Shown here: positions 1 through 64,000 of the stretch, piece by piece
How the letters are laid out: the number at the start of each line of letters is the position of its first letter
Numbering within the stretch: the first letter of the stretch is position 1
Source: Hyperoplus lanceolatus
Taxonomy: Eukaryota; Chordata; Actinopteri; Uranoscopiformes; Ammodytidae
Direction: 5' to 3'
Length of the DNA: 64,000 nucleotides
Assembly (NCBI GenBank): GCA_026929865.2
Contig: CM049418.1
Coordinates: forward strand, 6,719,501 to 6,783,500
Translations under genes and position numbers: made by a program
Notes under the pieces: model-generated
Database searches by the model: none
What the model was told of the DNA's origin: nothing
The model's input: only the letters and a program-made list of their open reading frames with translations

Positions 1-1840
1 ACACAGCTTGTTTTTGTCCTTGCCATAGAACAAAACATGTCATTTTAAACTCAATATCACATTTTGTTTTGCTCTTCCTTCCTGGCCTCTGTCTGTCAGT
101 AAAGATCAGGTTTCTTTTGTTCTGGTGCAGGTCCACTTAAAAAGATAGGTCTCATGATATTCTATATATGTGCCATTGTAAGCAAAACCCCTAAAAATAA
201 GAGCAGTGTGTTAGTCCGTCTCTCAGTGCTTTCCTACTTCCCTATCATATCTGTAGAACTCAACTTCAAACCCATTCACTCCCATTAAAAACTGACTGGG
301 TACTGAAGCACACAACTGGAGTAAATTGTATACCGGTATTTGCTGGGGATTATTTTCTATGGATGATACACATTTGGTGGTCTAGTGAGAAGCTTACAGT
401 TAAATCATTGTTTGAATGCTACTCCTTCCACTCTGAAACAGGTATAAGTCCCAGTAAAGTCGTGCTGTCGCTTTTTATTTATTTTTATTCATTCCCGCCA
501 GAAAAAACAAGATGGTTCCCTATTAGAGAATTCCCTTCGAATAGCAGTGTGACCTTTAAATAAACTGAGATAATGTGGGGCAGGAAGCTTTACTTGGGAG
601 GACAAATCACGCAAAAAAAAGTTACTCTCTGACGTACAAGTAGGCACGGCAGATTCAACAGATTAAAACAAATCAGATCTGGAAAGGACGCCAAATAGGA
701 GTCAAAAGTTTAAACGTTGTGTCCATCTGTGTATGCTTGCTTGCTTTTGTTTGTTGGAAGAAAAAGGGAGGAATATCATGTATCTGGGCTACTTGTGCAC
801 AAACAGTACAGTACACTGTTAAAAAGCAAATGCAGGCTCTATGAATTATTTCACAGACACTGAATTTCGCACAGGTGGAACCAACTCAAATGAGTAACGT
901 GCATGCAAATACACATACAAGGAGAACATCCACTACCTTTAATAATTTACCAGGTGGGAGAGAGCCACCATCGGATGCTGCTTCCATTGCACATTAATAA
1001 TGAAGGCTCAGAGTGTGTTTGTGCGTAAGTGTGTTGCCATAGCGTCACTAATTCAACGTGTGCACATGTTTAATTAACGTCATGTATAATCCAACAATGT
1101 CAATTTCAGGTTACAATAAATTATATGCAAAAAATATTAGCTGTCAATTAGGAAGCTAGTAGAAAGAGAAACTAAACAGCCTATCTTTTTGTCCTTTTTT
1201 GTGAGAGGAAAAAGCTGCATTAGATTTGATTTAGTTGTAAGGCTCAGTGCCTCTAAAACCCAGAAGAGACCCGCTAAACACTGCAAGATTTCCTTTTTGA
1301 TCTAATAGATTCCACATTACCCCTCATGGGAATGGGGCTAGTAGAGTCCATTCATGAGTCCGCATTTCAAAACTAAAAGCCTGGAGGCTTGGGCTGATAC
1401 TATAAACACAAGAACAATATCATAACACAGAATTTGGAACATGAAACATCAGAGCCTTCAAAGTTCACCACCTGGATACAAGAGATGCAACTTTATTGAA
1501 GACCAAAGTTGCACCAGAATGTTTTTCATTCACAAACTGAATTGTATTGGTCCATGCTGTTTATGAAGAGAAGCTTTGCAATGCTTTATTCTCTGTGGGG
1601 AACCAATTGACATAACAAGCCTCTTCTATGCGATGGTATCATCATACCAGACGAGACTGCAACAGGAAAACAAAGGGTCAAATCCAATGTGAACAGCTAC
1701 ATGCCCTTAGGGATGCACGGTACTGGAACAATACAGACCTGATTAAGTGGATTGTGTTTGTTTGTGGCCCCCTTAAACACTGTAATACTTTTCTGCTTTG
1801 CTCTACAAATGTGCTACAATGTGCCAACATTTATGCTTAA

Positions 1841-2453
1841 CCCATTGATGACGGCTGCTGCGCGATGCCACATTGCCTCTCCTGCCTGATGCTGCATCAT
1901 GCAGCATTGTTACTTTATCTAATTTTCATGGCATGCGCAGCATAGAATGCACTGTCATTGGTTTCAAATACACATGAGGTGGGTTTTGTTGATTTTTTAA
2001 GACCACGTGATCACCCAAAAGTTGTGTGGTTTGGCGAAAATCACATCAATCAAAAAAATAAAAAATAAAACAAAATAATAAAAAAAAATAAGCCGGCTGT
2101 GTCAGCGATAGTGTATTACAGAACAGTTAGTGGCGTTTGGTGCGCAGAATCAAGGTCCACTATAGGCTACTGACGAAAATCACACTAAATATTTTATATT
2201 ATTTATTCTTTTTTTTCTCCCCCATCTAATTTTGACGATTTTTAGAAAAATTTGTTGGTGTGTAAGCGCTAAGGGAGCATGTTTAAATAAAACCTGTGAA
2301 CCTTAACTTTTAAATGTATTTTATTTCATGTGTCTATGTGCTACACAGGCTTAGATATTAAGGTTTTGGTAGACTTGACAATTCGTACTATTTTTTCAGA
2401 AAACCCTCAGGCATTAAGGACATGCATCCTAGATTGCCATAGTCATCAATGGG
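1841..2453. mobile_element. piggyBac-like MITE with TTAA duplication
   Basis: The left end reads CCCATTGATGAC and the right end GTCATCAATGGG, a near-perfect inverted repeat. Each end abuts TTAA (1837-1840 and 2454-2457), the duplication made by piggyBac and Kolobok transposases. Ends starting CCC next to TTAA fit piggyBac better. The 613-bp body has no transposase frame, so it is non-autonomous. Confidence 0.75.
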
Positions 2454-3211
2454 TTAAAGCTTGTGCTGAAACCCCTCCCTACCTGCATGCATGTGCATTC
2501 TTACGTTTAACAAAAAGGACAAGTAAGGCTTAAACACAATGTTTTAATTGCACAAAAATGCTTTCCTGAGCCCCAAAATAAGTTCAAACATGCACCATCT
2601 ACAATACGAAGCTAAAGTAAACGTAAGAAGAGTACCACAAAACCTGAGAGTTAATAAAAAGCCTTCTGGAGATGCATTGCTTCTGTTCAGCAACCCACCA
2701 TGGCTGAGGTTTTAAGATAACAGGCCTAGTTAATGAGTAACCCCTTCCACTTCACCTCCACTTAGTGACAAAATTCCCGATCAAGTGCCCACGTTAGCGT
2801 AAGCTGCTGCGAGCTTATCTACCAATTCACACGTTGGGCAACAACCACTGCACAAATACACTGGGAGGCATTATAACGGGAAAAGATGGATGAGGTGAAT
2901 CAAGCCCAAAAAGACAATGCCATCTCCTTTCTTTCACTGATGGTTTGATAAACACAGAAAACAACTATCATTGATTTGGATGATTCACTACATTCCTCTT
3001 TAGAATTTTTCTTCCGTATCCACTTCTCTCTTCACTATTATTCCCAGTCCAGTTCTCTTATGAAAACCGCCAAACAATCTCAACCTATTAGTATTTTGTG
3101 GTCACGCAGCTGTTGTCAGCTGATGCGTTCTGCTCTGCTGTGGTCTGAATAGTGAAGTCTAAAGATGTTCCACAGAGATAGGACATTTAATTTGTACCTG
3201 TGCACGTGTGC

Positions 3212-3385
<174 letters not shown>

Positions 3386-4776
3386 AAGATTGAGGATAGA
3401 AAAAAGACATGGTGGTGGGAGTTAAACATGCTGCTGCTTCTGCGTTGTGGAGAACCACAAGCACGGTGTTGTAACATCAGTTTGAGATGACAGTAATTTA
3501 TGTTTTGGGGGGAAATGCAAAAAAATAAAAAAGCCACACACACACACACAGATCCTCAGGCACGGACACACTAACAACCGCATACATTCTTGGCATTTTC
3601 GCAAGAGCCAATTACGGCTGCCCGAACTGGCAGCTCTGGATGTTTTACAAGCCAGCTGAGACAGTGACTCGCTGGAATCTTTCTTAATTATCATCACAAA
3701 AACTCCCCAAATCCTAAGCCGATAATACAGAGGAGGCCATGCATGCAAGCAGAGGCTCTGTGAGCTTGTGGGCGGACATTAATTGAGAAATTCCAGACTC
3801 CTCCCACTCAGAGATGACATACCAAAGCGCCACAGCGGCGATGTCATTAAAGCTGCTTTCTGTGCAGCCACTCAGAGGACCCCTTTCTCTAAACAGCAAT
3901 AGGAAGCCAGACTCGCTTACATGCAAGCGCACGCTCCACACTGTGGCTCACACACAAAATCACAATGATTCAAAACACATGCAAATACTTTAGATGCCTG
4001 ACCAGGGAGAATACTGGCTACAACGTTCAAACAACATACAGTTAGGAAGGTTTGTGAGTAAATGAGCAAACGGGAGCAGCAACATAATGATGGGAGGACA
4101 GATTGAGACTAGAAATGGAAATAAAGTAAGAAGAGTGACAGGGAAAGGACGAGCTATTATAAGCGTACAATTTTAGCACCAGCTGCCTTGGTGGGAGATC
4201 TGTCAGCGGTAAATCAGCGCCCAGAAAAAGCAGAGACTGGGATACAGCGAGAGAATAACTAACAGTGAGCAATTGAAAAGCTGCTGTGTGTGTGTGTGTC
4301 CACGAGGCAGGATCATTCAGAGGTATGTAGGTGTGGTGTGCTCAGACAGGAAACTGTCGCCTATCCCACTTCCTGTGTATCAGCGGGAAAAGCGGAGACA
4401 CGAGATAAGCCTCAAGGTAAATGGAATATATTGAGCCCTCCTCTTCCTCACAGCAAGTGGACGGAATGCATTAACATAACAGAGGGGGAAAAATCCATGA
4501 ATGTCCCCAATGATAAGACACATTTGCTGAGTTTGAATGCACCTATTTTGCCATATGACGGATAGGGACAGGTTTAAGCAGAACATATAGTATGTGTTCA
4601 CCATGCAAATCTCTCAAAGAGAACTTGAGGGGAAAAACACAAGGGGTTAAGACCAAGTGTGATAACTTATCTGGCTCGTAAGGACTTCAGAAATGCCACC
4701 TCTAGGCTAGTTGATGTCTGCAATCGCTGGACAACACATGAGCAGAATCCGACACACACACACACACGTTTCTCAC

Positions 4777-4950
4777 CGATATCTGGAAGACTTCCTGCGT
4801 GTCATCGAGCATTTGGACCCTGATGGAGACTAGGCGTCCCGGGGGCTGGACAGGAGGACGCAGGCCGGGCTCCAGGGTGGACACTCCAAAACTCTCCGGA
4901 GCGCCAAGCCTCTGTCCGGCTGTAGACGGCCTGTCTGCTGGCTCCACCAT
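4777..4950 (-). CDS. farp1: First coding exon of a FARP1-like FERM/RhoGEF gene
   Basis: On the minus strand ATG at 4950 opens 58 codons, ending at a consensus donor (TCG then gtgaga) in phase 0. The peptide contains RLGAPESFGVSTLEPG and LVSIRVQMLDDTQEVFQ. From memory this matches the N-terminus of FARP1 (RLGAPE..GISTLE, LVSIKIQMLDDTQEAFE), where the FERM domain begins; FARP2 is less similar. FARP1 is a membrane-linked FERM, DH and PH protein that regulates Rho-family GTPases in neuronal dendrites and synapses. An acceptor (ctcctccag) puts the exon start at 5019, so 4951-5019 is 5' UTR. The start sits in a good context (GCCATGG on the minus strand). Only this coding exon is in the window; the rest lies left of position 1. 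Confidence 0.85.
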
Positions 4951-5019
4951 GGCGACAGACGCTACGGTTACGGTTGGGGCTCACACCGAGCTGCTCACAA
5001 CAGGCACCTCTGTTAACGT
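4951..5019 (-). other. farp1: farp1-like 5' UTR part of exon 2
   Basis: The acceptor ttctcctccag lies just right of 5019 on the + coordinate. The 69 bases between it and the ATG are noncoding, so an upstream noncoding exon must exist. Confidence 0.65.
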
Positions 5020-8000
5020 CTGGAGGAGAAAAAGGAAAGTATAGCTTTAGGGAGTTTTTTTTCACTCTCAAAGTGTAGGGTTGAAGTTTGTGTCTTTTTT
5101 AGTGGGATTTTCTGGGGTATTTTTGGCTACTTTAAACACACAGTACTTGTCATATGTTACACCAGAAGGATCAGGCATTTCCGCCCAACAACTAAGCTTC
5201 TCCATATTTTGAATCGTAATAGTACACTTAATATAGTAGTAGTAGACACAATTCTGTGTGTTGGTGAATTCATAAGCACATTCTTTTTCTATTTTTCTTC
5301 CATAGGATAAGTCGCATTCTGAGGGAGAACAGGTCAAATGAGATGCACCATTAACCCTCGCTCAGAACATGAAGGTCTTAAATGTGGAGAAAAACAAGTT
5401 GTTTGTCTGCCTCAGAGGGAAACTTTGTGCTTAATTAGTTCAAGAAATGTCTGAAGACTCTCTCTCGGGGTCTAGGTTAAATTGGCCCTTGCACAATTAA
5501 AAAAAAAAACAGACATTTAGTCAGTGAGTTTTTCAGCGTTTGTTTTATTTACACTCGTTAGGACGATGAAAGGAGCATTTCTAACCACAGACACTAGAAC
5601 AAGCCCGACCCCGTACAGCATGACAGCTGAACGTAAAAGACAGACATGTCTCACACTTTTGCCAGACGTGCACTTAATCCAGCTGCAGCACATGTATGTA
5701 TGCAGGTGGGATTTACTCGATAGTTTCCTACCGAGCAAACACTGAGCTCTGTCTAAGACCAGTTCAGACTTGAATCAAAAGCCTCACAAGTTGGGCAGAT
5801 GAGATACGGTCTGAGAATACACAAAGAGACACTCACTGGACCCCCCTCCTCCTTTCCCCTTCTTTCAAACACACACAAACTTTTCGGCGCCCCCCTCCAC
5901 CTCCATCCCCAATCCCAGCCCTTGATAAACCTCAACCTCAGACAATAAATATGCTCTCAGACGGTTGATGACATCACAGGTGAGGAATGTTTTGGAAGAC
6001 AGTCACACACAAACACAGTGGATTTTTATGTGCCTCTGAGTGCACGGGGTCGAGTATGGTACAATGAAAATCAAACATCCCTTTTTTTCCTGTGCTTTCT
6101 CCGAGGTGCTGTAAAACGCATTTCGTCTCGCCAAGAGCCATTACATCACTATTACATGTCGTCGATAAATCAATAAACCATTACGGGACCTATAGAGCTA
6201 TGTATTGATTAGCAGGTCGTTACATCTTTCTTTGTAGTCACTGGTTCAAAACCCCCCTCCTGTCCTGTCTTCTCCTCAGCAGCCAACACTTTTTGTTTAG
6301 GAAAAAACACACTGCAAAGTTAGAGCAAGGCCTCAATCCGCATTGATCAACTTTTTTCTCCTAGGCAGCAACACCGTGCCTCTGCATAAACAGACAGGTC
6401 TAAATATTTAGGGACAAAGGGTTGTGTGGTGCTGCAGACATTGAACAGGGATGACCCTCAATCAAACCCTGCGTGATAGCTGTATAAGCATCCTTCAACA
6501 AACCTTTCCACCCCATCAAAAATACACAGTATGTCATCGGGTTGATTGGGCTGTCCGATTCCAACGCCTCCCTGCCAAATCTGGAGAATAAAACTGCTGT
6601 ATAATTTGCGGTCTTTTTTTTTTTGGTCAACTGTCCTATAGTCCAGTGAGTGCTGGTCACTGTTCTCTGCTAAAGCTTAGATACGAGGTGCAGTGTTACT
6701 ATGGTGAAGCATCTGTGCACCTTCAGAGCAGAAAGAAGAAATAATCGAATCAAGAAATCAATCTGCAACGACTAAGATAACTAATTTGATTATCCAATGC
6801 AAGCGGTTTGCTGCTTTGTGCTGTATTATATCATTAAGTGAACCAATTTTTTGATTTTGGACTGTGGCTCAGACAAAAAAAAAAGCTACTTAAAAAAGTA
6901 GTATGGGTGGATTTGATTATTTTCCAGCTATTTTAATCAGCGAATCAAAAAATAACCATAATAATTATTAGTTTCAGCCCTACTGCAGAGCCTTAAGTCT
7001 TCCAAAGGCCAAAGAAAAGGCCAACGCAGAGGCCCCGGACATGGCACACAGCCAGTGAATGCCTAAGAGCTCCAAGGAAGCTGCTCTTTAGCTGACCTCT
7101 GACCTCAGTGTGAAAGTTGCCTTCTTCCTGCACCAATTACAGAATACATATACAGTACATACAGAAACACATTAGCAATAATGTGTAGCCTGTTTGTAAT
7201 TCAACTCGAAAGACAACTTTTTATTTTGTTCTTCTTTCACCTAATCGAGCATTTTCTTTCAAAAATGTGAGCACAATTGTTGTACTAATCCCTCCACCTG
7301 CACACACACAAACTCTCTGACAAAAGATGACACTTGAAACTGGAGACGAGCCAAAGAAGTGACCAGACAATAAAAAGAGACCTGACATTCAGGTTACTCA
7401 TTACACCTGTGGGAACGCTTGGTTGTTCTTGTGTGCTACCCCCCCCCCCCTCAAATGCACTGAAATGAACGCATAGCTCAGTTGCTAATTAGCATTCCGG
7501 TATTGGCCTGTTTCAGAGAGGGCCGAGACTGAAATACAAAATATTTACACAACTTTATTCCTTAACACTCACTCAATAAGAATCACCTCTTTGTCTCTCC
7601 TTGTGTAACTCGTAAAGACAAAAAAAAACAACAGTCAACTTCGGGGGCCAGTTTAAAACTCTACCTAATCGTTCGCTAACAAGCAGGTGTCAATTACCCC
7701 GATAAACATCAGGGGGTCACATTCTGCAGAGACGGCGGGCCAGGTTTGTTGCACAAACTCATCAACAGGTTACATTTATGGGCAGTTTTTTAAGCTCCAA
7801 ACACACAAGAGCAGCTGTACTCAGGGAGTACTTTTCCACAGGTAAACATGAAAAGGAAACCAAAAAGGCCCTTCCCTAGAGCTGCAATGGCATCAAAACA
7901 CCACACAGCAACTTCCACAACGCTTTTAATGAGGTTGCCCTCATTTATAAAATCAGAAATGTGCACTGGATTGATTGAAGAACTTTGAGTATAACACTTT

Positions 8001-8589
8001 CGGTGTTAATTGTTGTGTTATTTTGGATCAATTTCAAGAAGTTTCATCATCTCCTTAGCAGGGGCTGGGGATTATAAACAGGGTTGGTGGAGCAAGAGAG
8101 GAATACAGAGTGAGCTGGAAACACAGGCACAAAGGAAGCCACTGTGGGAGCTTCCAGCAATCGGGGGCTTTAACTCGGAGGGACGGAGGCAGGCCTCTCG
8201 ACCAGCCTTTGAACTGGTGTTAGCTGAAAGATTCCCAGGAGTTGGCGAGAGGGAAGCCAGGCTATGGGAATCGGATGTGAGTGTGTCTGTGTGTGTGATC
8301 TACAGGGATGGCTTAATGGTTCACTGGCATTAAGCACTCACAAATCTGCTTTCAATCCCTTTGTTGTCAAGAATTAATAATCAAGACGTTTCATAGTAAA
8401 GTGAAAACGATCTGTTTTGTAATCTAGGTTAAAGTATTCACATGGAGGTTGCATAATAGCCAGCATTTGCCAGCTATAAAACAGGTCTAAAAAAATCGAC
8501 CCTTTGATAGACTGGTTTTCAATAGCAACATGAGATAAAATCATGTTTGCACAGAAGAAAAAAGTGCCAAGATTATGGATTCAATATAT

Positions 8590-9290
8590 CAATATATCCT
8601 TTATTTAACCAGGTAAAATTCATTGAGATTAAAATCTCTTTTTCAAGAATGACCTGGCCAAGAAGGCGGCACCATTATAAAATAAGACAATCAACCACAA
8701 TTCTCATACACCACATTCAACGTCAGGTAAAGTACAATACAAGATCCAGGACAAGACTATATGAAGATTGAAATGAATACAGTTAAAAATTAAATAAATA
8801 AACTGGTGACAGATGAATGAATAAACCTGGCCGTTATCAGAAAATAGCTTTACAAACAATTGCATTGACCAAGAGAACTATCTTCTCTGTCCTTCAGGAT
8901 TCCTTTGAATTCTCCCAAGGTGACCAGCTCCGGCAGCTTCAGCTGCTTTTGCACAGTGTTCCAGGCAGAAGGCGCAGCATATTTAAAGGCCTTTTTCCCT
9001 AACTCAGTTCTAGCTCTGGGTACCAACATCTGCAACACATCCCTAGAACGCAAACCATAGCTACATTTGTTTGTGGACATGTAAACACATAGATATGAAG
9101 GGACCAGCCCAATAAGACACTTGTAAACAAAAAACAACCAATGTGAGAGTCTGCGTACAGATAGCGATGGACATTTTGCAGTGGCATACAGGGTACAATG
9201 GTGGACACGATTTCCACAGCCAGTTAAAAATCGCAGAGCACAGTGGTAGACGGTATCCAATCTCTTGAGGTACTGGTCATGTTACATATG
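8590..9290 (-). mobile_element. LINE 3' end with reverse-transcriptase C-terminal remnant
   Basis: Minus-strand codons 9260-8850 give HWLFFVYKCLIGLVPSYL and then ARTELGKKAFKYAAPSAWN, the hallmark C-terminal block of fish L2/CR1-like LINE polyproteins (known pattern, recalled). The 3' flank contains the common teleost tail tttatttaaccaggtaaa. It is 5'-truncated, as most LINE copies are. Confidence 0.75.
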
Positions 9291-9898
9291 GAAAGGTTGC
9301 TTTAAAAGAGGATGAAAGGTCCCAAGCTTAAACTAACGAAAAAGGGATATGATGGGCATACTGTGTGACATTTGATTTGTTTTGGTAGCAGAGATTAAGC
9401 ACTTTTTACTGCAAATTGTGTGCACTGTTACTTGCTGTTTTTGTTTTCTTTCAAATCTATTGAACATTGTCTCGATCTATAGTCTAGTCCAGTGAAAATA
9501 AAACACAAGAAAGCAGAGGGGTATCTTCAGGAATATGTGGATCGTGTGGATTAATGATTTACCAAAAAGGAAAATGTTGTCAAATCAAGAATGAAAGGCA
9601 ATCATAAAGGCAGCATATCCATTGCCTGATTGTGTTACTCATTGCCATTTTTACAAACAAGAAGATCAGTGTTAATTACTGACTGTACAGTCTTGTCTGA
9701 GCTGAAAAATGACACCCAGAGGCGTCCAGCCTTACAAGCGCAGGTTGAGGGCAATATAAAGGCCACAACGCAGCAGGTTTACACCTCCTTGGCAGATCAA
9801 TGGCTTGCGCTTGGTGCCAGGTTTTATCAAGGTGACACCATGCACCCGCCAAGCCATTAAGCTGCTCCACTGCCCTCAGGAGACTTCCTATTGTGGTG

Positions 9899-9913
9899 GG
9901 TGTGTGTGTGTGT

Positions 9914-9958
<45 letters not shown>
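9899..9958. repeat. (GT)n microsatellite
   Basis: An interrupted GT run of about 55 bp. Confidence 0.9.
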
Positions 9959-11049
9959 AGAGGGAAGGAAAGAGCATAACACCAATTCTCATGGCATTGT
10001 GGGTGTGATATTGATCTTGAAAGTGATTGGGCGACGTATAATGATTAGATTTCTACCGGAGCACCCATGAAAGCACTAGCCAAATGTATTGTAGACAATG
10101 CCCATGGTGTGTTCTGCTTCCTCAATGACCCTGCACTCTGACCTCACCAGGGAAAGGCGGTTGCAAAAAAGGAGCCTGTGTCCCTCCCCTTGTGAGATCA
10201 ATAAAGAAAGGGGATTTCTTTGGCAGCTGATGTTGTCACCTCATGGGTGCCATATGTACATTCTCGGGGGGGGGGGGCACACAACGTAAAGGACCTAGGG
10301 AGGAGCGATATAGTGCATTCAACATGCACACAGAAGCTTTTGTCGAAGTGAAATGAAACAGACACACCCCTTTATAAAGCACAATTAAAGGCGCACACAC
10401 ACATTAGAGAACAGTTGGCATGAGTGCAAGGCAAACCTACAGGATGTAGGTTAGCAGAGTAATCCTTTAGGCCAGGCAGGGTAAAGATGTCAGTAGGCTA
10501 AGACAACCCCGATAACCCTCAAGAGAAAGGGGTTGGACACAGTGTGTGTTCAATATTAATGTGCATGAGGGGACGTTTTGTCTCGCCTATCGTAAGGTTA
10601 TGTCAATGGGAAGGCAGCAGGGAGATAATGGTTACAACAACAAAAATCCACTTAAGTATCACTTTAAGTAGGCTACGTGCCTACATAAAACTAGACGCAG
10701 CACAAAATATTAACTATTTGACAAAGGTTGTAGTAGGCGGTGTGTAAATGTTTGAGGATATCCTCGTCTATCATTAAGCTTAGGCTACAGTAAGAAGAAG
10801 CTCTGCTGGACCTCCTAAAGCTCTCAGCCGATTAGGAAAATGAACAAGCTGGTTGCAGTCGCAAATACTTAAGATATCCGGCTCATCAATCATGAGGCAC
10901 TGTTGCCTTAAGAAGCATAAGCCACAAACTGGAAAACATATACATTAAAAGACAGTCAAACAATAAATATGCACTAGTTATAAAGGGAGACGCAGCAGAG
11001 AGGCTACGTGTAACCTCGCTCCATAATCCGGATAGCATGATTTCCTTAC

Positions 11050-11340
11050 CCCCCTCTCTTTCTTCAGGATCCACAGATTGTCCGTCTGTAAAGAGCGTTT
11101 TCTTTTTATTACCACCGCGGTTGGTAAATCCCACACAGTGCTGCGCTGAGGCCGGGTTCGGATCGATAAGTCCTCTCCACCTCGTAGCTGAACCGCTCCC
11201 TCTCCACTCAGGTGGGACGTGGTTTCTGTGTGGTAGCCATTGGGACAAATGTGTATGGGGGAGAATCGTGCGTGGAGCTTTCTACTGGAACAATACAGAT
11301 CAGGACACCGCCTCCAGCACTGGCTCCCCGGCACTACAGT
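11050..11340 (-). promoter_or_regulatory. Candidate noncoding first exon and promoter of the farp1-like gene
   Basis: On the minus strand a strong donor GTAAGG follows 11050. The sequence upstream of it (to about 11340) is CpG-richer than its surroundings and includes CCGCGG and GGCCGGG. Its position fits the missing 5' UTR exon needed by the acceptor at 5019, giving an intron of about 6 kb. The start site is not visible and no TATA box was identified. This is inference from splice logic only. Confidence 0.4.
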
Positions 11341-11818
11341 GATAGGCGGAGGGAAAGTGCGAGCATACAGCCAGTGCAGATAAACAGCGCCACCCCATGG
11401 GGGTTTGGGGAATTGACTGTGTGGAGGCTGGATTGAAGGATTTATAGATCTATTTGTCTATGAACTATGTTTGGTCTGGCTTTGCGAGACTAATGAACTA
11501 TAGGCCTACATTAAACAGTAGCCTATAATATGCGTAGGCTAAGATAAATGGCCATCGATCATTTGCTTTAATAAACAAAGCTTTTTTAATTGAATGCAAT
11601 GAGTTGTATTCCCTTTATCTAGAACTAACTAAATTGTAAAGGATTAGATTAGAACAAAAGGTTTCAATCTTCTTACACAGGGAACTTTGGACACTGTTGT
11701 ATAGGCCTACTGTATAGAAGGCTATTAGGTGCACTCAGTGTAGAATGCTTGCATTGATTTTTGTTGTCTGTAAGATAGGCTACACTGGATACATATAGGC
11801 CTACTGAGATACATTTAA

Positions 11819-12740
11819 AGCCACTACGAGTAAGTCGGCACGTTGGCGACACCTTTGAACAAATGCGGTAGTATTTTAACGACGCCAGCTGTCGTGAAGC
11901 TGTTTGCTAGCTCGTGCAGGGAGTGCAAGATTCAAATAATCAGGAAGCAATATGGTGCGTGTCCGTGTGTTGAAAGTGTGGAGGGCACCGGACTCTTTTC
12001 GGCTCTGTGAGTCTATGGGTGAGACAGCATCAACTAATGGCAGTAAGTGCTAAACACACCTGATTGCAATGAGTTGATGCATTGTCACCTCTCACGGAGC
12101 TGAACGAGTCCGTGTCCTCACACCAAGCGAATGAACGAGAGATGGCAGTTAGTTAGTATGGATCACGTTGAGGTAATGTGTTTATGTTGTAAATAATGAC
12201 TATTTCAGATGAATAATGGTCATCTGATGATGCTGGTGAGGCAAAGTAAACTTTGTTTTAGTAGGCTACCGCTCATTCATTTAGGAGTAAACACTGCAGT
12301 CTAGGTTCGCTGCGTGAAATTGTGTATACGTTGCTTGGCAACGCCCTCCCGCCCGCCTATCACTCTCCCTTTTAGCTTTTCTTCATTGCATTTTCTTTTT
12401 TTTCTTTGATGGTTCAGCCCCGTTATCAGTCATTATGAACAAACAACTGTCTCAAACAAGGCTCCCGCTCCCCTTCCCTCACCTGGAGCCATAGGCTTCT
12501 CAAATCGCGTTCCTGCGCCGCACTGAAATCTGCGACCAATACGGATATGTGACCATAGAGCATGCACGCGTGAACCGAAAATCGGACTGGGTGTACGACC
12601 AGATCAAATGCAGTAATAAAAACTATATAAAAAAGTCTTTCTTTGCACAGATGGTCTCGTTTGCTGTTAAAGGTAATTTATGATTATGAGAGGAAACATG
12701 AGGCTGTTTAAAAGATATTTAAATGTTACTCGTTGCTGCT
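11819..12740 (+). mobile_element. TTAA element family K1, copy A (922 bp)
   Basis: The ends AGCCACTACGAGTAA and TTACTCGTTGCTGCT are imperfect inverted repeats, each abutting TTAA (11815-11818 and 12741-12744). Two more copies lie at 23888-25857 (inverted, interrupted) and 44432-46518 (interrupted). There is no transposase frame. TTAA targets with AG-starting ends suggest a Kolobok-type non-autonomous element. It lies about 0.5 kb upstream of the candidate farp1 first exon. Confidence 0.85.
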
Positions 12741-12794
12741 TTAAGTTAACAATTAGTCTACTTGAAGTTGGCTAAATTATTAAGTAGGCTATTT

Positions 12795-13135
12795 CCATAG
12801 AAAGCAAGGCAAGGCAAGGCAAGTTTATTTATATAGCACAATTCAGACACAAGGCCACTCAAAGTGCTTTACAGGGGCAAGATTAGAAAACATTTAAAAG
12901 CAAATAAAAGAAGCAAATAAAATGAAAATTGCAGGTTAAAATGGAAACAAAAAAGTCTTCAGACTCGATTTAAAAGAACTGAGAGTTGCAGCAGACCTCA
13001 AGTTCTCTGGGAGTTTGTTCCAGAGATTTGGTGCATAATAACTAAAAGCTGCTTCTCCTTGTTTAGTCCTAACTCTAAGGACTGTAAGTAGACCTGTCCC
13101 AGACGACCTAAGGGCTCTGGACGGTTCATAATCAG
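12795..13135 (-). mobile_element. LINE-type 3' tail fragment
   Basis: It starts with a GGCAA pentamer run and contains tttatttatatagcacaatt and caaagtgctttacag, a very common teleost LINE 3' tail (recalled). A degraded relative is visible at 23160-23222 (tttatatagtag, gtgctttacag). Confidence 0.55.
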
Positions 13136-13289
13136 AAGGCTACTTTTATTTCTACTTTACCCCCTAACATTTATTTTTGAGCTTCAATTTACTTTGTATA
13201 GGCCTATTGATACTGTACATGCACAACTAAAAAGGAAAATGTTACCATGCGAATATATGGAACTTTGTATTAAAGTAGAAAAAGGAAAT

Positions 13290-13466
13290 TGGCCAGTACG
13301 GGGATCGAACCCGCGCGGGGGGGGGGGGGGGGCTCCCGGGGGGGTTGCCCGTTCGCCAAGACCCAACAACCTTGGCGTTATTTTGTGTTGTTTTTTTTTT
13401 TGTTGTTTGGGGGGGGGGGGGGGTGTTTGGTGAGCACCACGCTCTAACCAGCTGAGCTAACCGGCC
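13290..13466 (-). tRNA. tRNA-Ile(AAU) interrupted by two inserts
   Basis: Three blocks read on the minus strand, 13466-13433 (34 nt), 13382-13369 (14 nt) and 13315-13290 (26 nt), join to exactly 74 nt. That is the length of vertebrate tRNA-Ile(AAU), and as I recall it the joined sequence matches that gene almost completely. Block 1 carries the A box (TTAGCTCAGCTGGTTAGAGC), block 2 starts with anticodon AAT, and block 3 carries the B box (GGGTTCGATCCC). Insert 1 (13383-13432, 50 bp) falls between U33 and A34. Insert 2 (13316-13368, 53 bp) falls at the variable-loop/T-stem junction. Both contain long C/G homopolymers. A T5 Pol III terminator lies about 5 nt past the 3' end. It is probably a pseudogene. 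Confidence 0.85.
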
Positions 13467-13619
13467 GTGTAATCCCGCTTTGAAAAAATCTTTTATCAAG
13501 ACAAAATATCGCTACTTGAGCTAACAGCCAAGATACAGTGTAACTACTTACACGACACTATACAAAAATAACTTTTAAAAGGTATTTTCTTGCCATAGCA
13601 ATGTCCGTTCATAGTTAGA

Positions 13620-13693
<74 letters not shown>
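13620..13693. repeat. (GA)n microsatellite
   Basis: About 70 bp of pure GA dinucleotide, ending directly at the left TA of the pogo-like element. Confidence 0.95.
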
Positions 13694-13696
<3 letters not shown>

Positions 13697-13735
13697 GGGA
13701 GACCGGGTACAGTTGTAACACGGGACGGTTGTAAC

Positions 13736-13797
13736 CATAGACATTATAACATTATCATTAGCATTAACATTAGACATTATCCTTTATAATGTCTATG
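13736..13797. repeat. 62-bp hairpin within P1
   Basis: CATAGACATTATAA at the left pairs with TTATAATGTCTATG at the right. Both sides are flanked by GTTGTAAC (13728-13735 and 13798-13805). This could be a tiny transposon with an 8-bp duplication, but GTTGTAAC is also P1's own repeated motif. Confidence 0.5.
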
Positions 13798-14472
13798 GTT
13801 GTAACAACTTGAATTCCTCCAATCACAAACAAGCTAGAGTGATGACACTCACTGTGCTCGTGCTCCGTCAGTGTCCCTCCTTTCATTCAAAAGGAGAGCC
13901 ACATCTGATGCTTCAAGAAGAAGTTATCGACAAAAGTCTGTTTTTGAGGTAAAAAATCTACTTTGGATTCTGTCCTTATATCAAATGTCTATGAATCCAA
14001 ACAAGTATTATTAGAATCGCTGTTTTGTAAGCTAAAAGTAAAAATGGCTAACAAGTGTCAAACTAGCATTCAAGCTAGCTCACATGAGATGAAAACATGG
14101 TTGGTGATACTGGGACAGTTCTAACACCCCGTTACAACTGTCCCAATATCACCAACCATGTTTCATTTATATTTTAAAAACTAGCTAAGGTTAAGGATAG
14201 AGTTGCAGATATTGGTAGAATGTGTAAATAAAAAGTAAAATGTGTACTGTGTATTGCAAATTAAATGTAAAATGTCATAAAATCACATACAAGTAATGAT
14301 AATGAGTAAAAGTCAGTGGAAACATGTGTTTGCTTACAGCATGCCAAATATCAGGAAGAGGATAACAGACAGGGGAGTCCCCTTACGAATACTGGAAAGG
14401 GGTTCAAATGAGGTCAGACAGGGCAAATCAGTTAGGGGAGTGGCCAAAACATATAACTGCTGAGACAGCTGG

Positions 14473-14641
14473 ATGAAAGCTCCAGGAGTCACCGTGACCA
14501 TTTATGATTTGCCAGGAATTGTGAAGAGTTCCCTTCCCCGTGCTGCATCACCAGGAAATATTCAGACAGGGTTTGCATGCACTGGAATTTGGCCTTTTAA
14601 TAGGGATATCTTTAGTGAAAGTGACTTTGCACCATCCTCAG
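14473..14641 (+). pseudogene. pogo/Tigger transposase C-terminal fragment
   Basis: The frame reads MKAPGVTVTIYDLPGIVKSS and then GNIQTGFACTGIWPFNRDIF. The NIxxGFxxTGIxPFNxxIF block is the conserved end of the DDE domain in Tigger/pogo transposases (known). The frame is broken by the insertion at 14642 and resumes at about 15651 (TDRP). About 60 residues of a protein normally over 500 aa are left here. Confidence 0.75.
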
Positions 14642-15644
14642 GGCCCACTCACACTGGTGCCATTTGCCTGTTCCGTGCTCAGCACGATTCAGCACGATTC
14701 CCCCGCCTCCCCACTCCCCCCGCTGGCCCGTGCTCACACTGCTTGTGGCCTGGGCACACTTGCACCTTGCCTACGTCACCGTGCGCGTTTAGGATTTGGA
14801 GCGTAGTCTACTTGTAGGCTATACGACTGTTTGTGAATATTTTCATCCGGCCAAATTTGCATCAAATATTCCACTTCCACATTAGAGCAACGAGAATCCT
14901 TAAGCTAAGCTATTGTTTTTTTTTTTTATGTAGCCTTGACGTAATAGGTCGCGGTGGACAGTCTCATATTTGTGCAGCACGCTGTTTATTATTAATATAA
15001 CAGCCCGTCAGACCATACGTACCGGATGGTTTTATACACATCGATCGCTCCATCAAATCCAAGTAAGAACTTTTTGGATGGGCAGAGATCGTTTTTTTAA
15101 GTGTCTTTATAAAGTTTCTTGTTAGTGTAGGCTACTGTTTCCTTATCACCGGACCGCGGTGTGTTATTTTGGGTTCGTCTCCACCGCCATGCGTAAAGGC
15201 AGTTATGAAAGCTGACGGGAGGAAAAAGAAAAAAATCATCTGACGAACGTGAGTAAACACGAAAACCTTTTTGCTTTGCTTTCTGAGCTGACCTATTTAG
15301 CTCTCTCCCTCTTTTATTAGCCCACACCTAGGCCTACACACACGTTAATTCTCACACATTATAGCTACAAGTCCAAGTGGTGGGCAATTCTGGTGCCGAC
15401 TAGTAAGGCAGCGGACGTTAACGGACTATGCATCCTTAATAAATTCACGTCAGGAACGCAGCCTGTGCGCTTGCTTGTGCGCGTGTCATCTCATTAGCAT
15501 CTGTACACCTCTCCCAGGTGTGCCGTGGCCAAGGGGCTGTTCCGTGCTGGAATACAAGTTGGCGTGGTCACACTAGCCAAACGTTCTAGACTTTAGTATG
15601 CTAATGAGCTTTGGGCCGCGGCCGCGGCCCTAGTGTGAGTGGCC
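14642..15644. mobile_element. TIR element with CCTCAG duplication, inserted in the P1 transposase
   Basis: The left end GGCCCACTCACACT and right end AGTGTGAGTGGCC are inverted. CCTCAG occurs at 14636-14641 and 15645-15650, and removing the insert with one copy restores a sensible transposase reading (SSVTDRP). The size is 1,003 bp with no transposase. The superfamily is not determined; a 6-bp duplication is unusual. Confidence 0.7.
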
Positions 15645-16269
15645 CCTCAGTCACAGACCGCCCACCACCAGCAGTGACACCAGAGGTTCCATCCTCCTCT
15701 TCAGCTCCATCACCCAATGTGGCAACGGTGGCATCCTCCGTGCCACATATAGCAACATCCCCTGTCACACCATGTGTGATGTCTGAGCCATCAACCTCTG
15801 CTATGGACACCACTTAACAATGCCCTGTAAGGTGACCTTGGGTGCTTTGAAAGGCGCCCTCAAATAAAATGAATTATTATTATTATTTATTATTACTTTT
15901 TCACCCGTGTCCATCCGTCCACACCCAAAAGCTGGCCCAAGAAAGCAGACGATAAAGGGCAGGAAAAGAAAGGAAACCGCTGTCCTTACAGATACTCCTG
16001 TGAAAGAACAAGTGGAGGCTGAGAAAGGAAGGTCTACCGCTAAAAGGAAAATGAATTTCGACAACAAACAAAAGCCCAAACAGAAGAAGCAGAAAAAACA
16101 AGACTCATCTGAAGATGAAAATTAAAATGAATGTTGCATAGTGTGCTTTGAGAACTACTCCAGGTCGAGGGAGGTCTGGCTCCAGTGCTGGTCCTGCAAA
16201 GCCTGGGCACACAAGGACTGCGCAGATGGAAGGGATAATTACACGTGCCACAACTGTGACTCTGACTAG
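15645..16269 (+). pseudogene. pogo-like transposase tail: basic region and PHD-like finger
   Basis: After the insertion the plus strand encodes a Pro/Ser/Thr-rich stretch, then a Lys-rich tract (KRKMNFDNKQKPKQKKQKKQ) with an ILTDTPV-like motif. After a stop codon near 16123 comes a Cys/His cluster, CIVCFENY...CWSCKAWAHKDCA...YTCHNCDSD, ending at TAG 16269. The spacing C-x2-C, C-x2-C, H-x2-C, C-x2-C resembles a PHD finger, seen at the C-terminus of some fish pogo-family proteins. A LINE tail with an ATT repeat (about 15831-15898) interrupts it. Confidence 0.6.
15831..15898 (+). mobile_element. LINE 3' tail with (ATT)n
   Basis: Contains gtgctttgaaaggcgccctc, then AATAAA and an ATT repeat. A similar tail (aaaggcgccctttaatgaa) is at 60800-60834, so the family recurs in this window. 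Confidence 0.5.
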
Positions 16270-16744
16270 GTTTTCCGAACCCTCCTACCCCTCTCTCTCT
16301 TTTGTTGGGACTGTTTGAGTTAATTGTTCTTTCTAGTTCTTTTTAGTTCTGTTCTACCCATTAAATAAATCATATACCTGTTTGAGGTAGTGAGTCTTGA
16401 TCTCATGTTTGAGGATGTGTGTTCTACTCATTAAATAAAGTTCTTGCATTGTAATTTGATGGCTTCTTTTTTGTCATGCAGTATGAAAAAAGGTAATGAT
16501 TACTTAAAAACAAGAAATTAATAGTCACAATAATATGACTGATCAATAATATCTTTCATTTTGAGTATATGATTGATTCATTCTGAATATTTTAGACACG
16601 TTACAACTGTCCCTGACATGCGTTACAACTGTCCCTGTGTACAGGGAGAGTTGTAACGGGACATATATATATATATATCACCGTGATTATCACATGATTT
16701 TTTAAATATGAAAAGCACATATTCCAAAAAAACAACATCTTATC

Positions 16745-17260
16745 AATTCAAGTCGAGTCAGCTTTATTGTCAATATCTGCAATATGTGCCAGACAAACAG
16801 TCAGAGGAATCGAAAATACATGTCTTCCCAACCAAATAAGTACAAAAGGATAAAACGAGATAAGAAGGTAATAAGTTAGTAATATATAGCCTACAATAAA
16901 TCCTAAATGTTGCAAAACATACCAAAAGGTATAGAAAAGTAAACAATTTAAATGTGCAATATGAAAAACATTATTTACTATATGTGAATTGCAGATGTTC
17001 AAAGTCCAGAGTTCTCGAGGGCAGAGGGTAAAGGGTTTCAAAGTCCAAAGTTCTTGGAGGCAGAGGGGAGAGAGTTGGGCTTCCTGACAGCCTGGTGGAG
17101 CCAGCTTGGAGGCTCCCGTGCGGTCTCCCACATGGCAGGAGGCTGAAGAGGCTGTGTGAGGGGTGGCTGGGATCCCCCACAATGCTGGTTGCTTTGTGGG
17201 AGAGGTGGGTACCGTATGTACAGGAGCGAAGGGCAGTGGGACACAGATGATGATTGATTA
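16745..17260. repeat. Unclassified interspersed repeat, left part
   Basis: Begins with a gtcagctttattgtcaatat motif and contains ataagtacaaaaggataaa, a composition I recognise as a common teleost repeat without being able to name the family. A 576-bp element is inserted at its right side (17261) and the flank continues after 17845. Confidence 0.35.
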
Positions 17261-17836
17261 TAGCCTGGCTCTGCCCGCCTACCTTCTTCCGCTCAAATTA
17301 AATTTTCCCTTCAGTAGTCAGTCTGGGGCTGCGGTGTATTCATGTGTTCGAGCTCAGGAAAATGTCTTTCCGTCCAATCAGCGAACAGAGCGAGTGGCTG
17401 AGAACGATGACGTCAAAATCACGCGCCAGTTTCAGTTGAATGCTGCGTTCCTTTATACTCGGAACTCGGAAATTTCTGACTTGGTAGTTCCGAGTTCCGA
17501 CCTGTCTGTGTTCCAGTGCATCTGCTCGGGAAAGTATGGACGCCTACAACCTTTCTCATCCAAATAACTAAACGTTAGGCTCTAGCAAGTTACCGTTGCC
17601 AGCTACCGGTAGACCCATAGACTACAATATGTAGTCAGAAGCCGGCTCATCATGACATATGTCACGACCAAACGTTATGCGATTGGTTGGCTGATCCAGA
17701 GTGGCACTGGGCAGATCCAATAGTTTTAAACTTCAACAGACACCCACCTCCAAGTGAGTGAACGTTTGCCAATAGGGCAGTTCCAGACCTTCTGTACAAA
17801 TTAAATGAAGTACGATGGTCTGGTTGGACCAGGCTA
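17261..17836. mobile_element. TAGCCTGG element with 9-bp duplication, copy 1
   Basis: The element begins TAGCCTGGCTCTGCCCG and ends GGACCAGGCTA. GATTGATTA is repeated exactly on both sides (17252-17260 and 17837-17845). A second copy at 37051-37424 shares the blocks cagtagtcagtctggg, aacagagcgagtggctgaga and gaccaaacgttatgcgattg. Nine-base duplications are typical of Mutator-like elements. There is no transposase frame. Confidence 0.75.
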
Positions 17837-18244
17837 GATTGATTATGCAGTTGAACAAAATAAGAAGGTGTGTACACAATTTAACAAATTCAGTTTAGAA
17901 AGTCAAATACTGATCCAACATTACAAAACATGTAAAAAAAAAGGTATATATATAAAGTGAAGACCCAAGAAAAGAATTCGACATATTCTCATGTCGCAGT
18001 CAATTTTACAATGTCGGAAACCGTCACATTTAGAGTTAGCAGTTGGAGATATTGGGGGACGAGATCAGCAAATAAAGCCGGTGGAATAACTAAAGGAAGT
18101 CCCCCGCTCGGAATATTGCATTAACTCTTTTTTAAATGAAAGATTCACAATGGCGTTTGCGGTTTTTAAAGTGATCATGCATGACATTTAGCCTACGTCA
18201 TAAGGGCATATTGTTGTTTATATTTACTTAACAACCAGTCCATT

Positions 18245-18486
18245 TTACCTGCAAAAAGAAAGGTAGTTGAGGCTGATCACTAGCGAGCAGAAGTGACTGG
18301 CGCCCACAAAGTCACAGCAGAGGACGTTGACCCCGCCAGACGCCCGCAGCCCCGGCCGCTGCTCGCTTGCCCAGCGCAACAGCAGAGAGAGAGATCTCAT
18401 CGTCATCTTCCTCATGTTCTGGAAGGGATGCAGGAGGACGTATGGAACATCTTCAGTCAGATTCAGACCGCTGACGTAAAACCCAG
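18245..18486 (-). CDS. plcxd1: plcxd exon 7 and stop
   Basis: 242 bp encoding GFYVSGLNLTEDVPYVLLHP through SLNYLSFCR and TAA. Acceptor cttttctag. No clear AATAAA was found within about 200 bases downstream on the minus strand. Confidence 0.88.
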
Positions 18487-20666
18487 CTAGAAAAGACAGC
18501 GGTCAGTGAAGCAAAAGTCCGTGAAGGATGAAAGAAAGCATGAAAAAGCCTCTGCTGTTAAAGGTACAGTGGTGTATTACGAGTGTATTTTGGCATCACT
18601 TAGCAGTGACAGTTTTAGATTGCAAGGAACTTTTCAAGTGATTATACCCTCGTTAGAACATACTTGGGAATGCTATATTACATTTCTACCTTTTCTAAAA
18701 AATGGCAATTCCCTTTACACACTGCACCCTTTAATTAACAAATATGTCAAATTAAACCTACCTGCAGTTACAAAAATACTAACGTGCAAGTTCATTTTTG
18801 GCCACTTTTTTATTTTCTTAAAGTTAATAAAAATATCTATAATGTTATGCTGTAATATTGCTACTTTTATTTAAGAAAGGGATTTGAATACTTATAATTG
18901 TGTACCTGGTCTTCCTCGGTGCTTCTGCTCCTCCAGGTAGGCTATCACTTTCTTAGGGTCTGGGCTGTTGGCATACCTGAGAAAAGACAGTGTAAAGATT
19001 AATTTGTAATTGAGCCCAGCTGCCGGAACGTTTCAAATGCATGTGTCCATCTGGCAATGGCTCTTGTGGCCTCACCAGGGGAAAATGTCAGTCTAGTTAA
19101 CACACCAAGCTTTCTCCAGATGTAGGAAAAATTAGTTTTAATGAATGAACATTGATACATAGCCATAAATATAGCCTTAAAAATTAAAATCATGTCAGTA
19201 AATTTACACAATTGAATACTCACTCCTAAGCTTCCTCGTTATTTAACAGAAATGTTGCAAATTTCAAATGGGCTTTATCAGACCCGCTCCACTGACATGC
19301 TTATGCTTTATGTCCCACAAGCCCGGTCTGAGCTGGGAAAGACAGCTTTTAGCTTCAGTGCCCCTGACTCCTGAAACAACTTACAGCAACAAATTAAACT
19401 AAATACCTTCATATCCTTTAACCAATTTAAACAAACTATCTTAAATCTGCCAAACTCTACCTGTAACTGTTTTAATTAGGCTATATTGTACTTGCACCCA
19501 TTTAATTTTAATTGCTGCCACTCTTCACCACTATGTAAATGTTTCAATTGTTTTTTTCTCTCTTCACCTGTTATTGTGTATTTGATGTTTTTGCATTGAA
19601 TATTGTTTATGTATTGCTGTTTTTCCTTTGAATTTGTTTTGAACTCGACGTCATTGTAAATGAGGGTCACCCCTCAATTGGTCTCTCGAGGATAAATAAA
19701 AGTTATATGGAATAAATGAAATGAAACTGTCTGCCTCCACCCCATAACACTCCTCCAATTTCACCTACTAATAAAGTAGTCCAAACTTTACTTGGTTTCT
19801 ATGCTTTGTGTGACTAGATATGGATATGTGTGAATGTGGTCGAATGTAGGCTAATTTGGGATAATTCATCTTTTATAACAATTAACAAAAAACAAACATA
19901 GTTGGAAATGTGCATCTTTAAATTAGACCTATTTGTATTTATTGTCCAATTGTTATAATTTAAGTAAATATTATTATTATAACTTTTATAATTATTATTG
20001 CTGCAATGATCAAGAGACAAAAACCTTGCTTTTTAATGTTCTTATACTTGTATAATTAGGATGTAACAATTAAGGATGTTGATTTCGATTTTACCAGTAA
20101 GGTATTCCCTTCCACAGCTCGGGGTGCTGCAGCACCATCTGCTGGTTATCATATGAAACTATAAGCTGCCGACATCTGGACCAACAGGAGCGCAAAGTGG
20201 GAGTTTCCTGCATAGAAACACATGCAAACAAGTATGTCATATCTGAAAAACTAGACATGCCAATGGAATGACTGTAAATAGAGAAAAATGCTCAGAAATA
20301 TTTCCCAAAGCCTAAAAAGACATATTCAAATGTCTTGTTTTGTCCAAACGACAGCTCAAAGATTACATTTCGCCATCATTTGAAACAGAAAAACAACACA
20401 TTTTAGAGGTTTTAACCAGCAAATGTTTGATCAATGATAAATTGATTGATTAGTTTATAACAATCCACCGTCTCTCCTTTAGTTACCTGCGAGGAGCAGA
20501 GTTTGTTACCGAAAAGCGTGATAATGAACTCCACAAGATGGGCGTGATCTATGTCGGTCAGCGACTCAAAATGTGAGCAAGAGATGATTACGATCTCTTT
20601 GGGATGAGCGTCCAACCAGGCAGCAAGTTCATACAAAGCCTCCTGCAAACGCGCGCGCACACACAC

Positions 20667-20732
<66 letters not shown>

Positions 20733-22088
20733 CTTATTTTGGATTCAGTATCTTCTTAGTAACTGCTGGGCTATTCCCTGTTTCTATGGTTCAATGTAAA
20801 TCCCGTGTGTGTATGTGTGTGTGTTTGTTTACCTTGACAGTCGTCAGTGTGTAGATCCCGTGGGCGAACAGTAACTCGCCGACTCCAGTTGGCTTCCTGG
20901 CGATCCGCAGGTCCAAGAAACGAATACCAAGATCACACTGATCGCTGAGGACTGATTGCTGTCCACACACAGAGAAGAGAAAGAGGATGTGTATATATAT
21001 CAGCCTAGATGGTTAAATGGGTAACAATTAACTGCAATTGGTAAAAACTCCAGTGTACGTTGATAGACAAATAATCAAGTAATTTTATAACAGATTTACC
21101 ATTTAGTAATTATTTAACTGCTTCTAGGCTACCAAATGTACATATATTTGCTGTTTTTTAAAGCCTAATATGACAGAAAACTGAAATTGAATTCAATGAC
21201 TTCTAAGATTTATTTAAGAAACCCTCCCTACCTGTGTGGTGGCCCAGCGGGAGATGCAGGGTCGAGTCCAGCAGGGAAACAGCCTGTCAATCACCCTGAG
21301 GAGGCAGGGCTCTGACCTCAGGACGGGAGAGGACACATCCAGACAGAAAGACATGCTGTCATGGCTCCCTGTGACAAAGTATTCAGATCCTTCACTATAG
21401 TAAAACTACCAAACTGTAAAAATACTCTGGTACAACTAACATTCCTGCAAGGAAAAAGCTTAAATAAAAGTGTATAATCAGGAAAATGTAGGCCTACTTG
21501 TAGTATTAAAGGTAAAGTACTCAATGCAGAAAACCTGACTATTACATTATAATATTACATTCTTATTGCTCAACATTAATGTTTAAGCAGAATTTGTATC
21601 TGGATCAGGTGGATTTAGTAGCTATATGACTGAAATATATTGTGCTTTTCTTTAATAGATTAATCTAATTTGTCTATTTTCTATCCATATAAATGAGAAA
21701 ATGATTGTTAGTTTTTTTAAACTAATTAAAAGGAAAGTCAGAAAATCCTCGCATTTCAGAATCTTGAACCATGTAATCTTGTGCACTTTTGCAAAAAACT
21801 AAACAAAGATTGTAAACCTACAGTTGGAGGGGCAGTCAGATAAAGTCTATCCATGTAGCCTACATTTGGCCATTGTATGCACACAAATAAAGATAGGAAC
21901 CATACAGAAGCTATATCTAGGTTTCTAGTTTGATTTGAGACGATTTTCCCACAAAGAGCCCAGATTACTGGCCCTTGTGACCCACCGGGTATCGCGAGGT
22001 TCCACAGTGGGATATCCAGCAGCTCTGCGGGAAGACGGGACATCCAGTCCGGGTTCCGTCCGAGTTGCTGCCGCTCCTCCAGCGCCAT
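18245..22088 (-). CDS. plcxd1: PI-PLC X-domain protein, PLCXD1-like, complete (7 exons)
   Basis: Exons on the minus strand: 22088-21986, 21368-21232, 20958-20833, 20642-20487, 20207-20095, 18976-18906, 18486-18245. All joins use GT/AG, phases agree, and the sum is 948 bp, or 315 aa plus stop (human PLCXD1 is about 323 aa). The X domain carries LAIPGSHDSM with catalytic-type His37, IRFLDLR (96-98) and LLFAHG with His113, the two histidines expected of the family. The C-terminal block GLNLTEDVPYVLLHP resembles PLCXD1 (GINLTENLQYVLAHP, recalled). The family is thought to hydrolyse phosphoinositides; no signal peptide or membrane segment is seen. Paralogue choice (1 versus 2 or 3) is by recalled similarity only. 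Confidence 0.9.
18562..18730. mobile_element. TTAA MITE family K2, short copy in plcxd intron 6
   Basis: Ends AGGTACAGTG and CACTGCACCCT abut TTAA at 18558-18561 and 18731-18734. The 169-bp length is about half that of other K2 copies, so it is internally deleted or a sub-family. Confidence 0.7.
18906..18976 (-). CDS. plcxd1: plcxd exon 6
   Basis: 71 bp completing Trp212 and encoding YANSPDPKKVIAYLEEQKHR. Acceptor ttttctcag, donor gtacac. Confidence 0.85.
19200..19730 (+). mobile_element. LINE 3' end in plcxd intron 5 (empty-site copy)
   Basis: Contains ccggtctgagctgggaaaga, encoding the RSELGKTAFSFSAP block of an L2/Rex-like LINE C-terminus, and the tail ctcgaggataaataaaag. The same family is at 47480-48440 in the opposite orientation. 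This copy has an intact TTAA at 19472-19475 where the other carries a MITE. It lies antisense in the intron. Confidence 0.75.
20095..20207 (-). CDS. plcxd1: plcxd exon 5
   Basis: 113 bp encoding ETPTLRSCWSRCRQLIVSYD through GIPYW. Acceptor tctatgcag, donor gtaaaa, phase 2. Confidence 0.85.
20487..20642 (-). CDS. plcxd1: plcxd exon 4
   Basis: 156 bp, phase 0, encoding EALYELAAWLDAHPKEIVII through LCSSQ. The acceptor gtttgcag is preceded by a (TG)n tract rather than a normal polypyrimidine tract. Confidence 0.88.
20661..20730. repeat. (CA)n tract beside plcxd exon 4
   Basis: On the gene's strand this is (TG)n ending about 17 nt before the exon 4 AG. It occupies the place of the polypyrimidine tract in a 190-bp intron. 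Confidence 0.9.
20833..20958 (-). CDS. plcxd1: plcxd exon 3
   Basis: 126 bp, phase 0 at both ends. Encodes GIRFLDLRIA and LLFAHGIY with the second catalytic-type histidine. The donor gtaaac is followed by a CA-rich intron start. Confidence 0.88.
21232..21368 (-). CDS. plcxd1: plcxd exon 2
   Basis: 137 bp completing Gly35 and encoding SHDSMSFCLDVSSP through RWATTQ. Acceptor ttgtcacag, donor gtaggg. Contains the first catalytic-type histidine. Confidence 0.88.
21986..22088 (-). CDS. plcxd1: plcxd exon 1 (coding part)
   Basis: Codons 1-34 plus one base, with DWMSRLP and the start of the IPG motif. Donor gtgggt. An acceptor-like tttttcag 8 bases before the ATG suggests a further noncoding exon upstream. 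Confidence 0.88.
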
Positions 22089-22249
22089 CTTCTCACCTGA
22101 AAAATGTATTTAGCTGTTCCATATACAACCAAACTGTTTCCATTAGAAAGTTTGTCATGCTCCTTTTCCTTGTTTTGCAATTCATACAACGTTTGTTTCA
22201 TGGACGGTTTGTTTACAAAGTCTTCCGGATAGTACAAACAAGCTGACAC

Positions 22250-23460
22250 TTCCTGTAAGGACCTTCAAAATAAAACCGGATAACTAAAGACACGGCAGTA
22301 TTATTTTCAAAATAAAACCTACACAGTTATAATAATCTACTGCTGCAATTAAACACATATATATGTGGGCTAAATTGTAGCTGTCATATTTAATGTTAAG
22401 GCGAGACACTTCAAGTGAATGGGGTGAAATGTTTTACTTATAAATACCTTGCTTACAATGACCAATTGATTAGGCTAATGTCATAAACAAAAATGTAGGC
22501 TAGTTCTTGTATTACGATTTTTCAGAAATGTTTGAATAATTATACAATATTACTTATCTGACTACTTACATGTGTAAATCTCTTTAAAAAACAAAAGTCT
22601 AGATGTTGGATAAAGCCAGAGTTAAGTTATCTTTATTTAAAGAACATATTAGTGTCGTACAGAACAGATTTTCTATACAGCCTTTTGTATTTTATAAATC
22701 AAAAGATTACTATGTAGATGTCTTACATTTTTTTTGGTATGTTTTAAAAAAACTTAAATCATAAAATAAACAACATACAGTATTATGAACCAATCTCACT
22801 GTAATAACCTTCAGGATAGTTGTAAGAATGATCATGAAAAGTTTAGATGATGTAACTGCATTACAAGTTGATAGTTTTGGTTAGTATAAAAATGACAAAT
22901 GTTGAGATAATGACCATTAAAAATGGTTGTATAGGAGAAATATACAGACGCAAACGGACAAGGTTTAGTCAAATAAACACAATGTACATTTTGGACCTTT
23001 TTATTCATACAAGTATGAAAGAAGACATGTTATGTATGCAAAATAGATACAAATCAGTTTTTGCCAGCCATGTGTCGCCTTAGTTAACACATTATTTAGT
23101 ATTAGCTTACTTTAAGTTTAGCTGTTATTCTATTTTTAGAAATAATATAAATAATAACTCCATTTATATAGTAGCTTTCGAAACAAGTTAAGAGTGCTTT
23201 ACAGTAAAAAATTTAAATAAAAGTCAACAAGAACCACAACATGTGCAAAAAGTCAACAAGAACCACAACATGTGCAAAATCTGAATAAAAGTACAATAAA
23301 TATCATTGGTTTGCAAAAAGCCAAACAATATAGATATAGTAATTTTCTGTATGTTTTTGTATTGTGAATTATTACTTCTGAAACTAAAATATATCATTCT
23401 TGAATTGTCAAATGGAATTTTTGAATAACAGTGCACTTCTTATTTTTCACTGCCGATCTA
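22250..23460. other. AT-rich intergenic sequence
   Basis: Upstream of plcxd. No gene, RNA or well-formed element is seen. A degraded LINE tail (tttatatagtagctttcgaa) lies near 23162, followed by a 33-bp direct duplication at 23221-23280 (agtcaacaagaaccacaaca). Confidence 0.4.
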
Positions 23461-23466
23461 ATTTAA

Positions 23467-23851
23467 ACCTGCAGTGTGTAGAATTTTGGGTTTTATTTCC
23501 TAGCAGATTTTGTAGAAAGTAATTATAATATCCATACGTACATTTAATTTAGTGCATAATAGCTGAAAAAAATGTTTTGAATTATTATTTTTTCCCTTAG
23601 AAAGGGTCTCATATATGTCCATATTTCTGCATATTTTGGACCAAGGCCTAGTGCCGCCATCTTGACAGTGTCATAGTTGGAATGTCATCAAATCAGTTTT
23701 TTTTTCATTGTTTAAAATTTAGAATTGTTCTTGTCCTTGAAGGCCACTGTAGCTTCTGTTATTATTCGAAAGGGGTGGGGTTACCCAGGGAGCGTTGCAT
23801 TCTATAACTTTGTAGAATTTTCTTGATGATGTCATATTACACACTGCACCT
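23467..23851. mobile_element. TTAA MITE family K2, 385-bp copy
   Basis: Ends ACCTGCAGTGTG and CACACTGCACCT with TTAA on each side (23463-23466 and 23852-23855). Shares internal blocks (ggccactgtagcttctgtta, ggtggggttacccagggagc) with copies at 28357-28708 and 47719-48092. Confidence 0.8.
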
Positions 23852-23887
23852 TTAAGCATTGAAAGAGTTTTAAAGACAAATAATTAA

Positions 23888-25857
23888 CGCAGCAACGAGT
23901 AGGGTGAATTCGGGTAATGTGGGACATTGGGTAATCTGGGACACCTAAGCTTAAGTGTGTTTATTTCCCTTCCTATACAATTTTTTTTCACAAGACTTTT
24001 ACTATTGGTTTAGCATGGATGTCATGTGACTGAAATGATATGACATGATAAGATTGATGTCACAGGAAGGGGTGGGGCATTGATCAAACAGACGCTCTCC
24101 TTGGATTTGCAAGAATAGGTCAGTGACATAGGATTCTGATGAATGTAATGCTAAGGATATAAACCTGTAATAAGCAACAAATGTTCCTATTTTTTTACAT
24201 AATTATGTTTGTGATATGTTCAAGCAACAACATATGCAATAATATTTTGAAAATGTGTTTTAGATTTATTTTTTCAATCATTTTGTTGTCGTCCCAGATT
24301 ATCAAATATGATTGATAATCTGGGACAGCATGGTTTGGGTAATCTGGGACAGTCATTTAAATGATCCAAATTGGAAAAATATTCATTTACAGTGCTTAAC
24401 TACTAATGCAAAGTACAATACAATAGCCTATCTCATAAAATATATAAAAATATATGACCTATAATGTGCAAAATTCAATGCATTAGGCCTACAGAGTACA
24501 ATGGCCCCACAATGTCAGGAAAAGAGACTACGACTGAAAGACAATGTTTTGAATGATTGCACATGATTGCACATGGTAGATCAATTCATCAAGTGTACAA
24601 TGTATTTGACTTATTCAGCTTTCTTTTGTCATTTTTCCACAATGCTTGTATAGGACTTGTTGATAGTGAGGCTAAATTGCAAAAAATACGGTGATTTAGG
24701 CTTTTTTTAAAGGCAATACAACTGTCCCAGATTACAACGTCACCTGTCCCAGATTATCAAATTTAGGCCGAATATTTAATTTGTCACAAATAACTCTAAT
24801 AGTTGTGGCATGTCTCTTCTTGGTATCATATCTAAAAAAAAATTCTTCTGGTGTTGTAGAAAACATTTTACAGATTTCAGAAATGTATAATATGTTGAGA
24901 TTATGTGTTGGATAGATATCGCAATAGGTCGCTGAAGTCAAAATTGCGAAAATCGTTCCACATTACCCGAATTCACCCTAACATTTAAATATCTTTTAAG
25001 CAGCCTCATGTTTCCTCTCATAATCATAAAAAACCTTTAACAGCACACAAGACCATCTGTGTAAAGAAAGCCTTTTTTATATAGTTTTTATTACTGCATT
25101 TGATCTGGTCGTACACCCAGTCCGATTTTCGGTTCACGCGTGCATGCTCTATGGTCACATATCCGTATTGGTCGCAGATTTCAGTGCGGCGCAGGAACGC
25201 GATTTGAGAAGCCTATGGCTCCACTCCAGGTGAGGGAAGGGGACAGTTGTTTGTTCATAATGACTGATAACGGGGCTGAACCATCAAAGAAAAAAAAGAA
25301 AATGCAATGAAGAAAAGCTAAAAGGGAGAGTGATAGGCGGGCGGGAGGGCGTTGCCAAGCAACGTATACACAATTTCACGCAGCGAACCTAGACTGCAGT
25401 GTTTACTCCTAAATGAATGAGCGGTAGCCTACTAAAACAAATTTTACTTTGCCTCACCAGCATCATCAGATGACCATTATTCATCTGAAATAGTCATTAT
25501 TTACAACATAAACACATTACCTCATCGTGATCCATACTAACTAACTGCCATCTCTCGTTCATTCGCTTGGTGTGAGGACACGGACTCGTTCAGCTCCGTG
25601 AGAGGTGACAATGCATCAACTCATTGCAATCAGGTGTGTTTAGCACTTACTGCCATTAGTTGACGCTGTGTCACCCATAGACTCACAGAGCCGAAAAGAG
25701 TCCGGTGCCCTCCACTCTTTCAACACACGGACACGCACCATATTGCTTCCTGATTATTTGAATCTTGCACTCCCTGCACGAGCTAGAAAACAGTCGTTAA
25801 AATACTACCGCTTTTGTTCAAATGTGTCGCCAACGTGCCGACTTACTCGTAGTGGCT
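23888..25857 (-). mobile_element. TTAA element family K1, copy B, interrupted
   Basis: Inverted relative to copies A and C. TTAA at 23884-23887 and 25858-25861. The left end (CGCAGCAACGAGTA) is separated from the rest by a TA-flanked insertion at 23902-24978. Removing it leaves about 890 bp, close to the 922 bp of copy A, with more differences than A has from C. Confidence 0.85.
23902..24978. mobile_element. pogo-like non-autonomous element P2 (1,077 bp)
   Basis: Inverted ends GGGTGAATTCGGGTAATGTG and its complement are flanked by TA (23900-23901 and 24979-24980). The motif TAATCTGGGACA, in variants, repeats at both subterminal regions and internally. It is inserted inside K1 copy B. There is no transposase. 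TA duplication and the motif design link it with P1 and P3. Confidence 0.85.
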
Positions 25858-25869
25858 TTAAATCTTAAT

Positions 25870-26780
25870 TATTTTTGTATTTCATTGATAGGTTATTTTC
25901 TCTGTGGTTTCTGAATATAGCCTGTAATCAAAGCCAAAACCTTCCTCCCTAATAACAATGTCGCAATCTGTAAAATACAACTGAAACTGAAGCTGCATTT
26001 TTGTGCAATTGCTACTTTAAGTTGCTGCTGTGTGTCTTGGGGAAAACATGTGACATTCCGATGACTTATTTAGTTCAAATCAAGTAATATAATTGCAAAA
26101 TAGAAACATGTTCCCTTTTGATGTATCTAGGAAGATTAAAGGAATAGCCTACAGCAAATTATCAAAAACTCCCAATCATGCTGGAGAACTGTTTTAACTC
26201 TTAGCTTGTGATGTTAAAATGAATCCTCAAACACTTTAACACATTTGCTTCCAAATAAGACATACATAGCCTACATAACTTAATGTAACTTCATGTTTCA
26301 AGTTCTACATAGCCTACTAAGAATTTCAAAAGGTAGAAGTTAGGACAACGGCTGAATCAACATTTTGACCAACTTGTTTTTTATGTTATCTGTATGACAT
26401 AATTAGTTGCCATAACTTTGTTTAATATTTAATATTCCTAGTAGGCCTATGTAAAACTCAAAATTTTAAGTATTTATATAAGATGCATTTTCATTACATA
26501 GGACTGATAAATTATCTCAAATTTAGAAATTTTTCCTCGAAACTTTAAAGTTTTAGTTTGCCTCAAAACTCGAAAATCTAGTTAAGACAGTTGAAATGGA
26601 GTTTTGCTAACTTTTTTATTTCCCTCCACATGATGTCCTTCTCCATTACTGCTGCAGCTCAATCAGATTACACCACCTGTACAAAACGCTAAGAAAAGCA
26701 GGAAAGATGGAAAAGCCAAACAGTGTGGGGCCTTGTATAACATTTAAGCCAACACGATGGAGCAGAAAATCTAATTTACA
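25870..26780. other. AT-rich intergenic sequence
   Basis: No gene or clear element was recognised between K1 copy B and the next inverted-repeat structure. Confidence 0.4.
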
Positions 26781-28292
26781 GTTAAAGGTCGACAAGTCCT
26801 TACGGTGGCGCTGAGCATTCATAAAAAAAGTTTAACACAGCTAATGTAGCCGTTGACACACTCAGGGTCTCGTAATTACGACTCTCGGTTCCGGTGTCTT
26901 GCCAAACTTACCCAGATAGCAAAAATCATCTGGCCCACATCCGGCCCGGAGGTAGCAGAAGTTCCGGGCCAGATCCGCGAAACGGACCCCGCCCGGTGTC
27001 CTTCGCACAACAGGCCAATACCGTCGCGGATCCGTTTTCCACAACTGGGCCAGCTCCGGAACGGATGTGGTGATTTTGTAGTCATTCAGTCCGAAGGTGG
27101 GCCAGACCTGGAGCACGTCCGTAATGGAACTGGCCCAGAGTTTATTTGACTCTGGACCGGATCTGTAAAATGGATACAAACCGGCACTGAGCCTTTTGTA
27201 GATTATTGTGGGCTAAATTTTAATTAATAATCGGTTTGATCCACACCACCAGCAGGCATTGTCATAATCCATACCCAAAATGTATACAAAAATAGGGATT
27301 TAGTTACAGTTACATTAAAATTAAATTCTTCATTGGCTATACATTTCTCTAATTATGTTTTTGTACACTTCACACATTCACATTATCTTACACAGGATAA
27401 TATGTAATGCCCTTTTTCTGACATGAAATTACTTTAAAAAAATCAAATAAACAATGTTCCTAGTTCTTATTATTTTATCTGTGTATAATGCTCTCTATAG
27501 TAGCCTACTCCAAAGACTGCATTGTTTTTCATACACGTACATTGGATTTTAAAAAATGGATACAACTCTAGATACAACTATTTTTGAAACTCATATTACA
27601 TTTTATTTTAACAAAAACATGTATTCACTGTTAGTCCTGGTAATTTATTTATTGTTCTCATTAATGTTAAAACATGATCAGAATATAGTGAAAAGTGACA
27701 TGACACATTCTTCAAACTGCTTTTATTGTATCCATACAACAGTTCAATTAAAAGTCCAAAACCAAATATTTAAGACAAGGCAATACTGGGCAATACACAT
27801 CACTTGACAGGTCATGTCAAGTGAATGTCAATTAATGACGTCCTGCTGAACTCATTGATGCATCATTCCTGCAAAGGATAAAATAAACATTAATTACTAA
27901 ACTGATAATGGCATCAACATCCCAGTCTGAAATCTAATCAAAAGTATTTCTACAGATGTAGTCACAATAACCTCTTATGCTGGAAACACACTGGATGTGG
28001 AAGTGCCTCATAACGCAACACAAGCGCGCAAATAGCTCTGAATATCATTGGTTGGCCACACTGGGCGCGCACCTTGCGTACACAACATTGATGGTTTCGG
28101 CATCTGCTCTATTTTTTTCGTGGCAAATTGGAGAGTAAACCAATTAAACTGGATAAACAAACACGTTATTGGGATTATAATGTGTTATTAAAGCAGGGGA
28201 AGAGCAGGGGCTATCCCCTCTCCCAACAAACACTGTAAAACTGTAAAAATAAGATAACTGATTAAAACATATCAAAATGATGCATCAAGATT

Positions 28293-28900
28293 CAAGATGG
28301 TTTTATTGTCATATGCACAACAATTACAGAGTAGTCGCTGGCAATGGAATTCTTAAAGGGACACTGTGTAACATTTTAAGTAATGTATTAGCTAAAATCA
28401 ATATCCTCATTCATAAATATGTCCTCATTGGTGTAAAATCACCTCTGCCAAAAATCTGAATTATCCTCCTGAGCAGAGAATTACAAATATTAATATTACA
28501 TTTTGTCCATTGAGCAGGCAAGTCTTATGGAGGAATCCATGTTTTTGGAATGTCATCAGGTGCATTGTTTAAAATTTAGAATTGTTCTTGTCCTTGAAGG
28601 CCACTGTAGCTTCTGTTATTATTCTAAAGGGGTGGGGTTACCCAGGGAGCGTTGCATTCTGGAACTTTCTAGAACTTTCTTGATGATGTCACATTACACA
28701 GTGTCCCTTTAAGTCTTGGGCTCCTCCAACAGTGCAATAAGAAGTGTAAGACTTAAATAATAAAAATAAAAAACAACAACAATAACAATAGTAATAATAA
28801 TGATAATAATAATAATAGTAATAATAAGAATTAAGTGTATAGGAGGAACACAAGGAGAGCAGGTGTGTACATTTACGCACAGCAGTTACAAATACAAACA
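28293..28900. repeat. Interspersed repeat carrying the K2 insertion
   Basis: Begins ttcaagatggttttattgtc and, after the K2 insertion, continues gggctcctccaacagtgcaa and an (AAT/ATG)-rich run at 28755-28830. Similar in style to 16745-17260 (tttattgtca). Family not identified. Confidence 0.4.
28357..28708. mobile_element. TTAA MITE family K2, 352-bp copy
   Basis: Ends AGGGACACTGTG and CACAGTGTCCCT with TTAA at 28353-28356 and 28709-28712. Inserted into another repeat that reads across it (ggcaatggaattc then gtcttgggctcctcc). Confidence 0.8.
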
Positions 28901-28909
28901 CACAATGTA

Positions 28910-31380
28910 AATTCATGAGGTTCTTAATAAAGCACGGTAAGACCAGCGCTTTGGGAGCTGACTTGGCGCTCAGAAATGATATCCCAAAGTGCACAACCAA
29001 ATGATTTTCGGAGCATTTCGAAGCGCTTCCGCGTCCAGTATGTGACATGTGACCATGATTAGAGTACATACAAAGATTTGTGAATGATCAATGTATGTAG
29101 TGAAGCCTTACAACCGTTAATATCAAGGGTTATAGCCACAACAATCCTCAACAATCTGTCAACAGCCATACAGACTGAAGCAGCACTAAAGAAAGTCCCT
29201 CCCATATGTGAGACAGCCCACCTTCGATGAGGTTATGGTATCCCACTTTAATGTGCTATCAGTAGTTTACAATAAAAAAGCAAATAGGGCTTGCTATTTG
29301 ACATGCCACTGTATTTGTGGTTAATGCACAATGGGTAGGGTACACTTCAGAACAATTATACTGATATTTATAGTGAATAAACAACAGATTTGGTAACAGG
29401 ATGGGAAAATCTAGTTACACAATTTAAGCACATGCAGCTTTTCCAGGGCCATAGTTTTCTAATTTCATGTGCTTTGACCCTCCAGCAATTTAGCTTTCTG
29501 CAAAATTGGACAGTAGTCAAAGTGTATTCTACTTATACTTATACTTAACCTCAAACCATACGTTTACCTTTGCAATGTTGAGTGTAAACTTAGCGCCCCC
29601 TATAATAATATGTAATATATAATAATAAATAAGATGTTATCAGCACAGCCAGGTGGGCATGTTTTTAGTGCTGCTTCTGTAATAGAAATTGACAGCTGCT
29701 GTGTCAGAATGAAATGCCAAACATGCAGTACAATCCACATTTCTTTTTATTTTGACTGGGACTGTTGATCATTTTCATTAAAGCTGCAGTTGATCGTTTC
29801 AGCCGTTTTCCCAACGCTCTACCTGCTGTAGCTCCTCCCTCTGAACGACAGCTACGCGCGTTCATGTGAATTCAGTTACATTGACAGGAGACAAACACCA
29901 TGTCCGATTCCGAGGTGATTAAACATTAGTATAATGATAACTACATACGTACATATTGAGCATACATTTTAATCACAGACATACCATGTATGTTAGCTTA
30001 AAATCATTTTAAGTGTGCTGGTAGGCCTAACAAAACCGTCTCTATTTCCTTGTCTGAATCTCTCCTAGCAGCGCGGTTCTTCCTTTCTGTTGGAGAGAAT
30101 GAGAGAGAGAATGTCACCAAGAGAAATTCTCTGTCTTCTACAATTACTTACAGAATGAAATTTAAAATAACAAAACAGTTTTGTTCTTTACTACTAGCCA
30201 TGCCCCAATTGTGTTCTACAATACTTACTGATCAACAGACTTCTTGCAACTGCATCTGCAAAATCCTTGACAGTATATTCCAGGTGATTCTTTTGGTGTT
30301 CTGTCCTCCTAGCACCATTAGCAGAAATCTGACAAGACAGAAAGGTTTATCAGATAAAAGGACAACACTTGAATACAATTGTGCAATTATTTTGTTGGCT
30401 TACAATGTCAGGCCTGAAACTTAAATTTAAATATGTGAAAAATGTTTCACTGGGATCAACCACAACACCCAAAAGTGCCTTCAAGTGAGATGCAGGTATA
30501 GCAGTGGATGTAGCTGTAAAAGTTAACCATATTGTGACCTCTAGACTTATTAGACTACTTATATATGTATAATGGCAGTGTCAAGGTGTAATGGCAGTGA
30601 TATGTGCCGGTGTGAATAGTTGAAATGCGGAAAAAAACCAACTGCATTGCAGATTATCGGCAGTCCATCACCACATCTCACTGCCTGGTGTTAAAGGCTC
30701 CTAATGATAGCTACCCAACAAACTTAAAGCAACATTATGGTAACTAACACTTAGTGACACCTGCCAACAAGTATTTTAATGCAACTGTGATCAGTGACAA
30801 CATCTTAACAGTAGCAATACAAAAGGAGAAAAACTTATGTTATAAATTGTGGTTTACTATCATTGTTGTGAAGTGAGAAATGCAAAAGGATTATTGCAAT
30901 ACATTACCCAGGACACTACATTTTAGTCTCAATTACACATTTTTAAAATTGTACAGTGAACAGACCGTTAATGACAGTTGACTAAAATGAACGTTATGGT
31001 TTGACCTAAAAATACCCCATTTTAAATGTACCGTAAAGGCAGACCTTAGCAGAAATAAATGACTTACCCTTTTTATCCATCCATGATACTTTCCTGGGGA
31101 TATGCTAACCTGAAATAGAGAGGTTAAGCTGTCAAATGAAGCTATTCACAATCTTGTTAACCGTTAGCATTGATGGTAGCTTATTTACCTGTGAGTAGCT
31201 TAATTTAGCTTTCTAGCTAGCGCGGCTACAAAACAAACAAACAAGCTGGTAAGATCAATTTAAAACGGCAAAAGTTTCTGAAAGTATGTACAATATCTAT
31301 AACAGTAAAACAACAATCTGTTTGACAACAACAACAACTTACCGATAGATGATCAACGTGCGCTGACGTCTGCTGCCGTT
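28910..31380. other. AT-rich interior of the ACCCAGATA element
   Basis: No recognisable gene. The plus-strand frame at 30050-30424 (124 codons) shows no motif I know and has low coding character. A GC-richer patch at 29781-29905 may be part of another repeat. Confidence 0.35.
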
Positions 31381-32336
31381 TGTGCCTCGTCTCAGGTCCG
31401 GACTAAACCAAACGGTCGGTTGAAAAAATAACGAACGAATTTGCTGTTCCGGCCCGGAGCCGGTTTGATTCCGCTAACTGACAGTGAAAAGCCAACTGTC
31501 TACCGGTTTGAAGGCGGCTCCGGTCCAGAGTCGGTTTAATTCCGCTAACTGACCCTGGAACGCCAACTGCTGAGAGCATGAATACTGTATGCGTTCCACA
31601 TCCGGAACGGAGTTGTAAAACAGCTGCGACTGTTATACGGATCTGTCTGCCGGTTCGAAAGCGGATCCGGTCCAGAGTCAGCTAATATCTGGGTATAGTG
31701 TGTGTCTGTGTTTGTGTGCATACGAGATGCCTACGTTAGCCATAGGCAAACATAGGCAATTGCCTTGGTTTCCGGATTACAATAGGCCACATAATCAATA
31801 CAATTATTTTAAATATTTTTTTACTGTTCATTCATTAATCAGCGATCGCATCGGGAAGTGAGGGACACACTTTCGGCTTTACGCCCGTGATCAGCTGCCG
31901 ACTGGGCTTTTCCCCGAACAGTCCCAGTGACTGCATGTTTGCGCAAAGTTGACAAAGCTAGGCTACTACTCATTGTTATGCCCTCCTTGTAGAAAGTTCT
32001 TCTGTGTCTGTATGAGTCAAGGATCACACCGAGTTTAAACGACTGCATTTAATCAAAGCATTCAATAAAACTGTGCTCCGATACAGTAACAAACAGGAGG
32101 TAAAAGCTAGGTAAAAGTGAACTAGCCCACTGGGCATTCTGATTGGATGATGCAACACGCTCCGGTGGCTCATAATGAACAAACTGCAATCATTTAACCA
32201 AATGCTAATGTAGCCCTTAGCACACTCAGGATCTCGTAATTACGAGAAAAGATCTAACGGCTACATTAGCTGTGAAAAAAAAAAATTTGGTGAATGCTCA
32301 GCCCACCGTAAGTCCTTACTAGCGACTCAGCTTTAA

Positions 32337-32950
32337 AGCGGACCTATGATGCTTTTTGACTTTTATGACCTATAAACGTTGTTATGATGATTTATAGTCA
32401 TGCTTAACCATACTAAATTATCAAATAATGACTTACATGCATTTCGACGTATTCCCTGCTGACCGTCTGGGGTGTCTGTGCAGAGCACTAGACACTATTC
32501 TAGCCAGTCGAGAAGTCACGTGTTCAAAGCAGCTTGACGCTTTGTAACTTCGTGACGTCGCATGTAACTTCGTGAAATCACTATGCGGATGTTTCCATGT
32601 ATGGTAATGCTGTCACTTCCCTGTTCGCGTCTGCCTCGCGCCCTTATAGGTCCATGCTCGCGCTTCCCGCCACTGAAAGTGTTCCGGAAGGAAGGTAACC
32701 AATCACAACGGAGTGGGGTTTGCAGGAGGGGGGGGAAGGCGAGCGAAGATTGCCGAAGCACAGGCGGAGGGAGCGGAGATGCCCGAAGCAAACACTCTCA
32801 AGTGTTGACAGGACATGCTGGATCGCCAAAATAAGAGAAAGAGCTTCCCGAAAATCTACATAGTTTTTTGTGATGTGATTCGTGTCAGGTTGCTCTATAG
32901 CAGTGTAAAACAAGAAATTAAGACCAGAAAAGTAGTATAATAGGTCCTCT
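32337..32950. mobile_element. TTAA element family K3 (614 bp)
   Basis: Ends AGCGGACCTAT and ATAGGTCCTCT are inverted, with TTAA at 32333-32336 and 32951-32954. No transposase frame. Probably a Kolobok-type non-autonomous element. Confidence 0.75.
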
Positions 32951-33470
32951 TTAAGTATCATGTAAATGTCGACTGCATCACCATACTTGCCAACCCTCCC
33001 GATTATCCCGGGAGCTCACGTTTTCCTCCCGTGGTAAACAAACTCTTGCAATTCTCCAGATTTCTGACAATATTTCACACATTTCTCCCTTTCTCGCCAC
33101 TTTCGTTATCACAACAACCTGTTCTGCGGAAAAGGACTACAAAAAATATCCGGGGCGGCAAACGTTTCCATGGTAAAATTGGGCTCCATCAATTAGCCTA
33201 CAGACGTCTCTCTGACACTCTAGGATTATGGGTAGTGTACTTCTTATACCCGAGCTCGCGAAAAAAATTGAAAAGCACAAACAGGAGACAAAAAAAATAA
33301 TGAACTTACATGTTACACCTACCTTTGAATCTAATGTATGCTTCTTGCGTGATTCTTGCTGTTTGAGTTTATACCTTCTTAGTTAAATTAAATTATTGCA
33401 AGTCGCTTTAGATAAAAGTGTCAGCGATGTAGGCTAATCTAATGAAATAAAGTAGGGGAGAACGGGGTAA

Positions 33471-34256
33471 GGGCCCGTGCCCACCTAGCGCCTTTTTCCC
33501 ACCGCAAGCGCCTTTTTTCAATTGATTCCCAATGAGAAGCGGCCGCCTCGGCAAAAGGCGGCCGCTCAGAGAAAAGGCGCAGCGCCCAGCGTTTTTTTTC
33601 AAGCGTTTTTTGTTTTTTTGTGCGGCCGCCTCTAGATTTGCAAGTTGAAAAAAGTTCAACTTTTCAGAAAGGCGGTGGGACGTCACCGCCGCTTTTTTCA
33701 AAGGGCCAATCAGATAGTAGATCGTCGGGACTCGTCGCCTTGGCAACAAGGAAGATGGAAGAGAAACTGCTTTTTCCGTCTCTGTTTACCCGAAACTGTA
33801 CGAAAATAGAGACTTAAAATGACCAGAACAGAGGGAGGAGAGCCCGTTTGTGGGAGCAGATTAGGCGAACACTTGATTAGCTGTATTTTTTATCTCCTAC
33901 GGATCGTTTCATGCGCACACGTCAGCCTACAACTTGCTCCGTGTGTGTTTGCAGGAGCCGCAATAACTCCTCATCCAAACAGAGGATGGTGGAAAGTAAT
34001 CTCTGTTTCATAAGACTACTCATATTAAAATGTAACGATTTAAATAGAAAACAGCAAACCTAAACAGTTAAACCAGTGTTGATAGGTCTGACTGACAGGT
34101 GACGATCAGCATTTTTTCTCCCCCGATCACAGCACTCTCTCTCCCAGCTCATAAAACGCTTGAAAAAAGCGGTCGAAAAAAACGCTCAGTAGACACACTC
34201 CCGAGCGCACAACCAGCGTTTAACGCTGGGAAAAGGCGCTAGGTGGGCACGGGCCC
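33471..34256. mobile_element. PIF/Harbinger-like MITE with TAA duplication
   Basis: The terminal inverted repeat is about 29 bp, starting GGGCCCGTGCCCACCTAGCG. TAA flanks both sides (33468-33470 and 34257-34259), and removing the 786 bp restores P3's GGGGTAATGTGAGACA. A 3-bp TWA duplication is the PIF/Harbinger signature. Confidence 0.85.
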
Positions 34257-34259
34257 TAA

Positions 34260-35004
34260 TGTGAGACACTTTTTACATTTGCTTCCCTCAAAGGGAGCTA
34301 AAATGATTTATCAGTCAAATTTACGCATTTCCCATTACTTCAGGATGTTTCCTAGAAAAGGGCATTAGCAGAATATATTCATGACAAAGGGCAACGAAAA
34401 TATGATTGTTTTAAAAAAGTTGCCCTACAGCTGGGGTAAACTGAGACAGACCAGAGAAATCAAGGGGTAAACTGATCCACTTACTTTTTCCACTATGAAA
34501 CTACCATAACAACAAATGTTGTAAGTTACAATCCTGAGAGCTAGCTTGAAAACCAAATATTCCAAAACTAATGTCGGACCAGTAACATAATCGTGGGGTT
34601 TGGTCAATTAAGAAAAACATTTTCTAAACACTTGAAAGTAACTCTGATCAAATACACCATATAATTCATATTCAATTATTAACATTCAAATGACAGATAG
34701 AACCAGTTAGATTAAAACACAGTCTGGAGGTCAGAGCAAAGAACAATCAGAACCAGCTAGAACAGCCTGGGACTCAGAACACAGGACTAGACCCAGCTGT
34801 CATTTTCCATCTTTTGAGTCTTTGACTTAATATTATTTCTGCATTTGTTTTATTGGGATCATTCATTGAATAAAGACATATTACTTAGAGTCTATTGGTG
34901 TTACTTAGAGTCTATTGGTGTTAAAGGTCACTCTCCTGTCCCCCACATAACTACGTGCCAAACCATGCCCTTGCTGACACCCCTTCAACCATCAACCCAC
35001 CAGC
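34260..35004. other. P3 body
   Basis: Sequence of the host element P3 between two insertions. Carries a tandem duplication of ttacttagagtctattggtg at about 34881-34920. No coding potential. Confidence 0.45.
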
Positions 35005-35655
35005 TAGGGATGGGATCCGATCCAGTATCGGTATCGGCTTCCATATGGGCGAAATCTACGGATCGGATATCGGAGTGACAGCTCCGATATAAAATCCGAT
35101 AAAAAAAAAAAAATAATTAAATTTTGTATTTTATTTTTTTAAACTATGAAAGAGCGAAAGCCCCGCGCGAGCAGATGCTGACGTTCGGTGGAGGGAGATA
35201 GGATTTGAATACTCGTTCTAAAAAAACACACCAAAGTCTGAGTTTCTTACTTTTTCCCTGTGGAAGCGAACAGAGCTGTTGTTCCGTTCCAAATCAGCTG
35301 TGCCATCGTAGCTTAAAGGAGTTTATTAATCCATCCTGGAACATGCATTTTCGGGGATTTATAAATCCATACAAAAGATCCAATATTGATAGTCTTTTGT
35401 GTCCATATTATATCCATTATTGACATATTCCTATGATGCAAGGCAGTCACTGTTGATTGGCAATAGCAGTGCTGCATAGGGAATGAAAACAAACAGCTAA
35501 GCTAAGCTAACGTTAGCATTTTGCCGAGCACTGCTTTCCCTTCCGATATCACGCTAATGTTGTGGTATAAAGTTAAGGGAAACACATATGCTGATATTCT
35601 TCCTCCCTCTCTGTCTTCCTACTGCGCTTGGTGCCGCTTTTAGTTTGCCTCGCTC

Positions 35656-36249
35656 TGACATAGGCTGTATCCCGTTACAGAGACCGCCTCCTTGGTAGGA
35701 CGCGGTCTCGCGGCCTATGAAGGCCGATTCAAAGGCCGAACCAGCGTTGTTAAACGGCACGGTCTCCGCAGGTCTCCGTTTACGAGCATTTCCGGTTTGC
35801 GTAACAAGCTGTTAACCTGCGTGAGGACTCGCCGCTCCTGTGCTGCCTAGCAACCCTGATAGCTGCCAACGGAAACAGCCTTGTCAACAGAGGAAAAAAG
35901 AAAAAGAAGTTGCCTACCAGACGAAAAGAAAAAAAGTACAAGATAAAAAGAAAGGAAGATAAAAGTTAAGAAGATGGAGCAAGACGTTGCTGTTTTGTTA
36001 TTTTTTATTTTATTGTATGCCATCTCTGAAAAAAACGCAATGAATTATGGGATATGTTGGGCTGCGAAGGATACATCTGATGCAGCCTTCAAAACCGTGA
36101 AACGAAGGCTGCATTTCACGGCTGCATATGAGGAGCCTTGCAAGGAGCCTTGCAAATGGAACAACCTTTGCGCGCCGCTATGACGCAATCGGTCTTCAAA
36201 TGCAGCCTTCGTAGACCGCAACCCCTGAATCGAGATACAGCCAATGTCA
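35656..36249. mobile_element. TIR element, GGCTGTATC ends
   Basis: TGACATAGGCTGTATCCCG at the left and the complement of cgagatacagccaatgtca at the right agree at 17 of 19 positions. About 594 bp, no transposase. The superfamily is uncertain. Confidence 0.6.
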
Positions 36250-37050
36250 TGTAGCCAACAGCTGGTGTATCCAGGCCCCCAGGACTGTGCCTTCTCCGAG
36301 CAGCCAGCATGGACATGTGGCCGAGCCATTGGTATTGCATGGTGAGGGGTGGAGCTTATTTTCATGCGGCCCGTAGGCAGATTTCCCTGTCCACACAGTA
36401 CAAGCGGCGAACAAGATTGTGTCTCTGCAATAATCTTCTGGATATCAATCACAGGCTCATACTTATCTTTAGACCATATACTATTAAAATGAAAGTTTTC
36501 TCATTTCAAAACGCCACCTCAAGCGTTTTATTAGCCCAACGGCTTTTAACGGCTTTCAGTTTGTTTTCGCCAGGCTAGATGCTACAGAACGAGAATTATT
36601 CTACACCCGCCTCCAGTCTGCTGCGCTTGCCGCCCTCTTTCTTGATAGGTCCATAATGCAGCTACGTCATGCTTCCGGGCCGCATTGAATTTCCGGATTA
36701 TGCTTCCTTGTTGCTTCTCTGCGCCAATGAGCAGCTTTCATAGGAATGAATGGGCGCCGTGTTTCAATCCGGTGTCCATTTCTTTATATGTCCATGGGTG
36801 TATCACCGATTGCTCTTTGAAAGGACGGTGGCCAACTAGGTCAAAGGTTATTTTAAATGAGCATTACATTTATATCTGAGTAGTAATATTTGCTGACAAC
36901 ATATATTGCAGTTTAAGCTACTTGTGCAAAAAAAAACAACATAAAGTATATATAAAATATATATATTTGGAATACTGAATTGAGCTTCGAATACAAACTT
37001 AAACAAGTTTTTGGATATTCGAATTATTCGGCCCAGCCCTAATGCATTCG

Positions 37051-37424
37051 TAGCCTGGCTCCGCCCGCCCGCCTACTTCCGGCCAAATTTTATTTTCCCT
37101 TCAGTAGTCAGTCTGGGTGTACAGCCCATTTCCCAGTTTTGCTGGAGATTCGACAGCCGGTCCAATCAGCGAACAGAGCGAGTGGCTGAGAACGATGACG
37201 TCGAAGTCGCGCTCCAGTTTCAGTTGCCAGAAGCCGGCTCATGACACACCTGACGACCAAACGTTATGCGATTGGTTGGCTAATCCAGAGTGGCACTGGG
37301 CAGATCCAATAGTTTTAAACTTTAACAGACACCCGCCTCCATGAGTGAACGTTTGCCAATTAAAGCACTGCCAGACACTCTGTACAAATGAAATGAAGTA
37401 CGATGGTCTGGTAGCACCAGGCTA
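37051..37424. mobile_element. TAGCCTGG element with 9-bp duplication, copy 2
   Basis: Begins TAGCCTGGCTCCGCCCG and ends GCACCAGGCTA, with ATGCATTCG on both sides (37042-37050 and 37425-37433). Same family as 17261-17836 but 200 bp shorter. Confidence 0.75.
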
Positions 37425-37746
37425 ATGCATTCGTGTATTTCTTGCTCTTTTAAATAAGAATTGCTTAAGCCTTCCTAGCCTTACACATACAGTCACCACA
37501 AACAAAGAATTGTATAATAATTATGATATCGTATCGGACAATATCGGTATCGGCCGATATCCAAAACCCAGATATCGGAATCGGATCGGAACTAAAAATA
37601 GTGGATCGGTGCATCTCTTCTAGCCCACATTGTCTTTGTCTTATTCAAACTAGTCTCCTTGCTACCTCAAATATATGGATTCATTAAAAGAGGGCACAGA
37701 CACTGTCTCACTTTACCCCACAGTATTTGTCTCACTTTATCCCACT

Positions 37747-38247
37747 TGTTATGATAGCCCGGGATGACCCAAACGCAGACAGAAACCCATGTAGTCAGTT
37801 TAGAACAATGTTTATTTCAGGCAGGCTGGCAGGACACAGGACGGCTGAATGGCGTGGCGAGCAGAGGCTAGTGGATATCCGGAACCAGCAGGCAGGCGAG
37901 TAGGCAAGGTGAACAGCGGAGGCAACTGGCATGGAAGAAAAGAGGAGCAGAGTTACAACTAACTCCAACTGAGACTAGAAAGAAAACGACAAACATAGAT
38001 AATCCTGATCTCGGGTAATTTACCGCTCTGGTACGTAGTATACTCTGGCGCTGAATGACTGGAGTCACAGGCTTAAGTAGAGAGGTCTGATTAGCTAACG
38101 ATCCACACCTGGAGCAGTCTGCCCCGGAGTGCCGCCATGCCCACAGGGAGACAGACACATGGAATAACAAGAAGGAGAGACAGACAAGGGAAAACATACA
38201 ACACATACAGAGGAGAAGGAGAGACTGCTGAGCTGTGAGTCATGACA
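37747..38247 (-). mobile_element. Solo LTR of an LTR retrotransposon (fossil)
   Basis: A 501-bp segment starting TG and ending CA with short inverted ends (TGTTATGA and TCATGACA), flanked by the 5-bp direct repeat CCACT (37742-37746 and 38248-38252). A minus-strand AATAAA suggests that orientation. No internal retroviral region is present. The likely origin is recombination between two LTRs. Family not assigned. The exact flanking repeat suggests moderate age at most. Confidence 0.7.
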
Positions 38248-38480
38248 CCACTGCCACAATTTGAGAAAAAACTACCTCTCAGAAAATCAGGCTAATCTTC
38301 AGTTATCATCATCACATGGTTTCATATGTTGGTAGTTCATCAACATGTATGATAGAAGTTTTTCTACCTGAATCAATTTGCTTTGGCACAACAATCGATT
38401 AAGTTTACAGCAAGAAAATGTACTTTTACGTGCAAAAAAGACATTTTTGTGAAAAAAAAACATCCTTACAACATCACCAT

Positions 38481-39469
38481 TAGGCCTTTCACACCGCAGC
38501 AAAATCGGAGCCGGTTCTGGGCTAGTTCGGAGCTAGAGACAGTGTTTTGGTTTCACAACGCCAAAGAACCGGCTCCGGCCTGTAAAAACCGGTTCAACTC
38601 AAACACCAGGATTGAGCAGGGTCTAAATCAAGAACTGCTTTTACGCCAGGGGCAGGGGTTATCCTTACCTTCATGGAGGGATTATCCTGACCAACCAGAC
38701 CAACTCAAAGCTCATACTTCATGCCCGCCATATTTAAAAACACCGCTACTACGAGACGTAAACATAACATAATTACCGAACGTAGCGATCAAATTGACCG
38801 GCGAAAATACGCTGTATGGGTCCTGTTTGCAAAGTAGGGTGAACAGATCCCAATTCACCAGATGTGGGACAAAGACTACGTTTGTGCAGGACAATGTGCC
38901 GTTTTTTTTTTTAGCAAAATAAACTTGTGTCACCACCGGTAATGCCAGAGACACGTCTTTCTATATTAAAAAACACTATCTTTAGATCAGTGCGCATTAA
39001 GGCTGCGGCTTCACATTAAAAGCATTTCACTGGCTTCACATTAGGATTTCACTGGACAAACGTGAGTTGGCTTTTATTTTGAAGTAACAGGAAAGTAAAC
39101 CCACTGAGCCGAGCAGGGCGACACATAACAGACAAACGGAGATACACACACACACACACAGACCAACGGAGAGACGCACACTCACTCACACACACACAAA
39201 CGGAGACATGTAAAAATAACGTATTCGCCGCTGTTGTTGTGCTTAAAGCTAGCGGTAGCTTTAGCGTTAGCCACAAGAGCAGCGGCGTCGGGCGACGTAC
39301 ACACGTTTACAGTGACGTCATGATGTTGCTCTCTTGCCGGCTCCATGGTTGGCTCTGGTAGTTGTGAAACCAACCGGTTCATAACTGGGATATGGCTGTA
39401 ACCAGTTTTGAACTGGCCCCAGCACCAGCCCGGAACTGGCTCATGGTTCTTTTTGGTGTGAAAGGCCTA
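38481..39469. mobile_element. TIR element with perfect 15-bp ends
   Basis: TAGGCCTTTCACACC (38481-38495) and its exact complement (39455-39469). Subterminal cggagccggttctgg and ccggaactggctcatgg are also roughly inverted. Flanks share only CAT. 989 bp with a (CA) run at 39146-39197. Superfamily not settled. Confidence 0.7.
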
Positions 39470-39809
39470 CATGAGGTCCTCTCTTTCATGGCCAAGGGGA
39501 AATGAGAGGGGCTTGAAAACAAATATTTCACATGACCAAAAATGTGTTCCATTGCCTAGATACAGGGGGTGTCTCACATTACCCGATGGCTCACATTCCC
39601 CCGTTTTCCCCTATTTAATAGCCTATAAAATTGATGTTTTAGTGTACTTAATTTTTTGTTATTTTATTATTTTAAAGTCACCAGAATGCACAAAACAATG
39701 TCTCTAAAGCTTGAATTTTTCAGGGGGGAGGGGGGGCAGACTCCCTGCCTTGGTTTTGAATTGTCCCTATTTTCAAGGTCCCAAGGTTGGCAAGTATGTG
39801 CATAACACA

Positions 39810-41900
39810 CGTGAGTCTCATTAGAGTCACACATGGACAGATTATTTCAGTCGAACATTTCAGCAGCAAAATAAGTTTAAGGACGAACAAGTGGCCGCTG
39901 TTTAGCCTTTACATGGAAAGCTATTTCTCTGAAACAGTTTAAAAAGAAAATAAGTTTAAATCACAGCTGACTGAATTAGGTCTTGCAGGAACTCAACTCT
40001 ACGATGTAGCATTTATTGTAAATTGCATTACCCTTTTAATCTTCATTAGATGTTCTCATTAGGATGTAGAGATAATAATCCGCTTGTAAACACTCATTGA
40101 AACATACAACATTGTCACATACAACAACATTGAAACATACAACCTACAATCACAGCTTGGTTCACCATGTAAATACTCCTGTGTCGTAATATTTATCATT
40201 GTTCACTAAATTATGTTTAATCAAATCAATGTGGTTGCATTTTCCCTCAGTATAATTCCTGTGACATTAGCACAGCTCAGATAGCTCTGCTACCGGTGAA
40301 TGTAAACACTATCACTTCCACAGAATGTTTGACATCCGTTAGAAACTAACACCGAAACGAGCTAAAGACTATGTAAGATGCCCTTCATTTTGGTTGCAAA
40401 AAGAAATATAATAATCTTTTTCTGTGTCCCACTTTCATAGACGGGTTACATTTAAGCATGCATAAGCTAGCCTACCTGCTTCCTACAGGCACTGCACTAG
40501 TATGGATAACAAACAAAACCAAGTCGGTCAAAATGTTGATTCAAACATTAAACAGTGTTAAAAATGTATGAAAAACTTTCAGATAAAAAAATATAAGTTG
40601 GCACAACTTTTTCTGATTTCTTATGAAATCAAAAAATGTAGTTACATAACATATGAACGATAAGTTATCTCCAACAGCGTTAAAAGCGTCATAATAACTT
40701 TAATATCTCCTAAGTTTTCCATTTTTAGAGTGTATACACTGCAGAAAACCCCCACTGATTTATTACTAATCATAGCAAATTGGATAAACATGGTCCATGC
40801 CATTAGACTTAAAATAATTAAATCGTGAATTAACGCTGGGAGAGAAGCTGCAGTTGGCAGAATGACAGCAGCTTTGAAATCACCATTTTTAGATGTTTCT
40901 TCATAGACAAGAGCCTGATGCTTCATTATTTACCTTTTAAAATATCTACCAAGGTCCACTTACTCACCTTATTCCACATCACATGGCCTTTATCTGAAGT
41001 AGGAGTTTCGCTTAGTTGTAGATGTTCTTTACACTCAACAGACTTCAAGGAAAACTGTGTGAACTGTATGAATGCCTGGAAACGAGTGTGTAAGTGGCGT
41101 TTTTTCATGTACTTAAAAAAATGCAGCATCAAGGTCATCCTTTTGAGCAAACGTGAATGGAAGCAATGGAAAGTATTAACAATTCCATAATAACTGAGCA
41201 TGCTCCTTTAGCTAATGAAGATCATGTGAGGCAGGTTGAAAGCTTGAAAACAAGCAGTTACAGTGGCCCTCATTTATCAACCGTGCGTAGACCAGAAAAA
41301 TGGGTGAAAAAATTTCTTGTTTTAAGTTATTTCCATCATATTTTGTGGCCTTTTGAGAGAACAAATGTGATTTGTTGAATTGTTTTGTTATTTTCTGGGA
41401 AATTTTGCCTTCATAAGAGACATTATGGTTAGAAGCATATAGAAAACAGGATAAGAAAAGGTGCAACAAAGTCCACAAGCTGGAGTCCAATCGACAAGTT
41501 GCTCTCATGAACGGTAACTCAGCAAACAATGCTCTCCAAGTGTGATTATTTCTTATATTTGGCTTTGTCATGAGAATTTAAAACAGGCCGAAATCACAAC
41601 CTTGTTAACTTATTAGCGGCTCCCTGTATTGTACAGTCAAAAGTTTAATCCATATCATCATTTCAAGAGTGCATTGCATGGTGGTATTATTAGCAAATAG
41701 AAATTGAAAAAATAAGAGTGCAGAAATACAACATTTACCTCCAAAGAGAATACTGTGCATCCTTGTCTTTCATATACACAAATCTACTTATAAAATGTTT
41801 ATTTATTTCATGTTAAAGTTTTCCAACCACAACCTAAAATTTAAGATCAATCCATCAATAAATAAGGAAACTACAGAGCTTCTAAATACCTGAATGGTGA
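39810..41900. other. AT-rich intergenic sequence
   Basis: No gene or well-formed element was recognised over about 2.1 kb upstream of the hAT element at 41915. Confidence 0.4.
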
Positions 41901-41914
41901 TATATACCTTTTAT

Positions 41915-43000
41915 CAGGGCTCTAGACTGCGACCAAATGCTCGCATTTTGCGACCATTTTTTGAGACAGTGCGAGTACTTTTTTCAACTAGGGGCACGCG
42001 CGCGACCGGGAAATTCGCCGACATATGTATTCGTTATTATTATTACAGCCATTAATAGTGCTTTGTGTTTGAGGGAGAGAGAGAGCAGTCCGCGAGTGAT
42101 CAGTGACACAATCAACTGCGCGGATCACGTGACCTACTCTCATCTCAGTGTCCCGCTGTAGTCACCTCGTTAACATGTTGCCAACTGGCGACTTTTTCCC
42201 ACTATATTTGCCGACTTTCCGCCGTAGCGCTAAGGCTTGTTAAAGACCAGAGACACATCTTGCAACTTTTTTTTAATACCGCGCTCACCAGAGCCGAGTA
42301 CTAGCAACGACTGCTGTCTCCGCCTCCTCACCGCTGACAGCCCTCACTCACAGACAGACAACACCGTGTCGCTCTGAGCAAGAGCTGCCTGGTGACTTTT
42401 GTAAACACGTGAATAGTTTTATAGGTCCACATTCAATTGGCGACTGCATATCTATAAAAAAAAAAGCTAACCTTGTAGTTATGGCAACTAACAAAGTTTT
42501 TAAAGTTAGTTTGTAAAGAGGCCTAGGTAATTTGTATACTACCTGCCTGGTCAGCATTTTCTATTCATTTTGCCTCTTTCAGAATTGCATATTATGCAAA
42601 TTAGTTGATTATGTCATCTAGCAACTACTAGTTAATTTTGGGCCAATAACTATTTTCCTTATAGCAGAGATAGAGAAGGAAAAATCACAGGGCTCAGGAG
42701 TAGAAGGGGTTGTGGTGAAAATGGGTAAAAATCCATTTTCCTAAAGGAATGTCTGAAGGATTTCACATGGTGATGCAAAATCAAAAACACAATGAATTGT
42801 ATCATCTGTTGTCAGTGTGGTCCAAAACATGCTGACCATACAATATCAGCAGGCCTTATATAGTTTAAATAGTGAAACATTTGAATTGATGCATTGCAGG
42901 TCTATTTAAGGTGTGCCCCTACATTTTCTGCTTGCGCTCCTAAAAATTCTGAGTTAGGGGCGCTAGTGCTCCTAGTAAAACATGTTAGTCTGGAGCCCTG
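41915..43000. mobile_element. hAT non-autonomous element (1,086 bp)
   Basis: CAGGGCTCTAGACTG at the left and the complement CAGGGCTCCAGACTA at the right. Flanks CCTTTTAT (41907-41914) and CCTTATAT (43001-43008) match 7 of 8. No transposase frame. It lies about 0.9 kb upstream of the FHL promoter. Confidence 0.8.
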
Positions 43001-43005
43001 CCTTA

Positions 43006-43036
<31 letters not shown>

Positions 43037-43928
43037 TACAAGTAATTGTCTTGAATGCAAAAGATAATTTACAGTAAATTGATATTCGACTAACGCCTTT
43101 AAATGAACACAGTTACCATGTAATGTAGAGGACTCGGCTAATAAAGGTTTATTTTGAGCTAGGAATGTAATTGAATTAAATTCTTGCCTTTTATTGCATG
43201 TAAACAGTGATTGTCACGGACAGGAATTACACAAGATGGAACTTTTTTTTCACTTGGAGTAAAACCTTCTTACCAAATATTTATATTTTAACAAGACTAT
43301 TTTGGCCTAACACATACCGTATCTTGATTTTGTACCTTAAATTTTGGAAAAACTGAAATGATATTGACCTTTTACTGCTTGGGAAGATATATCTATTTTT
43401 TTTTGGTCCCCGGAAAGGTACCAGTCTTAAATTTAACACTTAAGGCACATTAATGTATATTGTATCTTGGACAGAAATGGACTCCTATGCTGTACCCTTC
43501 TTTCTACAGTGTTGAGCAGTTAAATAAGAACACTCTTAAATAAAATGGCGTAAAAGTAGGGCAACATGCACCCAGTATGGAATAATGTATGATGTATGGA
43601 AGCTCAAGAGGACACAATGTAATTATATTGTATTGTGATATCGAGAAATGTTTTTTTTCTGATCTTGAGATAAGTGTCGTTGAGTTGTCACTTTGACATA
43701 ATTACTTTGTGCGTGACATGTTTGATTACAGCTCAAAATATACTTCTTCCTTCTTATTAAATTAAATTAAATGCATGTTGCAGTAATTATAGTTAGTACA
43801 CCTTTGTCTTTGACTGTTTATGCATTTATTTTAGTGTGTTTTTCCAGGCATCCACCTGCATGTCTACACACTGTGTGTGCATGTTCAGGAGGTTTTAATG
43901 AGATTTTTGGACTTGACTTTATAGCAGT

Positions 43929-43938
43929 CTAAATTTAG
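43929..43938 (+). promoter_or_regulatory. MEF2-type site of the FHL promoter
   Basis: CTAAATTTAG is a perfect, palindromic match to the MEF2 consensus YTA(W)4TAR. It lies about 80 bp upstream of a TATA-like box. FHL2 is known to be strongly expressed in heart and muscle, which fits. Confidence 0.6.
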
Positions 43939-44009
43939 TATGGCCGGCCCACTCTGGTCACACCACTGCCTCCACCTTCGTGCCCCAGCGTGGGTCACAC
44001 TTTGCTCTA

Positions 44010-44018
44010 ATTTTAAAA
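44010..44018 (+). promoter_or_regulatory. TATA-like box of the FHL gene
   Basis: attttaaaag about 85 bp before the first donor site; transcription would start near 44037-44045. Confidence 0.5.
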
Positions 44019-44037
44019 GGCAGATGGACTAGAGCGC

Positions 44038-44095
44038 TCGGCAGACAACTCTGGTCTCAGTCTGTAACAGGTTCCTCATCCCACTGCACTGACAG
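44038..44095 (+). other. fhl2: Candidate noncoding exon 1 of the FHL gene
   Basis: Ends CACTGACAG followed by donor gtaaaact. It joins the acceptor ttcaactcag before 48971, giving an intron of 4,875 bp that contains a K1 transposon and a LINE. Start placed about 25 bp after the TATA-like box. Not proven by sequence alone. Confidence 0.5.
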
Positions 44096-44431
44096 GTAAA
44101 ACTTCCTCCTTAATTCAAAACCATCTTAACTGTTCTCTTGACCAAATATCTCATGGCTTTCTTCCCCTTCTTCATTTGTAATATAGTTTCACAGATATTT
44201 AATGATTTTATTCTTGCTTCAAACCTTTCAAATATCCATTTCCATGTATCATTTAATTCCTCATGATTATCTGAATATAATCCAGGTTTCTGGGAAATTA
44301 AGAAGATTATTTTAAGTCTTTTTTTTAAACATGAAAGTCTCTTTTCTCTTTGAGTGATATTTTATTTTTCAGGTTGGAAAATGCCAGCTTAATATCTTAA
44401 CAGATTTGTTAAATTACATTAAATTATTTAA

Positions 44432-46518
44432 AGCCACTACGAGTAAGTTGGCACGTTGGCGACACCTTTGAACAAATGCGGTAGTATTTTAACGACGCCA
44501 GCTGTCGTGAAGCTGTTTGCTAGCTCGTGCAGGGAGTGCAAGATTCAAATAATCAGGAAGCAATATGGTGCGTGTCCGTGTGTTGAAAGTGTGGAGGGCA
44601 CCGGACTCTTTTCGGCTCTGTGAGTCTATGGGTGAGACAGCATCAACTAATGGCAGTAAGTGCTAAACACACCTGATTGCAATGAGTTGATGCATTGTCA
44701 CCTCTCACGGAGCTGAACGAGTCCGTGTCCTCACACCAAGCGAATGAACGAGAGATGGCAGTTAGTTAGTATGGATCACGATGAGGTAATGTGTTTATGT
44801 TGTAAATAATGACTATTTCAGATGAATAATGGTCATCTGATGATGCTGGTGAGGCAAAGTAAACTTTGTTTTAGTAGGCTACCGCTCATTCATTTAGGAG
44901 TAAACACTGCAGTCTAGGTTCGCTGCGTGAAATTGTGTATACGTTGCTTGGCAACGCCCTCCCGCCCACCTATCACTCTCCCTTTTAGCTTTTCTTCATT
45001 GCATTTTCTTTTTTTTCTTTGATGGTTCAGCCCCGTTATCAGTCATTATGAACAAACAACTGTCTCAAACAAGGCTCCCGCTCCCCTTCCCTCACCTGGA
45101 GCCATAGGCTTCTCAAATCGCGTTCCTGCGCCGCACTGAAATCTGCGACCAATACGGATATGTGACCATAGAGCATGCACGCGTGAACCGAAAATCGGAC
45201 TGGGTGTACGACCAGATCAAATGCAGTAATAAAAACTATATAAAAAAGTCTTTCTTTGCACAGATGGTCTCGTTTGCTGTTAAAGGTAATTTATGATTAT
45301 GAGAGGAAACATGAGGCTGTTTAAAAGATATTTAAATGTTACTCGTAGGGATGAGCCCGAATCCGAATATGTATTCGGATAAGCACGGATAATGAGTTAG
45401 ATACGGATACAGATAATTTCCGAATAGTCCCGTTATTATTCGGGGATTTTTTTATTTTTTTATTATGCGCTTAATTGACGCAGCGCGTTCCGCCTCAATG
45501 ACACAACAGGTAGAATGACACTAACAGCTGTTCTGCGGTGGACATGAGAGGACCGGCGCGTCCCGAGCGGTCTCTCTCTTTTATCCACTGATAAACGCAG
45601 CGCGTTCGCCCTTTCCCTCGAATAGAAGGTTCTACCGGTCCATTCGCTGCCGTTTTATTTGAGTTTGAGAGAAGAGACGAACCGATGGAATATGCTGCAC
45701 CCGAGTCACCGTCAGCCCTTCCCCGATGTAGGCTATTTACATTCTCTAGGCCTACTGCTTAAACTCTTTTAACATCACAACGTTTCCATCAAACTGATGC
45801 TTAGGACCTGTACTTTTTCAGCTGTCAATCAGTGCGTAGACGCCTAGGCCTACTTCAGGACCTATACAATAAAAATCGGAAACTGCAAACTTGACACATT
45901 GAAATCACATATGGCTTTGTGGAAAGGCTAAAATATTATTTAGGGTTTATGAGATTGGCACGTTGATACAGATTGTTCCTAAACCTTAGTTTAGTAAAAC
46001 AAATACAGAAAGTAAAAAAAGAGCGATAGGGAGAGATAGAGATAAAAAATCATGAAATGCAGCTGTATTTTCCCCAGTTAAAGGGGGACCTTAATTAAGT
46101 TAAAAGTAAAACACTGGCCCTCATTTAGTAACAGTGAGAAGCCTATGCACAGATTTGGGCTGTTATTTATCAATATTTTCGTTCCCTGAATTTCTTCGTA
46201 TTATGAGAACAAAGAAGAGAGTGATGAAAAGGTAGAAATATATCTGACTTTTTGACTTATATTTCAACATTACATCAATTTGATGCTTTGAAGGGACAAC
46301 AATAGCATTGACAATGAATATTAGTTTAGAAAATCAATGTAGGTGTGACTTCCTTTAATGTAGGCTAATGTAAAAGAAACTTCCGGTATACGCCACGCCC
46401 ACTTCTTCTTGTGTATCCGGATACAGATACAGATACAGATAATTTTGTTGGTTGAACAGATACAGATACAGATACAGATAATGACGTCTCCGCACACCCC
46501 TAGTTACTCGTTGCTGCT
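44432..46518 (+). mobile_element. TTAA element family K1, copy C, interrupted
   Basis: TTAA at 44428-44431 and 46519-46522. Apart from the hAT insertion at 45346-46502 it follows copy A almost base for base; I counted about three substitutions over the shared 920 bp. It lies in FHL intron 1. Confidence 0.9.
45346..46502. mobile_element. hAT element with exact 8-bp duplication
   Basis: TAGGGATGAGCCCG at the left and CACACCCCTA at the right, flanked by GTTACTCG on both sides (45338-45345 and 46503-46510). Internal gatacagatacagata repeats near the right end and cgaatccgaatatg near the left. 1,157 bp, non-autonomous. Confidence 0.88.
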
Positions 46519-46522
46519 TTAA

Positions 46523-47475
46523 GTCCGCTTAATTGATGGAATGTAGTGGTACTCATTTAAAAGAGGTAAAAGGTTTATATATGGATGATGGGGAAGGGCA
46601 AGCGATGGCTAATGGGCAGGTATTTAGACAACACAGGGTTTAACAGTATAATGGAATTTAGACAATATAGTGTCATTAAAAAGGGTTAAAGTGGGGGATT
46701 AAAGTGAGAACAGAGTATCAAGAAAGGGATACACAGGTTGCAGAGTTGTTTTTTAGTCGTATAAAGGGTAAATGTTTGTTTAAAAGCATAATTTGTTTAG
46801 ATAGGGTATGAATGGGTATTTATATAGATGTTATATATGGGTTTTAGTGGATGTTACAGTAGTGAGTAGAGAGGACTGTAAAAGAATAACCCCTGTATAG
46901 AGGTTTTTTGAGCAGTATATAAAATTTAAGTTATATTGTAAAAAATTATATTAAGAATACAAAATGTGCAGAAATGACGTTAAAGGGTTTACCAAACAGA
47001 TGTGTCCGAACTTTAATCTTCCAAATTACGATGAAAGTCAGTCATAATCTATCTGCTATTAAATTAAATCTGCAGCTCATCTAACTGCGATTCAACAAAG
47101 ACTCAGAATGCTCTCCATCTGATAAAAGGTCCAGCCAATAGCAACCTTTGTATTTTGTCTTTTAATACGACTTTTTCAATTGCTCAAAAAACTTAAATAA
47201 TTTTGTTAACTAATTATTGGGAACAACAGAGGACTAGTTTATCCTTGCTGCACTATTTCGAAGTCAACTCTATTAACGCTCAAATATGCACTGAACATCT
47301 TCAGTTTGGATTTCTTACAAGAAAGGATTTGTAGGAGTTGCACGAGATTGCAGCAAATTCTTATTAAAAAGTAAATATTTAATGCAAGACACTTCAGGTG
47401 AATAGGGTAACATTTCTAAACGTATAGGTATCATGAGGAAACTTTGCTGCATGATTACATGATTATTTTTTTGTA
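46523..47475 (+). other. FHL intron 1 sequence
   Basis: AT-rich, with no recognisable element or exon. Confidence 0.4.
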
Positions 47476-47479
47476 TTAT

Positions 47480-48440
47480 TTCATTTCATTTCATTTAACT
47501 TTTATTTATCCTCGAGAGACCAATTGAGGGGTGACCCTCATTTCCAATGACGTCGAGTCAAAACAAATTCAAAACAACAATACAAACAAAACATTCAATG
47601 CAAATACATCAAATACACAACAAGTGAAGAGAAGAGAAAACAAAACGATTGAAACATTTACAGAGTGGGGAAGAGTGGCAGCAACCAAAAGGCATAAAGT
47701 ACAATATAGCCTAATTAAAGGTGCAGTGTGTAATATGACATCATCAAGTAAGTTCTAGAAAGTTCTAGAATGCAACTCTCCCTGGGTAACCCCAACCCTT
47801 TAGAATAATAACAGAAGCTACAGTGGCCTTCAAGGACAAGAACAATTCTAAATTTTAAACAATGCACCTGATGACATTCCAACTATGACACTTTCAAGAT
47901 GACGGCACTAGGCTTTGGTCCAAAATATGCAGAAATATGGACATATATGAGACCCTTTCTAAGGGAAAAAATTATAATTCAATACATTTTTTTCAGCTTT
48001 TATGCACTAAATTAAATGTACTTACGGATATTATAGTTACTTTCTACAAAATCTGCTAGGAAAAAAAACCCCAAATTCTACACACTGCAGGTTTAAAACA
48101 GTTACAGGTAGAGTTTGGCAGATCCAAGATAGTCTGTTTAAATTGGCCAAAGGATATGAATGTATTTAGTTTAATTTTTAGCTGTAAGTTGTTCCAGGAG
48201 TCAGGTGCACTGAAGCTAAAAGCTGTCTTTCCCAGCTCAGACCGGGCATGTGGGACATAAAGCATAAGCATGTCAGTGGAGCGGGTCTGATAAAGCCCAT
48301 CTGAAACAAGCAGCATTTCTGTTAAATAACGAGGAAGCTTCCCGGTCAAGGCTTTGTAAATAAAAATATGCCAATGTGCGTCACATCTCTCTTTAAGGGA
48401 GGACCACCTAACCTTTTCATATAAGAGACAATGGTGTGTG
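47480..48440 (-). mobile_element. LINE 3' end in FHL intron 1, carrying a K2 MITE
   Basis: The minus strand encodes ARSELGKTAFSFSAPDSWNN, the same L2/Rex-like C-terminal block as 19200-19730, and ends in the tail cttttatttatcctcgagag. A K2 MITE is inserted at 47719-48092. Confidence 0.78.
47719..48092. mobile_element. TTAA MITE family K2, 374-bp copy with known empty site
   Basis: Ends AGGTGCAGTGTG and CACTGCAGGT, TTAA at 47715-47718 and 48093-48096. The related LINE at 19472-19475 shows the uninterrupted TTAA, proving insertion with TTAA duplication. Confidence 0.88.
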
Positions 48441-48989
48441 TCATAAGCATCTCCTGTGATGAACCTTAAAGCATTTCAGTAATGTTTGAATACATATACA
48501 AATGTGACAATATCTAACTACATAGATTGTACATATGCATCTCTTTTAATAACAAAATCTCTAGACTGATAAATATTCAACCAATTTAATTTTTACAACA
48601 TATTAGAGATCAACGTTTTTTATACAACAGATTTTGGATGCATCCCTTTTTTATATAAATCCAAAAATACTATGTACCATCTCCATTAATAAAACCGGAT
48701 GTGAAGGCTTGTTGTGACATTCCTTGACCTAATTTGTTGTATTTTGTACAGCAAATTGAGTTTACAGAAGGTGCTACACACACTGTGCATGGTCATGGAG
48801 GCATGATATAATTAATTTGACCATGTGATCCTGAGATGGTACAGTACGTGGAAAAAGTCAGCTCCCAGATACAACTGATTCATTCTGTTCATAATTTGGG
48901 ATATTTTTCTCATAATCTTTGTGTTTTTTTGTGCTTGTTAATGTTTTATCCCTCAAAAAATTCAACTCAGTGAGGAGATTTCCATCAAG

Positions 48990-49145
48990 ATGGCCGACCC
49001 CTACGACTGTACTGAGTGTGTTGAGACCTTGTACGGGAAAAAGTACATCCTAAAGGAAGAAAACCCGTACTGTGTCAATTGTTACGAGAATCTTTTCTCC
49101 AACACCTGTGAAGTGTGCCAACTGATCATTTGCTGCACCAGCAAG
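48990..49145 (+). CDS. fhl2: fhl exon 2: start, half LIM, first LIM1 ligands
   Basis: 52 codons from [10 protein letters not shown] to CCTSK. Acceptor at 48970; 19 bases of 5' UTR precede the ATG (caagATGG). Donor gtaaac, phase 0. Confidence 0.92.
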
Positions 49146-52100
49146 GTAAACGTTTTTGTACTTTCGGTGAATGTCAACAGGTTGGTCTTTCACCTTCTAC
49201 AGCCATGTTTCCCCTGCATGATGGCTGATAACCTGTTTACAACCTTTTGTCACCCAAGGCCAAACACACTTTGAATAGCCTATCCATCAGCATGACCACT
49301 TGCTTACAAATGCTACCTCAAGCTCACTGTGCTTGTTTTTTGACCTTATGTAGCTATTGTACATTAAAATACAATACATTTTCAACAGGAAAGTGTCAGT
49401 GTTATAATCATATTTAGCCATGTCGTTAGCCATGTTGTTCGATCAAAACTGAAAATCTCAACAAGTATTTGCTTTAGCAGCGATTGCTATAAAACCAGAC
49501 CCAGACATTCATGTTCCGCTCAGGATGGTTATCAACCTGTTTCTTTATCATCAGGTCAAAATTCCCTTTGGTTTAACTAACAATATTCCCATCAATCTCA
49601 GCTGTACTTTGCTTTTAATGCGAATAAATTGTCAGTTAAAATATAAAGTTAAAATAAGCATTTTCGGAAAGGGAACAGTAGATTTGAGAGTACTGTGTTT
49701 TTCACTCGTTCCTTGACCAAATGTTGTCTTAACAGAAACAATTATTTATTTCATATAAATAATTCTTACTTTCCTACTTTACTTTCCTTGAACGGAACCT
49801 TAAATACAGGTATATGTCGGAAAGGGAATTTTAGTTATTAGAAATAGCTGTTTTGACTCATCGGACAGTACGTATTTATTTTTCTGGAGATGATTGTTGA
49901 GAGGCCACATCTAAATAATACTTACTTTTTATGGAAACTTAAATACAACATATCTGTTAGTTGGTGGTAATGTTATTGGTAAAGTAGAGTTGAATACCTG
50001 CACATGGTGTAAGGTTAACTGGAAAGTTGTATTGATATTCTAATGTTGCAGTATGGAAGTAAATGAGTGTCATCGGATTTTGAAAATAAAAAGCCATTGA
50101 ATTTTAAGCACTGAATATTTATGCATTGAAATAACGTATCTAAATTTTTTGCAGCATTGAAATAATGTATCTGATTTTTTTGCCTCTGAATTACATTTTA
50201 AACAACTAATTTTCACCTTTATTTTACAATGTTCTCAAATTCAAAATCAAATATTCAATGTTAAAAAATTCAACGTGCCAAATTCAACTGCAAAATCCCA
50301 TGTATGAAATTCAGAGTAAAACTTTGGGGACCCAAGGAAGAGCAATCGATCATAGATGCTAGATCGCGTTCAAACAAAGAGAGCTAGTGGGAATATTAGC
50401 TCGTTGCCTTGGATACCCCTGACTGATGCAGGAAGGCAAATCAGGTTTTAGCCATGTCAAAATCTGATTTGCCTTCCTGCATCAGTAAATTTAATAAGTT
50501 AAATTCAGAGGCAAAAAATGCAGATACATTATTTCAATGCGGCAAAAAATGCAGATACATTATTTCAATGCTGCAAAAAATTCAGATACGTTATTTCAAT
50601 GCATAAATATTCAGTGCTTAAAATTCAATGGCTTTTTATTTTCAAAATCCGATGACACTCATTTACTTCCATATTGCAGTTGTTGAAATGTTTCCATACG
50701 CCAGATCCGGCAAATGCAGTAACTTTATTTTCTTCTTCTTCCATTGACTCTGCAGGATCTGTCATACAAGGACCGCCACTGGCACAGCGATTGCTTCCAC
50801 TGTGCCATGTGCAGCCGATCTTTAGTGGATCGGCCTTTTGCCACCAAGGACGAATCGCTGATGTGCATCGAGTGCTACAGCAACGAGTACTCCGCCAAGT
50901 GCCATGCATGTCTGAAGACCATCATGCCAGGTCAGGAGGACGGCAGAGAAAAAGTGTTAAGATTGGGAGATACATTTAACAAAGACATTAAAATGCATTT
51001 ATTTTTGCAATCACAGTGATTTTTGTGTTTCAAATTTTATCATTTTAGTAAAACAGATTAGATTAGAAGCCTTGAAATACGTACACTTCAGTTATATGAT
51101 CAACAAATTTCCAAACATTTAAGGTGTCCAAGACTGTCAAATACAGTCCACTGTTGGACTGCTGTACAAGTGGCCGAAGACGGTTGTGTTATCTTTGCAT
51201 CTTAGTGTAAAAAGTGATATTTCTGAGTCAAAGCTATCACGTCACCCTGTGTACAGAACTCACCTAATGTCAGCATATTGCCATGCGATACATTAACATA
51301 AAAGATCTCTCTACCTCCTCCACTCAACAGGCTCTAAAAAGATGGAGCATAAAGGCAACAGTTGGCACGAGAACTGTTTCACTTGCAACCGTTGCCAGCA
51401 GCCCATCGGCACCAAGAGCTTCGTCCAGAAGGACCTCAACAACTACTGCCTGTCCTGCTACGAGAAGCAGTTTGCCCTGCCCTGCTTCCACTGCAAGAAG
51501 GTAAACCACAAAACTTTGAAGATGATTATTTTCCGATGCACTTACAAGAAGTTTGGGATTGCATTTGCAGTCATCTAAAGCTGTTACCAATTTGCTTTCC
51601 TGTCTGTAAAACAGATTATTTTTCTGCTAAATGCTTGAGAGTGTAGTCAATGCATCCTCCAGATAATGTCAAGATCGATATTCTACTTAAGAGGCGTTAA
51701 AGTTCACCATTAACCATGATATTTCCTGTAGATATCCCCTGGGTGGCATGGCTTTAAACTTAATGCGCAAATATTCAATATTAGACATGAGATTTTTAGA
51801 TTAAGTTATTTGACTGAGAGTTTTGGCCTGGACAAGTAGATTTATGCTCATGACGAAGTTATGAAAAGTCAAGAATGCTCATTCAGTATGTTTCTGGTAT
51901 GTCGCAGCTCTGGGGAAGCAAATAGGTGGTGAAGCTGGCAGGAGTTTTGATGTTAATAAAAGTCAGAATTCATACAATATACATAGTATGCAATACCATT
52001 TCTTTCAGCCCATTACCACTGGAGGAGTGAACTACCGTGACCAGCCCTGGCATAAGGAATGCTTTGTCTGCATTGGGTGCAAGCAGCAGTTGGCAGGCCA

Positions 52101-53167
52101 GCGATTCACCTCGCGGGACGACTTTGCCTACTGCCTTGACTGCTTCTGCAACCTGTTTGCCAAGAAATGTGCCTACTGCACCACCCCGATCAGCGGTAAA
52201 GCATAACATACACCTATGCACCTACTGAGTTTGAAAGTTAAATGTTAACATAGATCCTTTTGTCAATTACAGCAACATAGAAAGTTCATAGTTAAGTAAT
52301 AACCAGTAAATTCAGCTTGGCGCCAGTGAAATCACAACATTTCAATAGCCCATTAATTTACTGCCATTATCTCTGATTTGCAGACGTATCACTGAGATTA
52401 TTGAATAAATCATGTCCACTTCTCTAGATTAGGAAAGTGTGTGCATGCTAGCCTGATTCCAAACATCTGAAATGTTGCCAAAATCTCTGGTTTATTCATC
52501 AAAGAAATTGATACATGTGTACATTCAATTGTACAAAAATAGTTCACATCTATAGGTTTGACTTCCTCAATGTGCGTCAAGCTCTGAAAACACAGAATAA
52601 TACGTTTCCCACAGTGCAACTGGGCAGTGTCTTTCATGTATTTCCAACTTCACATTCTCAGTTTTAAACATAGTTGGTGTGATAAATATGTCCTGTGTGA
52701 GCTGATTTATTTGGCCCTAGGGTTATTTTCCTAGACTTGCTCCTGCAGAGTTTCAGATGCAGTTCTCCAACAGAGACGTGGATCTTAACAAAAGTATACA
52801 TTTTACCTTTTACATGGACTGAACCTTTCCCAGATCACATGCCTCTCTCTGCAACCCATGCATCTAATAACCTTCAATTACAGGATGATTGCATTACAGA
52901 GATCATGAGACGGTTGAGGGACAGCAGGCTCAATTTGTTCTAATATGTAGGTTGCTTATCAAATCATCAAATCAAATTGCTTATGGCTCCTGTTTTTTTG
53001 TTACTTGTGTCTCAGGCCTCGGGGGAAGCAAGTACATCTCGTTTGAACAGCGCCAGTGGCACAATGACTGTTTCAACTGCAAACGTTGCTCCGTGTCCTT
53101 GGTCGGCCGAGGATTCCTGACATGCAAAGACGAAATCCTCTGCCCCGACTGTGGCAAAGACTTCTGA
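48990..53167 (+). CDS. fhl2: Four-and-a-half LIM domain protein, FHL2-like, complete
   Basis: Coding exons 48990-49145, 50756-50930, 51331-51500, 52009-52195 and 53016-53167 join with GT/AG sites and matching phases to 840 bp, 279 aa plus stop, exactly FHL2's usual length. An N-terminal half LIM (C7, C10, C28, C31) is followed by four full LIM domains. In LIM1 the zinc ligands C40, C43, H62, C65, C68 and C71 are present. [39 protein letters not shown] and [19 protein letters not shown] follow FHL2 closely (recalled). FHL proteins are zinc-binding adaptors that link integrin and signalling proteins with nuclear transcription factors, mainly in muscle. The N-terminal part is more divergent, so a teleost FHL2 duplicate or FHL5 cannot be excluded. 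Confidence 0.93.
50052..50673. mobile_element. Long inverted-repeat element in FHL intron 2
   Basis: The left arm begins TATGGAAGTAAATGAGTGTC and the right end is its complement. The arms agree almost perfectly for about 150 bp, except that the right arm has an extra ~32-bp repeat unit (cattgaaataatgtatctg). TTGCAG flanks both sides (50046-50051 and 50674-50679). The right end is 82 bp upstream of exon 3. Confidence 0.75.
50423..50485. repeat. 22-bp perfect hairpin inside the intron element
   Basis: CTGATGCAGGAAGGCAAATC and its complement, 22 bp each with a 19-nt loop, in the spacer of the larger inverted repeat. Confidence 0.7.
50756..50930 (+). CDS. fhl2: fhl exon 3: rest of LIM1
   Basis: 175 bp encoding [16 protein letters not shown] to KTIMP plus one base. 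Acceptor tctgcag, donor gtcagg. Confidence 0.92.
51331..51500 (+). CDS. fhl2: fhl exon 4: LIM2
   Basis: 170 bp encoding [19 protein letters not shown] to CFHCKK. Acceptor ctcaacag, donor gtaaac. Confidence 0.93.
52009..52195 (+). CDS. fhl2: fhl exon 5: LIM3
   Basis: 187 bp encoding [19 protein letters not shown] to CTTPIS plus one base. Acceptor ttctttcag, donor gtaaag. Confidence 0.93.
53016..53167 (+). CDS. fhl2: fhl exon 6: LIM4 and stop
   Basis: 152 bp encoding [20 protein letters not shown] to CPDCGKDF and TGA. Acceptor gtgtctcag. Confidence 0.93.
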
Positions 53168-53535
53168 GCGATCTACAAGTCCACAGAAAAGTTATTCTCC
53201 TAACCTGAGCTTCGTTTCAAAATATATCAGCTTCTCACACTTTAACTCACTTTTTAACTCTTTCCTGCTTCTGAGGTGTTTCTTGCACACGCTGATGATA
53301 CAAAGGAGTTGAAGCCTTCATCCCAAAATGTATTTTTTTCTGGGGGGAAAAACTGTTTATTCAAAATGCTCTCATGTAGGAATGAAACTCTTAAAATAAT
53401 TTCTCAAGATATTTTACAGTATATTCAGAAAATGTTTAGTTGTTTTAATGAATCAGACTGTGATGGTAATTGTTATTAACATAGTTAATATAATACTACT
53501 GATATTGTTTTTTTCCAATGATATGAATTCTGTTT

Positions 53536-53541
53536 AATAAA
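53536..53541 (+). terminator. fhl2: Poly(A) signal of the FHL gene
   Basis: AATAAA 369 bases after the stop codon; the 3' UTR is therefore about 390 bases. Confidence 0.7.
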
Positions 53542-53569
53542 ATCTTCATCTTGCAAATACATTTTTTCT

Positions 53570-54090
53570 TTTGGATTTGACGAATGCTGATTGGCAACTT
53601 GTCATGAAAAACAACATATCTACAATAAGTTGGCGCTGCTTCACTTCAGTTAATACTTATAGCCAAAATTAAATGTGCATTTAAAGTTTAAACCAACATG
53701 AATAGTAAAACGTTCTCGCTAATGGTTTTAATAATGGTTCATTTATTGAAAATTATGGGAAATATAAACATTAACTGGCGGCCATATTGCAGTTACAATT
53801 CTTCCTACATTTGACACAGATATACAGACTTACTGTATATACCATTAAGTCTGCAGTTGTAACTATGAATACGTCATCAATAAAGGATTTTATATATCAA
53901 CCTAATTTTTGGTCTTTAAGTCATCTCTACCAATGACTATGTTGTCAGACTTCTGTATAATGACAAACTATGTAGTTTTCACAAGAAAAAATACATTTAA
54001 TTAACAGTGTCAAAAAAATTTTTTTACAAGCAATGTTTTTATAATAAATACATTGATTTTATTGCTTATAAATGGCGTTGTTACTCATGG
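53570..54090. other. Intergenic sequence between FHL and tRNA-Leu
   Basis: AT-rich, with no gene or recognisable element. Confidence 0.4.
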
Positions 54091-54100
54091 AAAATGTTAT

Positions 54101-54149
54101 TGTCAGAAGTGGGATTCGAACCCACGCCTCCAGAGGAGACTGCGACCTG
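54101..54149 (-). tRNA. tRNA-Leu(CAG), 3' half of a split gene
   Basis: The minus strand reads CAGGTCGCAGTCTCC then GGTTCGAATCC (B box) and ends TTCTGACA. This is the 3' 49 nt of tRNA-Leu(CAG) as I recall it, starting at the anticodon. TTTT lies about 5 nt downstream. The matching 5' half is at 57124-57152. Confidence 0.8.
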
Positions 54150-54199
54150 GTAGCTGGCGAAAGATAGTCTGTCTAAGCTATTGGACTCGGCCTGGAATT

Positions 54200-54442
54200 A
54201 AACCAATCAGTGCCCAAGCTCTCCAATAGCTAATGGACCTCAGCTGTATTTCGGCAAATCAGAGAAGGCCTGTCCAATAGCTATAGGAGATTTCGGCCAA
54301 TCAGTCAACGCCTGTACGGCGCATGCGCAATGCGTCATGACGCTCAGCAGCACCAGCACTAGACGTCCATTGTTGTTTACGTTTAGAGCTACGCTGTTTG
54401 TTGGATAATGACCTACAGATATTCCTTCATTCGTTATCAAAG
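54200..54442 (+). promoter_or_regulatory. Promoter-like region inside the tRNA-Leu insertion
   Basis: Contains CCAAT boxes (aaccaatcag near 54201, ggccaatcag near 54294), an NRF1-type palindrome GCGCATGCGC (54319-54328), a CRE-like GCGTCATGACGC next to it, and about 100 bp later a perfect donor GTAAGT at 54442. It resembles a CpG, TATA-less promoter with first exon on the plus strand. Confidence 0.5.
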
Positions 54443-55269
54443 TAAGTAACCACTTAATGTTTTTACATCCATATTAGCTATGCTTCACATTTTCATTCAT
54501 CCCAAACGTAGCACAGGCATTTTATCTCTGTATTGAAGCAACAGTCAGTAGCCTAGTTAGCTTTCGCCATTGCTGACTACATTAACGTCGGTCAGCATGG
54601 AAATTTACGATGTTATCTAATGTAATTCACAAGGCTTTAGTTCTCGTTTGTTTATGTGCTAAAGCTGTAAGGCTGTAGAGGTATCTAGGAGCTCTATTTA
54701 TTCATCCAGCACCCGCTCTCTCAGTCACTACACGTCCGCTCTCCCCGGGCTTCTTGCCACACTCGCCCGCTGAATTCTGTCCCAAACCGGCCCGCTTTAA
54801 ACTCTAAAATGGACCCACTGGTACCGGGGCATTCCCATAACCTTAGCCGATCCCTCCCCAGCAAAGTCCCGTCCCAAACCAACATGCAGTCCTGTGCGGA
54901 TTCAATGTATCGAAGCAGCCAGCCACTGTTATCTACTTCAGTTTACATAAACTATTGTGGTCGTTATTGCTGTATGTTAGTGTGATACTATCTCAGTGTA
55001 TAGTAGTTAGTTAGCATGTTTACATCCAGTGTTTACTTGTTCACAAGAGCTACTGTAGGTTCCCTTAAAGATAATGATGTAAACATTAGCTCATTATGTG
55101 TGTCTGACTTAGTAATCAAATGACATGCATTGTAGTTGCTACAAAGGAATAATTAAATGTATTAGCCCACCTGAAGCCTAGGTATGATGACAGCTGTTAA
55201 TGGTTGTAATAACAATGCATTTGCTGCTTGCATCACTGATAGTGTATCTGTTTTCTCTTTTTTTAAGAC

Positions 55270-55615
55270 TGTGGATGATTGTACAGTCCAAAGTATGGAC
55301 AGCGTGCCAGGCTGCTGTGCCACGCATAGACAGAGTTGAAAGAATGGCAAGAAAAGGCGTGTCTGCAGTCTAACCACCGCTGGCTGTGAAGCTGAAGCTG
55401 TTACCTGATCCACCCTCCAGCCCTCAGCTTGTGCTGTTGGATCCAGCTGACTCTCAGGTGCCTGTGCTGGTTGCTGCCCAGCAGGTCCCTGGGTGCCACC
55501 CTCTTCTCTGCCCCTTTTGCCCCTGCTGCTTCCGCTACTGTCCCAAAATAATGTTCACAATAGAGAGCATCCTCTGTCTCAGCGTGACAAAGACTTTAAT
55601 ATGTATTGAACTGTA

Positions 55616-55620
<5 letters not shown>
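55270..55620 (+). other. Possible transcript body, product unknown
   Basis: A candidate acceptor (tttttttaag) at 55269 starts a GC-richer segment. The longest frame (from 55386, Pro/Leu/Cys-rich) runs into the TG repeat and has no known motif. It may be part of a noncoding transcript driven by the 54.2-54.4 kb promoter-like region. Confidence 0.3.
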
Positions 55621-55649
<29 letters not shown>

Positions 55650-55680
55650 TGTGAGTGAGTGTGTGTGTGTGAGAGCGAGT
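55613..55680. repeat. (TG)/(GA) microsatellite
   Basis: Mixed TG and GA dinucleotide repeats. Confidence 0.85.
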
Positions 55681-56117
55681 GAGCGGACGTGGACAGATGG
55701 TGTGCGTGTGTGAATGAGTGAAAGTCAGTACATGCATGTGCATATTATTTGCACACAGTATTTTCTTATGTATATTTTTTACTGACATGTGCGACAGATA
55801 GAAGTTATTTTTGAAAGTTAAAGACGGTTGCTTTTATCTCCCTTTGTGGTTAAGGTGTGATCAATCATTGAAATATGAAGAGGCATCCTTTTCATTGTTT
55901 TTTTTTATTAATTTATTTTATAATAATTTATTTTACTTATTTGTTTATATACCTGAGTCTCCCTTCCTCATTGTATTAATTGTGTATCCTGTTGCTTGTA
56001 TTTTGATTGTAAATATGACTTCCTTTTGTGACGGACGCTAAATGGGCATAATTCACTGAAATGTATTTATATAGATTCATGAATGAAATGTTTTGCTCCC
56101 TTTAAGAGGGCGTATGG

Positions 56118-56728
56118 CAGGCCTATTCAACTAGCGGCCCGTGGACCGAATATGGCCCTTCTTGTTTTTTTTCTGGCCCGCAAGAGGTTGCCTGCAGACC
56201 AAATAAAATTGTTGTCTGCCAATCTGGTTCGCATGTGTAATACACGGCGTAATATGTTAAATAAAACGAATGCAGTAAATCAGTTTTACACATGCCTATG
56301 AGGCTGGTTTATGAAGCTGCATGAGTGTCTCAGGATTGGCCTTACAATTTATAAGCCTAACTATGCTGAAATAGCAAAATCAAGGCAGTGCAATTTCTCT
56401 CACTGACTGAAACAGGCTCAAACTGTCTCAAATGTGCAGTAGTTCTGTTTTGTGATGATTCCAACAACATTGTTGAATTATAAGAATGTGTCCAAAATAT
56501 TTTAGAACAACAATTGTTATAATGATTCGATTAAAAGTGAAGAAGAAAGGAATGCGTCTGACCAGTTTATTCCATTTAGCAGTACTATATCAATTGAGTT
56601 AACACTACCTTAAATACGATTTATTTGTAGTGATTAATTGACATTATATGTTTTACTGTATGTGTGGCCCATGAACCCCCAGCGGTTTTCCTTTTCGGCC
56701 CACTTATTAAGGAGGTTGAATAGCCCTG
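56118..56728. mobile_element. hAT element with exact 8-bp duplication GCGTATGG
   Basis: CAGGCCTATTCAAC and the complement CAGGGCTATTCAAC form the ends. GCGTATGG flanks both sides (56110-56117 and 56729-56736). Contains GGCCCG/CGGCCC subterminal motifs. 611 bp, non-autonomous. Confidence 0.88.
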
Positions 56729-57123
56729 GCGTATGGTAACAGGGGAGACGGGCACCATGTGTAGTTAAAAGGTGGCTGTATGACGTGTGCTGGAAAATGT
56801 TTGTGAGGTGTGAATAAACGGCCACAGAGGTGTGCAGCCAAATGAAGTGATCGGCTTGACTCCTTCCTTCAACTCCTGCAATTTTTTCTTATTTCTTGTT
56901 CATAAGAAATAGGCCTACAATTCTAATTCCACTCACAATGAGTGTCTTATTTGTATGAATTATTAGGTGATATGACAACTGTTTTGTACGTTCTGAGGTA
57001 TATAATTAACACTAACTCAATTCATTTTCCCTCAATTTTTCATTTGTTTCTCTCTTTTTCTTCTTCCCCCTCTTTCTCCTTTCCCCCCCCCCTTGACAGA
57101 CTATTGTTCCCCAGCTTTAGAGG

Positions 57124-57152
57124 AGCGCCTTAGACCGCTCGGCCATCCTGAC
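57124..57152 (-). tRNA. tRNA-Leu(CAG), 5' half of a split gene
   Basis: The minus strand reads GTCAGGATGGCCGAGCGGTC then TAAGGCGCT, the 5' 29 nt of tRNA-Leu with its A box. Its first seven bases pair with the 3' half's acceptor strand (one G-U). 29 plus 49 is 78, five short of the normal 83; the missing bases are in the 5' side of the anticodon arm. Confidence 0.8.
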
Positions 57153-57302
57153 TACTTCTATTTAACCAACAGTTTGTTGATTATATATACATACAAGCAC
57201 TGTGGTAATTGCGGTATATATATATTTTTCTGTACTGAAAAACACACGGGGAGGAGATCGTGTGGGCACAATATACTGCAGGTGGGTATTTATAAATATT
57301 TT

Positions 57303-57508
57303 AGGGCTGTCAAAATTAACGCGTTAACGCAGGGTGATTAGTTTCTGGAATAAACTCAATAATTTTAACGCATTTAACGCATGTGCAGAATGGTCCGCCC
57401 CGTGCATCCCCACCCGCTCTACACTACAGTCACTCTAACGTTGCGGCTGACCCAGGATCAGTAGCTGCGTCTGTGTTTTAAACTAGGCCTACTAACCACC
57501 ATGGACCT
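57303..57508. mobile_element. hAT-like fragment, AGGGCTGTCAA family
   Basis: Starts AGGGCTGTCAAAATTAACGC. The block gtgcagaatg, gccccgtgcatcc, cagtcactctaac, gatcagtagctgcg is present in inverted order at 63420-63515, so both belong to one family. Truncated here at 57508. Confidence 0.6.
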
Positions 57509-57599
57509 ATAACTAAGCTGGGGAACAATAGACTGGATAAGGGGGAAAAGACGGAAGGAGGAAAAAAAGGAAAAAGGAGAGAAAAAAAGGAAAAAGAAA

Positions 57600-57840
57600 G
57601 AGGGCGTCCACCCTCAACTACAGGGTCGGTGGTTCGATCCCCCGTCCCCCCGACACATGTCTAAATGTTCCAAGACACTGAAGCCTAAACTGCTCCCGAT
57701 AGTTGGTTTGCACCATGGATTGTATACAAAAGGTTTGCACCCTGCATGGTAGCTGCTGCTATCGGTGTATGAATGTGTGGTCCAGTTGTGAGTCACTCTG
57801 GATAAAAGCGTCTGCTGAATGACATGTAATAATAATAAAC
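57600..57840 (+). mobile_element. tRNA-derived SINE fragment
   Basis: Contains a B-box-like ggtggttcgatcccccg, then caagacactgaa, ctcccgatagttg, tatcggtgtatgaatgtgtg and ataaaagcgtctgctgaatg, typical of a teleost tRNA-derived SINE. The A-box end is degraded. Confidence 0.65.
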
Positions 57841-57863
57841 TATTAAATGAGATGTATAATGAC

Positions 57864-58194
57864 TTGGGCTGTAAAATTAACGCATTCATTTCGATTAATT
57901 AATCACAAAAAAATTAACGCGGTTAAGAAAATTAACGCAGATTAATCGCACTTCTATAGTGCCCTTTGACCCGGTGCAAAAGTGGTGCGCAGCTCGGTGA
58001 GCGGCACCGAGCTGCACCTGTAGCTTGCATCATGGCTTGCATACACAGCCCGAACGGGTGAAAGGGAGAAAAGTAAAGAGAGAAGCAGAGGAAAGGGCGG
58101 GGCCGAGGGCTCTATGGACGGTTTAAGAGATGTTTTGGGCAAATAAGCATGAAGGTAGGAAGACATCTTACTTTATTCTCCACATTGTCTGTGC

Positions 58195-58226
<32 letters not shown>

Positions 58227-58673
58227 TTATTCTTCCGGACAATTACACATAATACATCATTTTCTCATTGCATATTGATACATATTACTTTGTGTTATCG
58301 TCCGTATTGATTTAGTGGGTGCAACAATATAGGTTCAAAACAGTATCTCTCAATCTTCCTCCGTGTGTCTCAATTTTGTTTGCTAGCTGTCTCGTCTCCC
58401 ACGTAAACGGACACCCTATGTGTGTTTTGCCTATGAGTACGATGATGGTGAATGAATCGGCATAGGCATCTGTGGAAGTGCAGCGCTGTCTGTTGTGGAG
58501 ACAGAAGTTACGAGAGACGGAGAGAGAGAGAGAGAGAAACAAACTGTAGCAGGCTATACAGCTGTTTATAAACAGGTATAAAACTGTCATAAAAGTATGC
58601 GATTAATTTAGATTAATTAATCACAGAGCCTGTAATTAATTAGATTAATTTTTTTAATCGATTGACAGCCCTA
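57864..58673. mobile_element. hAT element, GGGCTGT family, exact 8-bp duplication
   Basis: TTGGGCTGTAAAATTAACGC at the left and TTGACAGCCCTA at the right. ATAATGAC on both sides (57856-57863 and 58674-58681). ATTAATTAATCAC repeats near both ends. 810 bp with no transposase. Confidence 0.85.
58198..58229. repeat. (TTTA)n microsatellite
   Basis: About eight TTTA units inside the hAT element. Confidence 0.9.
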
Positions 58674-58762
58674 ATAATGACCAAAAAGTGTACTACTTTG
58701 TGTGGTTGTTGTTAATGTAGACATTTGACTGTTACATTAAATAATAGGCTAGTTATTACATA

Positions 58763-60253
58763 CAGTCCCCTCCAATAGTATTGGAACGGTGAGGCCAATT
58801 CCTTAATTTTTGCTGTAGACTGGAAACATTTGGGTTTGACACAAAATGATGAATATGAGACAATAGCTCAACATTTCAGCTTTCATTTCCAGGTATTAAC
58901 ATCTGGATCCGATACACAACTTAGAAGATGGCATTTTTTGAAAAGGAACGGCACATTTTTAGGCGAGCAAAAGTATTGGAACAGATAGACTTTAAATAAA
59001 TTAATGTGAATAAACCGTAAAATTTTGTCGCAAATCCTTTAGTTACAATAACCTCATCAAGCCTGTGACCCATTGACATCACCAAACTTTTGCATTTTTC
59101 TTTTGTGATGCTTTGCAGGCTTTCACTGCAGCATCATTCAGTTGCTGTTTGTTTTGGGGGTTACTCTCTTCAGTCTCCTCTTTAGCAGGTAAAATGAATG
59201 CTCTAAAGGGTTTAAGTATGGAGATTGACTTGGCCAGTCTAAAACCTTCCACTTCTTGCCCCTGATGAACTCCTTTGTTGTTTTTGCAGTTTTTTTTTGG
59301 ATCATTATCTTGCTGCAATATGAAGGATCTTCCAATCAGTTTGGTTGCATCTTTCTTTAAATTGGCAGACAAAATGTTTCTGTAGACTTCTGAGTTAATT
59401 TTGCTGTTGCCATCATGTGTTACTGTGTTGTTGTCAAGATGCACCTTTACCAAAGTGATGGAAAGGCTAAAGTTTGGAGAAAGAAAGGATCTGCTCATGA
59501 TCCCAAACATACAAGCTCATCTGTGAAACATGGTGGAGGCAATGTCATGGCTTGGGCTTGCATGGCTTCTTATGGGACGGGCTCATTATTCTTCATTGAT
59601 GATGTAACACATGATGGCAACACCAAAATTAACTTTAAGTCTACAGAAACCTTTTGTCTGCCAATTTAAGGAAAGATGCACCCAAACTGATTGGAAGATC
59701 CTCCATCATGCAGCAAGATAATGACCCAAAACACAACAAAGGAGTTAATCAGGGGCAAGAAGTGGAAGGTTATAGACTGGCCAAGTCAATCTCCAGACTT
59801 AAACCCTTTAGAGCATGCATTTTACATGCTAAAGAGGAGACTTAAGCGAGTAACCCCCTAAAACAAACAGCAACTGAAAGAGGCTGTGGTGAAAGCCTGG
59901 AAAAGCATCACAAAAGAAGAATGCAAAAGTTTGGTGATGTTAATGGTTCACAAGCTTGATGAGGTTATTGCAAGCAAAGGATTTGCGACAAAATATTATG
60001 TTTTATTCACTTTAATTTATTTAAAGTCTATCTGTTCCAATACTTCCGCTCGCCTAAAAATGTGGCGTTCCTTTTCAAAAAATGCCATCTTCTAAGTTGT
60101 GTATCGGATCCAGATGTTAATACCTGGAAATGAAAGATGAAATGTTGAGCTATTGTCTCATATTCATCTTTTGGTGTCAAACCCAAATGTTTTCAGTCTA
60201 CAGCAAAAATAAAGGAATTGGCCTCACCGTTCCAATACTATTGGAGGGGACTG
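58763..60253 (+). mobile_element. Fold-back Tc1-like transposon
   Basis: Ends CAGTCCCCTCCAATAGTATT with TA on each side (58761-58762 and 60254-60255). The arms 58763-59423 and 59604-60253 are inverted copies of the same 3' half of a Tc1 element, each with transposase C-terminal code (QQDNDPK; an SQSPDLNP-type motif in altered frame), around a 180-bp centre that encodes KHGGGNVMAWACMA on the plus strand. The original 5' end, with the DNA-binding part, is missing. Several stops and frameshifts are present, so it is inactive. Confidence 0.85.
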
Positions 60254-60559
60254 TAACTGCTAGGGTGGTCAACCCTTAACTGCAGGGTCAAAAAAGGATG
60301 GAAAGCAATCTGAAAATGATCAGAGATCAAAGAGTGTCTCCTTGTCAACACCTCTTGATTTACGACAGGTAAATTATATGGGAAAGCTCACATCTAAAGA
60401 GTGTAAAACCTTTGATTCAACCTTTGTTTTTTTTCTTTGAATACTGATCACAACAAAGTTACATTTCTTTTTGATTGTGACTTTAATGTCTCCAATCCTT
60501 TTCTTTACTCATTTACAATGACTAAAATTAGAGTTGAAAACACTGGTAACAATTTGCTA

Positions 60560-60834
60560 TACTGTTCCATTCCTGTCTTGTCATTTAATACCTCAATTAG
60601 CAAAAAGCCCCTGTCCCTGGAACTCTCACCAACAAGCCATCCGTGACACTGCCTTTCTCCCCACTTCCTTTAAAAAAACCTAGCTCTTCAGAATGGTTTA
60701 GTCAGTGAAATGTTTTTATATTTACTTGTTCGACGATTAGTCTGTTGTTTTATTGTTGTGCATCAGTTTTTATCTTCTGTTATTTGTCCTTGAGTGTCCT
60801 AAAAGGCGCCCTTTAATGAATAAAATGTGTTATA
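60560..60834 (+). mobile_element. LINE 3' end fragment
   Basis: Plus-strand code resembles the LINE C-terminal phrase with DTAFLPTSFKK, then the tail aaaggcgccctttaatgaat. Related to the tail at 15831-15898. Confidence 0.5.
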
Positions 60835-61115
60835 ATTAGGGCTGTCAAACGATTACAATTTTTAATCAGATTAATCACAGGATTCTGTGGATTAAACACG
60901 ATAAATTTTACCATTCGAAATATGCCCAAAAAATTCGAATTTTCTCTGTATATTGTTGTATGAACGGAAAGATAAAGGGCAGAAGGTGGATATGTACATT
61001 TAAAATTAGTATTTTTATTAATTGAAAATCCAAATGATGGTTTTACAACTGAAAATAAATGTAAATCTAAAATATATACCTACCACACCATAATTCAATT
61101 GGTCTGTCTCTTTAC

Positions 61116-62996
61116 CAGAGGTGGAAAGAGTACAAAAATATTCTACCCAAGTAAAAGTATGATTACTTGGATGAAATTTTACTTAAATAAAAGTAAAAGT
61201 ACTGGACTAAAAATCTACTTAAGTAAAAGTGAAAAAGTAGCTGATTTAAAATGTACTTTAAGTACAAGTTACTAGTTACTTTCTAACAGCGGGAGGGGTC
61301 TCTTCTGTGTAGGGCCTTACAGACAAGGGGATATAAATCTCAAACTAGTTTTGTTTAATTAATGCAACACTTTTACAAATGAAAGTGCACACATTAAACA
61401 AATCATGTCGCTACACATAATGGATGTATACTGTGTCATTATATAAATAAGCAAATATGGAGCAAATAGTCTGTTAATGTGGAAATTGAACCGGTCTACA
61501 GACCTAAACAGACTGCAGCTGCAGTTCTAATAATGTAATTGTGTATAATTGATCCAAACCATGGACATTGCAAGGTTAGGCTGCTCGATTTTGACAAAAA
61601 TCATAATCATGATTATTTAGATTGACATTGTGCAATCACAATTATTATAGACAATTATTCATTGATTTAAGAACTGCAACATGCACTTATGTAACATTTG
61701 AAACCATAATTGAACTTGGGGCGACTGTGGCTCAGGTGGTAGAGCGGGTCGGCCGATGATCAAAGGGTTGGAGGTTCGATCCCCGCCCTGCCACCTGTGT
61801 CAAGGTTGTTGTGTCCTTGGGCAAGACACTTCACCCACCTTGCCTCGTGTGAATGTCGATAGTTAGCCTGCTATCGGTGTATGAATTTGTGTGTGAATGG
61901 TAACGTGTAAATGGGAACAGGTCTCCCTTGCAAAAGAGTCTTCGGACTCAATGGGATTTACCTGTATAAATAAAGGTTAAAAAAAAAAAAAAAAAAAAAA
62001 CTGAAAACAAGGAAAATGCAAATAAGTACAACGTATTTTTAATAATTAAATTAAATAAGTGTCAAAATCAAAATAAACCGTTGCAAATGTTGTTGATAGG
62101 GCACGTCTTTTGCTAGCAGGAATGCGAGGGCATATTTTGTTTATATCTCATGGAGCTGGCTGGATAAGCAAGTTGCATTGTAGGCTACAGTGTTCTTAAT
62201 TGATGACTGTGGCAAGAGTCAAGGAGCTTTAAACTTCCTGTGTTTTTTATTCCTTTATTGCTTGGTCATAGACCACTAGGATTCGACTTAAAGTGAGTAA
62301 ACTAATTGGTCGTGATGTTTTGAGGTGCAGCAGGGTCGCATATGCCTTTTTTTCTCTCTCTCTCACGGTCGCGCATGTCATCTGACTCGCGTGTCCGCGC
62401 GTAACATATCTTGCACATTATTTTAGTCTATTAGTTTTACCTTTCTTCTCGACCTGACTTTCTGCTGTCTTCTGGAAGTTTTTCAAAGCTCTCGGCAACA
62501 CGCACAGTCTCCATCCTACTTCGCACTGTTAAGCTGAAAGCTAAACTATCAGGTGAGGGAGGGGCCGATCGCACGGCTGGATGAAAGGTTTGCTGCATTT
62601 AAAAGCCTTCGCGTCTTCACGTGCGGTACAATGATAGTTTAACTAGGATTATTTTGTTTTAATGATAAAGGGAAGCAATGTTTGTTGTCATCATTTAGTC
62701 GCAATGTGTTCTCTCCTCCTGTCGATCATTCACTGTGTTAGTTTCCGGTATTGTGCCGTAAAAATAAAAGCACCCCGCGATATTTCTTTTCTTTTCTCTC
62801 CGTTAGCCTATCTATTTTTTTACTCAGTAACGCAGGTGATATCAAATGTAGCGAAGTACAATACTTCAAAATAAACATACTCAAAGTAAAAGTAAAAGTA
62901 TAGGTTTTAAAAATCACTTAAAAAATTACAAGTACACGAAAAAACTACTCAATTACAGGAACGCGAGTAAATGTAATTCGCTACTTTACACCCCTG
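61116..62996. mobile_element. hAT element with exact 8-bp duplication CTCTTTAC
   Basis: CAGAGGTGGAAAGAGTAC at the left and TTTACACCCCTG at the right. CTCTTTAC on both sides (61108-61115 and 62997-63004). AAGTAAAAGTA motifs repeat in both subterminal regions. 1,881 bp, carrying a SINE at 61718-62000. No transposase was recognised. Confidence 0.88.
61718..62000 (+). mobile_element. Full-length tRNA-derived SINE
   Basis: Pol III A box (TGGCTCAGGTGGTAGAGC) and B box (GGTTCGATCCCC) in the tRNA-like head. The body has gggcaagacacttcacccac and tatcggtgtatgaat. It ends aaataaaggtt and about 22 A. Intact enough to suggest recent insertion. Confidence 0.85.
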
Positions 62997-63096
62997 CTCT
63001 TTACTATGTGTTTGGGCAAATATAGGCTATACAATGGCATTCATTTTGTGAATCTATAGGTTGTGCATTCTTGAATACAACTTGATTACAGTCCGC

Positions 63097-63147
<51 letters not shown>
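63097..63147. repeat. (GT)n microsatellite
   Basis: About 25 GT units. Confidence 0.9.
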
Positions 63148-63150
<3 letters not shown>

Positions 63151-63569
63151 CGCGACCACGTTGTAGGGGACTGTTCATTTGTACCAGGAAGCCGACGTTA
63201 TGTTGATGTCTACTCACACACACACCTCTGAAAACTGCAGAAGTGTGTGTCCTCGCGGGCTCTGAACAGAGCGGACAATGTTTCTCCTCCTGTTGCTCCC
63301 GACATCAACTGTCACCCGTGGCAGTTGATTTTATATACTATCTATGCCCCCGACACAGACGTGACCGTTAGCAGTTTAAAACACGGCATGGGCTAGCGTG
63401 CTGTTATGTTTGGCTGCGCGCAGCTACTGATCCTGAGTCAGCCACAATGTTAGAGTGACTGTAGTACAGAGCCGGTGGGATGCACGGGGCGGATCATTCT
63501 GCACATGCGTTAACTGCGATAAAAAAAATAACACACACACACGGCGTATAAAGAGGGGGTCACAACCGC

Positions 63570-63660
63570 GATATCTTGGTGCGATGACTACAACCTCCAT
63601 CTCAACTTCAGCAAAAATACGGAGGTGATTGTGGACTAAAGAATCGTCAGGGAGAAAAAC
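63570..63660 (+). mobile_element. LINE reverse-transcriptase fragment
   Basis: One frame reads WCDDYNLHLNFSKNTEVIVD then a stop. It resembles the conserved W..NNLxLNxxKTKExxxD block of fish LINE reverse transcriptases (recalled). Only about 30 codons are left. Confidence 0.6.
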
Positions 63661-63718
63661 ACGCTGAACTCCACAAATATTGTTATTATGTCTGCATTTG
63701 GATCCACTAACATTTTAG

Positions 63719-63760
63719 TGCCCCGTGTGAGGCTCGAACTCACGACCTTCAGATTATGAG
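63719..63760 (-). tRNA. tRNA-Met(CAU) 3' half, truncated duplicate
   Basis: The minus strand reads CTCATAATCTGAAGGTCGTG then AGTTCGAGCCTCACACGGGGCA. The 5' part (D arm and acceptor) is absent. Upstream repeats (actccacaaatattg, atttggatcca) are shared with the full copy, showing a tandem duplication. Confidence 0.75.
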
Positions 63761-63892
63761 GACAACCCTCCCCAGCAAACTAACTGTTCCAGCTGCTGAC
63801 GGTAACACAAGGACCAAACTCCACAAATATTGCTATTGTTTCAGGATTTGGATCCATTAACATTTCAGAAGCCATACATGTAGCATAACACA

Positions 63893-63965
63893 TGCCCCAT
63901 GTGAGGCTCAAACTCACGACCTTCAGATTATGAGACTGACGCTCTGCCTACTGCGCCAACGAGGC
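63893..63965 (-). tRNA. Elongator tRNA-Met(CAU), full length
   Basis: 73 nt on the minus strand from GCCTCGTTGGCGCAGTAGGC to CACATGGGGCA, with CTCATAATC around the anticodon. Length and most positions match vertebrate elongator tRNA-Met (recalled). The T loop reads TTTGAGCC where TTCGATCC is usual, weakening the B box, so it may be a recent pseudogene. No CCA is encoded, as normal in eukaryotes. Confidence 0.8.
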
Positions 63966-64000
63966 CAACAGAAGAAAAAATAAATGGCATTTTTTCACAA

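Follow-up and report, generated by a model that had tools for sequence, protein, structure and literature searches.

A tRNA-Leu(CAG) gene in the window, i.e., the whole 64,000-nucleotide stretch of Hyperoplus lanceolatus DNA analysed here, is split by an insert that we assign, with a probability of roughly 0.92, to a Dada-superfamily transposon inserted into the anticodon arm of the gene, opposite in orientation to the tRNA and presumably moved in trans. The insert belongs to a family with copies elsewhere in the genome, members of this family contain Dada coding sequence, the break lies at a site described before for Dada, and the hexamer TAGAGG following the right end is common to several of the copies. 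The window element is thus a further example of an already described Dada insertion at a known site. Few DNA transposons target tRNA and snRNA genes in the way that Dada elements do, and the replacement of target bases seen with some Dada elements is left unexplained in the sections of the Dada literature drawn upon here (PMC3706591, PMC8869645).

The split tRNA-Leu gene and the inserted element

In line with the first-pass annotation, the two halves of the tRNA-Leu(CAG) gene are present on the minus strand, and their acceptor strands pair. The 3′ part (54101..54149), comprising the end of the anticodon arm, the variable arm, the T arm and the 3′ acceptor strand, reads CAGGTCGCAGTCTCCTCTGGAGGCGTGGGTTCGAATCCCACTTCTGACA on the minus strand from 54149 to 54101, whereas the 5′ part (57124..57152), which takes in the 5′ acceptor strand and the D arm and stops where the anticodon stem begins, reads GTCAGGATGGCCGAGCGGTCTAAGGCGCT from 57152 to 57124. 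Both were recognised by their sequence and by acceptor pairing, the acceptor stem being complete with seven pairs, one of which is G-T. Intact tRNA-Leu(CAG) is found in the same genome, where a search of 807 Mb in 527 contigs yielded six copies of the exact 30-mer GACTGCGACCTGAACGCAGCGCCTTAGACC. Comparison with this intact gene bears out the loss of five bases of the anticodon arm, namely AACGC, and shows an additional G at the left junction (54150..54150, plus strand), where the native slot is lost. The break in the window can therefore be written as TGAACGC|AGCGCCTTAG, with the element opposite to tRNA-Leu; the gene continues with AGCGCCTTAG directly after the slot, and the transposase remnant of the element lies on the other strand than the tRNA. 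The split gene received no ARAGORN score, the sole tRNA reported in the window (bacterial code) being a tRNA-Met at 63893-63965.

The insert separating the two halves is 2.97 kb in length. Dispersed copies, its ends and Dada coding homology delimit a non-autonomous element (TAGCTGG...CCAGCTT) at 54151..57117 on the plus strand, 2967 bp with a nested hAT-like element counted. An inverted-repeat search yielded a left arm AGCTGGCGAAAGATAGTCTGTC at 54152..54173 on the plus strand and a right arm at 57095..57116 on the minus strand that is identical to the left arm at 19 of 22 positions, for which the probability by chance is about 2.5e-9 if the positions of both arms are taken as given in advance and the bases as equally frequent. 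The earlier claim of inverted ends exactly at the breaks thus stands with regard to the 19/22 match, but the ends are not quite flush, since the left break has an extra G (54150) and the right break the six bases TAGAGG (57118-57123). The idea that the inverted ends were copied from tRNA sequence located downstream of the slot, as has been reported for Dada-U6 and Dada-U1, found no support when both ends were compared with 8 tRNA sequences on either strand (500 shuffles per test), the lowest fraction being 0.074 among 32 tests.

Within the insert, tblastn revealed a remnant of the C-terminal coding region of the Dada transposase at 55374..55529 on the plus strand, the strand opposite to tRNA-Leu. 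This remnant of 52 codons is identical to the open frame of the family copy L014 in 28 of 54 alignment columns (E of 1.6e-8, or 3e-10 in a smaller search space); a motif scan of the window copy gave no match to the zinc finger C-x2-C-x9-H-x8-C. As the remnant is limited to the C-terminal coding region, the window copy is best read as a Dada transposon with an internal deletion and hence as non-autonomous, like Dada-U6N1_DR, an internally deleted Dada-U6 of zebrafish that has likewise lost its middle and kept both ends and the target site (PMC3706591). Unlike the window copy, Dada-U6N1_DR has another target gene. In addition, the cited sections of this source describe Dada-U6 and Dada-U1 as lacking terminal inverted repeats and having only short subterminal ones (PMC3706591), from which the 22-bp inverted ends (19/22) of the window copy differ.

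Dada coding sequence and the published insertion site

The assignment to the Dada superfamily is made because coding sequence is present in the family itself. Two copies of the window's family, L012 and L014, encode the C-terminus of a transposase with the zinc finger C-x2-C-x9-H-x8-C, a spacing derived from the residue numbers given for Dada-U6_DR in the cited part of Kojima and Jurka (2013, PMC3706591). In 404,164 codons, covering the window and 16 loci, this motif occurs four times (L012, L014, L052 and L054), and all four occurrences fall in frames matched by Dada transposase. The locus L052 contains an open frame of 373 residues (L052:1057-2175), the end of which includes CRQCHQPCLKETGHGQYYGQNYC with the same spacing, and its protein matches 34 stretches of the genome, L012 and L014 included. 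L055, located further upstream of the right end at L044, is a homologue of the L054 exon containing the second D and DxxH; the right end at L044 and the upstream exons L052 and L055 are assumed here to form one element.

The related element at L054 (C4) encodes an N-terminal CCCC finger C-x4-C-x32-C-x2-C at 4019, with a gap of x32 between the pairs as compared to x34 in Dada-U6_DR. A plus-strand scan of L054 and L055 for this CCCC motif gave no occurrence in L055. When L054 was read by eye, LKLDSTKK was found as a candidate for the first D, YVDCGCC for the second D and DIWH for DxxH; no catalytic E was recognised in this locus. By tblastn, the loci of the window's family matched neither the CCCC exon nor the DDE exons of L054. 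Moreover, a Pfam search with six frames returned nothing for five of them, including the Dada frames of L052 and L014; the LINE frame beside L012 gave a reverse transcriptase and two further matches. The proposal that the insert is Dada-like is supported by the transposase homology and the C-terminal zinc finger at L012 and L014 together with a break at the Dada-tL target, and the alternative of a new tRNA-targeting element is not needed.

The target of Dada-tL is given as TGAACGCAGCGCCTTAG, and Dada elements in the anticodon loop are described as inserted opposite to the tRNA, in the cited sections of Kojima (2022, PMC8869645). The duplication is a 7-bp GCGTTCA according to the cited part of Kojima and Jurka (2013, PMC3706591), where mixed or non-tRNA flanks are also reported for the zebrafish Dada-tL_DR and explained by one-ended transposition. 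Dada-tL copies with internal deletions and mismatched flanks are known from both sources (PMC3706591, PMC8869645). As far as these sections describe it, Dada-tL thus shares with the window element the same break in tRNA-Leu(CAG), the opposite orientation, internally deleted copies and mismatched or non-tRNA flanks (Kojima and Jurka 2013; Kojima 2022). In contrast to Dada-tL, the window copy has no GCGTTCA duplication, TAGAGG on its right and clear 22-bp inverted ends. GCGTTCA is absent from both sides of the insertion, for which the first-pass annotation had reported no visible target duplication, and the exact pattern GACTGCGACCTGAACGCB (left flank plus duplication, zero mismatches) had no match in the genome.

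Family copies and their flanking DNA

Copies of the insert, a mobile element, are dispersed through the genome. When the whole insert was used as the query, at least 73 matches were obtained, with 40 of 258 candidates scored; many of these are matches to the nested hAT-like element and others are copies of its host element. With the first 251 bases of the insert we obtained 12 matches, window included. The longest match to each of the loci L009 to L014 is 90.6-95.4% identical. The left end TAGCTGGCGAAAG is found at L012 (C3) and at L013 and L014 (C20), and with one change at L010 (C11), the neighbouring DNA being different at each of these four copies.

These copies do not share one site. It had been asked whether each of them sits at the same place in a tRNA-Leu gene; among the ten loci compared, the window alone is flanked by tRNA-Leu sequence on either side. 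The tRNA halves can consequently be ruled out as a component of the repeat, the other nine loci being devoid of the tRNA-Leu pair. Identical left ends at sites outside tRNA genes, which were to speak against a tRNA-targeting element, were found in part, namely at L009, L012 and L014, where the junctions lie in no recognised tRNA gene. The two flanks of the L012 copy are unrelated to each other: on the left lies a repeat, five fetched copies of which continue beyond the junction into other DNA, and on the right a LINE. At three further copies the surroundings are as follows: L013 starts three bases past a stretch that is 99% identical to the DNA upstream of tRNA-Val and reaches as far as the initial base of the gene, L030 starts at a distance of 60 bases from an intact tRNA-Leu(AAG), on its 5′ side, and L016 is a left-truncated copy fused to a tRNA-Leu 3′ part.

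The 19-base right end, with one mismatch allowed, is present at 17 places in the genome. Three of these lie in tRNA genes (Leu, Arg and Phe-type), and one lies in a tRNA-like repeat; at the junctions of the remaining 13 no RNA gene was recognised. At L044 (C10:19528123), the sequence after the right end corresponds to a tRNA-Phe-type gene from its nucleotide 8 onwards, and the 20 bases past the hexamer are identical to intact tRNA-Phe-type genes of the genome. The related right end in the tRNA-Arg gene is located at C5:16276947. At both the Arg and the Phe-type sites the right side alone was seen, as left ends were not found. A search for the right end joined to tRNA-Leu with up to two mismatches gave 32 matches in the genome, as compared to 4 for a reversed control pattern. 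Apart from the window and C5:16276947, the 32 matches were judged from the 24 matched bases alone; only the window matches exactly, and it is the only insertion with tRNA-Leu on both sides. Intact tRNAs are present in 5 of 12 loci, in none of the four loci L052-L055 and in none of the 17 3-kb neighbourhoods of right ends, with 63 of 57,263 first-look candidates scored in the tRNA family search of the genome. We therefore claim no enrichment near tRNA genes.

With the window as the sole tRNA-Leu pair and with several copies outside tRNA genes, the evidence is against a strict tRNA-Leu specialist. Since non-tRNA flanks are also described for Dada-tL_DR, these copies argue against strict specificity for tRNA-Leu and not against Dada. 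They could also be expected of a DNA transposon of another superfamily that has no target preference and entered the tRNA gene by chance, given the missing recognised RNA gene at the junctions of L009, L012 and L014, the complete copies without a Dada-type target duplication and the 0/17 right-end neighbourhoods with an intact tRNA. However, such an element would have to encode the Dada zinc finger and the coding homology seen at L012 and L014 of the window's family and to hit the published Dada-tL base, yet there are only six exact intact 30-mers in 807 Mb, and 3 of the 17 right-end sites are inside tRNA genes; we regard this explanation as very improbable. Still more remote is a split or trans-spliced tRNA gene that works. 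The acceptor strands are retained in both halves, but with AACGC gone, one strand of the anticodon stem would be mostly missing from the joined product, and in the genome a transposon puts 2.97 kb between the two halves. A functional split tRNA-Leu is accordingly rejected because of the loss of AACGC.

Having settled on a Dada transposon, it is rather doubtful, if well within reach, that the window element is a genuine member of the Dada-tL lineage. Its target site and orientation are those of Dada-tL, and mixed or non-tRNA flanks are known for Dada-tL_DR as well, as described in the cited part of PMC3706591. On the other hand, the GCGTTCA duplication of Dada-tL is lacking, the exact pattern that includes it is without a genome match, and the slots TAGAGG, TAGCGG and TGGCGG of the family and its relatives resemble those of Dada-tY. 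The goldfish element Dada-tY_CaAu, as presented in the relevant sections of Kojima (2022, PMC8869645), also has the native hexamer beside the element replaced, TAGCTC by TGGCGG, and its targets include tRNA-Phe, comparable to L044, where TAGCGG is much like the Dada-tY hexamer. Unlike Dada-tY, which occupies nucleotides 8-13, the window copy interrupts tRNA-Leu at the anticodon arm and has the hexamer TAGAGG.

The replaced hexamer and the proposed insertion mechanism

The most useful detail of this insertion is a hexamer that is possibly carried by the element. By flank comparison, TAGAGG at 57118..57123 (plus strand) stands in the place of the native slot GAACGC, and the same hexamer is found at the right ends of L010 and L030. 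The L010 copy (C11) lies in a repeat of high copy number that contains a B-box-like stretch. Most empty copies of this repeat read CGACCTC-ATGGTTA-CTGGTC-GGCCACC, whereas the occupied one reads CGACCTC-CCAAGG, element, TAGAGG-GGCCACC (both aligned by eye). In seven fetched empty copies the slot is CTGGTC in five and CTGCTC and CTGGAC in the other two. Because the empty copies read otherwise, TAGAGG at L010 stands in place of another native hexamer. At L030, TAGAGG is followed by a second, tandem copy, and one copy is assumed for both ends. TAGCTC is replaced at L044, which reads TAGCGG, and L043 reads TGGCGG; the slot in the tRNA-Arg gene (C5:16276963) is GAGGTC, one base off the native GAGGCC, and the letters after the right end are TTGGCC at L012 and CCGTCA at L009. 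The slot was counted as 6 bp because the replaced stretch after CCAGCTT has six bases at L010, at L044 and in the window, where a slot of seven (TTAGAGG) is possible.

None of the five family copies with both ends (window, L009, L010, L012 and L030; inspected by eye) has a target duplication of 6-7 bp, and the left slot is shortened or altered in the complete copies. Replacement of target bases has precedents: in the cited sections, Dada-tA replaces TAGCAT by GCGCAA by a mechanism given as unknown (Kojima and Jurka, PMC3706591), Dada-tY shows the exchange described above (Kojima 2022, PMC8869645), and duplications are possibly not always generated by Dada (Kojima 2022, PMC8869645). The missing anticodon-arm bases are thus consistent with published Dada behaviour.

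Read most simply, these flanks suggest that the element may take the hexamer along from one site to another. As a tentative model, which we place somewhat below even odds, the family would be a multi-tRNA Dada that carries its old hexamer TAGAGG and puts it in place of the hexamer of the new site, adjacent to downstream DNA resembling an anticodon arm, in two or more tRNA species as well as in tRNA-derived repeats, and imprecise excision would explain the published replacement of target bases. The main rival, which we consider unlikely on balance, takes TAGAGG as the true right terminus of the element, so that 5 bp of the target were deleted and no duplication was made. It draws on the occurrence of TAGAGG after the right end in three of the five family copies that keep this end (window, L010 and L030), with left flanks that vary; but it has to contend with the other letters at this position listed above for L012, L009, L044, L043 and tRNA-Arg, and with a 6-bp slot that fits the hexamer to the base in the window, at L010 and at L044. 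The two views of TAGAGG can be tested in this genome by comparing filled and empty sites, as it holds one family copy in tRNA-Leu and another in a repeat of which many copies are empty, besides the related right ends in a tRNA-Arg and a tRNA-Phe-type gene.

The insertion is best explained by the following course of events. A Dada transposon inserted into the anticodon arm of tRNA-Leu(CAG), opposite to the tRNA, at an empty site predicted to read CTGCGACCTGAACGCAGCGCC. Since nearly all of the transposase gene is lost in the window copy, it was probably moved by a transposase made elsewhere. Judging from the cited parts of the published work (Kojima 2022, PMC8869645), the DNA that this transposase would recognise lies for the most part downstream of where the element inserts (in the window, AGCGCCTTAG), and a 6-7 bp slot beside it would be cut. 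The right slot was replaced by TAGAGG, presumably brought along from an earlier site, and the left slot was lost except for one G, with the removal of AACGC and the destruction of the tRNA.

At a later stage, the nested element inserted into the Dada copy. It spans 56118..56728, was detected by its inverted ends CAGGCCTATTCAAC and GTTGAATAGCCCTG in the inverted-repeat search, and is flanked by the 8-bp target duplication GCGTATGG on the left (56110..56117) and on the right (56729..56736). It is hAT-like, and it is missing from the corresponding place in L009, L010, L013, L015 and L016. Outside the insert, the inverted-repeat and right-end searches revealed the right end of a second Dada fragment at 57515..57545 on the minus strand, which is in the opposite orientation and of the type GTCTATTGTTCCCCAGCTT also present at L040, L043 and L044.

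Further tRNA genes cut by elements related to the window copy

On contig C5, the anticodon arm of a tRNA-Arg gene (16276963, minus strand; fetched loci L053 and L042) is cut by an element whose right end is the same as that of the window copy. The geometry of this insertion is likewise that of the window copy, with the slot, the 6-bp stretch beside the right end, followed by AGTGCCTTAT. The far end of the element in this gene was looked for and not found. A related Dada element cuts a second gene, of tRNA-Phe type, at positions 1520-1590 of locus L044 on contig C10. Its anticodon position reads CAC, the tRNA-Phe anticodon being GAA; the visible body, anticodon aside, resembles tRNA-Phe.

Dada copies at other loci

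Tandem copies of the window family are present at locus L030 (C17:9088000-9097900), where TAGAGG forms the joint between them. The array lies 60 bp upstream of tRNA-Leu(AAG), and another element with ends AGAGCTGTTAA, apparently nested, is located near the left end of the tandem copies. At locus L013 (C20:4568000-4575000), a Dada copy is surrounded by a cluster of tRNA-Val and tRNA-Asp genes, which also includes a decayed tRNA-Asp-like stretch; an intact tRNA-Leu(CAG) 30-mer is found about 10 kb further along the contig, at C20:4584995. A Dada transposase gene occupies positions 3770-7953 of locus L054 (C4:8122500-8132400) in several open stretches. Its last frame comprises 543 residues, and its right end passes into a run of N.

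Surroundings of the split tRNA-Leu gene

The window also holds a second Dada fragment, in the orientation opposite to the window copy; its right end (57515-57545, minus strand) lies 362 bp past the split gene and is of the same type as the ends at L040, L043 and L044. A plus-strand UnaL2-type LINE 3′ stem-loop (57776-57828) scores 39.1 bits in Rfam, below the gathering score of 55. The adjoining DNA contains a B-box-like GGTTCGATCCC, and the feature is perhaps a tRNA-derived SINE. Roughly 7 kb separate the split gene from an intact tRNA-Met gene (63893-63965, minus strand).
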